From contig NZ_CP010797.1 in NCBI RefSeq assembly GCF_000954115.1, positions 2,666,001 to 2,730,000 on the forward strand: 64,000 nt of DNA, written 5' to 3'. The stretch is from Rhodococcus sp. B7740. Its GTDB lineage: Bacteria; Actinomycetota; Actinomycetes; Mycobacteriales; Mycobacteriaceae. Made by a program: the position numbers and the translations under genes. The notes under the pieces are model-generated. The model was not told the origin of the DNA and ran no database searches. It was given only the letters and a program-made list of their open reading frames with translations. Below, in pieces: positions 1-64,000 of the stretch (positions are counted from its first letter, which is position 1; each line of letters begins with the position of its first letter).

Positions 1-877
1 CCGTCAGATTCTCGACGATCTGCTCAGGAGTTCCCACTGCGGTCATCCCGCGGTACGCGTCGAGGGCACTGTGGGCCTTCTCTGCACCCACGTACTCGGT
101 CAGGCGACTTTCGAGGGCGCGCAGTCGGTCTTCCACCTCGGCCTCGGTTGCACCGATGGCGACGTTGTAGTTCGCCGAGCGGACGATGGCATCGAAATCG
201 GTACCCACGGTTGCACAATGTTCACGCAACAGAGCGGACTTGGTGGCGAAACCGGTGGGGGTTCCGTCGAAGTTGGTGTAGTTGGCGTACTTCGCGGCGA
301 TCTTCAGGGTGACCTTCTCGCCGCCACCCGCGATCCACAGCGGGATGCCGCCCTCCTGCAACGGCAGGGGTCGCACCACGGCACCGTCGATCTCGTAGTA
401 CTTTCCGTCGAGGAACACCTCGCCGGCCGTCCATGCCTGCTTGAAGATCTGCACGCCCTCGTCGAGCCTGCCCAATCGTTCTCCGGCAGAGGGAAATCCG
501 TAGCCGTAGGCTCGGAACTCGTGCTCGTGCCAGCCGCCGCCGATGCCCATCTCGACGCGGCCGCCCGACACGATGTCCACGGTGGCAGCAACTTTGGCCA
601 GGTAGGCCGGGTTGCGGTACGCCATCGCCGTGCACATCTGCCCGAGCCTGATCCGCGAGGTGGACGCGGCCAACGCGGACATCAGCGACCAGGCCTCGTG
701 CGTGGCCTCGTCGGTCGCGGTGGGAACGGTATGGAAGTGGTCGTAGACCCACAGAGATTCCCACGGACCGGCCTCGGCGGCGAGCGCGTGGTCGCGCATC
801 GCACTCCACTGCCGGGCAGGGTCGATACCGACGAGATCGAGACGCCACCCCTGTGGCACGAACAATCCGAATCGCAT
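1..877 (-). CDS. LLM-class F420-dependent oxidoreductase (3' end outside window)
   Basis: The minus-strand frame opens with ATG at 877 and stays open to the window edge (292 codons seen), so the C-terminus is missing. The protein begins MRFGLFVPQGWRLDLVG and carries motifs of flavin/F420 luciferase-like monooxygenases: the early WVYDHF strand, ...STSRIRLGQMCTAMAYRNPAYLAKVAATVD and GGRVEMGIGGGWHEHEFRAYG. Members of this TIM-barrel family move hydride with coenzyme F420, which mycolic-acid actinobacteria make; the substrate cannot be told. It is divergent from the dapC-like gene, with about 60 bp between the starts. An opposite-strand ORF over the same bases is a codon-bias shadow. Confidence 0.88.
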   Translation of the reverse strand, partial: MRFGLFVPQGWRLDLVGIDPARQWSAMRDHALAAEAGPWESLWVYDHFHTVPTATDEATHEAWSLMSALAASTSRIRLGQMCTAMAYRNPAYLAKVAATVDIVSGGRVEMGIGGGWHEHEFRAYGYGFPSAGERLGRLDEGVQIFKQAWTAGEVFLDGKYYEIDGAVVRPLPLQEGGIPLWIAGGGEKVTLKIAAKYANYTNFDGTPTGFATKSALLREHCATVGTDFDAIVRSANYNVAIGATEAEVEDRLRALESRLTEYVGAEKAHSALDAYRGMTAVGTPEQIVENLT

Positions 878-939
878 GACAGGCACAGTACAGACGCAGG
901 GCGAACGACCGGCTGCCGTCTGTGAACTACGCTGCAGGA

Positions 940-2112
940 ATGTCCGAGTCGTTCCCCTCGCGCACAGTGGCACGGTTGCGCCCGTTCGCATCGACGATCT
1001 TCGCCGAGATGACCGCGCTCGCCGTCCGGAAGAATGCCGTCAACCTCGGGCAGGGCTTCCCGGACACCGACGGCCCACCCGCCATGCTCGAAGCCGCGCG
1101 CCAGGCCATCGCCAGTGGCCTCAACCAGTACTCCCCCGGCCCTGGCATGCCGGTGCTGCGCGCTGCCATCGCCGAGGACCGGTCGGCGCGATTCGGTCTG
1201 CGCCACGACCCCGATTCGCAGATACTCGTCACCGTCGGTGCCACCGAGGCGATCTCGGCGTCCCTCCTCGGTCTGATCGAGCCGGGCGACGACGTCCTGC
1301 TGATCGAGCCGTTCTACGACTCCTATGCCGCCGCCATCGCTCTCGCCGGTGCCACCCGGACCGCCGTGTCGCTGGTCGCCGACGGCAACGGGTGGACCGT
1401 CGACACCGACGCCCTCCAACGCGCCATCGGGCCTCGCACGCGCATGCTGATCGTCAATTCCCCGCACAATCCCACCGGCACGGTCTTCGACCGCGACACC
1501 ATGATCCGCATCGCCGAGATCGCGGTGGCACACGATCTGCTGGTCCTCACCGACGAGGTCTACGAGCATCTCGTCTTCGACGGCCGCGTACACACGCCGA
1601 TCGCGACACTGCCCGGGATGTTCGAGCGAACCGTCACCGTCTCGAGCGCCGCCAAGACCTTCAACGCCACCGGGTGGAAGACGGGGTGGGCGTTGGGGCC
1701 TGCCGAACTGATCGACGCCGTCCGCGCCGCCAAACAGTTCATGAGTTTCGTCGGCGGTACTCCCTTCCAACCGGCCGTGGCCTACGCGCTCGAGCACGAA
1801 CAGGCCTGGATAGCCACGATGCGCGACGGCCTGCAACGCAAGCGGGACACGCTCTCGGCCGCGCTCGCCGCCGCAGGAGCAGATGTAAAGTACAGCGCGG
1901 GAACGTATTTCGTCTGTGCCGACATCGCGGCGATCGGGCGCGGTGACGCCTACGAATTCTGCCGTGCCCTCCCGGACCTGGTCGGCGTGGCGGCGGTTCC
2001 GGTGACCGCGTTCGTCGACGAGCCGGGCCCGTGGAAATCATTGGTGCGCTTCGCTTTCTGCAAGCAGGACGAGGTTCTCGCCGACGCAGCCGAGAGGCTA
2101 CGAAAATTGTGA
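940..2112 (+). CDS. dapC: N-succinyldiaminopimelate aminotransferase, DapC-type class I/II aminotransferase
   Basis: PLP-dependent fold-type I aminotransferase of 390 residues. Visible hallmarks are NLGQGFPDTDGPP near the N-terminus, the INSPHNPTG-like loop (here VNSPHNPTGTVF), the DEVYEHLVFD strand with the PLP-binding Asp/Tyr, and SSAAKTFNATGWK holding the Schiff-base Lys. Sequence resemblance to mycobacterial DapC (lysine/diaminopimelate pathway) is close from the RLRPFASTIFAEM segment onward; kynurenine or methionine aminotransferases of the same subfamily are alternatives. I use ATG 940; an in-frame GTG at 922 would add six residues. It overlaps the next gene by four bases (GTGA), so the AraC regulator is probably co-translated. 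Confidence 0.85.
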   Translation: MSESFPSRTVARLRPFASTIFAEMTALAVRKNAVNLGQGFPDTDGPPAMLEAARQAIASGLNQYSPGPGMPVLRAAIAEDRSARFGLRHDPDSQILVTVGATEAISASLLGLIEPGDDVLLIEPFYDSYAAAIALAGATRTAVSLVADGNGWTVDTDALQRAIGPRTRMLIVNSPHNPTGTVFDRDTMIRIAEIAVAHDLLVLTDEVYEHLVFDGRVHTPIATLPGMFERTVTVSSAAKTFNATGWKTGWALGPAELIDAVRAAKQFMSFVGGTPFQPAVAYALEHEQAWIATMRDGLQRKRDTLSAALAAAGADVKYSAGTYFVCADIAAIGRGDAYEFCRALPDLVGVAAVPVTAFVDEPGPWKSLVRFAFCKQDEVLADAAERLRKL

Positions 2113-3134
2113 CTGCGCAACCGACGATCCCGGCGTACTTCGTCAGGCAGGCCGTCGACCTCGCGACGAAGAGCGGGGTGGACCTGACCTACCCGCTGTC
2201 GATGGCCGGCATCGGTTCCACCATCCTCGACAATCCTGCGGAGCGCCTGACCACCCGGCAGGTCACCGCGTTCACCCAGGCGGTCTGGGCGATGACCGGC
2301 GACGAACTGTTCGGCCTCGCCGCAGTTCCGGTGCGACGCGGCAGCTTTCGCGTGGTGTGCCAGACGCTGATACACACCGAAAACCTGTGGGCTGCGCTGG
2401 TTCGGATGTCCGAGACCATGCGGGTGCTGATTCCGGTGCGCCCCATGACGATGGACCGAACCGAGGAATCCACGGTGTTGACCGTGCACGTCACCCCCAC
2501 CACCCACCTGAGCCCGGAGGGAAACGAACTCGCCGAGCGACTGCTGACCGACTTCCTGTTGATTCTGCTGCACCGATTCGCGGCGTGGCTCATCGGCAAC
2601 CGGGTCAAACTTCTGTCGGTCCAACTGCCCTACCCGCTGCCGGGACCCGAAGCGGGAAAGATGTACGACGCCATCTTCGGCACTCATGTGGAGTTCGGAA
2701 CCGATCTGGCCACACTGGAATTCGACAGCGCAGTGATGCGGGCACCGATCGTGCAGACCGAGGCGACGCTGGCGGACTATCTCGCGGAGTCGCCCAATCT
2801 ACTGTTCTCGTCTCGAGATTACGACAGCACGGCGTCGAGCCAGGTCCGCCGCGCCCTGGAAACCGGTTTCAAAGGTGGAGCACCGGGAACCGACGAGATC
2901 GCGGCGATGCTCAACATCAGCCCACCGCACCTGCGACGCATTCTTCGGCAGGAGGGCACCTCCATCAACCAACTGCGCGAAGAAGTACTGCGCGATGCGG
3001 CGATCTCCGGGCTCAGTCGCGGCGACAGCGTCGACGACATCTCGACCCGCCTGGGGTTCTCCGAGCCCAGTGCCTTCCGCCGGGCCTTCAAGCGATGGAC
3101 CGGCCAGACTCCCGGTGCTTACCGGCTCAACTGA
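2109..3134 (+). CDS. AraC-family transcriptional regulator
   Basis: A 341-residue protein starting at GTG 2109, which overlaps the dapC stop as GTGA. The first two thirds (about 10-200) look like the arabinose-binding-domain-like sensor seen in the OruR/ArgR-type AraC group. The C-terminal ~90 residues contain the double helix-turn-helix: EIAAMLNISPPHLRRILRQEG followed by ISTRLGFSEPSAFRRAFKRW and the closing TGQTPGAYR motif. It is co-transcribed with an aminotransferase, so regulation of that gene or of an amino-acid-related substrate is a reasonable guess, but the effector is unknown. Confidence 0.9.
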   Translation: MTAQPTIPAYFVRQAVDLATKSGVDLTYPLSMAGIGSTILDNPAERLTTRQVTAFTQAVWAMTGDELFGLAAVPVRRGSFRVVCQTLIHTENLWAALVRMSETMRVLIPVRPMTMDRTEESTVLTVHVTPTTHLSPEGNELAERLLTDFLLILLHRFAAWLIGNRVKLLSVQLPYPLPGPEAGKMYDAIFGTHVEFGTDLATLEFDSAVMRAPIVQTEATLADYLAESPNLLFSSRDYDSTASSQVRRALETGFKGGAPGTDEIAAMLNISPPHLRRILRQEGTSINQLREEVLRDAAISGLSRGDSVDDISTRLGFSEPSAFRRAFKRWTGQTPGAYRLN

Positions 3135-3552
3135 CGCAGAACTCGTTGCCCTCCGGATCGGTCATGGTGATCCAGACACTGGGGCCTTGGTGTCCTCGAT
3201 GCAGTACCGATGCACCCCGGGCCTGCAGTTGCGTGACCACCGTCTCGCGCTCGTCGCCGACGCGGATGTCGAGGTGCAACCGATTCTTCACCGTTTTCGG
3301 TTCGGGCACCGATTGGAACAACACCCGCGGACTGCCGGGCGACTCGGGATCCGAGATGCCGGCGCCCGCCCGCCACACCAGAACGCCCTCGAAGACGGTC
3401 GTGTCCTCTTCGCGGGCGTGACCCGCGGCGACCATCTCACGGATGAAAGTCTCGTTGCTGGGTTCGACCTGCCAGCCCAGTGTCTGCGCCCACCACTTCG
3501 CCAGCGCATGGGGGTTCGAGCTGTCGACCACAACCTGAAGTCCGTATCCCAT
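3127..3552 (-). CDS. VOC (glyoxalase/bleomycin-resistance fold) family protein
   Basis: A 141-residue protein starting at ATG 3552 (MGYGLQVVVDSSNPHALAKWW), which matches the usual start of this compact VOC subfamily; an upstream open stretch to 3696 is non-homologous. It shows the beta-alpha-beta-beta-beta architecture with LHLDIRV in the second module and a closing MTDPEGNEFCVS typical of the family. These proteins bind a metal or a small hydrophobic ligand; the function here is unknown. Its last 8 bp overlap the end of the convergent AraC gene. Confidence 0.82.
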   Translation of the reverse strand: MGYGLQVVVDSSNPHALAKWWAQTLGWQVEPSNETFIREMVAAGHAREEDTTVFEGVLVWRAGAGISDPESPGSPRVLFQSVPEPKTVKNRLHLDIRVGDERETVVTQLQARGASVLHRGHQGPSVWITMTDPEGNEFCVS

Positions 3553-3610
3553 GCGGGCACGATACCGCCACTCACTGGTAATGGGAACACCTGTTCGATA
3601 CAGTCGATCC

Positions 3611-4231
3611 ATGTCGCTCGCGATGCAAGGCTCCCTGTTCGGTGACGACGACGGTGGCGTCGGATCGCTGCAGTCCGTCACCCGCCGCGAACTCACGCTC
3701 GGGGCGTGGGTGGACGTTCGACCGGGCTGGTTGGCCGGTTCCCACCTGTTCGATTCGCTGGTGGACGCCGTCGATTGGCGAGCCGAACGTAGGCAGATGT
3801 ACGACCGCGTGGTCGACGTGCCGCGCCTGGTTCGGTTCTACGCCGAGCGCGAACGGTGGCCCGACGCAGCCCTGTACGACGCACGCGATGCGCTCGACGA
3901 TCACTACCGCACCGAACTCGGTGAATCGTTCGCCACCGCCGGACTGTGCTACTACCGCGACGGATCCGACAGCGTCGCCTGGCACGGCGACAACATCGGT
4001 CGCAGCGCCACCGAGGACACCATGGTCGCGATCGTATCGCTGGGTGCCACACGGCAACTCATGCTTCGACCGCGTGGCGGCGGAACGTCGCTGAAGTTCA
4101 CGCTGGCCCACGGGGACCTGGTGGTGATGGGCGGCTCGTGCCAACGCACCTGGGAGCATGCGATTCCCAAGTCGACCCGCGCGATCGGCCCACGCATCAG
4201 CGTGCAGTTCCGACCGCGCGGGGTTCGCTGA
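3611..4231 (+). CDS. alkB: AlkB-like 2-oxoglutarate/Fe(II) DNA/RNA dealkylase
   Basis: A 206-residue Fe(II)/2-oxoglutarate dioxygenase. The iron ligands are visible as the HxD pair H125 and D127 in WHGDNIG and the distal H183 in WEHAIPK; the 2OG-binding arginines lie in RAIGPRISVQFR near the C-terminus. The length and the ALYDARDALDDHY lid segment fit the AlkB repair family that removes methyl groups from 1-meA/3-meC. I chose ATG 3611 (MSLAMQGSLFG); ATG 3623 is an alternative. It stands alone, flanked by a convergent gene, and no adaptive-response Ada gene is nearby. Confidence 0.87.
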   Translation: MSLAMQGSLFGDDDGGVGSLQSVTRRELTLGAWVDVRPGWLAGSHLFDSLVDAVDWRAERRQMYDRVVDVPRLVRFYAERERWPDAALYDARDALDDHYRTELGESFATAGLCYYRDGSDSVAWHGDNIGRSATEDTMVAIVSLGATRQLMLRPRGGGTSLKFTLAHGDLVVMGGSCQRTWEHAIPKSTRAIGPRISVQFRPRGVR

Positions 4232-4244
4232 CGGGCCGGGTTCG

Positions 4245-5336
4245 TCAACGAGCGGTGATCGAGTTCCGTCGCTCCACCACCGCTGCGCCCAACGTGTCCA
4301 ATTGCGTTGCCGTCGTGTCCCAATCGAGGCAGGCGTCGGTGATCGACTGCCCGTACACCAGCTCGTCCCGGTGGCCGAGTTCGAGATCCTGACGGCCCGC
4401 GACCAGGAAGCTCTCCAGCATCAGTCCGACGGTGCCGTGTTCGCCTGCCGCCACCCGAGCGGCCACGTCGGTGACCACGTCGACCTGCTTGTTGTGGTCC
4501 TTACGACTGTTGCCGTGGCTGGCGTCGATGACCACCCGCTCCGGCAGACCCGACTTACGCAGTCGCGCAACGGTATCGGCGACCGATTCGGCGTCGTAGT
4601 TCGGCCCGTCGACACCGCCGCGCAGGATCACGTGGCAGTCGGGGTTCCCGACGGTGCGGATGAGAGCCGCCTGACCGTCGAGATCGGTGCCGGGGAAGAC
4701 GTGGCTCGCGGCGGCAGCGCGGGTGCCGTCGACCGCAACCTGGATGTCCCCCTCGGTGGAGTTCTTGATCCCCACCGGCATCGACAACGCGCTGCACAGC
4801 TGCCGGTGCACCTGGCTGGCCGCCGTTCGCGCACCGATTGCGCCGTAGCTGACCAGGTCTGCGATGTACTGCGGGGTGATCGGGTCGAGGAACTCGCACC
4901 CGACCGGCAGACCGAGCGCGGAAATGTCGAGCAGCAGTTGGCGTCCCACTCGCAGACCGGCGTTGATGTCGAAGCTGCCGTCGAGGTGCGGATCGTTGAT
5001 CAAACCCTTCCAGCCCAGCGTCGTTCGCGGCTTCTCGAAGTAGACGCGCATGACGATGTGCAGGCGATCGCCCAGTTCGGATGCCTTGGCGGCGAGGCGT
5101 CGGGCATAGTCGAGAGCAGCGGCGGTGTCGTGCACCGAGCACGGGCCGACGACGACGATCAGCCGATCGTCGCGGCCGTCCAGCACGTCGACCACGCCGG
5201 CGCGGCCGGTACGGACCGTGGCCGAGATCGCGTCGTCGACGGCATGCTCGCGGCGCAGCACCGACGGAGCGATCAACGGACTGATGCTGATGGTCCGCTG
5301 ATCGTCGAGAGGTGGGGTGTCGAGAGAGAGTGTCAT
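4245..5336 (-). CDS. aroG: Class I 3-deoxy-7-phosphoheptulonate (DAHP) synthase
   Basis: First enzyme of the shikimate pathway: condenses phosphoenolpyruvate and erythrose 4-phosphate. The 363-residue product has the class I AroF/G/H signatures DDRLIVVVGPCSVHD, MRVYFEKPRTTLGWKGLINDP, KNSTEGDIQVAVD, the HVILRGG strand and DASHGNSRKDH. The feedback type (Tyr, Phe or Trp) cannot be read from the sequence, so the symbol is generic. I start at ATG 5336 (MTLSLDTPPLDDQ), where family homology begins; the open frame continues upstream through the regulatory leader but without homology. The 150-nt leader encodes a peptide with Tyr-Phe-Trp-Phe codons and mutually exclusive stems (see 5360-5490), so expression is probably set by aromatic aminoacyl-tRNA supply. 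Confidence 0.93.
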   Translation of the reverse strand: MTLSLDTPPLDDQRTISISPLIAPSVLRREHAVDDAISATVRTGRAGVVDVLDGRDDRLIVVVGPCSVHDTAAALDYARRLAAKASELGDRLHIVMRVYFEKPRTTLGWKGLINDPHLDGSFDINAGLRVGRQLLLDISALGLPVGCEFLDPITPQYIADLVSYGAIGARTAASQVHRQLCSALSMPVGIKNSTEGDIQVAVDGTRAAAASHVFPGTDLDGQAALIRTVGNPDCHVILRGGVDGPNYDAESVADTVARLRKSGLPERVVIDASHGNSRKDHNKQVDVVTDVAARVAAGEHGTVGLMLESFLVAGRQDLELGHRDELVYGQSITDACLDWDTTATQLDTLGAAVVERRNSITAR

Positions 5337-5359
5337 GAGAGGGCGTTCCTGTTCCCAGG

Positions 5360-5452
5360 CCGGCTCCTCATGCTCCACACGCACTTCGAGCCGGTCTGTA
5401 TCCGGCTCGTGGGGTGGAAGTTCAGCGCATGGCGTCGCTGGCTGACCCACCC
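5360..5452 (-). promoter_or_regulatory. Putative attenuator of the DAHP synthase gene (competing stems)
   Basis: Read on the minus strand, four segments can pair in alternate ways. Segment 1 GGGTGG (5447-5452, inside the leader-peptide codons) can pair with CCACCC in segment 2 (about 5411-5417). The 3' part of segment 2, GAGCCGG (5402-5408), pairs perfectly with segment 3 CCGGCTC (5388-5394) across a 7-nt loop. Segment 3 pairs equally with segment 4 GAGCCGG (5360-5366), which ends 24 nt before the ATG. A ribosome stalled on the YFWF codons would favour 2:3; one that reaches the leader stop would cover segment 2 and let 3:4 form. No U-run follows 3:4, so control could be translational or Rho-dependent rather than intrinsic termination. 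Confidence 0.6.
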
Positions 5453-5490
5453 GGGGCCGGCCTGCTAAACCAGAAATACGTGCGCTGCAT
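5422..5490 (-). CDS. Leader peptide with Tyr-Phe-Trp-Phe codons, upstream of DAHP synthase
   Basis: A 22-residue ORF (ATG 5490 to TGA 5422) located 85 bp before the DAHP synthase start on the same strand. It begins MQRTYFWF, giving four consecutive aromatic codons at positions 5-8, then a Ser/Arg/Pro/Gly-rich tail. A run of codons for exactly the three end products of the pathway is the signature of classical attenuation leaders such as trpL and pheL. It has no obvious Shine-Dalgarno sequence, so a leaderless or near-leaderless transcript is possible. The function is inferred from position and codon content. Confidence 0.65.
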   Translation of the reverse strand: MQRTYFWFSRPAPGGSASDAMR

Positions 5491-5599
5491 GAGAGCACCG
5501 TAGCAGACGCTTCGTCGATGCATCTATGCTCGTCCCTGCAGTCGGTTCGCCAGGTGGTCATGAGGAGCCCCGAAGTTCACCACGGCGCCGAAGCGATGC

Positions 5600-5772
5600 G
5601 TGCGGTACGGCGCGTCGTGAGAGGGAACCCGGTGAGAGTCCGGGACTGTCCCGCAGCGGTATGCAGGAACGACCGCCGTCAACAGCACTGAAGAGGCCTC
5701 TTCGGGAAGCGACGGCCAGTAGGAGTGGACTGTTCGTCCACGTGCCCGCGAGTCCGAATACCTGCCGTCTGT
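5600..5772 (+). ncRNA. Cobalamin (B12) riboswitch upstream of metE
   Basis: The region has the conserved cobalamin-riboswitch core: GGGAACCCGGTGAGAGTCCGGGACTGTCCCGCAGCGGTA (5632-5661 region, listed here only by its paired GGAACCCGG/CCGGG and CCCGC elements), a GCCAGTAGGAG-like L4 box at about 5714, and the B12 box AGTCCGAATACCTGCCG ending near 5767. It lies about 140 nt before metE on the same strand. The known logic is that adenosylcobalamin binding represses the B12-independent methionine synthase when B12 is available. Ends are approximate. The sequence from 5773 to 5913 is the expression platform; no strong U-tract terminator is seen, so translational control is likely. Confidence 0.9.
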
Positions 5773-5913
5773 GCTGTGCACGCCGTGCGCAGCGGTTCAC
5801 CGCCTCGTGGAATGGGCGCGTAACCCTGGTACGGCTGCTCGTGGGGCTCTCCGGGATGCGCGCGCCCGAGAAGGCGGTGCGCCATCGATGCAGCAGTCAC
5901 TTGGAGAACTACC

Positions 5914-8169
5914 GTGAGTATCGAATTCACCGCCACCGTGCTCGGTTCCGCCCGTATCGGACCGAACCGAGAACTGAAGAAAGCCGTCGAATCCTACTGG
6001 GCCGGAACGCTCGACGCAGCCGCACTCGAATCCGTCGCGCGAACATTGCGCGAGAACACCTGGCGAGAACTCGTCGCTGCCGGACTCGATTCCGTTCCGG
6101 TGAACACCTTTTCGTACTACGACCACGTGCTCGACACCGCGGTCATGCTCGGCGCACTACCCGAGCGGGTTCGGAGCATCGACAGCGAGCTGGACCGCTG
6201 TTTCGCCGCCGCCCGAGGCAACGAGACCGTCGCACCACTGGAGATGACCAAGTGGTTCGACACCAACTACCACTACCTCGTGCCCGAAATCTCCCCGGCG
6301 ACAACCTTTTCACTGCATCCCGAGAAGGTGCTCGCCGAGCTCGAAGAAGCTCGCGCGCTCGATGTCCCGGCTCGACCGGTCGTCCTGGGACCGGTGACGT
6401 TCCTGTTGCTGTCGAAAGCAGTCGGCAGCAGCGCCCCGCTACTGGACCGCCTCGACGAGATTCTGCCGCTGTACGCGGAGCTGCTGACACACCTCGCCGA
6501 TGCCGGGGCGAAGTGGGTCCAGCTCGACGAACCTGCGCTCGTGGCCGACCGCACGCAGCACGAGATCGACTGTGCGAAGAAGGCTTACGACTACCTGAGC
6601 GCAGTGTCGACAAGGCCTGCCATACTGCTGGCGTCGTACTTCGGTGACCTCGGTGCGGTACTGCCCGTGCTCGCGTCGACCGGTATCGAGGGATTGTCGA
6701 TCGATCTGACGGTGCCGGGCACCGTCGAGCACGTTGCCGTGATACCTGCGCTCGCGAGCAAGCACATAGTCGCGGGCGTCGTTGACGGGCGCAACATTTG
6801 GCGGACGGATCTCGACAAGGCGCTGGCAACGTTGGCGAGCCTGTTGGGTAGTGCCGGCACGCTCGCGGTGTCGAGTTCGTGTTCGCTGCTGCACGTTCCG
6901 TACACCCTCGACGGAGAGACCGACATCGTCGATCCGCTCCGATCCTGGCTGGCCTTCGGTACCGAGAAGGTTGCCGAGGTGGCCGTCCTCGCGAGGGCGC
7001 TGCGAGAGGGCACCGAATCGGTGTCGTCCGAGCTCGAGCAGGCCCGAGCCGCGCTCGAGACTCGTCGCACCGACCCTCGTCTGCACGACGCGGCCGTTCG
7101 GGCACGTCTCGACGCGGGAATCTCCGTCGACCGCACCCCGGCCGAGGAACGCTGCCGGGCTCAGGCTGCGCGACTGGACTTGCCGTCGTTGCCGACGACC
7201 ACCATCGGTTCGTATCCGCAGACCACGCAGATTCGACTCGCTCGGGCAGCCCTGCGCACCGGTGAGATCGACGACGCCGAATACGTATCCCGGATGCAAT
7301 CCGAGATCGCCGATGTCGTTGCACTGCAGGAGAAGATCGGCCTCGATGTGCTGGTCCACGGCGAGCCCGAGCGAAACGACATGGTGCAGTACTTCGCCGA
7401 GCAGCTCAGTGGCTTCGCGGCCACGTCGAACGGCTGGGTCCAGTCGTACGGATCTCGGTGCGTTCGGCCGCCGATTCTGTACGGCGACGTCTCGCGCCCG
7501 AAACCGATGACCGTGCACTGGTCCGAGTACGCGCAGTCGCTCACCGACAAGCCGGTCAAAGGCATGTTGACCGGCCCGGTGACGATTCTGGCGTGGTCGT
7601 TCGTCCGAGACGACCTACCGTTGGCCGAATCCGCAGCCCAGATCGCCCTGGCGATTCGCGACGAGACGATCGATCTGGAGGCAGCGGGTATTCGAATCGT
7701 CCAGGTGGACGAACCTGCCCTTCGTGAGCTCCTCCCCCTGCGCTCGAAAGACACAGCGGCGTACCTGGACTGGGCCGTGCGATCGTTCAAGATCTCGACA
7801 TCCGGCGTGTCCGACCACACGCAGATTCACACGCATCTGTGCTACTCGGAGTTCGGTGAGATTATCGACGCGATCGCCGACCTCGACGCCGACGTGACGT
7901 CGATCGAGGCGGCCCGCTCGCACATGGAAGTACTCGACGACCTGAACTCGATCGGATTCGACCTCGGTGTCGGCCCCGGCGTGTACGACATCCATTCACC
8001 GCGGGTGCCGAGCGTCGACGAGATCACCGAATCGCTGCGGGCGGCATTGAAAGCAGTTCCTGCCGAACGACTCTGGGTCAACCCCGACTGTGGACTCAAG
8101 ACCCGCGGCGTGGCGGAGGTCGAGCGGTCGCTGAGAAACATGGTGCAGGCGGCGGCCGCGCTGCGCTGA
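5914..8169 (+). CDS. metE: Cobalamin-independent methionine synthase
   Basis: 5-methyltetrahydropteroyltriglutamate-homocysteine methyltransferase, 751 residues, the last step of methionine synthesis. It starts at GTG 5914 ([29 protein letters not shown] is the N-terminal MetE motif, here summarised) after a GGAG ribosome site. The zinc/homocysteine ligands are in place: H641 and C643 in [10 protein letters not shown] and C726 in NPDCGLKTR, the same numbering as in E. coli MetE. Both TIM-barrel halves are complete, with [12 protein letters not shown] opening the catalytic half. Control by the upstream cobalamin riboswitch fits a genome that also keeps a B12-dependent MetH. A strong hairpin follows the stop. 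Confidence 0.97.
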
Positions 8170-8172
8170 CCC

Positions 8173-8216
8173 AGGTGAGCGGAACTTCGACCCCTGCTAC
8201 GAAGTTCCGCTCACCT
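8173..8216 (+). terminator. Perfect 17-bp hairpin downstream of metE
   Basis: AGGTGAGCGGAACTTCG and its exact reverse complement flank a 10-nt loop, starting 4 nt after the metE stop. No long U-run follows, as is common for actinobacterial terminators. The arm core GGAACTTCG recurs in the hairpin at 9327-9366. Confidence 0.7.
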
Positions 8217-8228
8217 CGTTCGCCCCGT

Positions 8229-8247
8229 ACAGGCTAGGCTTACCTGC
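8229..8247 (+). promoter_or_regulatory. Putative IdeR/DtxR iron box
   Basis: ACAGGCTAGGCTTACCTGC matches 13 of 19 positions of the DtxR/IdeR consensus palindrome (TTAGGTTAGGCTAACCTAA). It sits about 30 bp before the start of an iron-siderophore binding lipoprotein gene, where iron-loaded IdeR would block transcription. Confidence 0.6.
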
Positions 8248-8275
8248 CTACGCCCGATCTGTGAAAGAGAACGAA

Positions 8276-9319
8276 GTGAAACGTCTACTCCTGGCCACCA
8301 CGATCGCCGCGGTCACCGCACTGACCACTGTCGCCTGCGGCGGCACCGCCGAGCAGACGGCCACTCCCTCCACCGCGTCGACGTCGGTCACAGCCGATGC
8401 GGCCACCGACGCCCCCGGCCCGACCGGCATCCCCGACGGCATGGGTTCCGGTGCCGCGGACGGCGTGTTCCCCCGCACGGTCGGCCACTTCGGCGGCTCG
8501 ACCGAGATCCCCGCCGAACCGAAGAAGATCGTCGTGATCGCCACCGGCCAGCTCGACGCAGCTCTCACCCTGGGCGTCGTACCCACCGGAGTCGCCTACG
8601 GGGACGGCGCCGCACTGGTCCCGGACTACATCAGCTTCTCGTTCCCGCAGTACGCGGATCGCATGTCGCAGTTCGTCGACGTCGGCAACCGACAGGAGGT
8701 CGACATCGAGGCCATCGCCGCCATCGAACCCGACCTCATCCTGGCGAACAAGACCGGCTCCGAGGACATCTACCCGACACTGTCGACCATCGCGCCGACC
8801 GTGCTCACCGAAGGCACCGGAGTGAACTGGAAGCAGGACTTCCTCCTTCTCGCCGACGCGTTGGGCCGAACCGATCAGGCTCAGACCTTCATCGACACCT
8901 TCACCTCCGACGCTGCGGCACTGGGTGGTTCGTTTGCCGACACCGGCGCACCCACGGTCTCGTTCGTCCGCTTCACCGCCGATCGAGCGCGAGTGTTCGG
9001 CATCCCGTCGTTCGCCGGATACATCGCCTGGGACGCCGGACTGGCGCGCCCGGAAAGCCAGCAGTTCGACAAGACCTCGCAGGATTTCAGCGAGGAGGAA
9101 ATTCAGCTCGCGAACGCGGACTGGGTGTTCGTATCGAGCCAGGATGCCGGAGCCGATTCCAGCGCCGCGTCGTACACCACCAACCCGCTGTGGACCGGAA
9201 TGAGCGCGGCAACCGAGAACCACATCGTGCGCGTCGACGACGACCCGTGGTACCTCAATGCAGGCCCGACGGCGGCAACGATCGTGCTCGACGGCCTGAA
9301 GAGCGCCCTGCAGAGCTGA
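8276..9319 (+). CDS. Iron-siderophore ABC transporter substrate-binding lipoprotein
   Basis: A 347-residue FepB/FecB-type periplasmic-binding-fold lipoprotein. The N-terminus is MKRLLLATTIAAVTALTTVACGG: positive charges, a hydrophobic core and a lipobox ending at Cys. GTG 8276 is chosen because it gives this normal signal peptide; GTG 8261 would add five residues. The mature part has the two-lobe family motifs (KKIVVIATGQLDAALTLGVVPTG; IAAIEPDLILANK; LGRTDQAQTFID). No permease or ATPase gene is adjacent, so it must work with a transporter encoded elsewhere. An IdeR-like box precedes it. Confidence 0.88.
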   Translation: MKRLLLATTIAAVTALTTVACGGTAEQTATPSTASTSVTADAATDAPGPTGIPDGMGSGAADGVFPRTVGHFGGSTEIPAEPKKIVVIATGQLDAALTLGVVPTGVAYGDGAALVPDYISFSFPQYADRMSQFVDVGNRQEVDIEAIAAIEPDLILANKTGSEDIYPTLSTIAPTVLTEGTGVNWKQDFLLLADALGRTDQAQTFIDTFTSDAAALGGSFADTGAPTVSFVRFTADRARVFGIPSFAGYIAWDAGLARPESQQFDKTSQDFSEEEIQLANADWVFVSSQDAGADSSAASYTTNPLWTGMSAATENHIVRVDDDPWYLNAGPTAATIVLDGLKSALQS

Positions 9320-9326
9320 CCCCCGT

Positions 9327-9366
9327 GTGCATGGAACTTCGTAGCCCACTACGAAGTTCCATGCAC
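9327..9366 (+). terminator. Perfect 18-bp hairpin downstream of the siderophore-binding gene
   Basis: GTGCATGGAACTTCGTAG is followed by a CCCA loop and its exact reverse complement. It starts 8 nt after the stop codon. It shares the arm core GGAACTTCG with the hairpin at 8173-8216. Confidence 0.7.
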
Positions 9367-9380
9367 ATCGAGCAGGTAGG

Positions 9381-9409
9381 TTGCGCACAACTTAACCGTG
9401 CACTACTGT
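9381..9409 (+). promoter_or_regulatory. Putative ohrR-ohr promoter
   Basis: TTGCGC (9381-9386), a 17-bp spacer and TACTGT (9404-9409) resemble a housekeeping promoter. TACTGT ends 7 nt before the GTG of ohrR, so the mRNA may be leaderless. The -35 region overlaps a short GTTG-CGCA-CAAC dyad that could be an OhrR operator. Confidence 0.4.
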
Positions 9410-9416
9410 TCTTGAC

Positions 9417-9871
9417 GTGACCAACGAACTCGCACTCGACCGTCAGGTGTGCTTCGCGCTGTACTCCGCATCGCGGGCTACCACCGCGGTGTATCGCCCG
9501 ATGCTCGACGAGCTCGGCGTCACGTATCCGCAGTACCTCGTACTGCTGGTGCTGTGGGAACGGGACGGGCGCGGCGTCAAGGACATCTGCGCCGAACTCG
9601 ATCTCGACACCGGCACGCTGTCGCCGATGCTCAAGCGCCTCGAAGGCCTCGGTTTCATCGAGCGCCGACGCCTGAGCACCGACGAACGTCGGGTCGAGAT
9701 CCACCTCACCGAGACCGGAAGTGCCATGCGCGCAAAGGCACTCGACATTCCACGAAAGCTGGCCGAGAAGACCGGCATGGACGTCGACGATCTCGTCAAA
9801 CTCAAGGAGTCGCTCGACGCATTGACGAGCGCTCTGCATCACACCGATTCCGGCACGACAGAAGGAGCATC

Positions 9872-9875
<4 letters not shown>
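9417..9875 (+). CDS. ohrR: MarR-family organic peroxide sensor OhrR
   Basis: A 152-residue winged-helix MarR protein. Residues 8-15 (DRQVCFAL) place the redox-sensing Cys at position 12, and YPQYLVLLVLWERDG and the wing DERRVEIHLTETG match OhrR. In the known family, peroxide oxidation of this Cys releases the repressor from the ohr promoter. The start is GTG 9417, very close to a predicted -10 box, so translation is probably leaderless. It overlaps ohr by four bases (ATGA), giving a translationally coupled two-gene operon. Confidence 0.92.
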
Positions 9876-10297
<422 letters not shown>

Positions 10298-10307
10298 AGG
10301 AAATCCC

Positions 10308-11303
<996 letters not shown>

Positions 11304-11332
11304 GTAGAACCCGAACGGTTTCACCGCAGACC

Positions 11333-11363
11333 ACACCCCGGCCGGAATTTCCGGCCGGGGTGT
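11333..11363 (+). terminator. Intrinsic-type terminator
   Basis: A 13-bp perfect stem (ACACCCCGGCCGG and its complement) with an AATTT loop, followed by TT. It ends the ohrR-ohr-oxidoreductase unit. Confidence 0.8.
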
Positions 11364-11393
11364 TTCCATGCCCAGACCGATTACAGTCGGTGC

Positions 11394-12311
11394 ATGCCCG
11401 CCGCTCCCCTCCCGTTGCGCGACGGCCTCGATCCCACTCGGGTGCGGATGCCGGAGGTCGCGACCGGAGCGACGGTGCTCGAGTACCTGCGCGCCCGGTT
11501 CCCGCAGGACGCCGCCCGACTGACCGAGAAAGTTGCGGGCGGCCAGATCGTCGACGCAGCAGGCGTACCCGTCGATTCGACGACCGTCGCGAGACCGCGG
11601 GCGGACATCTACCTCTACCGCGACCCGCCGGTGGAGCCGACGGTTCCGTTCTCACTCGACGTCCTCCATCGCGACGAGAACTTGCTCGTCGTCGACAAGC
11701 CGCATTTTCTGGCCACCACTCCGCGCGGCGCATACATCGCTCGCTCGGCCCTCGTTCTGCTCCGCCGCCGATTCGACCTGCCCGAGCTCAGCCCGGCGCA
11801 CCGTCTGGACAGGCTCACCGCAGGGGTTCTGGTGTTCACCGTGCGACAGCAGGCCCGCCGGCCGTACCAGGAACTCTTCGCTCAACGCACCATCACCAAG
11901 CAGTACGAGGCGATTGCCCCACGCTCCCGGGACATCGACTTCCCGCTGACGGTACGCAGCCGAATCATCAAGGAGCGCGGCGTTCTTCAGGCCCGAGAGA
12001 TACCGGGCGAGCCCAACGCGGAAACACTCGTCGAGCTCGTCGACACGTTCGGATCCCACGGCCTGTACCGATTGCGTCCGCGAACCGGAAAGACGCATCA
12101 ACTTCGAGTTCATCTGTGCTCGTTGGGCATTCCGATCGTCGGCGACAATTTCTATCCATCGTTCCGTGAGGTCGCCGACGACGACTACTCCGACCCGCTT
12201 CGCTTGCTGGCGCGTTCGATCGAATTCGTCGATCCGCTCAGCGGCCTGATTCGACGGTTCGAGAGCAATCGGAGTCTCGATCCGCCTGCGTCGCAGCAGC
12301 TTCCGACGTGA
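11394..12311 (+). CDS. RluA-family rRNA/tRNA pseudouridine synthase
   Basis: A 305-residue enzyme that isomerises uridine to pseudouridine in structured RNA. The catalytic motif is AHRLDRLTAGVLVFT with its Asp (HRLD), and the C-terminal RPRTGKTHQLRVHLCSLGIPIVGDNFYP completes the RluA signature. An N-terminal S4-like segment (LRARFPQDAARLTEKVAGGQIVDAAG) is shorter than usual. The exact target (23S or other) is not determinable. Its last 74 bp overlap the end of the convergent membrane-protein gene. Confidence 0.9.
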   Translation: MPAAPLPLRDGLDPTRVRMPEVATGATVLEYLRARFPQDAARLTEKVAGGQIVDAAGVPVDSTTVARPRADIYLYRDPPVEPTVPFSLDVLHRDENLLVVDKPHFLATTPRGAYIARSALVLLRRRFDLPELSPAHRLDRLTAGVLVFTVRQQARRPYQELFAQRTITKQYEAIAPRSRDIDFPLTVRSRIIKERGVLQAREIPGEPNAETLVELVDTFGSHGLYRLRPRTGKTHQLRVHLCSLGIPIVGDNFYPSFREVADDDYSDPLRLLARSIEFVDPLSGLIRRFESNRSLDPPASQQLPT

Positions 12312-13356
12312 GCTCGGCGGTACGGACGGTGATTCGATGCGAGATGACCGCGAGCGCGAACAGTCCCACCGCCACATTCCCCAGCGCGGCGAAACCCTCC
12401 TGAGCGAAGTCCACGAGGGCGTTGAGAAGAGTGAAGATCAACGCGGACACCCGGAGGGTTCGCAGCGGCCAGAGCGGTCCTCGAACACGTAAGCACAGCA
12501 TCGCAGGCAGCGCCGTGACGAAGGTGAGGCAGGCACTGACGAACAGGATCCCGCTCGCGATTCCCATTCTGTCGACGTCGATCGTCAGGTCGCGTCGATC
12601 GATGTGCAGGTCCCCGATGACGAGCTCGACGATCCCGAACACCACCCCCGCCCCGGAGAGCAGAACCAACCCCCACCCGACGACGGGAATCCACCGGGCG
12701 CTGGTGAAGAACGCGGGAATCAGCCGGGGAACGACATTTTTCAGCGAGTGGGTCCGCGACGTCGACTGTCGAGCGCGGCCGAGCAACAGTCGGATCCCGG
12801 CCACGGTGTCCGCGTCGGCACCCTCGGCCTCGGCCCGCGCGACCATGCGTAGCGCCCAGTCGCGTCGATGCTCGGGTAGGCCGTGCGCGACGCCGTCGGC
12901 TGCGATCGCAGCCGCGTTGGCCAGGGATTCGTCGACCGAGGGCCGGCGGAACTCCCGAACGATCCTGCTGAACACCAACAGCAGCACCACCAGGACGTAC
13001 ATGATCTCCGACGAGGGTCCGTAGAAGTAGTCGTTGTCCTTGGTGACGAATTTGCCGACTTCGTCGAGAAAGAGCCCGAATCCGATTCCGCCGAGCACCA
13101 CCGTGAACACTCGAACGCCGAACCCGGTGAACATCCACCCGATCAGCAACGCGAGCATCATCGCCGCGCCGCCGTACAGGGCGTGAGCGATGTGCAACGA
13201 TTTGCCCCCGACCTGGGGATAGTCGGTCAATTCCAGGTAAGCCCTTGTGATCAGAATGGTCGCGATGGCGACGACCATGAACGCCTCGGATGCACTGCTT
13301 CCGTAGGCATCGCGGATCATGCCACTGCGGTATGTGGTCCCCGGACGACCGGTCAT
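12238..13356 (-). CDS. Multi-pass membrane protein of unknown function
   Basis: A 372-residue protein on the minus strand from ATG 13356; ATG 13320 would remove 12 residues. I see an N-terminal membrane block (TM segments near residues 22-40, 55-75, 78-95 and 110-125), a soluble middle of about 100 residues (LANAAAIAADGVAHGLPEHRR...), and a second membrane block (ARWIPVVGWGLVLLSG; ASGILFVSACLTFVTALPAML; LRVSALIFTLLNALVDF; ALGNVAVGLFALAVISH). No enzymatic motif is recognised. It is divergent from the XRE-cupin regulator, which may control it. Confidence 0.75.
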   Translation of the reverse strand: MTGRPGTTYRSGMIRDAYGSSASEAFMVVAIATILITRAYLELTDYPQVGGKSLHIAHALYGGAAMMLALLIGWMFTGFGVRVFTVVLGGIGFGLFLDEVGKFVTKDNDYFYGPSSEIMYVLVVLLLVFSRIVREFRRPSVDESLANAAAIAADGVAHGLPEHRRDWALRMVARAEAEGADADTVAGIRLLLGRARQSTSRTHSLKNVVPRLIPAFFTSARWIPVVGWGLVLLSGAGVVFGIVELVIGDLHIDRRDLTIDVDRMGIASGILFVSACLTFVTALPAMLCLRVRGPLWPLRTLRVSALIFTLLNALVDFAQEGFAALGNVAVGLFALAVISHRITVRTAELTSEAAATQADRDSDCSRTVESGR

Positions 13357-13386
13357 CGATCGAGTATGTGCCGCCTGCCGTCGCCC

Positions 13387-13412
13387 GCGGGCCGTTTTCG
13401 CGGGCCGTTTTC
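13387..13412. repeat. Two tandem copies of a 13-bp unit (candidate operator)
   Basis: GCGGGCCGTTTTC occurs twice head to tail, followed by a partial GCG. It lies between two divergent starts (13356 minus, 13468 plus) and 20 bp upstream of the predicted -35 box of the regulator gene, a typical position for an autoregulatory site. Confidence 0.5.
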
Positions 13413-13432
13413 GCGCCTCGATGTTTCCTGGG

Positions 13433-13462
13433 TTGACAAACCTCGTTGCCGAACCTGCAATG
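13433..13462 (+). promoter_or_regulatory. Predicted promoter of the XRE-cupin gene
   Basis: A perfect -35 TTGACA (13433-13438), an 18-bp spacer and TGCAAT (13457-13462) end 5 nt before ATG 13468. The mRNA is therefore likely leaderless or nearly so. Confidence 0.5.
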
Positions 13463-13467
13463 GTGTC

Positions 13468-14052
13468 ATGGAAGATTCGAACACCGGCCTGGACGAGGTC
13501 ATCGCAGGCCTCGGTCCCCGCCTCAAGCGCATCAGGATGGAGAAGAACACCACCCTGGCATCGCTGTCGGACACCACGGGAATTTCGATCAGCACACTGT
13601 CGCGACTCGAGTCCGGTGACCGCAAGCCCAGCCTCGAATTGCTGTGGCCCATCGCTCGTGCGCATCAGATGAAACTCGACGATCTGGTGACCGCGCCGCC
13701 CGTGGCGGACCCTCGGGTGCGCACCACGGCCACCGTTCGCGAACACGTGACCATCCTGCCGCTGACGCTGCGTCCCGGCGGCCTTCAGGCGTACAAGCTC
13801 CTGGTCCGCCCGGAGGGCTCGGAGCCGCGTCCGCGGACACACGAGGGGTACGAGTGGTTGTACGTCCTCGACGGCACCCTGCGGCTGATTCTCGGCGAGC
13901 ACGATCTGACGATGAAGGCAGGCGAGGCAGCCGAATTCGACACTCGTGTGCCGCACTGGTTCGGTGCCGTCGGAAACCGACCGGTGGAGCTTCTGAGCCT
14001 GTTCGGACCCCAGGGCGAGCGGATGCACGTGCGGGCGAAACCGACGGTATGA
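13468..14052 (+). CDS. XRE-family regulator with C-terminal cupin sensor
   Basis: A 194-residue protein. Residues about 14-68 form an HTH_3 domain (LGPRLKRIRMEKNTTLASLSDTTG, then ISISTLSRLESGDRKPS), and residues about 105-185 a single cupin barrel (RPRTHEGYEWLYVLDGTLRLILGEHD, then AGEAAEFDTRVPHWFGA). This fusion is common in small-molecule-responsive repressors such as PuuR or SutR types; the cupin binds the effector. Start at ATG 13468, just after a predicted promoter. The divergent membrane protein is the natural candidate target. Confidence 0.88.
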   Translation: MEDSNTGLDEVIAGLGPRLKRIRMEKNTTLASLSDTTGISISTLSRLESGDRKPSLELLWPIARAHQMKLDDLVTAPPVADPRVRTTATVREHVTILPLTLRPGGLQAYKLLVRPEGSEPRPRTHEGYEWLYVLDGTLRLILGEHDLTMKAGEAAEFDTRVPHWFGAVGNRPVELLSLFGPQGERMHVRAKPTV

Positions 14053-14143
14053 AATGTCATGTCCGTGTGAGACAGTGAAGCCGCTCGACGCCAGGATCCA
14101 CTTCGGTCATCCGCACCGACCACACACCATCTCGAGGAAAAAG

Positions 14144-14443
14144 ATGACCGACAGACTGCCCGAATCGCCTGCGTCCCGCACTCACGTGGACATCGCAACC
14201 GGAGTGCTCATCGGGATCCACGGTGGATCCGTTGCCGACGCCATCGACGAGCTGTTCACGACCGCGAGACATCACCGGGTCAGTTTGTTCGAGCTCTCTC
14301 GCACGCTCATCACCGTCGCGGAGGGCCGCGACATCGAGCGATCCTCCGCCACCGACGCGGTGTACGAGGTCTGGGGATCGGCACTCGGCCGTCGAGGCGC
14401 AGAGACGACCTTCGGCCTGGTCACCGATTCCGCTGCCCTCTGA
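14144..14443 (+). CDS. Small ANTAR-like domain protein
   Basis: A 99-residue protein starting at ATG 14144 after GAGGAAA. Residues 12-65 (HVDIATGVLIGIHGGSVADAIDELF, then VSLFELSRTLI) follow the ANTAR pattern of a three-helix RNA-binding antiterminator, where A/G-rich helix 1 (..AxGvLm), a Gly turn and a second helix with spaced hydrophobics are typical. It lacks any receiver or GAF sensor part. If it is ANTAR, it would bind two-hexaloop RNA motifs; assignment is from pattern only. Confidence 0.6.
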   Translation: MTDRLPESPASRTHVDIATGVLIGIHGGSVADAIDELFTTARHHRVSLFELSRTLITVAEGRDIERSSATDAVYEVWGSALGRRGAETTFGLVTDSAAL

Positions 14444-14464
14444 TCGAACGAGCGCTCCGGAGAG

Positions 14465-14767
14465 CTAGCCGCGAACGGATGGGTCGCTGCGCAGCTCCGG
14501 AAAGCGTGCCGTCATCGCGTCGATGTGTCGGTACATCTCGTAGAGCTCGGTTCGGAGCGTCGACGCTTCGGACTCGAACGCTCGGGCCCGTGATTCGGCG
14601 CGATCCGCGCGAGCTCGAAACGCCTTGGACTGCGCCAGTTCGATGGACGCCGAGCACGTCTCGATATGTTCGGCCAGCCCTCTCGCGAACACCCTCGCCT
14701 GCTCGAGGTTGACGGCATAGTTGTCGTCTCGCGGAGCCGGTGACGCCGCACCGTTCGCTGTGCCCAT
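14465..14767 (-). CDS. Small coiled-coil protein, unknown function
   Basis: A 100-residue ORF from ATG 14767. The middle (residues 20-85) is rich in Ala, Arg, Glu and Leu with heptad-like spacing, suggesting one long helix or coiled coil (LAEHIETCSASIELAQSKAF...; RAESRARAFESEASTL). No membrane segment or known motif is seen. It is convergent with the ANTAR-like gene. Confidence 0.55.
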   Translation of the reverse strand: MGTANGAASPAPRDDNYAVNLEQARVFARGLAEHIETCSASIELAQSKAFRARADRAESRARAFESEASTLRTELYEMYRHIDAMTARFPELRSDPSVRG

Positions 14768-14850
14768 GGAAACTCGTCACCCTCGATCGTCGGCGGAAAT
14801 TCTTTCGCGACTCTACGCTCGGTGCCGCATGCTTCGTCCGTGAACCGGCG

Positions 14851-15420
14851 TCACCCGAAGACGAGTGCCAGCACCACCGATGCCGAGGTGGCAGCGATCG
14901 CGATGACGATGGTCGCCGCGATCGCCCGCTGCCGCACCGTTCGGTAACTCGACCCTGCGCGGTCGTACTCCGAGTCGTCCTGATCGCCGTCCCGGCCGTA
15001 GAAGTCGTCCGAGTTCAGCCCGTCCTCGTCGAAATACACGACGTCTCGTGGCGGCACCCAGTGCTGACCGTTGGCTTCGATCGCAGCTCCCAGCCGCTCC
15101 AGCCGTATCCGAGCGCGGGTGGGATACCAATCGGAGGGCGCGTGGATGGGCAGAGCCCGCGCCATCATCAGAGGCGACCGGTACTGCTTCTCCAGGGCGG
15201 CGAACGCTGCGGACGCCGTCGGATCGGCGTCGGACTTGTCGGTGAGGAACCAGACGGCTCCGGCCGCCGCACGATCGCCGAGTACCAGATACGTGTACGC
15301 GAGCAATTCGAGGATGCCGGGCGACGTCGGGTTCCGGATCAGTGCGCCGAGCAGTCGATCTCGAGCGGCGATACTGTCTCCGCGCGCCAGATCCTCCTGC
15401 GCTCGATCGATCACGTCCAC
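14851..15420 (-). CDS. Membrane-anchored TPR-like protein (DUF6584-like)
   Basis: A 189-residue protein from GTG 15420. Residues 3-75 form helical repeats reminiscent of TPRs (RAQEDLARGDSIAARDRLLG; ILELLAYTYLVLGDRAAAGAVW) as in actinobacterial DUF6584 proteins. An acidic linker (SDDFYGRDGDQDDSEYD) precedes a C-terminal transmembrane helix (AIAATIVIAIAATSASVVLALVF). It is probably a tail-anchored cytoplasmic protein. It lies just downstream of the tRNA terminator on the same strand. Confidence 0.65.
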   Translation of the reverse strand: MDVIDRAQEDLARGDSIAARDRLLGALIRNPTSPGILELLAYTYLVLGDRAAAGAVWFLTDKSDADPTASAAFAALEKQYRSPLMMARALPIHAPSDWYPTRARIRLERLGAAIEANGQHWVPPRDVVYFDEDGLNSDDFYGRDGDQDDSEYDRAGSSYRTVRQRAIAATIVIAIAATSASVVLALVFG

Positions 15421-15447
15421 GCGTCGACAATAACTCCTGGGAACGAA

Positions 15448-15479
15448 AAAGCCCCTGCCGGACGACCGGAAGGGGCTTT
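15448..15479 (-). terminator. Terminator of the tRNA-Glu-Asp-Phe transcript
   Basis: AAAGCCCC...GGGGCTTT stem of 14 positions with one mismatch. On the minus strand it is followed by TTTTTCG, a classical U-tract, 25 nt after the tRNA-Phe 3' end. Confidence 0.8.
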
Positions 15480-15504
15480 CATCGTGCTTGTCGATCCAAC
15501 ACCG

Positions 15505-15581
15505 TGGTGGCCAGGGCCGGGATCGAACCGGCGACCTTCCGCTTTTCAGGCGGACGCTCGTACCAACTGAGCTACCTGGCC
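15505..15581 (-). tRNA. tRNA-Phe (anticodon GAA)
   Basis: A complete cloverleaf on the minus strand: acceptor GGCCAGG/CCTGGCC, anticodon loop CTGAAAA with GAA, T-loop GGTTCGATCCC. The 3' CCA is encoded (15505-15507). Third gene of a Glu-Asp-Phe cluster. Confidence 0.96.
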
Positions 15582-15637
15582 GGGCGGCACCGGTGAAACA
15601 ATGCCATCGCAATGTCGGTACCTTCGTACCGATGTTG

Positions 15638-15711
15638 CGACCCTGACGGGACTCGAACCCGCGACCTCCGCCGTGACAGGGCGGCGCGCTAACCAACTGC
15701 GCCACAGGGCC
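15638..15711 (-). tRNA. tRNA-Asp (anticodon GTC)
   Basis: Cloverleaf with acceptor GGCCCTG/CAGGGTC (one G-U pair), anticodon loop CTGTCAC with GTC and T-loop GGTTCGAGTCC. CCA is not encoded (CAA follows the discriminator). Confidence 0.95.
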
Positions 15712-15835
15712 TTGCTGTTGTTGCCGCGCTATTTCTAGCGCACCAACTCTCCGAACTGCAAATCCGCATCACGCGGGAAGCGAGACGAAGAATGCTGTAC
15801 TGCCGACCGGATTGTCAATCCGATCTCTTCCTACG

Positions 15836-15908
15836 TACCCCCTACGGGATTCGAACCCGCGCTACCGCCTTGAAAGGGCGGCGTCCTAGGCCGCTAGACG
15901 AAGGGGGC
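15836..15908 (-). tRNA. tRNA-Glu (anticodon TTC)
   Basis: Cloverleaf with acceptor GCCCCCT/GGGGGT, anticodon loop CTTTCAA with TTC and T-loop GGTTCGAATCC. CCA is not encoded. It is the promoter-proximal gene of the tRNA cluster. Confidence 0.95.
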
Positions 15909-15987
15909 CCGCCGAACTACTTCGACGTTACCCTCAACGGCGTTCCGTTGGGAGCTGGGATAGCTTAGGACACTTTCGCTGCAAATC

Positions 15988-16656
15988 TCAAACCGGCAGG
16001 TCAGAGGTGGTTTTCGCGCAGTTTTCGCCGTAGTGCTCCCACCCGTGCAGTTTGAACTCGGCGAGCCAACGCTCGGACGCCATGGCGAGCAGTACGACCT
16101 CGACGGATTCCTCGAACCGCTCGCGCAGATCTGCGTTGTCGGCAACCAGATCCGACATGTACCGCTGACCGGCCATCGACGCGGCAAGCACCCGCACGAA
16201 CTTGGCTGCGTCGAACTCCGGCTTGAGGTCGCCCATCGCGAGAGCGCGCTCGGCTTGCTTGTGGCCTTGAGCTCCCCAGACGCGACCGCCCCCGGAGTGC
16301 ACCTCCGCGTAGAACTCCGGCTCGACTATCAACCGGAACTCGGCGCGCACGATCACGTCGTTCTGGAAGTTCTGCGCGATGTCGTCCACGATCCCGCGGA
16401 TGACGTAGAACGGGTGTGCGGTGGTGTCGGCCCACTTCTCCGTGATGGCGACGTACCGATCCAGACCGGCCGCGAGCACGGCTCGGGCCAGATCCTCCTT
16501 CGACTGGAAATGGAAATACATCGCACCCTTGGTGGCGTTGGAGCCCTCCAAGATGGTGTTGACGGATGCCGCTGCGTATCCACGCTTGGCGAATTCCGCC
16601 GCCGCCGCCTCCACGATGGCAGCCCGGGTCCGCCGTGCGCGCTCTTGTTGTGCCAT
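15988..16656 (-). CDS. TetR-family regulator of the ScbR/ArpA gamma-butyrolactone-receptor type
   Basis: A 222-residue TetR protein. The N-terminal DNA-binding part (RRTRAAIVEAAAAEFAKRGY, then SVNTILEGSNATKGAMYFHFQSKEDLARAVL) has the MYFHFxSKE form typical of ScbR/ArpA autoregulator receptors. The ligand part ends with the conserved EVVLLAMASERWLAEF region. Actinobacterial homologues bind gamma-butyrolactone signals; rhodococci are known to make such molecules. No AfsA-like synthase gene is in the window, so it may sense a signal made elsewhere or another ligand. An inverted repeat at 16702-16720 in its upstream region is a candidate self-operator. Confidence 0.85.
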   Translation of the reverse strand: MAQQERARRTRAAIVEAAAAEFAKRGYAAASVNTILEGSNATKGAMYFHFQSKEDLARAVLAAGLDRYVAITEKWADTTAHPFYVIRGIVDDIAQNFQNDVIVRAEFRLIVEPEFYAEVHSGGGRVWGAQGHKQAERALAMGDLKPEFDAAKFVRVLAASMAGQRYMSDLVADNADLRERFEESVEVVLLAMASERWLAEFKLHGWEHYGENCAKTTSDLPV

Positions 16657-16701
16657 TTATTCCGTGCCTCCGAGCCCCAAGCGCCCTGCGTATCCGCAGG
16701 T

Positions 16702-16720
16702 AGTACATATAGAGAGTACT
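16702..16720. promoter_or_regulatory. Inverted repeat upstream of the ScbR-like gene
   Basis: AGTAC-N9-GTACT lies 46 bp before the start of the ScbR-like gene and overlaps an AT-rich TATATG stretch that could be its -10 box. An autoregulatory operator is plausible but the sequence does not clearly match the Streptomyces ARE consensus. Confidence 0.35.
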
Positions 16721-17322
16721 TCACCCGAACGACACGTGAGTCGACTCACCTACGGTTCGCTTCGCCACACACATCCGTCGGAAAAATCGGTTAGGCGTCC
16801 GAAACAAGCCGGATGGTATGATCTGCGCGGCTCGAGTGCGCTGCAGGGGGTGCGCACTCGAGCCGCTTTCCACTCGGTCCACCGCTGTCGCCGACGCAAC
16901 CTTCTTCGGACCGCCCCCCCTTACCGACCGCGTGCCGACTCGCGGCTCGACCGATTCGCCATCGGCAGCGACCGAGGTACAGCCGAGTTCCGTGAAACGA
17001 ACGATCGACGCATCGTTCACGTCGCTTGGAGCACACCACGCACTTTCGGTTGAAAACCGAATTACATTTCACGGTAACGGATCTCGGACCAGAACTGATT
17101 CGCGTTGCTCGTTAGCATTTCAAATCTAGTGATCGGCAATCGAATACGCCGAAACCGCTGTCTGACCTCGGTCAAATCCATTGCCCGGTAATCGATACGA
17201 GAAAGACCGGTCGGTAACGTTTTCGACACGTTCCCGGACTCGCACCGAACTCGCACCTGTACTGACTTACTGTGACATGCACCACATGGAGTAGTTCCGC
17301 CGATCGGAAACGAGTGCATGCC
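16721..17322. other. About 600-bp intergenic region without a convincing gene
   Basis: The stretch between the ScbR-like gene and the lipase has relatively AT-rich parts (17040-17250) and several short ORFs in both strands, but none has homology, an SD sequence or the high GC3 of its neighbours. It contains the promoter-hairpin element at 16817-16865 and a C-run (CCGCCCCCCCTTACC, about 16909). The lipase promoter must lie in the last 100 bp, but no clear -35/-10 pair is visible. Confidence 0.5.
16817..16865 (+). other. TATGAT box followed at once by a perfect 14-bp hairpin (possible small RNA)
   Basis: TATGAT (16817-16822) is a good -10 hexamer. Six nt later begins CGGCTCGAGTGCGC (16828-16841), a 10-nt loop TGCAGGGGGT and the exact complement (16852-16865), followed by CTTTCC. 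A transcript from this promoter would start with the hairpin. It may be a small RNA, a 5' stabilising stem or a terminator; no coding gene starts nearby. Confidence 0.4.
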
Positions 17323-18576
17323 ATGAAGGTGTCGATTCGCGTATTTCGTTCCATCACAACGTCGTTCGCGGTGGTCGTACTCGCTCTGTCGACGACCGGC
17401 ACGGCGCCTGCAGACCCCCTGGGTAACTTCGTGGCCCCCGTCGCCGACCCGGCTCTCTATCTACCCACCCCACTGGGTGAGCCCTGGTTCGATCCCCCTG
17501 CAGGCTACGAACAACAACCTCCCGGGACCGTACTCGCAACCAGAAAAGTGACCGTCGGACCGTTGTTCACGCCGGTCACCTCGACTCAGATCCTGTTCCG
17601 CACCAACGATTCCAAGGACCGTCCCGTCGCTGCGGCCACCACCGTGATCGTGCCGGTCGCACCGTGGACCGGAGCCGGGAGCCGACCCGTCGTGGCATAC
17701 AACATGGCCATCAATTCACTCGGCAACACCTGTGCGCCGTCGTGGCTGCTTCCTCGCGGCCTCGCCCGAGAGATACCGGCCGTTCAGGCGTTTCTGGCCA
17801 AGAACTACGCCGTCGTCGTCACCGATCACGAGGGGCCACGGCAGGCCTACGCCGCCGGACGCATGGCCGCACACGCGGTGCTCGACGCCCTCCGAGCCAT
17901 GGTTCGACTGCCCGAGCTCGGCGTGCCTGCGTCTTCTCCCATCGCCATGACGGGGTACTCGGGTGGGGCGATCGCCACAGGATGGGCGGCACAATTGGCC
18001 CCCACGTACGCGCCCGATGTGAATCTGGTGGGCGCGGCGTTCGGTGGACCCCCGACCGATTACCGGATTCTGCTGACGTCGATGAACGGCACGGCCGCAT
18101 CGACGCTCTTCCTGTCGGCGGCGCTCGGGGTGGCACGGGAGTACCCCGAGATGTTCTCGCTGATGAACGCCGACGGACTGCGTCTGGCCACGATCGCCAA
18201 GGACATGTGCGTCGGTCTGCTCGCCCCCGGTGGCGTGGTGGCTCCGATCCCGGCACAGGCGCTCTCGAACGTTCCGAATGTCGATCGCACCGAGATCGCC
18301 GAGAGCATCATCGCCGCGACACGTCTCGGCGGCGACCTCGCGCCCACCATCCCCACCATGATCTATCAGGGCAAGCAGGAGTTCTGGATTCCTCGACAGG
18401 GAGCCGAGACCCTCTACGACGAGTGGTGCGCCCAGGGTGCGAACGTCAGACTCGAGGAATATCTCGGCGAGCACCTGATCGTCGCGCTCAGCGGCATTCC
18501 CGGCGCGTACGCCTGGATCGACGACCGGCTGGCAGGCATTCCGGTGCCGAGCGGATGCAGCAGCTTCGGGCGCTGA
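17323..18576 (+). CDS. Secreted triacylglycerol lipase (LIP family)
   Basis: A 417-residue exported alpha/beta-hydrolase. The signal peptide is MKVSIRVFRSITTSFAVVVLALSTTGTAPA with a cleavage site after APA near residue 30. The nucleophile elbow is GYSGG in IAMTGYSGGAIATGW, and the catalytic His is probably in GEHLIVALSG near the C-terminus; YQGKQEFWIP precedes an acidic region that could supply Asp/Glu. This layout matches the fungal/actinobacterial secretory lipases (LIP, PF03583-type), which hydrolyse long-chain lipids. ATG 17323 is chosen for the signal peptide. Confidence 0.88.
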   Translation: MKVSIRVFRSITTSFAVVVLALSTTGTAPADPLGNFVAPVADPALYLPTPLGEPWFDPPAGYEQQPPGTVLATRKVTVGPLFTPVTSTQILFRTNDSKDRPVAAATTVIVPVAPWTGAGSRPVVAYNMAINSLGNTCAPSWLLPRGLAREIPAVQAFLAKNYAVVVTDHEGPRQAYAAGRMAAHAVLDALRAMVRLPELGVPASSPIAMTGYSGGAIATGWAAQLAPTYAPDVNLVGAAFGGPPTDYRILLTSMNGTAASTLFLSAALGVAREYPEMFSLMNADGLRLATIAKDMCVGLLAPGGVVAPIPAQALSNVPNVDRTEIAESIIAATRLGGDLAPTIPTMIYQGKQEFWIPRQGAETLYDEWCAQGANVRLEEYLGEHLIVALSGIPGAYAWIDDRLAGIPVPSGCSSFGR

Positions 18577-18644
18577 CCCGTCGGAACCCACTGCCGGGGG
18601 TACTGCCCGGTGGCGCTACGCGGCCCACTACACTTTCGAGCCGC

Positions 18645-18720
18645 GCCCCTATAGCTCAGTTGGTAGAGCTACGGACTTTTAATCCGCAGGTCGTAGGTTC
18701 GAGTCCTACTGGGGGCACCA
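18645..18720 (+). tRNA. tRNA-Lys (anticodon TTT)
   Basis: A complete cloverleaf, GCCCCTATAGCTCAGTTGGT at the 5' end, anticodon loop CTTTTAA with TTT, T-loop GGTTCGAGTCC, and an encoded CCA at the 3' end. Confidence 0.97.
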
Positions 18721-18991
18721 CACACCGTCCGAGTAACAGTGCTCACACCTGTCCGGAACGTACACTCGGGCGTAACGATCGGCCGAGACCGAACGACGTG
18801 TTGGGGGAACTGCAGCGGTCGTGCACTCGCGAAGGCCGGTCGCAAGATCGACGCTCCGGGGAGACTTCGCGCCGATCGACACCGAACATCACGACCGCCG
18901 GAACAGCAAGTGAACAGCCGCGACGAGGTTCACACCGAACCTACGGTGCCGTAAGCTGGACCGGTCGTACGCAATCTATGGAGGCGATCTA

Positions 18992-19948
18992 ATGGCGAGG
19001 GATCTGACACAGCTCGAGCTTCTGCAAGAGCTGGTGCCCACTGCCGAGGACAATGTGAACCGTCACATCTCGATGGCTCGCGAGTGGCACCCTCACGACT
19101 ACGTGCCGTGGGACGAAGGTCGTAACTTCGCCGCACTCGGCGGCCAGGACTACGACCCGGAGCAGTCCAAGCTCTCCGACGTCGCACAGGCCGCGATGAT
19201 CACCAACCTCCTCACCGAGGACAACCTGCCGTCGTACCACCGGGAGATCGCCGAGAACTTCTCCCAGGACGGTGCCTGGGGCACCTGGGTCGGCCGGTGG
19301 ACCGCCGAGGAGAACCGGCACGGCATCGTCATGCGTGACTACCTCGTCGTCACCCGCGGCGTCGATCCCGTCGCCCTCGAAGAAGCCCGCATGATCCACA
19401 TGACCAACGGGTTCGCCTCACCGGCGGGGTCGCAGACGGGTCTGCTCCACTCGGTCGCCTACGTGACGTTCCAGGAGCTCGCCACCCGTGTCTCGCACCG
19501 CAACACCGGCAAGGTCTGCGACGATCCGATCGCCGACCGCATGCTCCAGCGCATCGCCGCCGACGAGAACCTGCACATGATCTTCTACCGCAACATCACC
19601 GGCGCGGCGATGGACATCGCTCCCGATCAGACCCTCGACGCGGTCTCCGACATCGTGACGAACTTCGTCATGCCCGGTGCCGGTATGCCGAACTTCCGCC
19701 GCAACGGTGTGTTGATGGCCAAGCACGGCATCTACGACCTGCGTCAGCACCTCGAGGACGTCGTCTGGCCGGTCCTGCGCAAGTGGAGCGTGTTCGAGCG
19801 CAACGACTTCACCGGCCGCGGCGAGAACAAGCGCGAGGAACTCGCCGCGTTCCTCGAAGACCTCGAGCGTCAGGCCACCAAGTTCGAGGAGATGCGCGAT
19901 CGCTCCCTCGCCCGCGAACGCGCGAAGGCCGAAGCACGCGCGTCGTAA
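18992..19948 (+). CDS. desA: Acyl-ACP desaturase (DesA type)
   Basis: A 318-residue soluble diiron desaturase that introduces a double bond into acyl-ACP. The two diiron motifs are visible: EENRHG (ExxH) and DENLHMIFYR (ExxH), with the family block ALGGQDYDPEQSKLSDVAQAAM. It closely resembles mycobacterial DesA1, which feeds mycolic acid and unsaturated lipid synthesis, and lies next to dusB as in M. tuberculosis. It starts at ATG 18992 after GGAGGCGATCTA. The C-terminal tail is highly charged. A G·U-containing hairpin follows. Confidence 0.93.
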   Translation: MARDLTQLELLQELVPTAEDNVNRHISMAREWHPHDYVPWDEGRNFAALGGQDYDPEQSKLSDVAQAAMITNLLTEDNLPSYHREIAENFSQDGAWGTWVGRWTAEENRHGIVMRDYLVVTRGVDPVALEEARMIHMTNGFASPAGSQTGLLHSVAYVTFQELATRVSHRNTGKVCDDPIADRMLQRIAADENLHMIFYRNITGAAMDIAPDQTLDAVSDIVTNFVMPGAGMPNFRRNGVLMAKHGIYDLRQHLEDVVWPVLRKWSVFERNDFTGRGENKREELAAFLEDLERQATKFEEMRDRSLARERAKAEARAS

Positions 19949-19964
19949 GCTCAGATCGGCTGGT

Positions 19965-19994
19965 GTGCCCGGTACCGACTTCGGTGCCGGGCAC
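19965..19994 (+). terminator. Hairpin downstream of desA
   Basis: GTGCCCGGTACCG and CGGTGCCGGGCAC form a 13-bp stem with one wobble pair and a 4-nt loop, 16 nt after the stop codon. Confidence 0.7.
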
Positions 19995-20070
19995 CACTGT
20001 TTTCGGTCCGTCGCTCTCGGCCCACCGCTGTCACCATGATCACGTTCCCTCCGTTCCAAAGGCTTCTCTC

Positions 20071-21210
20071 ATGACACTGCAGATCGGCTCGCTGGAGTTG
20101 GCCAGCCCCGTCGTCCTGGCACCGATGGCCGGCGTCACCAATGTGGCGTTCCGCACGCTGTGCAGGGAGCAGGAGTTGCAGCGGGCGGGCAGTACCTCGG
20201 GTCTGTACGTGTGCGAGATGGTCACCGCACGCGCGCTCGTCGAACGCCAGCCGGCGACGATGCACATGACGACCTTCGGCCCCACCGAAACCCCGCGGTC
20301 GCTGCAGCTCTACACCGTCGATCCGGACACCACGTACGACGCGGCGAAGATGATCGTCGACGACGATCTGGCCGACCACATCGACATGAACTTCGGCTGC
20401 CCGGTTCCGAAAGTCACCCGGAAGGGCGGCGGTGCTGCGCTGCCCTACAAGCGGAACCTGTTCGGTCGTATCGTCGCTGCGGCCGTCAAGGCGACCGAGG
20501 GCACCGACATTCCCGTCACCGTCAAGTTCCGCGTCGGCATCGACGAGAACCACCACACTCATCTCGATGCAGGTCGAATCGCCGCAGGCGAGGGCGCGGC
20601 GGCAGTGGCACTGCACGCCAGAACCGCCTCTCAGCGTTACTCCGGCACTGCCGACTGGAACGAGATCGCGCGACTGAAGGAACACGTCTCCGGCATCCCG
20701 GTACTGGGCAACGGCGACATCTTCTCGGCGTCCGATGCGGTTCGCATGATGGCGGAGACCGGGTGCGACGGCGTCGTCGTCGGGCGTGGTTGCCTCGGTC
20801 GGCCCTGGCTGTTCGCAGAACTCAGCGCCCGCCTGAACGGCAGGCCCGAACCCACTCCACCGACCCTCGGCGAGGTGGCCACCATCATCGCCCGGCATGC
20901 CGAGCTGCTCGCTCAGCATCACGGTGAGAGCAAGGGCCTGCGCGAGCTGCGCAAGCATGTGTCCTGGTATCTCCGCGGGTTCCCGGCGGGATCGGATCTT
21001 CGGGTCTCGATGGCGTTGGTGTCCACTCTCGGCGAACTGGACGACCTTCTGGCGCAACTCGATCCGACCGTTCCGTTTCCCAAGGACGCCGAGGGCCCCC
21101 GTGGTCGGCAGGGCTCGCCGGGCGCGGTTGCGTTGCCGGACGGTTGGCTCGACGACCCGGAGGACGTCTGCGTTCCTGCCGGTGCCGATCTGATCCATTC
21201 CGGCGGCTGA
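20071..21210 (+). CDS. dusB: tRNA-dihydrouridine synthase (DusB-like)
   Basis: A 379-residue FMN-dependent TIM-barrel enzyme that reduces uridine to dihydrouridine in the D-loop of tRNA. Family motifs are APMAGVTNVAFRTLC, HIDMNFGCPVPKVTRKGGGAAL (with the catalytic Cys), VKFRVGID, LHARTASQRYSG, IPVLGNGDIFS and GVVVGRGCLGRPW. It starts at ATG 20071; the frame is open upstream but non-homologous. The C-terminus extends some 60 residues beyond the shorter DusB proteins. Position after desA is conserved with mycobacteria. Confidence 0.92.
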   Translation: MTLQIGSLELASPVVLAPMAGVTNVAFRTLCREQELQRAGSTSGLYVCEMVTARALVERQPATMHMTTFGPTETPRSLQLYTVDPDTTYDAAKMIVDDDLADHIDMNFGCPVPKVTRKGGGAALPYKRNLFGRIVAAAVKATEGTDIPVTVKFRVGIDENHHTHLDAGRIAAGEGAAAVALHARTASQRYSGTADWNEIARLKEHVSGIPVLGNGDIFSASDAVRMMAETGCDGVVVGRGCLGRPWLFAELSARLNGRPEPTPPTLGEVATIIARHAELLAQHHGESKGLRELRKHVSWYLRGFPAGSDLRVSMALVSTLGELDDLLAQLDPTVPFPKDAEGPRGRQGSPGAVALPDGWLDDPEDVCVPAGADLIHSGG

Positions 21211-21328
21211 TTCGCGGCTGACCAGCAGCCCACCTCGCACGAGTGGACCATGCCGCTCGAGTCAGTACTATGGCTGGGATTGCCGAGTTGACGGCGCGTG
21301 CGTGTGATGGAAGGCCAGGTTCGAATTC

Positions 21329-23250
21329 GTGGGAGACGATCGAGAGTCGGGCCCGTCTGTGCCCGAGGGTCGCGCCCCATGGGAGCGCCCGCTGTCTTCA
21401 ATCGGACGTTCCGGACAGCGCCCACCTCGCTCCGAACGTCCTGCAACACCGGACGCAGAGCAACCACCGCAGCCCGGAGACAGCGGCAGGCTCGGCAAAC
21501 GATCACCGCGTAACGCCGACACCGTCTCGGTCGCCGAGTTGGTGGACAAGATGTCGCGCTCGGGATCGATGCGGCGGGTGCCTGACGAACGTCCCGAAGT
21601 CGAAGAGCCGACCGAGGTCATCGCCCCCATCACCGATTCCACTCCCTCGCCTGCCCGGGCAGTGCCGCCGACTCCGCCGCCGCATGCGGCACCGGAACCG
21701 GTGGGCGCGCCCGCAGCGGATCGACCGACTCTGACGCGGTTGGCGATGAGTCGGGTACGTCGCCGCCGTCGGGTACGGATGATCGGCCGGAGCCTGGTCT
21801 CCCTCGTCGCGATCCTGGCCGTGGCCTTGACCGGAGTGGTGTGGGGATACCTACGCAACACCGATCAAGGATTTCTCCAGGTCGCCGCTCTCGATCCCGA
21901 TTCGACCGACGTCGTCGACGCCGCAGGCCAGTACGGTGACGAGACGTACCTGATCGTGGGCACCGACACCCGCGCCGGGGCCAGCGGCGAGGTGGGAGCC
22001 GGAACCGTCGCCGACGCCGAGGGATCGCGCTCGGACACCGTCATGTTGGTCAACATCCCTGCCGACCGCAGTCGCGTCGTCGCGGTGTCCTTCCCCGCGA
22101 CCTCGACGTGACGCGACCGGAGTGCGAGCAGTTCGACAACATCACCAATACCTACACCGGGGAGATGTTCCCCGAGGCCTACGGCGACAAGCTCAACGCC
22201 ACCTACGCCCTCGGCGGCCCGAAGTGTCTGGTCAAGACCATCCAGAAGATCTCGGGCCTGCGTATCGGACACTTCGTCGGGATGGACTTCGCCGGGTTCG
22301 AGTCCATGGTCGACGAGGTCGGCGGTGTCGAGGTCTGCACCGCGCAACCCCTGTTCGACTACGAACTCGGAAATGTCCTTCCCAACGTCGGAACACAACG
22401 TATCGACGGCCGCACCGCGCTGAACTACGTTCGGGCTCGCAACGTCGAGTCCGAGGGCAACGGCGACTACGGCCGCATCAAGCGACAGCAGCGTTTCCTG
22501 TCGTCGCTGCTGCGGTCCGCGCTCTCGAACAACGTGCTGCTCGATCCTGGCAAGCTCAACGGGTTCGTCAACGCGTTCACCTCGGACACGTTCGTGGAGA
22601 ACGTCAAGACTCAGGACCTGGTGACACTGGGACGCTCGCTGCAGAACGTGGACGCCGGCGCGGTCACCTTCCTGACCATCCCCACCACCGGCACCAACGA
22701 CTACGGCAACGAGATCCCGAACGACGACGCGATCGGTGCGATCTTCCAGGCCATCATCGACGACGCTCCGTTGCCCGGCGAGGAACGAGCGGAGCCGGTG
22801 ACACCCGAATCATCCGCACCTGCCGCCGTACCCGACGCGCCACTGTTGGCCGTGGACCCGTCGACCGTGTCGATTCAGGTGTCCAACGCATCCGACATCG
22901 CCGGGATGGCGCAGACGGCGTCCGACGAACTCGCGGTCTACGGATTCCAGATCCTGACGGTCGGCAACTTCTCGGGCACCGCAGCGCAGACCGTGGTGCG
23001 CTACTCCCAGGATCAGGAAGCCGCCGCTGCGACGGTCGCGTCGGCGATTCCCGGCGCCGCCATCGAGTTGGCACCGAGCCTGAACAATGTCGTCGAGGTC
23101 GTGCTCGGCTCGAACTATCCCGGATACACCCAGTACCCGACGGCGTTCGGTACCGAAATCGATCCCACTCAGGTGGAAGGAACCACCCAGAGTGCGCCCC
23201 TTCCGGAGGATCTCTCGTACACCAACGCGGCCGACGACACGTGCGCCTGA
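21329..23250 (+). pseudogene. LytR-CpsA-Psr (LCP) cell-wall ligase gene, broken by an apparent -1 frameshift
   Basis: Two adjacent frames together give one LCP protein. The first part (GTG 21329 to TGA 22111) holds a long Pro-rich cytoplasmic region, an Arg-rich stretch, one membrane helix (about residues 151-173) and the start of the LCP domain (YLIVGTDTRAG; RSDTVMLVNIPADRSRVVAVSFP). It then runs into AATST-stop instead of the expected P-R-D. The second part (22108-23250) continues the LCP domain (FDNITNTYTGEMFPEAYG; YVRARNVESEGNGDYGRIKRQQRF) and ends with a LytR_C domain. One missing C in the CCCC run at 22093-22096 explains this: adding it restores FPRDLDVTRPE with the catalytic Arg. The halves overlap as GTGA. 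Homologue of Rv0822c by position. Sequencing error or a real mutation are both possible. Confidence 0.85.
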
Positions 23251-23316
23251 CTTCATTCATGCTCCGTTAACCCTCGGGACAGGGAACTGGTCGGTGTGAG
23301 CTACTAAACTTCGCTC

Positions 23317-23991
23317 ATGCGCGTCGCCTACAACGAACAGATGAACGAGCTTGCCGATCTCCTCGGAGAGATGGCGAGCCTGGCTGGTGCGGCCATGGAA
23401 AAGGCCACTCAGTCCCTCCTTCAAGCAGACCTGGTGCTCGCCGAGCAGGTCATTTCCGAACACGACAGGATCACCGAGCTCAGCGCGGTGTGCGAGGAGA
23501 AGGCATTCACCCTTCTCGCCCTGCAGGCTCCGGTCGCAGGCGATCTCCGTTCGGTGGTGGCCGGCATTCAGATCGTTGCCGACATCGACCGTATGGGCGC
23601 GCTCGCACTGCACGTTGCCAAGATCACCCGCCGCAGGCACCCGAACCACGCCCTCCCCGAGGTCGTCAACGGGTACTTCGCCGAGATGGGTCGCCTCGCC
23701 GTCCAGATCGGCGCGTCGGCTCGTGAGGTCCTCGAGACCCGCGATCCCGAGCGCGCTGCCAAGCTGCAGGAGGAGGACGAGGCGATGGACGATCTGCACC
23801 GTCACCTCTTCACGGTGTTGATGGACCGTGAGTGGAGCCACGGGGTCGCTGCTGCGGTGGACGTGACCCTGCTCGGTCGCTTCTACGAGCGGTTCGCCGA
23901 CCACGCCGTCGAGGTCGGCCGTCGAGTGATCTTCCTGGTGACGGGTGAGCTGCCCATCGACCTGAGCCACAACAACATCCCCACCTCGTAG
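23317..23991 (+). CDS. phoU: Phosphate transport regulator PhoU
   Basis: A 224-residue all-helical protein of two PhoU three-helix repeats. The metal-cluster motif copies are visible as [35 protein letters not shown] in the first half and [19 protein letters not shown] in the second. PhoU signals phosphate status from the PstSCAB transporter to the histidine kinase and limits Pi uptake. It is convergent with pstB, as phoY2/phoT are in M. tuberculosis. A likely -10 (TACTAAA) lies just before ATG 23317. Confidence 0.95.
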
Positions 23992-24003
23992 GCCTGCCCT
24001 CGT

Positions 24004-24046
24004 CGAGAACCGAGTAGCGCTGCGCTGCAACGCTACTCGGTTCTCG
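24004..24046 (+). terminator. Perfect 16-bp hairpin downstream of phoU
   Basis: CGAGAACCGAGTAGCG and its exact complement flank an 11-nt loop, 12 nt after the phoU stop. No U-run follows. Confidence 0.65.
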
Positions 24047-24075
24047 CATCGGGGCAACGAGCGCAGATGTCGAAA

Positions 24076-24109
24076 AAGCCCCCGCCGAGCCTGTGCTCAG
24101 CGGGGGCTT
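24076..24109 (-). terminator. Intrinsic terminator of the pstSCAB operon
   Basis: AAGCCCCCGC/GCGGGGGCTT stem with an inner GAGC/GCTC extension. On the minus strand it is followed by TTTTTCG, 17 nt after the pstB stop. Confidence 0.88.
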
Positions 24110-24125
24110 CTTCGTTCGTGTGTGG

Positions 24126-24902
24126 TTATCCGAAGCGGCCGGAGATGTAGTCCTCGGTGGCCTTCTGCGTCGGGTTGGAGAAGATCTTCTCGGTGTCGTC
24201 GATCTCGATGAGCTTGCCGGGCTTGCCGGTCGCCTCGAGGTTGAAGAAGCCGGTCTGGTCGCTCACACGGGCGGCCTGCTGCATGTTGTGCGTGACGATC
24301 ACGATCGTGAAGTCCTGCTTGAGTTCCTGGATCAGGTCCTCGATGGCGAGGGTGGAGATGGGGTCAAGAGCCGAGCACGGCTCGTCCATCAGCAGGACGT
24401 CGGGAGAGACGGCGATCGCGCGAGCGATGCACAGACGCTGCTGCTGACCGCCGGAGAGGCCGCCACCGGGCTTGTCGAGGCGATCCTTGACCTCGTTCCA
24501 GAGGTTCGCTCCCTTGAGCGAGCGCTCGGCGATCTCGTCGAGTTCCTTCTTGCCGCGGCCGCCCTGCAACTTCAGGCCCGCAACGACGTTGTCCCGGATC
24601 GACATCGTCGGGAACGGGTTGGGGCGCTGGAAGACCATGCCGATGGTGCGACGCACACCCACGGGGTCGACGCCGCTGCCGTAGATGTCCTCGCCGTCGA
24701 GCAGCACCGAACCCTCGACGCGGGCACCCGGGGTGACTTCGTGCATACGGTTCAGCGAACGCAGGACGGTCGACTTACCGCAGCCGGACGGCCCGATGAA
24801 CGCGGTGACGCTGCGCGGCGGTACGGCCAGAGTGACGTCGGAGACGGCGTGGAACTTGCCGTAGTAGATGTTGACGTCCTTGAGATCGAGACGCTTTGCC
24901 AT
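24126..24902 (-). CDS. pstB: Phosphate ABC transporter ATP-binding protein PstB
   Basis: The 258-residue ATPase of the high-affinity phosphate importer. Walker A is GPSGCGKST (residues 37-45), the Q-loop lies in [11 protein letters not shown] (PstB-type), the signature is LSGGQQQRL and Walker B is [13 protein letters not shown], followed by [16 protein letters not shown]. Last gene of the minus-strand pstS-pstC-pstA-pstB operon and convergent with phoU. Positional equivalent of mycobacterial phoT. Confidence 0.97.
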
Positions 24903-24939
24903 GTTCTTCGTTCCTTAGAATTCGCTGGAGTCGGGTGGG

Positions 24940-25848
24940 TCAGAAGTTCTTGGGCGAGAAGAACTTCGAGACCAACTTCGCGCCGATGTTGAGTATTGCG
25001 ACGATCAGGATCAGCGTCAGGGCTGCTCCCCACATGCGCTCAGCGGTGAGCACGCCGGTTCCTGCTTTCTGCAGGTCGACCATCATGAGCGGCAGAGACG
25101 TCTGCGGCCCGGAGAAGATGTTGAAGTTGATGGCGGTGGCCGATCCAACCAGGATCAGCACCGGTGCCGTCTCGCCCATCACGCGGGCCAGGGCGAGCAT
25201 GATGCCGGTGACGATGCCGGACAGGGCCGTGGGAATGACGATCTTGGCGATGGTCTTCCACTTCGGGACGCCAAGGGCGTAGGACGCCTCGCGCAGGTCT
25301 TGCGGGACGATGCGCAGCATTTCCTCGGCCGAGCGCACGATCACGGGGATCATCAGGAGCACAAGGGCGAATGCGACGGCGACACCGGAGCGCTGGAATC
25401 CGAAGGTGGCGATCCACAGCGCGTAGATGAACAGGGCCGCGACGATCGACGGAACACCGGTCAGAATGTCGACCATGAAGGTCGTCACTCGAGCCAGTCG
25501 TGTACCGGCCCCGTACTCGACGAGGTAGATGGCGACAAAGATGCCGATCGGGATGGAGATGATGGCGCAGAACAGTCCTTGCAGGAGTGTTCCGACGATG
25601 GCGTGGTAAGCGCCGCCGCCTGCGATGAACTGGGTGACGCCGGCCTGCGAGTTCTGCCACCAGGTGGGCGAGACCACGGCGGACAGTCCGCGCGAGATCA
25701 CCGTGTAGAGCACCCAGATGAGCGGAACGAGTGCGACGAGCACCGAGAGGCTGACGAGGATCGTCGCCGTGAGGTTGGACGCTTTACGCCGAGCGCTGAC
25801 GCCCTGGAACGTCGGTTCCTTGACGGGCTTGTCCATGGTTGCGGTCAC
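24940..25848 (-). CDS. pstA: Phosphate ABC transporter permease PstA
   Basis: A 302-residue integral membrane subunit with about six helices and the inner-membrane-permease (EAA) loop YALGVPKWKTIAKIVIPTALSG. TGVPSIVAALFIYA matches PstA. The start is GTG 25848, three nt after the pstC stop; ATG 25836 is an alternative. Pairs with PstC to form the phosphate channel. Confidence 0.95.
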   Translation of the reverse strand: MTATMDKPVKEPTFQGVSARRKASNLTATILVSLSVLVALVPLIWVLYTVISRGLSAVVSPTWWQNSQAGVTQFIAGGGAYHAIVGTLLQGLFCAIISIPIGIFVAIYLVEYGAGTRLARVTTFMVDILTGVPSIVAALFIYALWIATFGFQRSGVAVAFALVLLMIPVIVRSAEEMLRIVPQDLREASYALGVPKWKTIAKIVIPTALSGIVTGIMLALARVMGETAPVLILVGSATAINFNIFSGPQTSLPLMMVDLQKAGTGVLTAERMWGAALTLILIVAILNIGAKLVSKFFSPKNF

Positions 25849-25851
25849 GGG

Positions 25852-26889
25852 TCAGTCCTTCTTTCCGGCGATGGCGGCGCGGGCACCGGCGTTGACGACG
25901 AAGGTGAGGATGAAGAGCACCAGACCCGCGGCGATGTAGGCACCGGCTTGGAGCGGGTTGTTGAACTCGCCCGCGGCCAGCGCGATCTTCGTGGCGAACG
26001 TGGAACCGCCGTCGAACAATGTTCCGCCGAAGGTTGCCTGAGTGCTGCGGATGATGATGTAGAGCGCGATGGTCTCACCGAGTGCACGACCGAGACCGAG
26101 CATGGAGCCGCTGACGTAGCCGGACTTTCCGAACGGAATGACCGTGGTGCGCACGACCTCCCAGCGGGTGGCTCCGAGGGCCAGAGCTGCTTCGATCTGC
26201 CCCTTCGGCGTCTGCATGAAGACCTCGCGAGTCACCGCTGCGATGATCGGCAGGATCATGACCGCGAGCACGATGCCACCGGTGAAGATGGTGCCACCGC
26301 CTGCGATGGAGACCGAGCCGGTGCCGAAGAGCGGGAACCAACCCAGGTTGGCGTTCAGCCACTCTGCGAACGGGCTGATAGCGGGCGCGAGGACGTACAG
26401 GCCCCAGAGGCCGAAGACGATCGACGGAACTGCGGCCAGGAGGTCGATGACGTAACCGAGCGGTCCCGCGACTCGCTTGGGTGCGTAGTTCGTCAGGTAG
26501 ATGGCGATGCCGAGTGCGACAGGCATCGCGAGGATCAGCGCGAAGAGAGACACCGTGACGGTGACCAGGAAGAGATCGAGAACGCCGAACACCATGGCCG
26601 AGGTGTTGGAAGTGTCCCACGCGCCGTTGTAGGTCAGGAAGTTGACCGTGTTGTTCGACAGTGAGGGGATGGCACGCCAGAGCAAGAAGATGCCCACGGC
26701 GGCGATCAGGGCGATGATGAAGATGCCCGAGCCCGTGGCGAGGCCGGAGAAGATCCTGTCACCGGGACGTGTGACGGTCCCCGTCTTGTTCTTGTCTGAC
26801 AATTGTGGTTCTTCCGGTTTGTGCGCGGCACCCGCGGTGGGCACGGTAGCCGCAGAGGGGACGCCGGTCATCGAGTGGGTGTCGCTCAT
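25852..26889 (-). CDS. pstC: Phosphate ABC transporter permease PstC
   Basis: A 345-residue permease with a long hydrophilic N-terminus (about 55 residues) before the first helix ([22 protein letters not shown]). It has the EAA motif [23 protein letters not shown] and the PstC-typical [21 protein letters not shown] use ATG 26889; GTG 26898 is three codons upstream. A 14-bp hairpin separates it from pstS. Confidence 0.95.
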
Positions 26890-26924
26890 ACCGCTCACTG
26901 TCTCGTGTGGAGGTCGAGGACGGT

Positions 26925-26960
26925 CCTGCTTCGGCTCGCGTTGCCACGAGCCGAAGCAGG
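26925..26960 (-). terminator. Hairpin between pstS and pstC (partial terminator or mRNA-stabilising stem)
   Basis: CCTGCTTCGGCTCG and its exact complement with an 8-nt loop, 16 nt after the pstS stop. No U-run. Such stems commonly raise expression of the binding protein over the membrane subunits by protecting the upstream mRNA. Confidence 0.6.
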
Positions 26961-26976
26961 GTTACGTCTCATTGAA

Positions 26977-28077
26977 TCAGGCGATTGCTTCGATAGCGGT
27001 GGTCAGACGCTCCTTGAAGGACTCGGGGAGCGGCACGTAGCCGGCTTCCTCGAGGCCCTGCTGACCCTCGTTGGCTGCGCTGAGCAGGAACGACTTGACT
27101 GCTGCCGAGGTCTCGGGGTCGTAGCCCGCCGAGCAGACGATCTCGTAGGTTGCGAGAACCAGCGGGTAGGTCTCGGCCTCGTTGCTGGCGTACAGCGCGT
27201 CGATGTCGATGACGAGGTCGTTGCCCTCGCCGGAGAACGTTGCCGCGTCGATGGCTGCGGCAGCCGACTCGGTGGTGAGCTCGACCGGTCCGTTGCCGAA
27301 GTCGACGGCAGCCGTGCCGAGGCTCTCCTGGTCGGCGAAGCCCTTCTCGACGTAGGTGACCGAGCCGGGGGTGGCTGCGACTGCCTGGGCCACGCCCGAG
27401 GATCCGTTGGCACCTTCGCCGACGCCGCCGGCCCAGTCGGAGCTGTGGTTCAGGGTCCACGCCTCGGGAGCCGAAGCGGCGAGGAAGCGCTGGAAGTTGT
27501 CGCTGGTGCCCGAGGAATCGGAGCGGTAGACGGGGGTGACCGCGGTGGCCGGCAGGTCGACGCCCTCGTTGAGTGCGGCGATGGCGGGATCGTTCCAGGT
27601 GGTGATCTGGCCGGTGAACATGCGCGCGATGACGTCCGGGTTCAGCGCGATGTTGTCGACGCCGTCGAGGTTGTAGGCCACTGCGACCGGCCCGAATACG
27701 AGCGGCAGGTTCCACGCCGGGTTGCTGTCGCAGCGGGTGGCCGCCTCGACTGCCTGCTCGTCCTTGATCGCGGAGTCGGAGCCGGCGAAGTCGACCAGTC
27801 CGGCGACGAACTGCGTGCGGCCGTTACCCGAGCCGCTGGTGGTGTACTCGACTGCCTTGCCGGCACACACGCCGGAGTAGATCGAGGTGAAGTTGGACAT
27901 TGCGTTCTGCTGCGCGGACGAGCCTTCGCCGGTCAGCGGGGATTTGCCCTCGCAGGTAGCCGAGGAGTCGGATGCGCCGTCCGTGGTGGCGACGTTGGCG
28001 TCGCTACCGCATGCGGTCAGCAACATGGCACTGATGGCCACTGCACTCATGAGAGCACCGTTGCGCTTGAGGTTCAC
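26977..28077 (-). CDS. pstS: Phosphate-binding lipoprotein PstS
   Basis: A 366-residue phosphate-binding protein. The start is GTG 28077 with a strong GGAGGAAA ribosome site; longer readings lack homology. The signal sequence (NLKRNGALMSAVAISAMLL) ends in the lipobox LLTAC. Phosphate-contacting motifs are visible: GEGSSAQQNAM, TSGSGNGRTQFVAGLVDFAGSDSAI (Thr-Ser-Gly-Ser-Gly and the Asp) and RSDSSGTSDNFQRFL. First gene of the pst operon, behind a PHO-box-like direct repeat. Confidence 0.96.
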   Translation of the reverse strand: MNLKRNGALMSAVAISAMLLTACGSDANVATTDGASDSSATCEGKSPLTGEGSSAQQNAMSNFTSIYSGVCAGKAVEYTTSGSGNGRTQFVAGLVDFAGSDSAIKDEQAVEAATRCDSNPAWNLPLVFGPVAVAYNLDGVDNIALNPDVIARMFTGQITTWNDPAIAALNEGVDLPATAVTPVYRSDSSGTSDNFQRFLAASAPEAWTLNHSSDWAGGVGEGANGSSGVAQAVAATPGSVTYVEKGFADQESLGTAAVDFGNGPVELTTESAAAAIDAATFSGEGNDLVIDIDALYASNEAETYPLVLATYEIVCSAGYDPETSAAVKSFLLSAANEGQQGLEEAGYVPLPESFKERLTTAIEAIA

Positions 28078-28237
28078 CTGTTTCCTCCGGGGAATCTGTA
28101 GGCCGTGTCCACGGCTCGGACCTGAGCGGCCGCGCTGTGACTGTGTGGGTGCCGGCTCCGAAAGAAACCTCGCACCAGGCGACGTAGGTTGTCGCCCATC
28201 GAGAAAGGTAAGGGCAGGTGGTAGACGTTTACCCCCG

Positions 28238-28259
28238 CATAGGTGAACGGGAGATGAAC
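28238..28259 (-). promoter_or_regulatory. PHO-box-like direct repeat upstream of pstS
   Basis: On the minus strand GTTCATCTCCC is followed directly by GTTCACCTATG: two 11-bp units with the GTTCAyC core known from actinobacterial PhoP/RegX3 sites. It lies about 160 bp before the pstS start, consistent with activation under phosphate limitation. Confidence 0.6.
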
Positions 28260-28279
28260 ACCGCAGTCGGTGTGTCCGT

Positions 28280-29185
28280 TCACGCACTGCGCGCGTATGC
28301 GGCATCCACGTGGTAGTTCTCGAAGCCCAGCTTGGTGTACGTGTGCACGGCAGCGGTGTTGTCGGCCTCGACGTAGAGCATGATCTGGCCCAGTTCTCTG
28401 CTGCGTAGATAGTGCAGGCCGGCCAGCGTCAGCACCCGTCCCAGACCACGACCCTGCGACTGCGGGTCGATTCCGACCACGTACACCTCGCCGATGGCCG
28501 GTTCCGCACCCTCGGCCCGGTGGACCTTCGTCCAGTGGAAACCGAGGAGGCGGTCACTGCCTTCCTCGAACGCCAGGAACAGGCCCGCCGGATCGAACCA
28601 CGATTCTTCTCGCCGTGCGTCGATGTCGCGATCGGTCCAGCCACCCTGTTCGGGATGCCACGAGAAGGCCGCATTGTTCACGCGCAGCAGCTCGGCGTCG
28701 TCCTGATGCCCCCGGTAGGTTCGGAGCGAAATACCTTCCGGCACAACAACATCCGGAAGATCGGGATGCCCGGACGAGCGACGCATCTGGAGCAACTCGC
28801 GAACCACCTGCAGCCCGAGCGCCGCAGCGACGGACCGTGCGGCGGGCAGATTGCCGTGCGCCCAGATGCGGGTATCGGAGCCGACATCGAGTGCGCGAGA
28901 AACCAATTCGCGCCCGACACCGTGACCGCGGAAGGAAGGGTCGACAACGGCCTCGGCCATCCCGTCGGCGATTCCGACGTAGCCCACCACACGATCGCCC
29001 TCGGTCGCGACGAACCGAACGACCTCGTCGCCGTCGTCGACGGTCTTCACGGCCTGCTCCGACAAGGGCGCAGTGCCGTCGGCTTCCGTTGCGCGCGAAA
29101 GGATTCGATGAATCTCGTAGGAAACTCGGGAAGACGGTGCTCCGCCGTCGATCGAATGGACGTCGAAGGCAGGATCCGAACTCAT
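28280..29185 (-). CDS. mshD: Mycothiol synthase
   Basis: A 301-residue protein with two tandem GNAT domains. The acetyl-CoA-binding loops are visible as DPSFRGHGVGRELVSRAL (first domain) and DPQSQGRGLGRVLTLAGLHYL (second). MshD acetylates Cys-GlcN-Ins to finish mycothiol, the main thiol of mycolic-acid actinobacteria. The C-terminus (LYVEADNTAAVHTYTKLGFENYHVD) is typical. It follows glnR with no gap, as in the Rv0818-Rv0819 order. Confidence 0.95.
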   Translation of the reverse strand: MSSDPAFDVHSIDGGAPSSRVSYEIHRILSRATEADGTAPLSEQAVKTVDDGDEVVRFVATEGDRVVGYVGIADGMAEAVVDPSFRGHGVGRELVSRALDVGSDTRIWAHGNLPAARSVAAALGLQVVRELLQMRRSSGHPDLPDVVVPEGISLRTYRGHQDDAELLRVNNAAFSWHPEQGGWTDRDIDARREESWFDPAGLFLAFEEGSDRLLGFHWTKVHRAEGAEPAIGEVYVVGIDPQSQGRGLGRVLTLAGLHYLRSRELGQIMLYVEADNTAAVHTYTKLGFENYHVDAAYARSA

Positions 29186-29947
29186 CTACGAGAGCGTACT
29201 CTCTTGCTCGAACTCGAAATCCGCATCGTCGGAATCCCCGCCGGCAGCGTCCGATGCCACCGGTCCACCCTTGGCATTGCGCGCCGGACGAACAGCCTTG
29301 TATCCCACGTTTCGTACGGTTCCGATGAGCGACTCGTACTCGGTACCGAGCTTTGCGCGGAGGCGTCGAACATGGACGTCGACGGTGCGCGTACCACCGA
29401 AGAAGTCGTAGCCCCACACTTCCTGCAGGAGCTGGGCGCGAGTGAAGACCCGGCCCGCATGCTGCGCCAGATACTTCAGCAGCTCGAATTCCTTGTAGGT
29501 CAGATCGAGCGGACGGCCTCGTAGACGCGCGGTGTACGTGCCTTCGTCGATGACCAGTTCGCCGAGCGTGATCTTGCCCGAGGTCTCCGGGCTGGCAACT
29601 CCCCCGCTACGGCCGACCAGCAACCGCAGTCGAGCGTCGAGCTCCGCGGGGCCGGTGCCGGGGAGCAGGATGTCGTCGAGGCCCCAATCGGAGTTCACCG
29701 CGACGAGTCCGCCCTCGGTGAGAACTGCCACGACGGGGATGGCCGATCCGGTACTCCCCAGCAGGCGACACAGACCACGAGCAGCAGCGAGATCGGTGCG
29801 CGCGTCGACCAGTGCGATGTCTGCCGAACCGGCTTCGAGAAGCGAGGACACCTCGGTGGGCACCGGGCGTACGTGATGCGCCAGGAGAGCGAGGGACGGC
29901 AGAACGCCCTCCGGATGGGGATCGGAGGTCAGTAGTAGGAGCTCCAC
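29186..29947 (-). CDS. glnR: Orphan OmpR-type regulator GlnR
   Basis: A 253-residue winged-helix response regulator. The receiver-like half starts with [19 protein letters not shown] and has [13 protein letters not shown]-like segment [13 protein letters not shown], and the DNA-binding half (about 125-220) contains [51 protein letters not shown] and [14 protein letters not shown]. This is near-identical to mycobacterial GlnR (Rv0818), the global activator of nitrogen assimilation that acts without a partner kinase. The start is GTG 29947. The acidic tail is longer than in some homologues. Confidence 0.95.
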
Positions 29948-30077
29948 TGCGTCTCCATTCTTACTGCTGGCCGGTCCAGCCCAGGCTGGATTGGAGTGAT
30001 CGTCAAGGACACAGACTAGCTTGTCCGTACAACCGGCCGAAGAGGGCAGTACGCGATCCGTCGGTCACAATGGACCC

Positions 30078-30857
30078 GTGCGCACACTTCTCATCGGACT
30101 CGCCAGCCTGCTGGCCCTCGCGCTCGTGGTCGATTTCGGCGCAGCGGCCTACTCGGAGTACCGGGTCTCCCGCGCGATCCGAGCGGGCGGTGAACTCACC
30201 TCGGATCCTCAGGTGATCGTGCACGGCTTCCCGTTCCTCACCCAGGCGGCGGACGGCCGCTACCAGAACATCGAGATCCGAGCGCAGGACGTGCCGACCG
30301 ACTACGTCGGCTCGACGACGATCGAGGCCAATCTCCGCGGCGTGCACATCGCGCTGTCCGACCTGATCGACAACAACGTTCGAGCGATCCCGGTGGACGA
30401 GCTCGACGGCCGCGTCCGTATCGAGGCGACGGACCTCGGCCGGTTCCTCGGCATCGTCGACCTGCAGGTTTCCGCCCCGCCGGCCGACAAGTCGGACGGT
30501 ACCGGCGGTTCCGGTGGGTCGGGCAAGACCACGACCGGTGGCGTCGTGCTGACCGGAACGGTTCCGGTCGGCCCCCTCGAGACGACGGTGAGCGTCAAGG
30601 CCGACCTGTTGCTCGAAGGTGACAGCGTCGCCATCGTGGCGTCGGACTTCTATTTCGGCCCGGAGGGTCAGGCAGATTTCTCGATCCCCGATTTCGCCGA
30701 GCCCACGGTGCTGGGACTGTTCACCAAGACCATCGAGCGTCAGAGCCTGCCATTCGGGCTCCTCCCGACCGACGTCTACGCGGAGGGCTCGCAGATCGTC
30801 ATCGAAGGGTCGGGCGAGAACGTGACCATCGACCTCAACGAGATCGAGAAGCCGTGA
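30078..30857 (+). CDS. lmeA: LmeA-like phospholipid-binding protein (DUF2993)
   Basis: A 259-residue envelope protein, start at GTG 30078 giving a signal anchor (VRTLLIGLASLLALALVVDFGAAAY). The rest is a beta-rich DUF2993 domain (QVIVHGFPFLTQAADGRYQNIEI; VYAEGSQIVIEGSGENVTI) with a Gly-rich insert near residue 145. In mycobacteria LmeA is a phosphatidylinositide-binding protein needed for lipomannan elongation. Position next to glnR is conserved. It overlaps the following thioredoxin-like gene by four bases (GTGA). Confidence 0.88.
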   Translation: MRTLLIGLASLLALALVVDFGAAAYSEYRVSRAIRAGGELTSDPQVIVHGFPFLTQAADGRYQNIEIRAQDVPTDYVGSTTIEANLRGVHIALSDLIDNNVRAIPVDELDGRVRIEATDLGRFLGIVDLQVSAPPADKSDGTGGSGGSGKTTTGGVVLTGTVPVGPLETTVSVKADLLLEGDSVAIVASDFYFGPEGQADFSIPDFAEPTVLGLFTKTIERQSLPFGLLPTDVYAEGSQIVIEGSGENVTIDLNEIEKP

Positions 30858-31273
30858 CAGGGATCACAGTTCTGGTCGTCGTGGCGATACTGGCCGTCGC
30901 TACCGGATTGTTCCTCCGCAGCCGATCGGGTGCAGTGCGGGCAGTGCGTACCACCGAATCCGAAAACGACGCTCTGTACCCACTTCTGCTCGACGCGGGT
31001 GCCGCGACCGACTCCGCGACGGTACTGCACTTCTCGGCAGATTGGTGCGGGCCGTGCGCAGCTGTGCGACGCGTCGTCGGGCAGGTGTTGGACGGGCGAA
31101 ACGACGCTCGGGAACTCGAACTCGACATCGACGCCCATCCGATCCTCGCCCGCGAGCTGGGCGTGCTGTCACTGCCCACGACTTTCGTCCTCGACAGCGC
31201 ATTGCAACGGCGCTCCAGAATCGCGGGGGTGCCGTCCGCGGCGGCGCTACGGTCCGCGCTCGACAACCTCTGA
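30854..31273 (+). CDS. thiX: Membrane-anchored thioredoxin-like protein ThiX
   Basis: A 139-residue protein: an N-terminal membrane anchor (ITVLVVVAILAVATGLFL) and a thioredoxin fold with the redox motif WCGPC and the cis-Pro segment LSLPTTFVLD. By name and place it equals M. tuberculosis thiX (Rv0816c). It sits directly before the cysteine/sulfurtransferase unit, suggesting a role in thiol or sulfane-sulfur chemistry; this is inference. Confidence 0.88.
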   Translation: MTGITVLVVVAILAVATGLFLRSRSGAVRAVRTTESENDALYPLLLDAGAATDSATVLHFSADWCGPCAAVRRVVGQVLDGRNDARELELDIDAHPILARELGVLSLPTTFVLDSALQRRSRIAGVPSAAALRSALDNL

Positions 31274-31318
31274 CCGGCCCTCCCGAGACCGACGGTAGGA
31301 CCCGACGCTGGTAGCGGG

Positions 31319-31324
31319 TAGGAT
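31319..31324 (+). promoter_or_regulatory. -10 box for a leaderless Cys-rich leader transcript
   Basis: TAGGAT ends 7 nt before the GTG of the leader peptide, the spacing expected if transcription starts on the initiation codon. No good -35 is visible. Confidence 0.5.
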
Positions 31325-31331
31325 GCTCTTC

Positions 31332-31418
31332 GTGTTCTCCCGCCGCGAGCTGATGCTCACCAGTCGACGCACAGTTGATCTGTGTCGACTGGGCGGTTGT
31401 TGCTGTCGCTGCTGCTGA
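31332..31418 (+). CDS. Cysteine-rich leader peptide of the DUF4395-cysA-sseC unit
   Basis: A 28-residue ORF starting at GTG 31332. Six of the last eleven residues are Cys (positions 18, 23, 24, 25, 27 and 28, in LGGCCCRCC-stop). It lies 109 bp before the DUF4395 gene. Leaderless poly-cysteine sORFs at this exact locus in mycobacteria act as cysteine-responsive attenuators: ribosomes stall on Cys codons when cysteine is scarce and the downstream genes are expressed. Gene order and the terminal Cys cluster match that system. Confidence 0.82.
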   Translation: MFSRRELMLTSRRTVDLCRLGGCCCRCC

Positions 31419-31527
31419 TTTCCTTCTGCCGCCACGCCCATGCGTGATGTCCGGCCCGATGATCGAAATCCACGTCCGAGCACTGCCCATGCTGGCGTGC
31501 CCCGGCCTCGCACAGGAGTACATCTCG

Positions 31528-32013
31528 ATGTCGACACCCGACACCAGAACCACCACCGACACCACCGTCGACCAGGTCGATGTTCGCGGACCGCGCTTCG
31601 CCGCGTGGATCACCACCGCCGTCCTGGTCCTCGTTCTCGTCCTCACCACGTTCTCGGTCCCCGCGGCGGCAATCCTGCTCGGGCTACAGGCGATCGTGTT
31701 CGGAATCGGAGCCGTCCGCGGACCCAAGCACAGTCCGTACGGCACGATCTACGCGACATTCGTCGCACCGAGGCTGTCCCCCACCAGCGAACGCGAGCCG
31801 GTGGCACCGTTGAAGTTCGCTCAACTGGTGGGCTTCGTGTTCGCCGCCGTCGGAGTTCTCGGCTTCGCGCTCGGCGCTCCCGTCGTCGGCACCGTGGCCA
31901 CGGGCTTCGCGTTGTTCGCGGCCTTCCTCAACGCCGCATTCGCGGTATGCCTCGGCTGCATGATCTACCCCCTCGCTGCGCGACTGCGCACCACCTCGCG
32001 CACCACTGCTTGA
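31528..32013 (+). CDS. DUF4395 membrane protein
   Basis: A 161-residue protein, ATG 31528 after AGGAG. It has about four membrane helices (WITTAVLVLVLVLTTFSVPAAAILLGLQAIVFG; FAQLVGFVFAAVGVLGFALG; VATGFALFAAFLNAAFAVCLGCMIYPL). The C-terminal CLGC pair is characteristic and could carry a persulfide or disulfide. It is the first structural gene of the cysteine-regulated unit and is followed 38 bp later by the sulfurtransferase. Confidence 0.87.
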   Translation: MSTPDTRTTTDTTVDQVDVRGPRFAAWITTAVLVLVLVLTTFSVPAAAILLGLQAIVFGIGAVRGPKHSPYGTIYATFVAPRLSPTSEREPVAPLKFAQLVGFVFAAVGVLGFALGAPVVGTVATGFALFAAFLNAAFAVCLGCMIYPLAARLRTTSRTTA

Positions 32014-32051
32014 CCTACACCGATCCATAGAGAAACACCGAAAGGAACACC

Positions 32052-32888
32052 ATGGCTCGCTCCGACGTCCTGGTCTCTGCCGACTGGGCCGAGCAGAACC
32101 TGAACGCACCGAAGACCGTCTTCGTCGAGGTCGACGAAGACGCAAGCGCCTACGACGGCGGACACATCGAAGGTGCGGTCAAGCTCGACTGGCGCAAGGA
32201 CCTGCAGGACCCGGTTCGCCGCGACTTCCTGAACCAGGAACAGTTCTCGGACCTGCTGTCGGCCAAGGGCATCAGCAACGACGACACCGTCGTCCTGTAC
32301 GGCGGAAACAACAACTGGTTCGCCGCCTACGCCTACTGGTACTTCAAGCTGTACGGCCACAAGGACGTCAAGCTCATCGACGGTGGCCGCAAGAAGTGGG
32401 AGCTCGACGGCCGCGCGCTGTCCAAGGACGTCGTCAGCCGTGAGACCACGCAGTACCGAGCCGAGGCACCCGACCTGTCGATCCGCGCGTTCCGCGACGA
32501 GGTCATCGACGCCATCGGCAACAAGAACCTGATCGACGTGCGTTCGCCCGACGAGTTCTCGGGCAAGATCCTCGCCCCGGCTCACCTTCCGCAGGAACAG
32601 GCGCAGCAGCGTGGCCATGTGCCGTCCGCGATCAACATCCCGTGGAGCACGACCGCCAACGAGGACGGCACGTTCAAGTCCGACGAAGCGCTCGAAGAGC
32701 TGTACAAGACCAAGGGCTACGACGACAGCAAGGCCACCATCGCCTACTGCCGCATCGGCGAGCGTTCGAGCCACACCTGGTTCGTCCTCAAGGAGCTTCT
32801 GGGCAAGGAAGACGTCAAGAACTACGACGGCAGCTGGGTCGAATACGGCTCTCTCGTCGGAGCACCCATCGAGCTGGAGGTTCGCTGA
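32052..32888 (+). CDS. cysA: Thiosulfate/3-mercaptopyruvate sulfurtransferase (CysA2-like)
   Basis: A 278-residue two-domain rhodanese. The N-terminal domain opens with VLVSADWAEQNL and has the WYFKLYGHKDVKLIDGG region; the C-terminal domain has LIDVRSPDEFSGK and the active-site loop YCRIGERSSHTW with the sulfur-carrying Cys. It transfers sulfane sulfur to cyanide or thiols. RBS AAAGGAAC before ATG 32052. Homologue of mycobacterial cysA2; followed after one base by sseC. Confidence 0.93.
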   Translation: MARSDVLVSADWAEQNLNAPKTVFVEVDEDASAYDGGHIEGAVKLDWRKDLQDPVRRDFLNQEQFSDLLSAKGISNDDTVVLYGGNNNWFAAYAYWYFKLYGHKDVKLIDGGRKKWELDGRALSKDVVSRETTQYRAEAPDLSIRAFRDEVIDAIGNKNLIDVRSPDEFSGKILAPAHLPQEQAQQRGHVPSAINIPWSTTANEDGTFKSDEALEELYKTKGYDDSKATIAYCRIGERSSHTWFVLKELLGKEDVKNYDGSWVEYGSLVGAPIELEVR

Positions 32889-32889
32889 T

Positions 32890-33195
32890 ATGTGTGGAGC
32901 ACCCGTGCAAGGCCAGACCATCCCCGCAGGCGTCGACGTCGAGAAGGAGACGGTCATCACCGGCCGCGTCCTCGCAGGCGACGGTGAGCCCGTAGCCGGC
33001 GCATTCGTGCGTCTGCTCGACGGCAGCGGCGAATTCACCGCAGAGGTCGTCGCGTCGGGCACCGGAGACTTCCGGTTCTTCGCCGCCCCCGGACAGTGGA
33101 CGCTGCGTGCACTGTCGGCATCGGGCAACGGCGACACCGTCATCGCTCCCGACGGCGCAGGCGTGCACTCGGCGAACGTCACCGTCGGAGTCTGA
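32890..33195 (+). CDS. sseC: SseC-like protein (DUF1416)
   Basis: A 101-residue single-domain protein (MCGAPVQGQTIPAGVDVEKE) with a carboxypeptidase-regulatory-like beta-sandwich (ITGRVLAGDGEPVAGAFVRLLDG; FRFFAAPGQWTLRALS). It corresponds to SseC of M. tuberculosis, always found next to cysA-type sulfurtransferases; the biochemical role is unproven. The ATG begins one base after the cysA stop, so translation is probably coupled. Confidence 0.9.
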   Translation: MCGAPVQGQTIPAGVDVEKETVITGRVLAGDGEPVAGAFVRLLDGSGEFTAEVVASGTGDFRFFAAPGQWTLRALSASGNGDTVIAPDGAGVHSANVTVGV

Positions 33196-33220
33196 TTCCG
33201 CCCGTTCGTATCTCACGAGA

Positions 33221-33256
33221 AAAACCCCCGCACCTGCTCGCAGGTGCGGGGGTTTT
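33221..33256. terminator. Bidirectional intrinsic terminator
   Basis: AAAACCCCCGCACCTG and its exact complement with a CTCG loop: T-tracts on both strands. It serves sseC (plus) and the convergent esterase gene (minus). Confidence 0.92.
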
Positions 33257-33274
33257 CGCTCTTCCGGAGGCCTC

Positions 33275-34765
33275 TTAGTTGGGAACGGGTGCCGGGGCCG
33301 CCGGATCGGGAACCGTCGAGTACTGCGGCGGGAACATCCCTTCCGGTACCGGGATTCCCTGGGACTCGAGGAACGCGCCGAGATCGCTGATCTGGGTGAC
33401 CGTCCCCGGCTCCGGCAGCAATCGAGGTTCGGCCGGGGCCTCGGCGGGCGGGTCCTGCGGTGCGGCGGTGTCGGGAGCAGGTGCTTGTTTCTTCTCGCGC
33501 TCGGTGCGGGCGAGGTCCGTCACCCACGCGACGATCTTCTCGCTCTCCCACTCGTAACCGTCGTTGGGGTCGTTATACCAGTACGACAGGTGCTGCAGGA
33601 ATCCGAGCAGCAGGTACGGCCCGAGTACGACGTCGGCGATGCCCTTGTTGTTCTCGACCATTCCTTCGCCCTCGGCGCGCAGCTTGGCCTCGACGGTGTC
33701 CGCACCCGGCCCGAGTGCCCAGTTGAGGTCGGCGAGCAGCTGGTCGGGGGACAGAGCCGCCACCGCCTTGGCGTCGTCGACCTGATACTGCTGGTCGGAC
33801 ACCTTCACCAGGACCTGTAGCAGCGTTTCGTCCGATTCGAGCCACGACTTGTTCGTCGCGATGTCGACGATCGCACGAGTGGCGATCGTGGACACCGTCC
33901 GGGCGAAATCGGCCACCGTCTGAACGGGGTTGAGCAGGGTGAAGCGCATCTGGCCCAGAACCCCCAAGGCCAGCTGCAGCAGTTCGATCTTGTCGGGTGC
34001 ATCGCACGAGAGATCCCAGGGTCGGCACGACCAGGTGACCTTGTCGGTCAACGTTCCGTAGTCCCGAGGCGACTGGTCCATGAATCCACCGAGCGACTCG
34101 CCGGGCTCGTCATCGAAATTCGGCACCCCGGCCGGCCGGTACGGCGATCCGACCATCATCACTCCGGCGATATCGTCGGCGGTGACCAGCGCGTCGGGAT
34201 CGCGGTGGCCGATCTCGACGGCCATCCGGTCGAGTATCTCGCCGCCGACGCTGTACCCGACCAGAACGAACTTCGTCCTGTCACCGCACTTGGTCTTGTA
34301 CTCGTCCATCAGACGATTCGTCGACGCGATGCCTTCGGCGATGGTGTTCTGATAGGTCGAAACGTCGTCGAGCACACCGACGCCGTACGTCGATGCGTAG
34401 GGAACGTACAGCCAGCCGACCGTGCCCGGGCTGCCTGCATTGACCTCACCGGTGGGAACCGTGACGTTGCCGACCCAGTTCGACGCCACGGTCGACGATT
34501 CCTCGTTCAGAGGATTGCGCCCCGAATCCGAGTCGGTGGCACCGGACACGGCGAGCATCAACACATCCGGGCAGTCCTGCGCGTAATTGTTGGGGTCGAT
34601 GTTCGGGCCCTGCGACGACCCGAAGTCGGACGAGCCGGAATCCGCCGATCCCGAATCCGGGGCGGCGAGCGCGGCTGCCGGTGCGGCGAGAGCCAACGCC
34701 AGTGCACACACCGCCGATTTGAACGACACGGATCCGAACGACGATGTCCGTTTACGACGCAGCAT
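33275..34765 (-). CDS. Secreted cutinase-like/PE-PPE-type alpha/beta-hydrolase
   Basis: A 496-residue exported protein. The signal peptide MLRRKRTSSFGSVSFKSAV... continues with ALALALAAPAAALAAP and cleavage near residue 35. The hydrolase part has CPDVLMLAVSGA (cutinase-like start), TVGWLYVPYAS and the nucleophile elbow GYSVGG in KFVLVGYSVGGEILDRMA; a Cys pair could form the usual disulfide. The C-terminus is a Pro-rich tail of about 80 residues. Substrate probably lipid or cell-wall ester. It is not part of the mycobacterial gene order and is likely a lineage-specific insertion. Confidence 0.82.
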   Translation of the reverse strand: MLRRKRTSSFGSVSFKSAVCALALALAAPAAALAAPDSGSADSGSSDFGSSQGPNIDPNNYAQDCPDVLMLAVSGATDSDSGRNPLNEESSTVASNWVGNVTVPTGEVNAGSPGTVGWLYVPYASTYGVGVLDDVSTYQNTIAEGIASTNRLMDEYKTKCGDRTKFVLVGYSVGGEILDRMAVEIGHRDPDALVTADDIAGVMMVGSPYRPAGVPNFDDEPGESLGGFMDQSPRDYGTLTDKVTWSCRPWDLSCDAPDKIELLQLALGVLGQMRFTLLNPVQTVADFARTVSTIATRAIVDIATNKSWLESDETLLQVLVKVSDQQYQVDDAKAVAALSPDQLLADLNWALGPGADTVEAKLRAEGEGMVENNKGIADVVLGPYLLLGFLQHLSYWYNDPNDGYEWESEKIVAWVTDLARTEREKKQAPAPDTAAPQDPPAEAPAEPRLLPEPGTVTQISDLGAFLESQGIPVPEGMFPPQYSTVPDPAAPAPVPN

Positions 34766-34997
34766 TGTTACGGAGACCTCCCCAGCCTTCGAGACAGAAC
34801 ACAGTGAAAAACGTCGAGCCCTCGCCCTCGAGCACCCGACGCCCCCCGAAGAAGGTACCTGCTCGCCGGACTTTCTCCATCAATACGAGTGATCCAGCGC
34901 ACTGACGACCCCGAAGTTGGGTAGATGTCACCAAGGACACAGCCCGGATTCGGGCCGCTGTTCTCGACGACGATCGCAGCGGGTTAAACTCGCTCTC

Positions 34998-35096
34998 GTG
35001 GTCATCTTCTTCGAGGTATTGCTGGCGCTTGCGGCAGTAGCCATCATCGCGTTCTCGCTGTATGTCGTCTACCGACTGGTCAACGACGAATCGTGA
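34998..35096 (+). CDS. 32-residue single-pass membrane microprotein
   Basis: A tiny ORF from GTG 34998 to TGA 35096. After VVIFFE comes one hydrophobic helix ([19 protein letters not shown]) and a short charged tail (RLVNDES). Its stop overlaps the GTG of the nitrobindin gene as GTGA, which strongly suggests real translation and coupling. TTAAACT 7-13 nt before the start looks like a -10 box, so the mRNA may be nearly leaderless. Function unknown. Confidence 0.65.
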
Positions 35097-35791
35097 CAGA
35101 ACCGGTTGCGGGTCGACCCGGCAGTGCTGACGAGGGGCTCGATACCCCCATCACCAGTGGCGACGAAGCAATAGCGGCTGCCGAGCAGAAGTTCGCCGAC
35201 GCGTCGACGCGGAACGTCCCGGTCCTGCCGGACATCCCGCATCCCGACGACACGGCCAACCTCCGCCTCGGCCCCGATCTGCACCCGTCGATGCTCGCAC
35301 TGTTGCCGCTCGTCGGCGTGTGGCGCGGTGAAGGCGAAGGCCACGACCCCGAGTCCGGTACCGACTACCCCTTCGGTCAGCAGATCGTCGTCACCCACGA
35401 CGGCGGTAGCTACCTGAGCTGGGAATCACGTTCGTGGCGACTCGATTCCGACGGTAACTTCGCACACCCCGATCTCCGCGAAACCGGGTTCTGGCGCATG
35501 AGCGGTGGCAACGGGCTCAAGGGTTCCGAGGACGAAGAGGTCGTCGAGCTGTTGCTGACACACAGCACCGGCGTCGTCGAACTGTATTACGGCCATGCAC
35601 TCACCAAGTCGTCCTGGGAACTGGCCACCGATGTCGTCATCCGTAGCACATCGGGTGCGTTGGTCGGCGGGGCCAAGCGGCTCTACGGCATTGTCGAAGG
35701 CGGGGATCTCGCGTACGTCGAAGAACGAGTCGTCGCCGACGGCCCATTGGCACCGCGGTTGTCCGCGCGCCTGACTCGTTACATCGGCTGA
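35093..35791 (+). CDS. Nitrobindin-like heme-binding beta-barrel protein (peroxynitrite isomerase family)
   Basis: A 232-residue FABP-like/nitrobindin protein from GTG 35093. The barrel opens with [21 protein letters not shown] (the GxWxGxG motif), continues with [22 protein letters not shown] and contains GFWRMSGG; the C-terminal segment (VAYVEERV-like [24 protein letters not shown]) carries the part that usually supplies the heme-ligating His region. The first 55 residues are a variable extension. It is the Rv0813c counterpart; the family isomerises peroxynitrite to nitrate. Confidence 0.87.
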
Positions 35792-35819
35792 CTCTCCAGC
35801 ACTACCCACTGCACGCGAA

Positions 35820-35880
35820 CGGCCCCCGAGCCATACCTGATGTCAGGTCCCGACCGGACAGGTCGGGGGCTCGGGGGCCG
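35820..35880 (+). other. Perfect three-way-junction (Y-shaped) inverted-repeat element
   Basis: An outer 13-bp stem (35820-35832 with 35868-35880, CGGCCCCCGAGCC and complement) encloses two smaller perfect hairpins: ACCTGA-TG-TCAGGT (35835-35848) and CCCGACC-GGACA-GGTCGGG (35849-35867). Only two bases are unpaired at the junction. It lies between the convergent nitrobindin and cydC genes. It may terminate transcription, but such a folded cloverleaf is more complex than a terminator. Confidence 0.6.
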
Positions 35881-35986
35881 GGTAGCTGTCTGGGATTCGC
35901 TTGCCGCTCGCGCGGTCTTCGCAGTGAATCCGTCAGCGATTGCGGCTAGCTGACAGCCACCTCACGCGTCCTAGAGTTCATCAACT

Positions 35987-37573
35987 TCAGACCACCTCCT
36001 CTCTCGTGTACTTCACAACGTACGCCCGAGTTTCCGAGTCGGCAAAGAGTTTTTTCGCACTGTCCGAGCCGAGGTCGATCACCTGGTCGGCGTCGGTGCG
36101 CTCCGGTAGTTGATGGGTGACGACCACCACTGTTCGGTCGGCTCCGAACAATCCTCCGTCCGTGGTGAGCAGCTGGCGCAGTATCGATTCGCCGGAGATT
36201 CGGTCCAGGTGCTCGGTCGGTTCGTCGAGCAGCACGATCGGTGCCGTGCTGAGCACGGCCCGCGCGAGCAGCAGTCTGCGGCGCTCTCCCCCGGAGACGG
36301 CCTGTGCGCCGCCCACCAGGGTGGTGTGGACTCCGAGCGGCAGAGCGTCGAGCCATGGGCCGAGGCCGACTTTCTGCAGTGCCCTGATTGCTTCCTGCTC
36401 GTCCACATCGCCGCGCACCACCCGCAGGTTCTCCAGAATCGAGGTGTCGAACAGGTGCGCGTCCTCGGCGAACAGCGCTGCCTCCGAACCGCATTCCTCG
36501 GCGAACTCCCGCAGCATCGTGCTCTTGCCCGATCCGCTGGGTCCGATCAGTGCGCTTCGCGCAGTGGTGCGGTCAAGTGCCTCAGAGGGCACATGACCAC
36601 GCCACTGCGGCGGAGCCGCATCGAGCATGGCGAGGATTCGAGTTGCCGCGATTCGTCCACGCATCAGGGCGATTGCCGCTCCGGGCAGTGCCGCCGTCGC
36701 TTCGAAGGCGGCCAGCGGAACCAGCACGACGATGGCCAGGGCCATCGGTGTCATGCCACCTGCGGTGCCTCCGGTCGGTCCGTACAGCCCGATGCCGACG
36801 AGCAAGGACCCGATCACCGATGCACCGATCGACAGCGGACCGGCGGCATCGGCCAGCGCCGACGGTCGTGCCGCCCGGTCGCGTGCGAGAACCGAGTCCT
36901 GAGCTGCCCCATGGGCTTCGGTGAGCGTCGCATCGAGTCGTCCGGCGACCCGCAGCTCTGCGGCGTGGTCGAGTGCCCGAACGGCCGTCTCGGTGAACCG
37001 CGCGTCGGCGTCGGCTCCGGCCTCTTCGGCGACCCGTGCCGACCGCGCCGCCAGGATCGGTGCGCCCACCCCCGCGATCAGCAAGGACACCGCCAGGATC
37101 GCCGCGGCGGCAGGCGCGATACCGGCGACCAGGCCCACGGCTGCGAGCATCATCACGACGCTGACGCAGATGGGAACGATCGCGCGTACGACGACGTCGC
37201 CGAGCACGTCGACGTCCGCCCCGGTGCGAGCCAGGACGTCACCGCGCCGCAGAGTGAGCGCGCCCTGCCCGTTCGCCAGTCGTTCGTAGATCCTCGTGCG
37301 TGCTGCCGTCGTACCGCGCAGGGCCGCGTCGTGTGTGGTCAATCGTTCGAGATAGCGAAACACGCCGCGGGAGATGCCCAATGCACGAACGGCCACCACT
37401 GCGACGGTCAGATCCAGCACCGGAGGCATCTGCCACGCTCGGGTGATCAACCATGCCGACAGTGCGGCGAGTGCCAGTGCGCTGCCGAGAGTTGCCACGC
37501 CCGCGGCCACGGCCAGTGCCACCCGCCGTGGGGAGAGCTCGAACAGGGCCAGCGCGCGTCGTAGATCAGACAT
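35987..37573 (-). CDS. cydC: Thiol reductant/heme ABC exporter subunit CydC
   Basis: A 528-residue half-transporter: an exporter membrane domain (residues about 1-310, starting LFELSPRRVALAVAAGVATLGSALALAALSAWLITRAW, summarised) and an ATPase with Walker A GPSGSGKST, signature SGGERRRLLLARA and Walker B IVLLDEPTEHLD. With CydD it exports cysteine/glutathione-type thiols (in other bacteria) or moves heme, and is required to assemble cytochrome bd. Its start overlaps the cydD stop by 8 bp. The nucleotide-binding domain is slightly short, missing part of the usual beta-sheet preceding Walker A. Confidence 0.92.
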   Translation of the reverse strand: MSDLRRALALFELSPRRVALAVAAGVATLGSALALAALSAWLITRAWQMPPVLDLTVAVVAVRALGISRGVFRYLERLTTHDAALRGTTAARTRIYERLANGQGALTLRRGDVLARTGADVDVLGDVVVRAIVPICVSVVMMLAAVGLVAGIAPAAAAILAVSLLIAGVGAPILAARSARVAEEAGADADARFTETAVRALDHAAELRVAGRLDATLTEAHGAAQDSVLARDRAARPSALADAAGPLSIGASVIGSLLVGIGLYGPTGGTAGGMTPMALAIVVLVPLAAFEATAALPGAAIALMRGRIAATRILAMLDAAPPQWRGHVPSEALDRTTARSALIGPSGSGKSTMLREFAEECGSEAALFAEDAHLFDTSILENLRVVRGDVDEQEAIRALQKVGLGPWLDALPLGVHTTLVGGAQAVSGGERRRLLLARAVLSTAPIVLLDEPTEHLDRISGESILRQLLTTDGGLFGADRTVVVVTHQLPERTDADQVIDLGSDSAKKLFADSETRAYVVKYTREEVV

Positions 37574-39254
37574 GATCGAACTCCCGTGCCACCTCTGAGC
37601 TGCTTCGCACCTCGACGACGCGGTCTGCGGCGTGCAGTACCGAGCGCCGGTGACCGACCATCACCACGGTGACGCCGCGATCGGCCGCATCTCGAAGGGC
37701 CTGCAGCACAGTCCGTTCGCTCGCCGCATCCAGGTGCGCCGTGGGCTCGTCCAGCACCATCACCGGAGCAGCGGAGACGAACGTTCGGGTCAGGGCCAGA
37801 CGTTGCAGCTCGCCGAGCGACAGACCGACTCCACCCTGACCGACGCGAGTGTTCCAGCCGTTCGGGTGCTCTCGCAGTACGGCATCGAATCCCGAAGCGC
37901 GGCAGGCCGCGTCCAGTGCGGCGGCGTCGGGCACGCCGTGGAGGGTGACGTTCTCGTGGAGCGTGCCGGGAAGCAGTATCGGCCGCTGCGGAAGCCAGGC
38001 GACCTGTGCCCACCATCGGTCGAGATCGAGATCGACCACGGGCACACCGCCGACCAGAACCGCGCCGCTCGTGGGCGTCGTGAGTCCCAGAACCGCGTGC
38101 AGTGCAGTCGATTTACCCGAGCCGTTGGGCCCGGTCAGTACCGTGATGGTGCCCGGTCGGCACAGCGCACTCAACTGGGCCGGAGCGTCGCCGTCCCGGC
38201 TCGCGACGGTGAGTCCGGCGAGTTCGATGTTCGCGGTCGCAGCGTCGACGGTCCGGCGGCCGGTCGGCTGTGTCGTACGCCTGTCCAGGACTCGGAAGGC
38301 GCGCTCCGCGGCCTCGACGCCGTCCTCAGCTGCGTGGAACTGGGTCCCCACGGCGCGCAGCGGAAAATACACCTCGGGGGCCAGGATCAACGCGATGATG
38401 CCCGCTTCGAGAGTCATCTCGCCGAAGACCAAGCGCAATCCGATGCCGACGGCCACGAGCGCCACACACAGGGTCGCAAGCAACTCGAGCACCATCGACG
38501 ACAGGAAGGCGATCTTCAACGCGCGCATGGTGGTTCGTCGGTGCGCGTCGCCCAGTGCGCGGATGCGAGCGGCCGGTCCGTGTTCGCGACGCAGCGCGCG
38601 CAAGGTCGGCAGGCCGGCCAGAAGATCGAGCAACTGCGCAGACAGCCTGGTCATCGTGGAGAGCGTCGCCGCGGCTCGGCCCTTGGTCAGCAACCCGATC
38701 AGAATCATGAAGATCGGAATGAGCGGCAAGGTCACCGCGATGACCACCGCCGACGTCACGTCCTGGGTGACGATGACGATCAGAACCAGCGGAGTGACGA
38801 TGGCCGCCGACACCAGCGCCGGCAGGTATCCGGTCAGGTACGCCCGCAGACCCCCGATTGCTCGAGTCACGACGACGACCAATTCTTCCCGCTCGCGGTC
38901 GAGCTCGCGAGGCTCGAATCGCGTTGCTGCAGTGAGCACCTCCACTTCCAGCTCGGCCACCACACGTGACGCCGACCGGTGCGCGTAGCGGGACTGAGCT
39001 CCGGTTGCGAGCACACGGACGGCCACTGCGCCCGCCAGCACCGCCAGTTCCGTCGTCCAGGCGGACAGCGATCTGGCCGTCGGTTCGGTGATGACCCCTG
39101 CCAGCACAGTTCCGATTGTCAACGCGCTCAAGATGATGCAGAGCGTGACGACGGTCGACAGAGCAACCGTGACGATCAGGTAGCCCCGCGCGGATCGAGA
39201 GTATTTCCACAGTCGGGGATCGACCGGTCCCCGCGTGCGAGCGGAGGCGGTCAC
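37566..39254 (-). CDS. cydD: Thiol reductant/heme ABC exporter subunit CydD
   Basis: A 562-residue half-transporter starting at GTG 39254, overlapping the cydB stop as GTGA. The membrane domain covers residues about 15-310 (LIVTVALSTVVTLCIILSALTIG; VVIAVTLPLIPIFMILIGLLTKG is typical CydD). The ATPase has Walker A GPNGSGKST, signature SLGELQRLALTR and Walker B VMVLDEPTAHLD. The frame is also open for another 2 kb upstream because of codon bias, so the start is set by homology and coupling. Confidence 0.93.
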   Translation of the reverse strand: MTASARTRGPVDPRLWKYSRSARGYLIVTVALSTVVTLCIILSALTIGTVLAGVITEPTARSLSAWTTELAVLAGAVAVRVLATGAQSRYAHRSASRVVAELEVEVLTAATRFEPRELDREREELVVVVTRAIGGLRAYLTGYLPALVSAAIVTPLVLIVIVTQDVTSAVVIAVTLPLIPIFMILIGLLTKGRAAATLSTMTRLSAQLLDLLAGLPTLRALRREHGPAARIRALGDAHRRTTMRALKIAFLSSMVLELLATLCVALVAVGIGLRLVFGEMTLEAGIIALILAPEVYFPLRAVGTQFHAAEDGVEAAERAFRVLDRRTTQPTGRRTVDAATANIELAGLTVASRDGDAPAQLSALCRPGTITVLTGPNGSGKSTALHAVLGLTTPTSGAVLVGGVPVVDLDLDRWWAQVAWLPQRPILLPGTLHENVTLHGVPDAAALDAACRASGFDAVLREHPNGWNTRVGQGGVGLSLGELQRLALTRTFVSAAPVMVLDEPTAHLDAASERTVLQALRDAADRGVTVVMVGHRRSVLHAADRVVEVRSSSEVAREFDHV

Positions 39255-40288
39255 GATTTCACCGTCAGTCCGATCGAGTCCGGGATGTGGGCACTCGAAA
39301 TGCGTTGGCGGAAGACCCAGTACGTCCACCCCTGGTATCCGATGACGACGGGTGCGGCGAATGCTGCGGCCCAGGTCATCACTTTCAGTGTGTACGGGCT
39401 GGACGACGCGTTCGCGATGGTGAGATCGAAGGCGGCATCCGTGCTCGACGGCATGACGTTCGGGAACAGGGAGGCGAACAGCAGCACCACAACCGCAACG
39501 ATGGCAATGCTGGTGAACACGAAGGCCCAGCCTTCGCGCACTCTCGCCGTCAGCGCGACGACGAGAAGCAGGGCCACCGCTGCCACGCCGACGAGTACCC
39601 AGGTCCATGTCTTGCCGTGGGCGAGTTGGGTCCACACAGCGAATGATCCGCCGACGAGAACTGCCGGAATTGCCAATCGCGCTGCGATTTTCACCGAGTC
39701 CTCGTGCACGTCTCCCGAGGTCTTGAGTGCGATGAACACCGCGCCGTGCAGCGCGAACACCAGTGCCATCGTGACTCCGCCGAGCAGTGCATAGGGGTTG
39801 AGCAGATCGAAGAAGCCGGCGGTGACCTTCTTGTTCTCGTCGATGGCTACGCCGCGCACGATGTTGGCGAAGGCAACGCCCCACAGCACCGCCGGTACCC
39901 ACGAGCCGATACCGATGCCGATGTCGCAGCGCCTGCGCCACACCGGATCGTCGATCTTGCCACGCCATTCGATGGCGCAGATGCGCAGGATCAATGCCAC
40001 CAGGATCAGCAGCAGCGGCAGGTAGAAGCCCGAGAACAATGTTGCGTACCACTCGGGGAACGCTGCGAACAGCGCGCCGCCTGCGGTGATGAGCCATACT
40101 TCGTTGCCGTCCCAGACCGGGCCGATCGTGTTCAGTACGGTGCGTCGACGCTTCTCCCCCGTGGCGGAATCGGGGTGCCGCCCGAGAATGGGCATGAGCA
40201 TTCCGACGCCGAAGTCGAACCCTTCGAGCACGAAGTAGCCGACGAAGAAGAAGCCGATGACGAAGAACCAGAATTCGGGCAGTGACAT
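39251..40288 (-). CDS. cydB: Cytochrome bd ubiquinol/menaquinol oxidase subunit II
   Basis: A 345-residue membrane protein with about nine helices. The N-terminus LPEFWFFVIGFFFVGYFVLEGFDFGVGML, TIGPVWDGNEVWLITAGGALFAAFPEWYA (both shown only in outline) and the YQGWTYWVFRQRI end are typical of CydB. It supports the heme-containing CydA in the high-affinity, low-oxygen terminal oxidase. Ten bases separate it from cydA. Confidence 0.96.
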   Translation of the reverse strand: MSLPEFWFFVIGFFFVGYFVLEGFDFGVGMLMPILGRHPDSATGEKRRRTVLNTIGPVWDGNEVWLITAGGALFAAFPEWYATLFSGFYLPLLLILVALILRICAIEWRGKIDDPVWRRRCDIGIGIGSWVPAVLWGVAFANIVRGVAIDENKKVTAGFFDLLNPYALLGGVTMALVFALHGAVFIALKTSGDVHEDSVKIAARLAIPAVLVGGSFAVWTQLAHGKTWTWVLVGVAAVALLLVVALTARVREGWAFVFTSIAIVAVVVLLFASLFPNVMPSSTDAAFDLTIANASSSPYTLKVMTWAAAFAAPVVIGYQGWTYWVFRQRISSAHIPDSIGLTVKS

Positions 40289-40297
40289 TGCTATCCC

Positions 40298-41827
40298 CTA
40301 GTAGGCGAACGAGAGCTGTTTGGGCTCTTCGTCTTCCGATTCCGGTGGGTCGACGTGCGGATGCGCGTCGTGTTCGAGAGGCCCTTCGACCACGTAGCGT
40401 CGGAGCAGGTAGAACCACACCCCACCGAGAGCGGCGTAGAGCAGTGTGAACGTCACCAGTGAGGCGAGAACGAGGCCGACGGGATGGTCCGAGACACCTT
40501 GGTCGACGGTGAGCCGAATCTGATCGACGCCGGACAGGTTGGGTGCGACGACCCATGGCTGGCGGCCCATTTCGGTGAAGATCCAACCGGCGCTGTTCGC
40601 GAGGAACGGCGTCGGAATGGCCAGCAGTGACAACCGCGAGAACCACTTCTGGTCGGGAATCCGGCCACCCCGAGTGACCCACAGTCCCGCGATCGCGAGC
40701 AGTGCCGAGCCTGCGGCCAGTCCGATCATCATCCTGAATGCCCAGTAGGTGACGAACAGGTTGGGCTTGTAGTTGCCCGGGCCGAACTGCTGCTCGTACT
40801 GCTCCTGCAGTTGGTTGACTCCCTGCACGGTGGCACCGAAGTCGTTCTCCGCCAGGAACGAGGTGAGGCCGGGGATCGAGATGAGGTGGACCACGGACTC
40901 GCAGTTGTTGTGGGTGCCCACGGTCAGGAGCGAGAAACTGGCTCCGGTCTCGGTGTCGCACAACGATTCTGCGGATGCCATCTTCATCGGCTGTTGCTCG
41001 AACATGAGCTTGCCCTGGATGTCTCCGGTGATGGCGAGGGCGCCGCCCGCGACGATCATGACGATGAAGGACATGCGCGCTGCCGACCTGAACATCGAAC
41101 GTGAGTCGGTGGCCGGGGCCGGGAGTGGAGCCTGCGCAGTGACCCCGGTGGCCGGGGCTGGGAGCGTGTCGAACTCGTTCTCGTTCTTCGCTTTGCGAGC
41201 CTCGCGGACCATCCACCAGCCGGAGATACCTGCGACGAAGGTCGCGGCGGTGAGGAACGCTCCGGCCACGGCGTGTGGAAACGCTGCCAGCGCAGTGTTG
41301 TTGGTGAGCAGTGCCCAGATGTCGGTCAGTTCGGCGCGGCCGGTCTCTTCGTTGTAGATCGCGCCGACGGGATGCTGCATCCAGGAATTGGCGGCGATGA
41401 TGAAGTACGCCGAGGCGTTGACGCCGATGGCGACGAGCCAGATCGTGGCCAGGTGAACGAGTTTGGGGAGTCTGCTCCATCCGAATATCCACAGTCCGAG
41501 GAACGTGGATTCGAGGAAGAAGGCGACGAGGCCTTCGAGTGCGAGCGGAGCGCCGAACACGTCACCGACGAAGCGGGAGTATTCGCTCCAGTTCATGCCG
41601 AATTGGAATTCCTGGACGATGCCGGTGGCGACACCGAGGGCGAAGTTGATGAGGAAGAGTTTGCCGAAGAACTTGGTCAGTCGGTACCAGGAGTCCTTGC
41701 CGGTGATCACCCACATGGTCTGCATGGCAGCCACCATCGGAGCGAGGCCGATCGTGAGGGGAACGAGTATGAAGTGGTAGACGGTGGTGATACCGAACTG
41801 CCATCGTGAGACATCCAAGGCGTCCAT
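40298..41827 (-). CDS. cydA: Cytochrome bd oxidase subunit I
   Basis: A 509-residue heme b558/b595/d subunit. It starts at ATG 41827 (MDALDVSRWQFGITTVYHF, with the conserved heme-ligand His) after GGAG. Other conserved pieces are GIVQEFQFGMNWSEYSRFVGDVFG, ESTFLGLWIFGW and the GRQPWVV motif; the quinol-binding Q-loop region (residues about 245-330) is of the short type found in Gram-positives. First gene of cydABDC. The operator-like palindrome at 41907-41926 lies 80 bp upstream. Confidence 0.96.
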   Translation of the reverse strand: MDALDVSRWQFGITTVYHFILVPLTIGLAPMVAAMQTMWVITGKDSWYRLTKFFGKLFLINFALGVATGIVQEFQFGMNWSEYSRFVGDVFGAPLALEGLVAFFLESTFLGLWIFGWSRLPKLVHLATIWLVAIGVNASAYFIIAANSWMQHPVGAIYNEETGRAELTDIWALLTNNTALAAFPHAVAGAFLTAATFVAGISGWWMVREARKAKNENEFDTLPAPATGVTAQAPLPAPATDSRSMFRSAARMSFIVMIVAGGALAITGDIQGKLMFEQQPMKMASAESLCDTETGASFSLLTVGTHNNCESVVHLISIPGLTSFLAENDFGATVQGVNQLQEQYEQQFGPGNYKPNLFVTYWAFRMMIGLAAGSALLAIAGLWVTRGGRIPDQKWFSRLSLLAIPTPFLANSAGWIFTEMGRQPWVVAPNLSGVDQIRLTVDQGVSDHPVGLVLASLVTFTLLYAALGGVWFYLLRRYVVEGPLEHDAHPHVDPPESEDEEPKQLSFAY

Positions 41828-41906
41828 CAAGGCTCCGAACTCTTCCACCCGTACTGTGACGGGTAACACCGCAGGTCAGGGCGTTGGCCCGCGACGAATT
41901 CGACAG

Positions 41907-41926
41907 TACTACTACGAGTAGTAGTA
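41907..41926. promoter_or_regulatory. Perfect palindrome TACTACTAC-GA-GTAGTAGTA (candidate BlaI/CopY-type operator) upstream of cydABDC
   Basis: Nine-bp arms around a 2-bp centre, between pabC and cydA. The TACTAC...GTAGTA core is the kind of site bound by BlaI/MecI/CopY-family repressors. It sits where the cydA promoter should be. No BlaI-like gene is in the window, so the binding protein is inferred. Confidence 0.5.
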
Positions 41927-41958
41927 GGGAAGAGTCCTTCGGCAGAGTCGTTGGACTC

Positions 41959-42825
41959 CTACCGAGTTTCGGCCGTCTCCACGGCGGCATCGACCATCGA
42001 TCGAACGTCGTCGGTGTGCCGCCGAGTGCCCAGCGGGACGCCGTTCATCGTCGTGACCCGCGCGGCGAGAGTGACGCTCGAGACCAGCCAAACACCATCT
42101 GCGGCAATGAGATCCGCCGGATACAGGTGTCCGCGTTCGCACGTCCAACCGGCGGACTCGGCTACGGAGAACAACCCGGCGACCGTGGTTCCGGCCAGGA
42201 TGCCCTGTTCGACCGACGGTGTGACGAGAGTCTTACCGCGCGCGAGCACCACCGTCGAGCGCGGACCTTCGAGCACCCGCCCCTCGCTGCTGAGATAGAT
42301 GACGTCGTCGACGCCCTGAGCGGACGCGTGCCGAAGCGCGGCCATGTTGGTGGCATACGACAACGTCTTGGCCCCCGCGAGCTGCCACGGCGCTCGGGAC
42401 GAGAAGTCCACCGAGTAGCCGCGGTCGAGCGTGATCACCGACACCCCGTCGGTGCGCGCGGCTCGCACTCGCTCGGGCAGCGCTCCCACCGTCACGTACG
42501 CGGTGGGGTCACCGCCGCCCTCGCGTCCGCGGCTGAGAACCAGACGCAGGACTGCCTCGTCCTCGGACTCTAGTGCCCACAGTTCGACGGACTGTTCGAC
42601 GACGGCGCGCCACTGGTCGAGATCGGGAACGGGCAGGTCCAGTGCCTTCGCTGACGCCACCAGCCGAGCCAGATGCAACTCGACCGCACACGCCGCGCCG
42701 TCGCGCACGAGCAGCGTCTCGAACACCCCGTCGCCGCGCACCGCGGCCAGATCGTCGGCGAACAGCAACGGCCGATTCGCGTCGTGCACACGGCCGTCCA
42801 ACGTCACCACTACCGACTCCGACAT
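41959..42825 (-). CDS. pabC: 4-amino-4-deoxychorismate lyase (class IV aminotransferase)
   Basis: A 288-residue fold-type IV PLP enzyme. GDGVFETLLVRDG is the N-terminal family motif, the PLP Lys lies in AGAKTLSYATNMAALR (aminodeoxychorismate-lyase-like KTLSY), and the phosphate-binding strand is EGRVLEGPRSTVVLARG. It releases p-aminobenzoate for folate synthesis. It is the Rv0812 counterpart. I use ATG 42825; a GTG at 42834 is possible. Branched-chain or D-amino-acid aminotransferase activity is an alternative. Confidence 0.86.
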   Translation of the reverse strand: MSESVVVTLDGRVHDANRPLLFADDLAAVRGDGVFETLLVRDGAACAVELHLARLVASAKALDLPVPDLDQWRAVVEQSVELWALESEDEAVLRLVLSRGREGGGDPTAYVTVGALPERVRAARTDGVSVITLDRGYSVDFSSRAPWQLAGAKTLSYATNMAALRHASAQGVDDVIYLSSEGRVLEGPRSTVVLARGKTLVTPSVEQGILAGTTVAGLFSVAESAGWTCERGHLYPADLIAADGVWLVSSVTLAARVTTMNGVPLGTRRHTDDVRSMVDAAVETAETR

Positions 42826-42859
42826 GCCCGTCACCCTAGAGGGGAGCGGACGCGTTCGA

Positions 42860-44158
42860 TCAATCCGCTCGGTCGGCCGCCGCCATCGCGTCGGCGTACT
42901 CGTCGAGGTCGAGATCCTCGGCGACGACGACCTTGGTGCCGTTGTAGACCTCGCGGTCGATCTCGTCGTCGGCGTTGGCGACGAGCATGGCGACGAACGT
43001 GTCTCCGTTGACGTTGAGGAACGTACGGAAGATTCCGGCGAACCAGTCGACGGCGATCAACAGGCCGACGGCCTCGAACGGTAGGTCGAGCGAGGTCGCG
43101 AGGAACATCGCGACGACGGGGAATCCACCGGGCACGGTGATGGTGCCCATGTTGAGCAGAACCGCCAGGCCCATGCCGAGCACGATCTGCCCGAGACTCA
43201 GCTCGATGTTGCCTGCCTGCGCGAGGAACATCACCACGATCATGTAGTTGAGAACGGCACCGTACGAGCCCATGGTGAGCCCGATCGACAGCGTGAAGTT
43301 GGCGACCTTCTGGCTGACGCCGACCTTCTCGACGGTGTTGCGCAGCACCGTCGGGAAGGTGACGGCCGAGCTCGTGGTCGTCACTGCGACGGCCGTCTGC
43401 TCGGTGAGCTTGCTGGGCAGCTTCCACGGGTTCAATCGGGTTCGCATCGTCACGACCACGACGAAGAGCGCGAACAGAATCAGCACCCCGAGGAGCGTGG
43501 TGCCGAGGTAGCTCAGTGCGGTGGAGACCACGGAGAACCCGACGTCTCCGGCCAGCGCGGCGAGCAGACAGAACACACCGACCGGGGCGATGACCATGAC
43601 GAGCCGGATCATCGTCAGGACGATCTGCTGAATCTGGTCCATGAACGAGAGCACCTGGGTGTTGCCGGTCTTGGTGATGTGACTGCGCAGCGCGATACCG
43701 AAGAGCAGCGAGAAGACGATGATCGGCACCATCGTCGCCGTCGACATGGCGTCGAACACGTTGGTGCTGACGAAGTTGAGCAACGTGTCCTGCCAGCCGA
43801 GCGCCTCTCCCGCCGATTCCTCGAGCGACGGATCGAGCTGCTGGGTGTACACCATGCCCGCGCCCGGGCGGACGATGCTGCTCAGCACCCAGGCCAGCAC
43901 GGCAGCGACCACCGAGAACCCGATCATCCACTTGAAGGTGCGGAAGGCGATCCTGCCGGTTCCCGCTCCTGCCATCGATCCGGTGGCGACGATGACCGAG
44001 GCCATCACCAGCGGGACGATCGACATCTGGATCAGTCGGATGAACAGGTCGCCGATGAACTTCAGGTTCGCGGCCCACTCGCCGACCACCAACCCGAACA
44101 CGATGCCGGCGATCGCGGCGAGGCCGATCTGCGCGGCTGGATGCGCCAGTTTCTTCAT
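42860..44158 (-). CDS. Dicarboxylate/amino acid:cation symporter (DAACS family)
   Basis: A 432-residue transporter of the GltP/DctA family. It begins MKKLAHPAAQIGLAAIAGI; signature pieces are FIRLIQMSIVPLVMASVIVATGSMAG, TTTSSAVTFPTVLRN (the serine-rich HP1 hairpin), MGSYGAVLNYMIVVMFLAQA and the VPGGFPVVAMFLATS HP2 region. It imports C4-dicarboxylates, glutamate/aspartate or similar, with Na+ or H+. It lies 34 bp before pabC, on the same strand. Substrate not assigned. Confidence 0.92.
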   Translation of the reverse strand: MKKLAHPAAQIGLAAIAGIVFGLVVGEWAANLKFIGDLFIRLIQMSIVPLVMASVIVATGSMAGAGTGRIAFRTFKWMIGFSVVAAVLAWVLSSIVRPGAGMVYTQQLDPSLEESAGEALGWQDTLLNFVSTNVFDAMSTATMVPIIVFSLLFGIALRSHITKTGNTQVLSFMDQIQQIVLTMIRLVMVIAPVGVFCLLAALAGDVGFSVVSTALSYLGTTLLGVLILFALFVVVVTMRTRLNPWKLPSKLTEQTAVAVTTTSSAVTFPTVLRNTVEKVGVSQKVANFTLSIGLTMGSYGAVLNYMIVVMFLAQAGNIELSLGQIVLGMGLAVLLNMGTITVPGGFPVVAMFLATSLDLPFEAVGLLIAVDWFAGIFRTFLNVNGDTFVAMLVANADDEIDREVYNGTKVVVAEDLDLDEYADAMAAADRAD

Positions 44159-44268
44159 GGATCGACACGCTAGGTATGCGCCGTCGCGGTGCCGTGTCAT
44201 CGCCGTTTCGGGGGTGTAAAGGGACCGGTCATCGAGTTGCCTCGCCGACGGGCTCCTACTATGGAGCT

Positions 44269-45390
44269 GTGTCCGACACAGTCACGATCAGCCCGAGTCC
44301 ACTTCTGACACTCCCCGGCGCAGTGCCCTCCCCCGACGACAGCGTCGATGCCGGGGTGGCCTGGCACTACGGCAATCCGTTCGGTGAACAACGCGACGCG
44401 GTCAGCGGCGCTGCCGTCATCGATCGGTCCCACCGCTTCGTCCTCGCCATCAGCGGAGACGAGCGCCTGAGTTGGTTGAACACCATCTCGAGCCAACTCG
44501 TGACGAACCTGGCCGACGGCAGCTCGGCCGAGAATCTCAGTCTCGACGTCAACGGCCGCATCGAGCATCACTTCGTGCAGACCGACCTGGCCGGCGTCAC
44601 GTACATCGACACCGAGCGCGCAGCCGGCCCGGATCTGCTCTCGTTTCTGAAGAAGATGGTGTTCTGGGCCAAGGCCGAACCCCGCCAGGCCGACGAACTC
44701 GCCGTTCTCACCGTCCTCGGATCCGACGCGTCCTCGGTGCTCGGCAAGGCCGACCTGCCTGCTCCGAGCGAGATCTACGGTGCTTCGCCGATCGACGGCG
44801 GCGGTTTCGTTCGGCGGATGCCCTGGCCGGGCAAGAATTCGTACGACGTTGTGATCCCCCGTGAGAACATCACCGACTGGTTCGTCCGGCTGCGCGACGC
44901 CGGAGCCGCTCCCGCCGGAACCTGGGCGTTCGACGCGTTGCGCGTGGAATCGTTGCGTCCGCGCGTAGGAGTGGACACCGACGAGAAGACCATCCCGCAC
45001 GAGGTTCGCTGGATCGGCAGCGCCGCCGAGTTCGGCGCGGTGCATCTGGAGAAGGGCTGCTACCGCGGGCAGGAGACCGTCTCCCGCGTGCACAATCTCG
45101 GTCGCCCGCCGCGGCACCTGGTGCTGCTGCATCTCGACGGTTCTGCGGACGGTCGGCCCGGCACCGGCGATCCGGTCACCGCAGGCGGACGCTCCGTCGG
45201 CCGCCTCGGTACCGTCATAGATCACTTCGAGCTGGGGCCGATCGCACTGGCTCTGCTCAAGCGGACCGTTCCGGTCGATACCGCCCTCGAGGCGGGTCCG
45301 TGTGCGGCGTCGATCGATCCCGATTCGATCCCGTCGTACGACGACGTCCAGGCCGGTCGCGCTGCGGTGGACCGCCTGCGCGGCCGGTGA
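44269..45390 (+). CDS. ygfZ: Folate-binding Fe-S/tRNA-modifying factor YgfZ
   Basis: A 373-residue GcvT-like protein from GTG 44269. The YgfZ signature K-G-C-Y-x-G-Q-E is present in LEKGCYRGQETVSRVHNLGRPPRH (outlined), and the N-terminal folate-binding barrel has VIDRSHRFVLAISGDERLSWLNTI. YgfZ helps maintain certain iron-sulfur enzymes with tetrahydrofolate. It is the Rv0811c counterpart, divergent from the symporter. The stop overlaps the MOSC gene as GTGA. Confidence 0.9.
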   Translation: MSDTVTISPSPLLTLPGAVPSPDDSVDAGVAWHYGNPFGEQRDAVSGAAVIDRSHRFVLAISGDERLSWLNTISSQLVTNLADGSSAENLSLDVNGRIEHHFVQTDLAGVTYIDTERAAGPDLLSFLKKMVFWAKAEPRQADELAVLTVLGSDASSVLGKADLPAPSEIYGASPIDGGGFVRRMPWPGKNSYDVVIPRENITDWFVRLRDAGAAPAGTWAFDALRVESLRPRVGVDTDEKTIPHEVRWIGSAAEFGAVHLEKGCYRGQETVSRVHNLGRPPRHLVLLHLDGSADGRPGTGDPVTAGGRSVGRLGTVIDHFELGPIALALLKRTVPVDTALEAGPCAASIDPDSIPSYDDVQAGRAAVDRLRGR

Positions 45391-46025
45391 TCGGCACCGT
45401 TCTCGCTGTCTGCGTCGTGCACGCCGATGTTCCGTTCGGACGCCGCGCGGTGGTCGACAGTGGCATCGACAAACGGCCCGTCGACGGGCCGGTGGACGTC
45501 CACGAGCTCGGCATCGGCGGTGATCACTGCCGCGACACGAAGTTCCACGGCGGACTCGATCAGGCCGTCTATGCCTACGACGAGGACGAGGCGAGGTACT
45601 GGGCCGATCGGCTGGGCACGCCCGTTCCTCCCGGACGTTTCGGTGAGAACCTGCGGACCACCGGTGTCCCGGTGACCGATGCGGTGATCGGCTCGCGGTG
45701 GCGAGTGGGCAGTGTGGAGTTGGAGGTGACGATCGCCCGCAAGCCCTGCGGAACGTTCGCACGGTGGATGGGCGAGCCCGGTTGGATCCGTCGCTTCACC
45801 GCGCGCGGTGATGTGGGTGCGTATCTCCGAGTGCTCGAACCCGGAGTCTTCGGCGGCGGTGACGCCGTGAGCGTGACGTCGGTCCCCGAGCACGGGGTGA
45901 CGGTGCGGATGCTGTTCGAGGGGAGGGATCACGCAGCGATGCAGACTCTGCTGGACGCGCCGGGATTGGCACCGAAGGTGTACCGCGACGCCGCTGCAGC
46001 GCTCGAATCGTTGCGGAGACCATGA
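45387..46025 (+). CDS. MOSC-domain protein (YiiM-like)
   Basis: A 212-residue protein from GTG 45387. The MOSC (molybdenum cofactor sulfurase C-terminal) domain covers most of it: GIDKRPVDGPVDVHELGIGGD, FHGGLDQAVYAYDEDEARYW, PGRFGENLRTTG and the conserved Cys in ARKPCGTFARWMG. YiiM-type proteins reduce N-hydroxylated compounds using Moco or act as sulfur carriers. It is translationally coupled to ygfZ. Confidence 0.9.
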   Translation: MIGTVLAVCVVHADVPFGRRAVVDSGIDKRPVDGPVDVHELGIGGDHCRDTKFHGGLDQAVYAYDEDEARYWADRLGTPVPPGRFGENLRTTGVPVTDAVIGSRWRVGSVELEVTIARKPCGTFARWMGEPGWIRRFTARGDVGAYLRVLEPGVFGGGDAVSVTSVPEHGVTVRMLFEGRDHAAMQTLLDAPGLAPKVYRDAAAALESLRRP

Positions 46026-46273
46026 CGCGCAGCACTACCGATTTCGTGTCGCAGAACGAAGATAGTTTGCCTCTGCACGGATATGCGCAGGTACAGGCGG
46101 CATCGACCCCCGGCCCGGGCGTGTCGCATCACCATGCGCGCCCCCAACACGTGGTGCCGTATGCGCATCGCAGCGATTCGCGCGCTAGAGTGTGTGCCAG
46201 GAAGAAATACCAACTCTAACGGGGCCGCCAAATTTCCCCAGGCCGCCCCGCAAGTCCGCGAGGGGGCACCGCC

Positions 46274-46468
46274 ATGGGCCGAGGCAGGGCTAAGGCAAAG
46301 CAGACAAAGGTCGCTCGTGAGCTCAAGTACAGCTCGCCGACAACGGACTTGGAGAGTCTGCAAAGAGAGCTCTCCGGTGGTTCGTCCAACTCCCATCGTG
46401 GCATCCACTCTGACTCGGATGTGCATTCCCGAGTCGAGGAAGACGAGTACGAGGACTGGCGACGCTAG
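46274..46468 (+). CDS. DUF3073 small conserved protein
   Basis: A 64-residue protein starting MGRGRAKAKQTKVARELKYSS, which is the near-invariant DUF3073 N-terminus of actinobacteria; the C-terminus is acidic (EEDEYEDW). It is basic then acidic and probably nucleic-acid or ribosome related, but unproven. Rv0810c counterpart. The 248-bp region before it holds TAGAGT (46186-46191), a plausible -10, and a G/C-rich 5' leader of about 75 nt; no other gene is seen there. A strong terminator follows. Confidence 0.93.
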   Translation: MGRGRAKAKQTKVARELKYSSPTTDLESLQRELSGGSSNSHRGIHSDSDVHSRVEEDEYEDWRR

Positions 46469-46488
46469 TACTGTGCACGACAACGACT

Positions 46489-46519
46489 GAGGGGGAGCCG
46501 CGCAGCGGCTCCCCCTCAC
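46489..46519 (+). terminator. Terminator after the DUF3073 gene
   Basis: TGAGGGGGAGCCGC and its exact complement with a 3-nt loop, 20 nt after the stop. It also faces the end of purM on the other strand. Confidence 0.85.
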
Positions 46520-46559
46520 TTGTTCGCCCGATGTTCGGACGATCAGAACCTTGCCGCGG

Positions 46560-47660
46560 TCAGAACCGCGGATGGTTACCGAGCAGCAACGCACGCTCGT
46601 CGGCGACGTCCTTACCGGTCGCCTTCTTCACCGTGCCGAGAGTCCAGCAGTCGATGTGGCGTGCGGTCAGCACTGCAAGTGCTCGGTCGACGTCCTCGGG
46701 TGCCACGATGGCGACCATGCCGACACCCATGTTGAACGTCTGCTCCATCTCGGCCCGCTCGACGCGTCCGCGCTGAGCGATCAGCGAGAAGATCGGAGCC
46801 GGGCTCCAGGTGGTGCGGTCGAGTTCGGCGACCAGACCCTCGGGCATGACCCGCGAGAGGTTGTTCGCCAGTCCGCCGCCGGTCACGTGGCAGAACGTGC
46901 GGACGTCGGTCTCGGCTGCGAGCGCGAGGCAGTCCTTGGCGTAGATCTTGGTGGGTTCGAGCAGTTCTTCACCGAGCGTGCGGCCGAATTCCTCGACGTG
47001 TCCGCCGAGATCCATGTGGTTGATCTCGAGTAGCACCTTGCGGGCGAGGGAGTAGCCGTTGGAGTGCAGACCCGACGATCCCATGCCGATGACGACGTCA
47101 CCGGGACGCACCCGCTCGGGTCCGAGGATCGAATCCGCCTCGACGACGCCGATGCCGGTGGCCGAGAGGTCGTAATCGCCGTCGGCCATCAGTCCCGGGT
47201 GCTCGGCCGTCTCGCCGCCGAGCAGAGCGCAGCCGGCGATGATGCAGCCTTCTGCTATGCCCTTGACCAGCTCGGCGACCTGCTCGGGAACGACGCGGCC
47301 CACGGCGATGTAGTCCTGCAGGAACAACGGCTCGGCACCACAGACGACGAGATCGTCCACGACCATGGCCACGAGGTCGAGGCCGAGGGTGTCGTGCTTC
47401 CCGAGGGCCTGCGCGACGGCGACCTTGGTGCCGACGCCGTCGGTCGAGGCCGCCAGGACCGGCTCGCGGTAGTCGCCCTTGAGTGCGAAGAGACCGGCGA
47501 AACCGCCGAGACCGCCCATCACCTCGGGCCTACTGGCCTTCTTGGCGAGCGGCGCGAACAGCTGCACTGCTCGGTCTCCTGCGGCGATGTCGACCCCGGC
47601 CGCCGCGTAGGAGGCACCGCCCGAGTGAGTTGCGCTCGTGGGTTGGGATTCCTCGGTCAT
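46560..47660 (-). CDS. purM: Phosphoribosylformylglycinamidine cyclo-ligase (AIR synthetase)
   Basis: A 366-residue purine-pathway enzyme (FGAM to AIR, ATP-dependent). Motifs: SYAAAGVDIAAGD at the N-terminus, the ATP/FGAM-binding STDGVGTKVAVA, VDDLVVCGAEPLFLQDYIA and LGGETAEHPG, GMGSSGLHSNGYSLARKVL and HVTGGGLANNL. RBS GGAG precedes ATG 47660. It lies upstream of DUF3073 (convergent) and downstream, on the same strand, of the Dpp operon, whose stop is 86 bp away. Confidence 0.96.
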   Translation of the reverse strand: MTEESQPTSATHSGGASYAAAGVDIAAGDRAVQLFAPLAKKASRPEVMGGLGGFAGLFALKGDYREPVLAASTDGVGTKVAVAQALGKHDTLGLDLVAMVVDDLVVCGAEPLFLQDYIAVGRVVPEQVAELVKGIAEGCIIAGCALLGGETAEHPGLMADGDYDLSATGIGVVEADSILGPERVRPGDVVIGMGSSGLHSNGYSLARKVLLEINHMDLGGHVEEFGRTLGEELLEPTKIYAKDCLALAAETDVRTFCHVTGGGLANNLSRVMPEGLVAELDRTTWSPAPIFSLIAQRGRVERAEMEQTFNMGVGMVAIVAPEDVDRALAVLTARHIDCWTLGTVKKATGKDVADERALLLGNHPRF

Positions 47661-47746
47661 TCGGCTCCAGCCTGTGTACTAGTTCATGTCAGCGCCCGGT
47701 GCGGCGCGGCCCCAACGGTACCGGAGTGCCCGGTCAGGAGAAGAAC

Positions 47747-49384
47747 TCACGTGTGCAGGCGCTTGCCGGGAATCGCAGCCAACAGCTTCTTCGTGTAGTC
47801 CGCCTCCGGGGATCGCAGAATCTTCCACGGTGTTCCCTCTTCGACGATTCCCCCGTTGCGCAGCACCACCACCCGATGCGCGACGCGGTCCACCACGGCG
47901 AGATCGTGGCTGATGAACAGGCACGCGAAACCGAATTCCTGCTGTAGCGCCTCGAACAGGTCCAGCACCGCTGCCTGCACCGAGACGTCGAGGGCACTGG
48001 TCGGCTCGTCCGCCACCACCAGATCCGGACCGAGCACCAGTGCCCGCGCCAGGCTGACGCGTTGCCGCTGCCCACCGGAGAGCTCGTGTGGGTAGCGCTT
48101 GTCGGTGCCCGACGGCAGTTGTACGGCGTCGAGCAGTTCGGTGGTCCTCGCGGCGATCGCATCCGTGGAGCCGTACTTGTGCACGATCATCGGCTCGGCG
48201 ATGCATTGCCCGACGGTCAGTCGCGGATTCAGTGACGCCGACGGGTCCTGGAAGACGAAGCCGAATCGCTTGCGCAGCGGCTTGAGCTTGCGTTCGCTCA
48301 CGCCTGCGATGTTCTGTCCCATCACCGTCACGCTGCCACTCGTCGGCTTCTGCAGTGCTGCAACACATCTGCCGATCGTGGACTTGCCCGAGCCGGATTC
48401 TCCCACCAGTCCGAGGGTTTCGCCGCGGTGGATGGTCAGCGAGACGTCGTCGACGGCCCTGAACGCAGGTGAGCCGACGCCGCCGGAGAACTGCACCACC
48501 AGACGCGAGACGTCGAGTACCGGTTCACCCGAGGTGTCGACCGTCTTGTCGGACTCCACCGCGGCCAGTGTGGGCACCGCGGCCAGCAGCTTCTTGGTGT
48601 AGTCGTCCGCGGGTGCGTCGAAGAGCTGCGCCACCGGGGCTTCCTCTACGACGCGACCGTTCTGCATGACGACGACGCGGTCCGCCAGATCCGAGACGAC
48701 GCCCATGCTGTGGGTGATCAGCACGATCGCGCAGCCGAGCCGGTCCTTGAGATCGCGGAGCAACTCCAGGATCTCGGCCTGCACCGTGACGTCGAGGGCG
48801 GTGGTCGGCTCGTCGGCGATGATTACCTTCGCCTCGCACGAGATGGCGATCGCAATCATGACGCGTTGCTTCTGCCCGCCCGAGAGCTCGTGCGGGTAGT
48901 ACGAGAACCGCTGCTCGGGACTGGGCAGACCCACCATCGACAGCAGTTCGACGGCTCGCGTCTTGGCGTCCTTGGCCGACATCCGCTTACCGTCCGCGTC
49001 TGTGTGCGCACGCAGCGCCTCGACGATCTGATATCCGATGGTGAACAGCGGATCGAGGGCGCTACCCGGTTCCTGGAACACCATCGAAATCTTGTTGCCG
49101 CGCAACTGCGCCCACGCCTTGTTGCTCAGCGTCGTCACGTCCTGGCCACCGAGAACCACGTGTCCCTCGACGCGTGCGGTGTCGGGTAGCAGTCCGATGG
49201 CGGACCGGACGCTGACGGATTTGCCCGATCCGGACTCACCCACCACAGCCAGGACCTCGCCGGGATACACCTCGAACGAGACCTCGGTGACGGCGTCGAC
49301 TTCGCCGGCATCGGTGGCGAACGTGACGGACAGCGACTTCACCGACAGTGCGGACTCGCGTGGAGTCACAACGCTCGATGTCAT
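47747..49384 (-). CDS. Dipeptide/oligopeptide ABC transporter, fused double ATP-binding subunit (DppD-DppF-like)
   Basis: A 545-residue protein with two complete ATPase domains. Domain 1 has Walker [10 protein letters not shown], signature LSGGQKQRV and Walker [13 protein letters not shown]; domain 2 has [18 protein letters not shown] and [12 protein letters not shown]. Each ends with a DYTKKLL oligopeptide-family tail. Most bacteria encode these as separate DppD and DppF subunits; fusion is common in actinobacteria. It starts at ATG 49384, overlapping the permease stop by four bases. Confidence 0.95.
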
Positions 49385-50349
49385 ACCTTCACCGCCTTCT
49401 TGAACTTCTTGCGGGTGCGCAGCAGCGGATTGAGTGTCTCGCTTGCGCTTTCGCCCACCATGGTCAGGCCGAGCACCACGAGCACGATGCCCAGGCCGGG
49501 GAACACCGACGTCCACCAGATGCCGTTGGAGATGTCCGGCAGCGCCTTGTTGATGTCGTAGCCCCACTCCGAGGCGGAGGTGGGTTCGATACCGAAGCCG
49601 AGGAATCCGAGCCCGGCGAGGGTCAGGATGGCCTCGGCACCGTTGAGGGTGATGATGACCGGCAGTGTCTGCACCACGTTGGCGAGGATGTGCCGGAACA
49701 GGATTCGTGGAGTACCGGCCCCGGTGACCCGGGCGGCGTCCACGTACGGTTCGGTCTTGACCGCCACCGTGGCGTTGCGTACCACGCGGAAGTACTGCGG
49801 CACGAAGATCGCCGTGATGGCGATCGCCGCGGACGCGATACCGCCGAAACTGGACGACTGTCCGCCTGCGACGACGATCGAGATGACCACCGCGAGGAGC
49901 AGCGACGGAAAGGCGTACATCGCGTCCATGAACAGTACGAGGACGCGATCGAACCAACGGCCGATGTAGCCCGAGGCCAGGCCGAGCGGAACACCGATGA
50001 TCAGCGAGAGCACCAACGACGATGCGATCACCATCAATGCTGTTCTCGCACCGTAGATCACGCGGGAGAACACGTCCTCGCCGCGGACCGACGTGCCGAA
50101 CCAATGCTGCGCGGACGGAGCCGCCTGGCGGGCGAAATCCTGCCCGGCGTCGCTGGTCTGCGAGAACCCGTACGGCGCGAGGAGCGGAGCGAACACTGCG
50201 GCGACAACGAACCCGACCATCAGGGCCAACCCGACGATCAGGGTGACGCGTTGCAGCCCCGACGTGGACTTGACGAACGCGACGCCCGGAAATCCTCGGC
50301 GGTGCGGACGGGTGGGAGGGACGTCGGACAGCACGACTTCGGTGCTCAT
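49381..50349 (-). CDS. Dipeptide/oligopeptide ABC permease (DppC-like)
   Basis: A 322-residue permease. The DppC-type N-terminal helix and periplasmic loop (HWFGTSVRGEDVFSRVIYGAR) are followed by the EAA motif ARVTGAGTPRILFRHILANV. It has about six helices. Start at ATG 50349, which overlaps the dppB-like stop. Forms the channel with the next permease. Confidence 0.94.
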   Translation of the reverse strand: MSTEVVLSDVPPTRPHRRGFPGVAFVKSTSGLQRVTLIVGLALMVGFVVAAVFAPLLAPYGFSQTSDAGQDFARQAAPSAQHWFGTSVRGEDVFSRVIYGARTALMVIASSLVLSLIIGVPLGLASGYIGRWFDRVLVLFMDAMYAFPSLLLAVVISIVVAGGQSSSFGGIASAAIAITAIFVPQYFRVVRNATVAVKTEPYVDAARVTGAGTPRILFRHILANVVQTLPVIITLNGAEAILTLAGLGFLGFGIEPTSASEWGYDINKALPDISNGIWWTSVFPGLGIVLVVLGLTMVGESASETLNPLLRTRKKFKKAVKV

Positions 50350-51437
50350 CAGAACCTCACTCTCGGGTCGATGAGTGCGACGATCGCGTCGGTGACGAAG
50401 CTGACGACGGCGACCACCACGGCCAGGAACGTCACGATGCCCTGCACCGCAACGAAATCGCGGGCCTGCAGGTACCGGGCGAGTTCGTAGCCCAGGCCCT
50501 GCCACTCGAAGGTCGTCTCGGTCAGCACCGCCCCGCCGAGCAGTACGGCGATCTGCAGGCCGATGACGGTGACGATGGGAATCATGGCGTTGCGGAACGC
50601 ATGCCGTCGCGTCACCGTGCCCTCGCTCAATCCGCGAGCGCGCGCGGCGTCGACGAAGGGTGCCTGCAGGGTCTGGATCAGATTGACGCGCACCAGCCTC
50701 AGGAACACTCCGGCCGTCAGCAGACCCAGAGCGAGTGCGGGAAGTACCGCATGCTCGAGCACGTCCACGGTGTAGCTCGTCTCTCCGTAGAGAAACGAAT
50801 CGACGATGAGGATGTTGGTCTTGGGCGAGACGTTCTGCAGTGCCAGTTCCACGTTCGTGCTGGCTCGTCCTGCCACCGGCAGCCAGCCGAGCTTGACCGC
50901 GAACAGCAGTTTGAGCAGCATGCCGACGAAGAACACCGGTGCCGCATACGCCAGGATCGCGAAGATCCGCAGCGAGGCGTCACCGAATCGGTCCCGATGG
51001 GTGGCGGCGAAGAAGCCGAGCGGGATGCCGACCGCGAAGGCGACCAGCAGTGCCCAGAACGCCAATTCCAGTGTCGCAGCACCGTTGACGAGCAGAACGT
51101 CACTGATCGCGCGATTGTCGGTCGCTGAGCGGCCGAAATCGCCGCGCAGCAATCCGGTCAGGTACTCCCAGTACTGCGTCAGGATCGGCCGGTCGTAGCC
51201 GGCTTCGGCCTTGCGCTGGGCGATCTGTTCGGCGGGAAGGCGGCCGCCGAGGGCGGCGGTGATCGGATCACCGATCACACGCATGAGAAAGAAGACGACG
51301 GTGACGAGAATCCAGGCAGTCGGAATGATCAGCAGAAATCTGACCCCGAGATAGCGGGCGAGCGCGCCGTACCGTGACGGCGCGCTCGCCTGCTGCGCTT
51401 GCTTCTCCCCTACCGGCGCGTCCGCGGTAGTGGGCAC
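50349..51437 (-). CDS. Dipeptide/oligopeptide ABC permease (DppB-like)
   Basis: A 362-residue permease starting at GTG 51437. After a 25-residue soluble N-terminus come YLGVRFLLIIPTAWILVTVVFFLMRVIGDP (outlined), typical of DppB, and the EAA motif ARARGLSEGTVTRRHAFRNAMIP. It begins three nt after the binding-protein stop. Confidence 0.94.
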   Translation of the reverse strand: MPTTADAPVGEKQAQQASAPSRYGALARYLGVRFLLIIPTAWILVTVVFFLMRVIGDPITAALGGRLPAEQIAQRKAEAGYDRPILTQYWEYLTGLLRGDFGRSATDNRAISDVLLVNGAATLELAFWALLVAFAVGIPLGFFAATHRDRFGDASLRIFAILAYAAPVFFVGMLLKLLFAVKLGWLPVAGRASTNVELALQNVSPKTNILIVDSFLYGETSYTVDVLEHAVLPALALGLLTAGVFLRLVRVNLIQTLQAPFVDAARARGLSEGTVTRRHAFRNAMIPIVTVIGLQIAVLLGGAVLTETTFEWQGLGYELARYLQARDFVAVQGIVTFLAVVVAVVSFVTDAIVALIDPRVRF

Positions 51438-51440
51438 CGG

Positions 51441-53108
51441 TCAGCTCTTGGCGAGAGTGACGAAACGGAACTTGAACGAGGCGTCGAGAGTCTCGTCCAC
51501 ACCGCTGATCTCGTCGGTGGCGACGGCGATCTGCTTGCCCTCCAACAACGGAAGCGTCGGCAGGTAGTTCGTCGCGAGCTCGGTCTGAATCTGACCGATG
51601 ATCTGCATCCGAGCGTCCTCGTCGGCGGTCGTGCGTTCGAGATCGAGCAGCGAGGTGATGGCCGGGCTCTCGAAGTGCGACTGCAGGAAGTTGTCCGGCG
51701 CGAAGAACGGCGTCAGGTAGTTGTCTGCATCGGGATAGTCCGGGAACCAGCCCAGCTGGTACACCGGGTAGGCGTCGGCGACGCGTTCCTTGGTGTAGGT
51801 GCTCCACTCGGTGGACTGCAGGTTCACGTTGAACAGGCCCGTCGCGTCGAGCTGGCTCTTGATCGCGGCGTATTCCTCGCTCGAGCTCGAACCGTAGTGA
51901 TCCGGGTTGTACTGCAGGTTGAGCTGAACGGGAGTGGCAATGCCTGCGGCGGAAAGGAATCCAGCCGCCTCGTCGCGGTTCGGCGTGGTGCCGTAGACAT
52001 CGCCGTAGGCGGTGTTCGCGCCGGCCAGTCCGGTGGGAACCACGGAGTACAGCGGGGTGTAGGTGCCCTTGTAGACGCCGTCGGACAGCGCCTGACGATC
52101 GACCGAGGACGCAATCGCCTTGCGCACGGCCAACTTCTGCTCCGGGGTGTCGCCGGGCATCGTGTTCATGTTGAACACCATGTAGCGCGATTCGCCGCCG
52201 GGTCCCTCGTGCACCGTCAGTCCGTCCACACTGCCGAGCGATTCGACGTCCGTCGGGGTCAGCGAGCGCCACGCGACATCGATGGCCTTGTTCTGCACGT
52301 CGAGCTTGAGGTTGTCGGAGCTGGTGTAGTACTTGACGTTGATCGACGACGTCTTCGGCGTTCCGAGAATGCCGTTGTAGTCACCGTTCGCGGCGAAGCT
52401 GACGAGGGAGTTCTTGGCGTAGCTCGAGATCGAGTACGGGCCCGCGAACGGAGTACCCGCCACGATGGCGTCGTCGTCGAGAATCGAATCGGCCGGGAAG
52501 ACGGTCTGATCGACGATCGGTCCTGCCGGGGTCGCCAGAATCTGCGGGAAGGTCTGGTCGTTCGCAGCCTTCAGGGTGAATTCGACGGTCTTCTCGTCGG
52601 GCGTGGCGATGCTGTCGAGATTGGTGAGCAACGACGCGGGGCCGTTGGGGTCGTTGATCGCGACGATCCGATCGAACGAGTACTTCACGCTCTCGCTCGT
52701 CAGCGGGTTGCCGTTGGCGAACTTCAGGTCGTCCTTCAACGTGCACGTGTAGACGGTCGGCTCGGTGAAGTCGCAGCTCTCGGCCGCGTCGGGCTCGAGT
52801 TCGGAGCTACCGGGCGCGAAGTTCATCAGGAACGGATACGTCTGGTTCATCACCATGAACGAACCGTTGTCGTACGAGCCGGCCGGGTCGAGCGATGTCA
52901 CCTGATCGGTGGTGCCGACCGTGATGGTCTCGCCGCCGCTGTCGCCGGATCCTCCGGCGTCGGTGCGTCCCGAGCCGCAGGCTGCGGCCGTCAGTGCGAG
53001 TACCGACAGTGCTGCCACTGCAGCGGTCTTCCTGCCGTGCTTGCGCACTGCAGTCTTCGATGCCGCGCTGTAGCGCTGCATGCGTCCGTCGTCGGGCGAC
53101 AGGGTCAT
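51441..53108 (-). CDS. Extracellular solute-binding lipoprotein of the Dpp/Opp family
   Basis: A 555-residue family 5 binding protein. The lipobox is LTAAACGS (residues about 40-47) after a long basic n-region; ATG 53108 has GAGG eight nt upstream, and an internal ATG at 53081 gives a shorter n-region. The fold motifs include TVGTTDQVTSLDPAGSYDNGS (outlined), YTCTLKDDLKFANGNPLT and ESVKYSFDRI. First gene of the Dpp operon. It binds peptides or other polar solutes; the ligand is not known. Confidence 0.93.
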   Translation of the reverse strand: MTLSPDDGRMQRYSAASKTAVRKHGRKTAAVAALSVLALTAAACGSGRTDAGGSGDSGGETITVGTTDQVTSLDPAGSYDNGSFMVMNQTYPFLMNFAPGSSELEPDAAESCDFTEPTVYTCTLKDDLKFANGNPLTSESVKYSFDRIVAINDPNGPASLLTNLDSIATPDEKTVEFTLKAANDQTFPQILATPAGPIVDQTVFPADSILDDDAIVAGTPFAGPYSISSYAKNSLVSFAANGDYNGILGTPKTSSINVKYYTSSDNLKLDVQNKAIDVAWRSLTPTDVESLGSVDGLTVHEGPGGESRYMVFNMNTMPGDTPEQKLAVRKAIASSVDRQALSDGVYKGTYTPLYSVVPTGLAGANTAYGDVYGTTPNRDEAAGFLSAAGIATPVQLNLQYNPDHYGSSSSEEYAAIKSQLDATGLFNVNLQSTEWSTYTKERVADAYPVYQLGWFPDYPDADNYLTPFFAPDNFLQSHFESPAITSLLDLERTTADEDARMQIIGQIQTELATNYLPTLPLLEGKQIAVATDEISGVDETLDASFKFRFVTLAKS

Positions 53109-53223
53109 CTGAATGCCTCTATCCAAATCGGTGTGTCCTATGTAACTCGGGACAGTACCGACGGACTGTTTCCAATATGTGGCATTGAGAAAACCCCGCT
53201 GTTCCCTTGCAGGAACGCCCAGC

Positions 53224-54792
53224 TCACGGACGACTAAGAGCGCTCACATTCGCGTCGTTGTCCACCGGCTGCCCGGCCGCCGAGGACAACAGACCTTCGA
53301 GTACGTGCTTGCCGAGCGCATTGTCCGCAGGCAGATCGATGGGGTACTTGCCCGTGAAACAAGCTGCGCACAAGCGTGATTCGGGCTGCTCCGACGCGGC
53401 GATCATGCCGTCGATGGAGATGTACCCCAGCGAGTCGGCACCGATGGCCTGGCGGACGCCTTCGAGGATCCCGTCCTCGGAGTCGACACCGTTGGCGATC
53501 AGCTCTGCGGGAGAAGCGAAGTCGATGCCGTAGAAGCAGGGCCAGCGCACCGGCGGCGACGCGATACGCACGTGAATCTCCAGCGCACCGGCCTCGCGCA
53601 GCATCCTGATCAGGGCTCGCTGGGTGTTGCCGCGAACGATCGAATCGTCCACCACCACCAGTCTTTTGCCCCGTATGACCTCTTTGAGAGGATTGAGCTT
53701 GAGTCGGATACCGAGCTGGCGGATGGTCTGCGACGGTTGAATGAACGTGCGGCCCACGTAGGCGTTCTTCATCAGGCCCTGGCCGTAGGGAATGCCGGAG
53801 CCCTGCGCGAAACCGACCGCAGCCGGAGTTCCGCTCTCGGGCACCGGAATCACCAGGTCGCCGTCGGCCGGATGCTCCTTGGCGAGGCGTCGTCCGATCT
53901 CGACACGCGTCGAGTGCACCGAACGGCCACCGATGACGCTGTCCGGCCGAGCGAGGTAGACGTACTCGAACACGCAGCCCTTGGGCTCGGGGGCCGCGAA
54001 TCGTGAGGACCGAACGCCGTCGGCATCGATAGCGAGGAGCTCACCGGGTTCGATGTCGCGGACGAACGCGGCACCGACGATGTCGAGTGCTGCCGTCTCG
54101 CTGGCCACCACCCAGCCGCGATCGAGGCGGCCGAGGCACAACGGACGGACGCCGTGCGGGTCGCGCGCGGCGTAGAGGGTGTGCTCGTCCATGAACGTCA
54201 GGCAGAAGGCACCCTGGAGCTGCGGCAGCAACTCCATCGCAGCCTGCTCGATGGTGCAGTCGGCGGCCTTGTGGGCCAGCAGCGCGGTCACCACGTCGGA
54301 ATCCGACGTGCCGTTGCCCTGCAGCCGGTCGCTGATCAGCCCTGCGTCGCGTGCCTTGGTGGCGAGCTCGGCGAAGTTCACCAGATTTCCGTTGTGGCCG
54401 AGCGCAATCCCGGTCCCGGCGGTGGTGGTGCGGAAGATCGGTTGCGCGTTCTCCCACGTGACCGATCCACTGGTGGAGTAGCGGCAGTGTCCGATGGCGA
54501 CGTGCCCGGGCATGGCACCGAGTGTCTGCTCGTCGAACACCTGGCTGACGAGCCCGAGATCCTTGAACACCAACACCTGGGAACCGTCGGAGACGGCGAT
54601 GCCGGCAGCTTCCTGACCACGGTGTTGCAGCGCATAGAGGCCGTAATACGAGAGCTTGGCCACATCCTCGCCCGGTGCCCACACTCCGAAGACTCCGCAC
54701 TCCTCGCGCGGCTCGTTCTCCGGTTCGTCGAGCGGTTTGCCTACCAGAAGATTCGGACTGTCGACCGACAAATCGGCGTTGGTCACGGGCAT
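53224..54792 (-). CDS. purF: Amidophosphoribosyltransferase (PurF)
   Basis: A 522-residue enzyme catalysing the first committed step of purine synthesis. After a propeptide of about 32 residues comes the Ntn-hydrolase nucleophile Cys in EECGVFGVW, then HRGQEAAGIAVSDG and the glutaminase core (IGHCRYSTSGS), and the PRPP-binding LVVVDDSIVRGNTQRAL. Processing of the propeptide exposes Cys, as in the B. subtilis-type enzyme, which also carries an Fe-S cluster. ATG 54792 follows GGGAG. It lies on the same strand after purL and its companions. Confidence 0.96.
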   Translation of the reverse strand: MPVTNADLSVDSPNLLVGKPLDEPENEPREECGVFGVWAPGEDVAKLSYYGLYALQHRGQEAAGIAVSDGSQVLVFKDLGLVSQVFDEQTLGAMPGHVAIGHCRYSTSGSVTWENAQPIFRTTTAGTGIALGHNGNLVNFAELATKARDAGLISDRLQGNGTSDSDVVTALLAHKAADCTIEQAAMELLPQLQGAFCLTFMDEHTLYAARDPHGVRPLCLGRLDRGWVVASETAALDIVGAAFVRDIEPGELLAIDADGVRSSRFAAPEPKGCVFEYVYLARPDSVIGGRSVHSTRVEIGRRLAKEHPADGDLVIPVPESGTPAAVGFAQGSGIPYGQGLMKNAYVGRTFIQPSQTIRQLGIRLKLNPLKEVIRGKRLVVVDDSIVRGNTQRALIRMLREAGALEIHVRIASPPVRWPCFYGIDFASPAELIANGVDSEDGILEGVRQAIGADSLGYISIDGMIAASEQPESRLCAACFTGKYPIDLPADNALGKHVLEGLLSSAAGQPVDNDANVSALSRP

Positions 54793-54913
54793 TGCTCCCT
54801 TGGGGGTACGGGGCGGGGGGCCATGCCCGAGTCTACGGGCACACGGCCCGAGTCAACGCATCGTGTGGACGGGAGATTCCCAGCAGGTGAACGCGTGTCC
54901 GAATTGGAGCCGA

Positions 54914-55300
54914 TCACCTGATGGACATCAGTGGCAGCCAGCGCCCCACCTCGGCCGCCCTACTGCCCGACGCATCGATCGAGCCGTCGGCGAGTGCGTC
55001 GGCGAAATTCCGGATTCCGGTCACCACCTGCAGCCACGTCAGCGCATCGGTCTCGACCACGTTCGGCGGAGTTCCGCGGGTGTGGCGCGGCCCCACGATG
55101 CATTGCACCGCGACGAACGGCGGCACCCGCACCTCAACCGAGGATCCCGGCGCGTTCTGCCCGAGAGTTCGGGCAGTGGTGCGTACCGCTGCGGCGATCT
55201 GCGCCCGCGCAGGCTTGTCCGCCTCGCCCTTGATCCAGTCCTCGACGGCCAGCACGGCGTCGCGTACCTCGGCGGGGCCGACTTCCTTGTGTGGTGGCAC
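54914..55300 (-). CDS. Sterol-carrier-like family protein (Rv0807-like)
   Basis: A 128-residue protein from GTG 55300, starting one base before the upstream stop ends (TAGTG overlap). It has an N-terminal helix (AEVRDAVLAVEDWIKGE) and the conserved segment VEVRVPPFVAVQCIVGPRHTRGTPPNVVETD followed by WLQVVTGIRNFADALADG, summarised here. This is the actinobacterial family found between purL and purF and annotated as sterol-carrier-like; the real function is unknown. Confidence 0.8.
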   Translation of the reverse strand: MPPHKEVGPAEVRDAVLAVEDWIKGEADKPARAQIAAAVRTTARTLGQNAPGSSVEVRVPPFVAVQCIVGPRHTRGTPPNVVETDALTWLQVVTGIRNFADALADGSIDASGSRAAEVGRWLPLMSIR

Positions 55301-55896
55301 TACGTCGAACTCCTGTCGTTCGCAGCGAGATGCGCCAGAACGGCGCCGCCGGCGTTGAGGAAGTAATGCAGCAAGGCCGGCGCGAGCACACTCCCGCTAC
55401 GGGCTCGCAGCCACGAGAACACCACCCCCGCCGCGGCCGTCGCCACGACCGTCCCGACCACGGTGTCACCGGCCGCGCGAGCGGGGTGAATGTGCCAGAG
55501 CCCGAAGAAGATCGGCGACAGAGCGGGCGATGCAGCGTCGAGCACACCGCGAAAGAGCAACTCCTCGGTGAGCACGGTTCCCACCGGGATTCGAAACAGA
55601 ACCCACTCCGCAAGCTCGTCCGCGGACGGCCGGACCCGGCGTCGCAACGCGGGAATCGCGGCCACGACGGCCGATCCGAGTACCGGAACGGCCGACGCCG
55701 CCGCGCCCCACTTCACGCCTGCAACCGTGTTGCGCAATCCCAGTTGCGCGGCGCTGCGGCCCGAGACCGCCGCAACGGCCACCGCGAACGAGGCATTGGC
55801 CACCGCCCGTCCACGGGCACCGAGGCCTGCCGAGGGCAGCACGACCGTGCTCCACGCCGTCGTTGCGGAGCCGATCGCCAACGCCTCGGTGGTCAC
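55300..55896 (-). CDS. CPBP-family intramembrane metalloprotease
   Basis: A 198-residue membrane protein from GTG 55896. The CPBP (Abi) motifs are visible: motif 1 LTEELLFRGVL (Glu-Glu), motif 2 IFFGLWHIHPA (His) and motif 3 LAPALLHYFLNAGG (His). The family includes type II CAAX prenyl endopeptidase-like and immunity-related enzymes. Both ends overlap neighbours (GTGA with the hydrolase upstream, TAGTG with the sterol-carrier-like gene), so it is embedded in the purL operon by translational coupling. Confidence 0.86.
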   Translation of the reverse strand: MTTEALAIGSATTAWSTVVLPSAGLGARGRAVANASFAVAVAAVSGRSAAQLGLRNTVAGVKWGAAASAVPVLGSAVVAAIPALRRRVRPSADELAEWVLFRIPVGTVLTEELLFRGVLDAASPALSPIFFGLWHIHPARAAGDTVVGTVVATAAAGVVFSWLRARSGSVLAPALLHYFLNAGGAVLAHLAANDRSST

Positions 55897-57698
55897 TTCT
55901 CGGGACCGTCTCGGCCGGCGAACTGCTCCATGACTCCGCGGACTCGTTCGGTGTCGCGGTCGGTCCACCCCTCCGGCGCGGCGACGGCAACCCAGCCGTC
56001 GAGCACGAGGGTTCCGTAATTGTGGCCGTGCCCGTCGGGAACGCCCGCAGCGTTGGTCAGGTCGGCGGCCACCTGCCAGAAGGTGACGACCGGGAACCAC
56101 CGCATACTCGGCAGCCGGTCCGGACCGGGTGGCTCGGACAACCAGTCGGGACGCTCGAACAGCAGATCGGGTGACCACCAGACCACCGGATCCGACGCGT
56201 GCTGGACGTAGAGGATTCTCGGTTCGTACCAGGGCTGATCCTCCGGCGGGATGCCCGACGAGTTGTCGGCGAATCGGACCGTCAGTCCCTCGGAGTAGAC
56301 CGGCCGAACCTCGGGGCTTCCCGGGTCGCGTCGGCTGACGAACTGACTCCAGATGCGGTTGTTGTTCGGTGGCCCCACCCACAGCACGCCGTCGGTGGTG
56401 TCCCGGATGTCGGCCAACCCGTCGAACGCGCCCTCGCCCGCCTGGGTGCCGAGGCTCTCGCCGTAGACGTAGAACTTGGGGCGGGTGGCCTCCGGTTCCT
56501 GCAGCCAGCGGTCGTGCACCTTGTCGATCAGAGCTCTGCCCGCCTGCGCGGCCTTGTCGCCCTCCGCGATGAAGGAGATCCAACTCGGCAGGTAGGAGTA
56601 CTGGGATGCGACGGTGGCGACATCGCCGTCGAACATGAGCTCTTCGGCTTCGATGGCGGTGGGATTGACCCATCCGGTTCCGGTGGTCGGAACGACGACG
56701 AGAGCCGCGCGCTGGAATGCCCCGGTACGTTCGAGTTCTGCGACCACGATGTTCAGTCGCTCGTCCTGGGTCTCGGCGGTTTCCAGGCCGGCGTACGCCC
56801 TGATCGGCTCGAGGCTGGGACGGCCGGTGGCCCGCTCCATCTCGTCGGCGCGCAGTCCGCTGGAGACGAAGTTGCGGCCCTCGAATCCGAGGGTGTCCCA
56901 CGGTGCCAACGAGTTCGGACTACCGGAGCGTTCGTCGGCCACGGGTTGTTCTGCACCGTCGCGGGTTTCGTCGTTCTGCAGGCTGAAAGCCGAGTTGGTG
57001 ACCTCGGAGACGGCCCGGAGCAGGACGCCCTGAACCAGCGCTACGGACAGCACGACGAGGACGACGACTCCGAGCGCGTTGGCAACTTCGCGTGGCATCT
57101 TCACGACGCGGTTTATCTGCCGGGCGAGCAGCCGAACGAGGTCGCGCAACACCCGCCACACCGAAATCAACAGCGCCGCAACGGCGATACTGAGTGCACC
57201 GGTTCGGAAGTATCCCGTGGTGGTGGTACCCTCGGCGTCCATCAGTGCGGCCAGCTCACGCTGCCATTCCGCCGAGATCGCCAACATGATCATCGACGCT
57301 GCGATCGCGAGGACGGGTACGGCGACCTTGACGGCAAGTTCGATCTTGCGCGGCAACGGCCACCACGATCGGGACGAGAGCCACCAACGGGTGACAGCCC
57401 ATCCCACCGCCACGCCGAATGCGTAGCCGATGGCCGCGTTGATACCGCCGATGATGCCCTGGAACAACCATCCCCGCGGGAGCAGTGACGGAGTCAACGA
57501 CCAGCAGAAGAACAACGCGCCGAACGCAATTCCGGTGAAGTCCAGGCGCAGCAGGCCCCAGGCCCACATGACGAACGGGTGCTTGTCCGGTGAGGGAACC
57601 ACGGACTCGAGCGTCGGCAGGTGGTAGCGGTGATGCTCGTTCTGCTCGAGTGCGGAGTCGGGCTCGGCGAGCTGCTGCTCCGATGTGTGTCCCCCCAC
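55893..57698 (-). CDS. Multi-pass membrane protein with C-terminal alpha/beta-hydrolase domain (Abhydrolase_9 family)
   Basis: A 601-residue protein from GTG 57698, five nt after the purL stop. The N-terminal part has about five membrane helices (LLRLDFTGIAFGALFFCWSLTPSLLPRGW; LAVKVAVPVLAIAASMIMLAI; ALGVVVLVVLSVALVQGVLL). The C-terminal extracytoplasmic hydrolase has YGESLGTQAGE (Ser nucleophile elbow), LWVGPPNNNRIWSQFV and the final HGHNYG (likely catalytic His). This architecture matches a conserved actinobacterial family, possibly acting on lipids or cell-wall esters. The start is set by coupling; no ATG is available nearby. Confidence 0.82.
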   Translation of the reverse strand: MGGHTSEQQLAEPDSALEQNEHHRYHLPTLESVVPSPDKHPFVMWAWGLLRLDFTGIAFGALFFCWSLTPSLLPRGWLFQGIIGGINAAIGYAFGVAVGWAVTRWWLSSRSWWPLPRKIELAVKVAVPVLAIAASMIMLAISAEWQRELAALMDAEGTTTTGYFRTGALSIAVAALLISVWRVLRDLVRLLARQINRVVKMPREVANALGVVVLVVLSVALVQGVLLRAVSEVTNSAFSLQNDETRDGAEQPVADERSGSPNSLAPWDTLGFEGRNFVSSGLRADEMERATGRPSLEPIRAYAGLETAETQDERLNIVVAELERTGAFQRAALVVVPTTGTGWVNPTAIEAEELMFDGDVATVASQYSYLPSWISFIAEGDKAAQAGRALIDKVHDRWLQEPEATRPKFYVYGESLGTQAGEGAFDGLADIRDTTDGVLWVGPPNNNRIWSQFVSRRDPGSPEVRPVYSEGLTVRFADNSSGIPPEDQPWYEPRILYVQHASDPVVWWSPDLLFERPDWLSEPPGPDRLPSMRWFPVVTFWQVAADLTNAAGVPDGHGHNYGTLVLDGWVAVAAPEGWTDRDTERVRGVMEQFAGRDGPEK

Positions 57699-57703
57699 CT
57701 CGG

Positions 57704-59995
<2,292 letters not shown>

Positions 59996-60109
59996 GAGGA
60001 ATAGGTCCCTTCGATGGAGCGAAATGCCAGGGAGAGTCTATCGGGACCCGCAGACATGTACGGCATCGGTCGTGCAGGGCCGAGCGTCGCCTCGTGCGAA
60101 CATCACCTG

Positions 60110-60874
60110 ATGGACATCGCGCTGACCGAGAACGATCTGGACGAAACAGGCGTCATCGACCCGTCGATGGTGGCCAAGGGAGTCGACGTTCCGCCGAAAG
60201 CCGTCGTCTGTTTCTTCTCCGAGGTGATCGAGAGCATCTGCGCGAAAGGCGACGCCCGAGTCGTGTCGGTCATGCGCTCCGAGCACGGCGAACACCCCGT
60301 CTACGAGATCGAACGACACGGAGAGAAGCTCGCCGTGTTCCACCCCGGCGTCGGTGCGCCGTTGGCGGCACTGTTCCTCGAAGAGGCCATCGCGATGGGA
60401 TGCACCCAGTTCGTGGCCGTCGGCGGTGCGGGAGCACTGTCCGACGACCTGGGCATGGGACACGTGATGGTGGTCGACAGCGCCGTCCGCGACGAGGGCA
60501 CCTCGTTCCACTACCTGCCGCCGGGCCGCGTGGTCGACGCCGACCCGGCAGGCGTGGCCGTGCTGCAATCCGTACTGACCGACGCCGGAGTCGACTTCGT
60601 CACCGGGCGTTCCTGGACCACCGATGCGCTCTACCGGGAGACCCGTGCCCGCGTCTCCCGCCGAGTCGAAGAAGGCTGCCGAACCGTCGACATGGAGGCC
60701 TCGGCCTTCTGCGCCGTGGCCCGATTCCGCGGAGTGCGATTCGCGCAACTGCTGTACGCCGGCGACTCCCTCGCCGCCGACTGGGATCACCGCGGCTGGA
60801 CCAAGGCGACGACAGTGCGCGAACAATTGTTCTGGCTCGCGGCAGATGCGTGCCTGCAACTGAGCCCGGTCTAG
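60110..60874 (+). CDS. Nucleoside phosphorylase (PNP/UDP family)
   Basis: A 254-residue enzyme of the nucleoside phosphorylase superfamily. The phosphate-binding and ribose-binding features are visible as PGVGAPLAALFLEEAIAMG (GxGxP-like), FVAVGGAGAL, and the C-terminal TVDMEASAFCAVARFRG with the catalytic Met-Glu pair. Uridine phosphorylase or a related purine/MTA nucleosidase are candidates. The start is uncertain: ATG 60110 gives a normal N-terminus, ATG 60056 adds 18 residues. It is divergent from purL. Confidence 0.83.
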   Translation: MDIALTENDLDETGVIDPSMVAKGVDVPPKAVVCFFSEVIESICAKGDARVVSVMRSEHGEHPVYEIERHGEKLAVFHPGVGAPLAALFLEEAIAMGCTQFVAVGGAGALSDDLGMGHVMVVDSAVRDEGTSFHYLPPGRVVDADPAGVAVLQSVLTDAGVDFVTGRSWTTDALYRETRARVSRRVEEGCRTVDMEASAFCAVARFRGVRFAQLLYAGDSLAADWDHRGWTKATTVREQLFWLAADACLQLSPV

Positions 60875-60930
60875 CCGAGTCGCGGGTTCACCGATCCTGG
60901 GTTGCCGGCTCACCCCTTGCCCACCCCCCG

Positions 60931-61400
60931 GCCCCCGCAAACGCGCGCGCGTTTGCCATACGCGCGCGGAATTGCCACCGAGCGGGTTACGAATCCGCGC
61001 GCACCTGACGAATGCGCGTGCGTTTGCGACTGGCCGACCGAGAAACGGGGAACGGGGAACGCCGAACGATGTTGCGCCGCGGTATTCAGCTTCCGCCCAC
61101 ACCCTCCGCCCCCCGACCCCCGCAAATGCGCGCGCGTTTGCCATACGCGCGCGAAATCGCCACCGAGCGGGTCACGAATCCGCGCGCACCCGACGACTGC
61201 GCGCGCGTTTGCGACTGGCCGACCGAGAAACGGGGAACGGGGAACGCCGAACGGGGTCGCGCCGCGGTATTCAGCTTCCGCCCACACCCTCCGCCCCCGA
61301 CCCCCGCAAATGCGCGCGCGTTTGCCATACGCGCGCAGAATTGCCACCGCACGGGTCACGAATCCGCGCGCACCTGACGAATGCGCGCGCGTTTGCGCCG
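60931..61400. repeat. Tandem array of an ~185-bp, palindrome-rich unit (about 2.5 copies)
   Basis: The same block starts near 60931, 61116 and 61300 (period 185 and 184 bp). Each unit contains two copies of a GCGCGCGTTTGC motif, giving six in all, at alternating spacing of about 72 and 113 bp. One copy is flanked to form the palindrome GCAAACGCGCGCGCGTTTGC or its GCAAAT variant; alternating CG tracts are rich. A GGGGAACGGGGAACGCCGAAC string recurs between them. Units differ by scattered substitutions. Both strands show spurious ORFs. No gene lies in this 536-bp gap. Confidence 0.85.
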
Positions 61401-61410
61401 CCGATCGAGC

Positions 61411-62709
61411 TCAGGCAGGAGCCAAGAATGCCGCCAACGCGTCGGCGTATGCCTTCACGTCGGCAGCTCCCATCAATTCTCGTGACGAGTGCATGGCCAG
61501 CTGCGCTGCTCCCACGTCCACCGTCGACAGGCCGGTGCGCGATGCGGTGATGGGTCCGATGGTCGATCCGCACGGTAGATCGGCGCGATGTACGTAGCGC
61601 TGCATGGGAACCCCGGCCTGGTCGCAGGCGAGCGCGAAGGCACCAGCTCCCGCGGAATCCGTTGCGTAGCGCAGATTCTGGTTGACCTTGAGCACCGGTC
61701 CCCCACCGAGTTCGATGCGATGCGCGGGCTCGTGCCGGTCCGGGTAGTTGGGATGCGTCGCGTGCGCCATATCGCCTGAGGCACAGATGGATCCGGCCAT
61801 CGTGCGCAGGAATTCCTCACGCCCACCGCCGCGTCCGAGCACGATGCGCTCGAGTACGGTGTTCAGCAGGTCCGAGAACGCGCCGCGGTCGGACATACTG
61901 CCGACTTCCTCGTGGTCGAACAGTGCCAGCACCGGCGTGACTGCGGTCGGATTGTCCACTGCGGCAAGCAAAGCCTGAGTTCCGGCGTAGCAGGTTCCTT
62001 GATTGTCCAGACGCGGCGCACTGACCAGTTCGGACTCGACGCCCACGACGGCACTGGGTGCGAGGTCGTGGGTCATCAACTCCCAACCCAGTACCGAATG
62101 CGGGTCGACGCCTTCTCTTTCGGCGACGTAGGCGATGAACGACTGAGGTGAATTGCCGACGCCCCAAATGGCATTGACGTGTCGCTGCGGATCGAGGGTG
62201 ACGCCCTTGCGATCCTCGGACAGGTGGATTGCCAGCTGCGGAACTCGCAGAATGGGCTCGTCGACCTTCACCAGTACCTCGCGGGCGGTGTTGCCGTCGC
62301 GCACACTCAACCGGCCGGAGATACCCAGATCGCGATCGAGCCAGGAGTTGAGCCAGGCACCACCGTACGGTTCGAGGCCCACCATCTGCCAGCCCGCGGA
62401 TTGCAGATCTGGATGCTGCTTCACCCGAAGATTCGGGCTGTCGGTGTGCCCGCCGACGATTCGGAAGGGGCCGTCAGGAGTGGAGCCTGCGGAACGACCC
62501 GAATTACTGTGCTCGGTACTCCACGCGACGAGTGATCCGCCACGAACGAGGTAGTAGCGGCCCGGGTCCGTCGACCAGGCGTCGGTCTCCTCGAGGCGTA
62601 CGAAACCGGCGTCCTCGAGCTGCACCGACACCGTGTTGCAGACGTGGAACGGTGACGGCGAGACGTCGACGAAGTTGCAGAGACCGGTGGCGGAGGCGTG
62701 AGTCGACAT
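61411..62709 (-). CDS. pepC: M18-family aspartyl/leucyl aminopeptidase
   Basis: A 432-residue dinuclear zinc aminopeptidase. The metal ligands are in [13 protein letters not shown] (His, Asp), LFDHEEVGS (Glu, Glu, catalytic) and the C-terminal HSSREL region (His). It belongs to the M18 family that trims N-terminal acidic or other residues from peptides in the cytoplasm. It is the Rv0800 (pepC) counterpart, and is downstream of the tandem repeat array. ATG 62709 is used; ATG 62718 adds three residues. Confidence 0.95.
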
Positions 62710-62776
62710 GGGAACCATTGTGGCAGCCGCCGCGTCGAACACCTCGAGAGCACACACCGACCGGGGGGACGACGTC

Positions 62777-63685
62777 ATGAAATTTCATTCTTTGCCCGAC
62801 TACGGCGCAGTTCACGCGACCACATTCGCCATCGTGCGGATGAAGACGATCGAAGCATTTCGCAAGCGCGGGGTGGTGGTTCACCGCGAGGACGCGACTA
62901 CTTTGGCGGTGGGCTCGGGCGTTCGCATGTCACTGAACAATGTGTTCGCCCGATGCTCCGGGGTGAGTCGATCGGCGTGGGACGGCATCATCGCCGGCCA
63001 TGTCGACCTCATGATCGAGACGATGCGCGAGGCGGATCCCACGTTCTTCACCGGATTGTCGGACGACGAATTCCACTCGAGGCTGCGCGAGCGTGTCATC
63101 GCTCCGTCAGCCCTGGCGGCTATGGGTGAGTGCGAGTACGAGTATTCCGTCCCACTACTCGACGTGCCGGGCGCACCGCGACGGGTGCTGAACCTGTCTT
63201 CTCCGAATCGCGCTGTGACACTGGCAGATCGGCATCTCGTCGGCCGAGACCTGAACGCCGCCTGGGCAGCCGGACGAAGGAACACCGCGGCGCTGAAGTT
63301 CGAGGACGGCCGAATTCTCAGCAGAAACAGCATCGACATCGAGGTCCTCAGCGGTGATTCGATCTACCTCGCGTCGAAGGTTGCCGATATGACCACGCTG
63401 ATCTCCGCGCACCTCGGCGAATGTCTGTACGGCGTATTGTTCGTGGTTCCCAATGCCTACGAGTTCGTTTTTCACCGGCCGCGCAACGCCGACGTGGCGC
63501 TCATGGCAGCAGCCGAGCTCGCCGAACTGGCCGACGCGTTCTCGCGCGACACACCGAGCCCACTGTCGCGCTCGGTGTTCTTCTGGCGAGACGGCGAGTA
63601 CTGCCAGGTGTTCGACGGGATCTCGATCGAACCCACCGGCATCTTCGCCTCGACTGTGACCGAGCTGCGAGAGTGTGCGGCATGA
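62777..63685 (+). CDS. Conserved hypothetical protein
   Basis: A 302-residue soluble protein from ATG 62777 ([10 protein letters not shown]). No signal peptide or membrane helix is seen. Residues 30-135 are mixed alpha/beta with a charged segment ([19 protein letters not shown]), and the C-terminal half (residues 165-300) has a repeated pattern of beta strands ([56 protein letters not shown]). I do not recognise the family. It is divergent from pepC, sharing a 70-bp promoter region. Confidence 0.7.
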
Positions 63686-63730
63686 CTGTGTTCGACGGTC
63701 CGAACGCCTGGCATTCACGACGAACGCAAC

Positions 63731-63750
63731 GCATTCCAGAGACGGAATGC
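63731..63750 (+). terminator. Small hairpin after the hypothetical gene
   Basis: GCATTCC-AGAGAC-GGAATGC, 45 nt after the stop. Only 7 bp; followed by a second small TCCT-GAT-AGGA stem. Confidence 0.4.
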
Positions 63751-63779
63751 TGGGCGCTCGTGTCCTGATAGGACGCGTG

Positions 63780-63941
63780 CTATTCGGGCGGCGGGACGGT
63801 GGGTCGTCCCGCTGCGGCGTCGCGAATCCACTGAGGTACCTCACGCCCGTTGCGTTCACGGATTGCGATCGATGCGCGAGCCGCGGCCGCGGCGACTTCC
63901 GGACGCCCAGCTTTGATCTTGCGTTCCTCGGCGGTGGTCAA
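63780..63941 (-). CDS. 53-residue small protein with TTG start
   Basis: A short ORF on the minus strand beginning TTG 63941, with a good GGAGG seven nt upstream. The peptide (starting MTTAEERKIKAGRPEVAAAA) has a basic-helical first half and ends PTVPPPE. No family is recognised. The SD site and codon use (high GC3) are the only support. Confidence 0.5.
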   Translation of the reverse strand: MTTAEERKIKAGRPEVAAAAARASIAIRERNGREVPQWIRDAAAGRPTVPPPE

Positions 63942-64000
63942 CGCGGTTCCTCCAGTTCATCGACTCGATTGTCAGTGTCCTCGCATTCAGAGGGTTCCGC

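Follow-up and report, generated by a model that had tools for sequence, protein, structure and literature searches.

A conserved Tyr-Phe-Trp-Phe leader with competing RNA pairings, a probable ribosome-sensing attenuator of the class I DAHP synthase gene in Rhodococcus and related actinobacteria

The short open reading frame that precedes the class I DAHP synthase gene in the window (the whole stretch of 64,000 nucleotides that was analysed) very probably forms part of an aromatic-amino-acid attenuator of this gene; because the tests of its pairings against shuffled sequences give modest results, confidence in this assignment is kept somewhat below near-certainty. An aromatic leader lies 5′ of a class I DAHP synthase gene, as in the aroR–aroF system of Corynebacterium glutamicum, and the element is read as a ribosome-sensing attenuator of that kind. 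The best explanation as a whole, which we consider fairly probable, is that a ribosome stalled in the leader allows segments 1 and 2 to pair, giving the ON state, and that a ribosome which completes the leader allows segments 2 and 3 to pair, giving the OFF state. The parts of the element and the gene are the following, in window coordinates:

5502–5497, minus strand: TACGGT, a −10-like box preceded by TGC, 6 nt 5′ of the leader ATG
5490–5422, minus strand: leader ORF MQRTYFWFSRPAPGGSASDAMR, 22 codons plus stop, by ORF reading
5490–5488, minus strand: leader start ATG, from the sequence
5478–5467, minus strand: regulatory codons TAT TTC TGG TTT (Tyr Phe Trp Phe), from sequence and comparison
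5460–5447, minus strand: segment 1, within the leader ORF, comprising 1a (CCGGC, 5460–5456) and 1b (GGGTGG, 5452–5447), from pairing comparison
5424–5422, minus strand: leader stop TGA, from the sequence
5417–5402, minus strand: segment 2, comprising 2a (CCACCC, 5417–5412) and 2b (GAGCCGG, 5408–5402), from pairing comparison
5394–5388, minus strand: segment 3, CCGGCTC, a partner of 2b or of segment 4, from the conservation of 2:3
5366–5360, minus strand: segment 4, GAGCCGG, a possible partner of segment 3 with no U-run after it, from comparison and a double change in one locus (L277)
5350–5346, minus strand: AGGAA, the probable Shine-Dalgarno sequence of the DAHP synthase gene
5336–4245, minus strand: class I DAHP synthase gene (PF00793), 363 aa, ATG at 5336–5334, the regulated gene

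The first-pass annotation had described the 22-codon Tyr-Phe-Trp-Phe frame, 85 nt 5′ of a class I DAHP synthase gene, and the segments GAGCCGG, CCGGCTC and GAGCCGG at 5408–5402, 5394–5388 and 5366–5360; all of these are recovered on re-reading, the frame being common to all 37 genomes of the genus, and the present analysis adds the −10-like box, the 1:2 pairing, a second clan of leaders with a terminator-like hairpin, and Trp-free leaders elsewhere. Segment 1 starts 6 nt past the last aromatic codon and pairs exactly with segment 2, CCGGC with the GCCGG within 5408–5402 and GGGTGG with CCACCC, a complementarity absent from that annotation. Among the 825 short ORFs of the whole window (10–60 aa, the longest per stop), the leader alone carries a run of four aromatics that includes Tyr, Phe and Trp. 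A second ORF, antisense within a 689-aa ORF, has a four-aromatic run (WWWY), and a third has three aromatics in a row that comprise Tyr, Phe and Trp; whether chance could account for the leader is decided by its conservation.

The downstream protein matches the profile DAHP_synth_1 (PF00793, E 2.4e-84), which has this single match within its own 5.34-Mb genome, and the nearest DAHP synthases among the 80 matches listed, from Rhodococcus sp. and Rhodococcoides fascians, are 94–97% identical to it. The gene start at 5336 is likely to be the correct one. In close relatives, 85, 84, 83 or 82 nt separate the leader stop from the gene start; an N-terminal extension of the DAHP synthase through the leader would therefore lose the frame, and this possibility was rejected.

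The YFWF leader is present in every one of the 37 genus genomes, including seven in which the DAHP synthase is just 58–64% identical. In the family, class I DAHP synthase is found in 127 of 151 genomes, and the DNA upstream of the 155 class I loci read (37 of the genus and 118 further ones of the family; a weak second match of 90 residues in genome G128 stands outside this count) carries an aromatic leader at 154, in 26 genera. The sole exception, L085 (G110:C5:38186-39232), is a second class I copy without an aromatic leader, the first copy of the same genome, L080, having one. Tyr, Phe and Trp occur together in 153 of the 154 peptides (L154 is without Tyr), which bears out the original proposal that a single peptide serves all three end products. 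Two clans of leaders jointly span the 26 genera: clan A, to which the window belongs, has the form YFWF..PAPGG (88 loci, 12 genera), with the cluster YFWF in 85 of the 88 and YWF, YYWF and YAFWF in the rest, and clan B has the form YWRF..APGG with variants such as YRWRF and WRFYF (66 loci, 14 genera). Of the 85 YFWF leaders, 60 have TTC and 25 have TTT as their first Phe codon.

In named relatives, a scan of the genome collection with a degenerate pattern for YFWF and segment 1 matches at least 119 stretches; the genera among the matches listed are Nocardia, Rhodococcus, Rhodococcoides, Prescottella, Antrihabitans, Amycolatopsis, Saccharomonospora, Prauserella, Haloechinothrix and Actinophytocola. 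DAHP synthase follows in all 114 testable matches of those listed, the other five of the 119 offering only 39–387 nt from the motif onward. Together with the class II DAHP synthase copy of the window's own genome, which has no short ORF with an aromatic run within 600 nt upstream, this ties the leader pattern to DAHP synthase.

The transcription start probably falls on or beside the leader ATG, giving a leaderless leader mRNA, since a −10-like box lies 6–8 nt before the start. The motif TAnnnT occurs at this distance in 154/154 family leaders and in 119/119 of the named matches listed (98 at 7 nt, 15 at 6, 6 at 8). In the 145 leaders that could be anchored, the spacing is 7 nt in 119, 6 nt in 13 and 8 nt in 13; the motif stands at 6 or 7 nt in 132 of these 145, as against 204 of 9315 (2.2%) of all ATG and GTG of the same DNA, a comparison for which several in-frame starts were tried per leader and in which the control includes the leaders themselves. 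Leaderless leader peptides, some without a U-run, are reported for Streptomyces lividans in passages of PMC8079986.

In clan A, the 2:3 pairing is recovered by pattern at 85 of the 88 loci, with a loop of 5–10 nt; taken with the leader at 154 of the 155 family loci, this supports the initial claim of a conserved aromatic leader with competing stems. The hairpin GAGCCGG..CCGGCTC is exact in 109 of the 114 testable named matches listed, and in four named loci (L226, L230, L258, L267) its spacer is 4 nt. Comparison of upstream regions among relatives, which had been put forward as a check, thus finds the YFW codons and the 2:3 hairpin kept rather than lost. For the named loci, 6 of the 119 listed could not be parsed into segments and 10 of the other 113 are without a segment 4 by pattern; the scan pattern itself fixes segment 1, so that the invariance of 1:2 in them is a matter of selection. 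Over 51 distinct rows (from 87 of the 88 clan A loci, L150 being left out), pairing is kept in 254/255 cells for 1a:2b, 355/357 for 2b:3, 410/459 for 3:4, and 314/357 for 1b:2a; this last count is shifted in register at 33 loci, for which the final CAC was used. As the search patterns fix 2b and 3 almost wholly, and five of the nine positions of segment 4, these counts measure retention and are not independent proof. The pairing 1a:4, kept in 421/459 cells, equals 3:4 in score; it is broken in L081 and was not adopted, but may also form.

Covariation in clan A is thin, as expected for near-invariant segments that each have two partners. The compensatory stem changes that the first-pass annotation named as possible support are seen once for each of two helices, as a double change from C-G to A-U in 1:2 (segment 1 with 2b, in L081) and one from C-G to U-A in 3:4 (L277, Nocardia wallacei), segment 4 also showing changes that keep a G-U pair; the counts for 1:2, however, do not rise above shuffles, 121–125 of 500 of which reach them in clan A. 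A pattern-free test over 85 clan A loci, in which the real pairing is set against shuffles of the partner stretch, places the best downstream pairing of segment 3 in the top 5% at 42 loci (mean z 2.1) and the best pairing of segment 2 into the leader at 20 (mean z 1.4). Rfam gives no match at 5337–5490 at gathering thresholds, and at E 0.1 in L158, L095, L124, L305, L313 and L315 it yields the cobalamin riboswitch only.

The lack of a U-run after 3:4, already remarked on at the outset, is confirmed for the window, where segment 3 has none after it either; the leader therefore does not show the stem and U-run of the classical trp type. None of the 114 testable named matches listed has TTTTT in the interval from leader stop to DAHP synthase, which speaks against intrinsic termination; three of the 88 clan A family loci do, namely L071, L150 and L029, the last at the start codon. 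In L071 (618–730), CCGAGCCGG-ATCAA-CCGGCTCGG is followed by T7 directly after 2:3; in L150, T6 follows a hairpin made from segment 2. At these two loci, 2:3 or the segment-2 hairpin, together with its U-run, would end transcription.

In the mechanism that we propose, RNA polymerase would start at or beside the leader ATG and ribosomes would load on the leaderless mRNA, as the −10 box suggests; a shortage of charged Tyr, Phe or Trp tRNA would then, judging from the conservation of the codons, stall the ribosome in the codon run. Comparison and folding indicate that the RNA ahead of it could form 1:2, 2:3 or 3:4. While the ribosome is held up at Tyr, at the first Phe or at Trp, segment 1 would be free and 1:2 would form once segment 2 is made, upon which segment 3 would pair with segment 4 and the DAHP synthase gene would be expressed; a ribosome at the stop would cover 2a, thus preventing 1:2, so that 2:3 would form and expression would fall. 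For the OFF step in the window, which is without a U-run, the candidates are Rho acting on the untranslated 85-nt stretch, or hindered initiation.

The geometry of the stalled ribosome, modelled as covering 13 nt counted from the start of the A-site codon, agrees with much of this. Before segment 3 emerges, 2b is predicted to pair into the leader at 85 of 85 loci for a stall at Tyr (mean 0.99) and at 85 of 85 for a stall at Trp (mean 0.79); with the ribosome on the last Phe codon this drops to 4 of 85, and on the stop codon to 0 of 85. A stall at the first Phe codon should, by its position, act like one at Tyr; a stall at the second Phe would act like completion of the leader, which counts against the preferred wiring. 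Clan B leaders of the form YWRF have the cluster's only Phe codon in last place, and a stall there leaves 1:2 above 0.5 in 8 of 65. The distance from the leader stop to 2b is 10–16 nt in 84 of 85 clan A loci; a terminating ribosome should thus cover 2a and leave 2b about free. When segment 3 is present and the ribosome stands at Tyr, 1:2 is favoured over 2:3 at 31 of 85 loci, with a mean of +0.4 kcal/mol, which is near balance. At equilibrium, 2:3 exceeds 0.5 at 67 of 85 loci in the absence of a ribosome, and at 62, 74, 80 and 80 of 85 when the ribosome is placed at Tyr, Trp, the last Phe and the stop, respectively; 3:4 exceeds 0.5 at 70 of 85 when segment 2 is blocked. The stall geometry, the T7 after 2:3 in L071 and the folding before segment 3 emerges favour 1:2 as the ON state and 2:3 as the OFF state; the equilibrium dominance of 2:3 speaks against this direction and the energies are near balance, and on these modelled structures we lean only slightly towards a switch in which stalling gives 1:2.

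The opposite, trp-like direction, in which a stalled ribosome covers segment 1 and 2:3 keeps segment 3 from segment 4 (ON), 1:2 and 3:4 forming otherwise (OFF) and 3:4, near the start codon, shutting the gene by translation or Rho, is the foremost rival, if a doubtful one. The computed ensembles lend it some weight, since a ribosome on the last Phe codon gives 2:3 above 0.5 at 80 of 85 loci and 3:4 becomes frequent only once segment 2 is blocked, and 3:4 has one double change and sits just 5′ of the Shine-Dalgarno sequence. However, the stall at the last Phe is the only one that would cover segment 1, which is free or nearly free at Tyr and Trp, where all 85 loci are predicted to pair 1:2 before segment 3 is made; the terminating ribosome falls short of 2b in most loci; the U-run of L071 comes after 2:3, not 3:4; and in computed folds 3:4 leaves the Shine-Dalgarno region, if anything, more open (clearly so at 30 of 84 clan A loci, against 6 at which it is more open in 2:3). 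The wiring in which stalling yields 2:3, as first described for this locus, is therefore not supported.

Two further rivals dispense with ribosome sensing. That a regulatory protein recognizes the inverted repeat, as DNA or as RNA, the short ORF being of little weight, is improbable: GAGCCGG and CCGGCTC are near-invariant across genera, beyond what pairing needs, but segments with several partners are invariant anyway, the spacer between the half-sites varies (5–10 nt, and 4 nt in four named loci), which is unsuited to a rigid operator, and the aromatic codons are conserved outside the stems, with TTC/TTT switching. Least probable of all is an action of the peptide itself, as an arrest peptide that senses a small molecule or as a trans-acting small protein, for although SRPAPGG is conserved beyond the codons, with PAPGG, PALGG or PARGG after the aromatics in most clan A leaders, the DNA beneath it is segment 1, conserved as DNA, most leaders retain the bases of the CCG GCC codons that underlie the stem, and the later residues differ by genus (SASDAMR, SVGVTTR, SVCGNHAR).

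Returning to attenuation with 2:3 as the OFF state, translation control, which the first-pass annotation had offered as a possible output, finds little support. The computed accessibility of the Shine-Dalgarno sequence is nearly equal between states, at 0.39 in 2:3 and 0.43 in 3:4 for clan A (n = 84) and at 0.50 and 0.48 in the two states for clan B (n = 66), where it is more open with segment 2 blocked in 7 loci and with segment 2 free in 14; as it differs little in both clans, sequestration of this sequence was set aside as the output. By eye, a small hairpin, CCTG-AGAA-CAGG, lies over the Shine-Dalgarno sequence.

In clan B, segment 1 (GGCTCCGGGT), within the leader, starts 5 nt past the last Phe codon at 63 of 66 loci and pairs with ACCCGGAGCC; segment 2 was located by the core CCGG[AG]GCC at all 66. 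A GC-rich hairpin follows, which is likely a terminator where a T-run comes after it: within 60 nt of segment 2, TTTT is found at 32 of 66 loci and TTTTT at 25 of 66, the remaining loci having shorter T stretches such as TTTCG. The clan B helices (1:2 and the hairpin) are paired in 96.3% of cells over 41 sequences, as against 90.1% when shuffled and at most 49.3% when slid, and both sides change in 9 of 20 pairs (7 in the hairpin, 2 in 1:2), as against 3.6 when shuffled; 0 of 500 shuffles reach any of these measures. A search of clan B for an antiterminator, a structure able to keep the terminator-like hairpin from closing while the ribosome is stalled, found none. On visual inspection, GGGCACCGG and GGTGCCC, 3′ of the hairpin, repeat the plan of 2:3 and 3:4; in L102, for example, GGTGCCC can pair with an earlier GGGCACC or with GGCAC at the Shine-Dalgarno sequence (AGGAAGGCAC), and the alternative could possibly constitute a further switch at the ribosome binding site.

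Covariance models built from the two clans extend the comparison to 296 genomes of the class: at E 0.01, R1 (clan A) matches 16 of them and R2 (clan B, built from 41 rows that include L124 and L153) matches 43, of which 33 lie outside the family; searched against the window's own genome, R2 gives no match. L124 and L153, from genomes of 2.4–2.7 Mb and with leaders that carry WRFYF, look like the aroR–aroF type. The R2 loci were read for 22 of the 33 genomes outside the family (L176, L181, L301–L320), and 15 of them have a DAHP synthase like that of the window; L169, matched by R1 in a genome of the same order, has a YRWF leader before such a DAHP synthase. L316 and L317, without an aromatic leader, and L165 and L166, without a match to the window's DAHP synthase, look like false matches of the wide models.

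At L313, L318, L320, L164 and L167, the leader stands before proteins that join DAHP_synth_1 to a chorismate mutase domain (CM_2), the DAHP_synth_1 domain of L167 falling below its cut-off, and L314, L315, L168 and L163 (the last over 50 residues) resemble such proteins by tblastn. The nine leaders before these proteins and their tblastn relatives, which come from other actinobacterial families, contain Phe in nine, Tyr in five and Trp in none; Trp-free leaders before DAHP synthase–chorismate mutase proteins would fit the Phe/Tyr branch. Trp is also missing before plain DAHP synthase in one family, for example in RYRYF (L304–L310, L319), so that a rule by which the codon set follows the product set is not strict.

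The aroR–aroF attenuator of C. glutamicum was reportedly described by Neshat et al. in 2014. The window resembles it in having a short aromatic leader directly 5′ of class I DAHP synthase and in its proposed ribosome-sensing attenuation; unlike aroR, which is reported as Phe-Tyr-Phe, the window has Tyr-Phe-Trp-Phe and no intrinsic terminator, a comparison made by description. Passages of PMC11802643, PMC4046766 and PMC7356990 place an aromatic attenuator (aroR) before the DAHP synthase gene of C. glutamicum; in those of PMC11802643, Phe limitation raises aroF transcription through aroR, and aroR, given as Phe-Tyr-Phe, is called Phe responsive, Tyr availability being said there not to matter, a point against the explanation favoured here.

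The poly-Cys leaders of mycobacteria are likewise leaderless short ORFs with regulatory codons, stand before biosynthetic genes and have no obvious terminator. These leaders, which differ from that of the window in sensing one amino acid, cysteine, are said to have been characterized as leaderless by Canestrari et al. in 2020. Excerpts of PMC13236596 present them as leaderless and without an obvious terminator and propose translation attenuation, and leader ORFs without terminators are reported in actinobacteria in parts of PMC1262725. The wiring preferred for the window is shared by the ilvB1 leader of M. tuberculosis and the ilvBNC leader of C. glutamicum, in which, according to passages of PMC13236596 and PMC11857589, a stall gives an antiterminator and passage an OFF hairpin. 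Unlike the window, these leaders sense branched-chain amino acids, and both have a terminator. Leader codons combined with alternative-pairing segments are common to the window and to attenuators of the trpL type. In E. coli trpL, one amino acid is sensed, the Trp codons overlap segment 1 and the terminator has a poly-U; the window, by contrast, has codons for three amino acids and no U-run. A 2005 comparison of actinobacterial operons lists, in passages of its text, candidates for Trp, Cys and Leu metabolism together with ileS T-boxes, and in the same passages states that the genes of other amino acid pathways are not preceded by conserved structures (PMC1262725). In one open-access library, no report of a Rhodococcus DAHP synthase leader peptide was found, nor, for DAHP synthase attenuation or a leader peptide in Amycolatopsis, anything beyond the review PMC11802643.

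The kind of switch is thus known; this version of it is without an ordinary terminator. DAHP synthase, the first enzyme of aromatic amino acid synthesis, commits carbon to Tyr, Phe and Trp alike, and if the reading given here is true, one peptide that stalls when any of the three is short amounts to an OR-gate built from codons. More tentatively, and with somewhat less confidence than we place in the direction of the switch, the leaders may represent a class-wide family of actinobacterial DAHP synthase attenuators without an Rfam model: a leaderless any-of-three sensor for Tyr, Phe and Trp, whose codons tend to match the products of the enzyme behind it, and whose terminator would have been lost in the Nocardia/Rhodococcus/Amycolatopsis branch while the switch was kept, the same sensor driving a different, undescribed output. 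Clans with and without a terminator offer a comparison of how the output of an attenuator might pass from transcription to another step while its sensor stays. The element would also be a point at which the production of aromatics by Rhodococcus and Amycolatopsis could be deregulated; in C. glutamicum, aroR has been replaced for such deregulation, according to passages of PMC7356990.

The intergenic region of the DAHP synthase leader is shared with a second controlled gene. A cobalamin riboswitch (RF00174, 85.9 bits; window 5586–5783, plus strand) lies 5′ of a cobalamin-independent methionine synthase gene, identified by profile match (PF01717, PF08267; window 5914–8169, plus strand), and this unit diverges from the leader. 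Elsewhere in the window, on the minus strand, 35814–36009 matches the sRNA family Ms_IGR-5 (135 bits) and 19310–19377 the sRNA family ASdes (71 bits).
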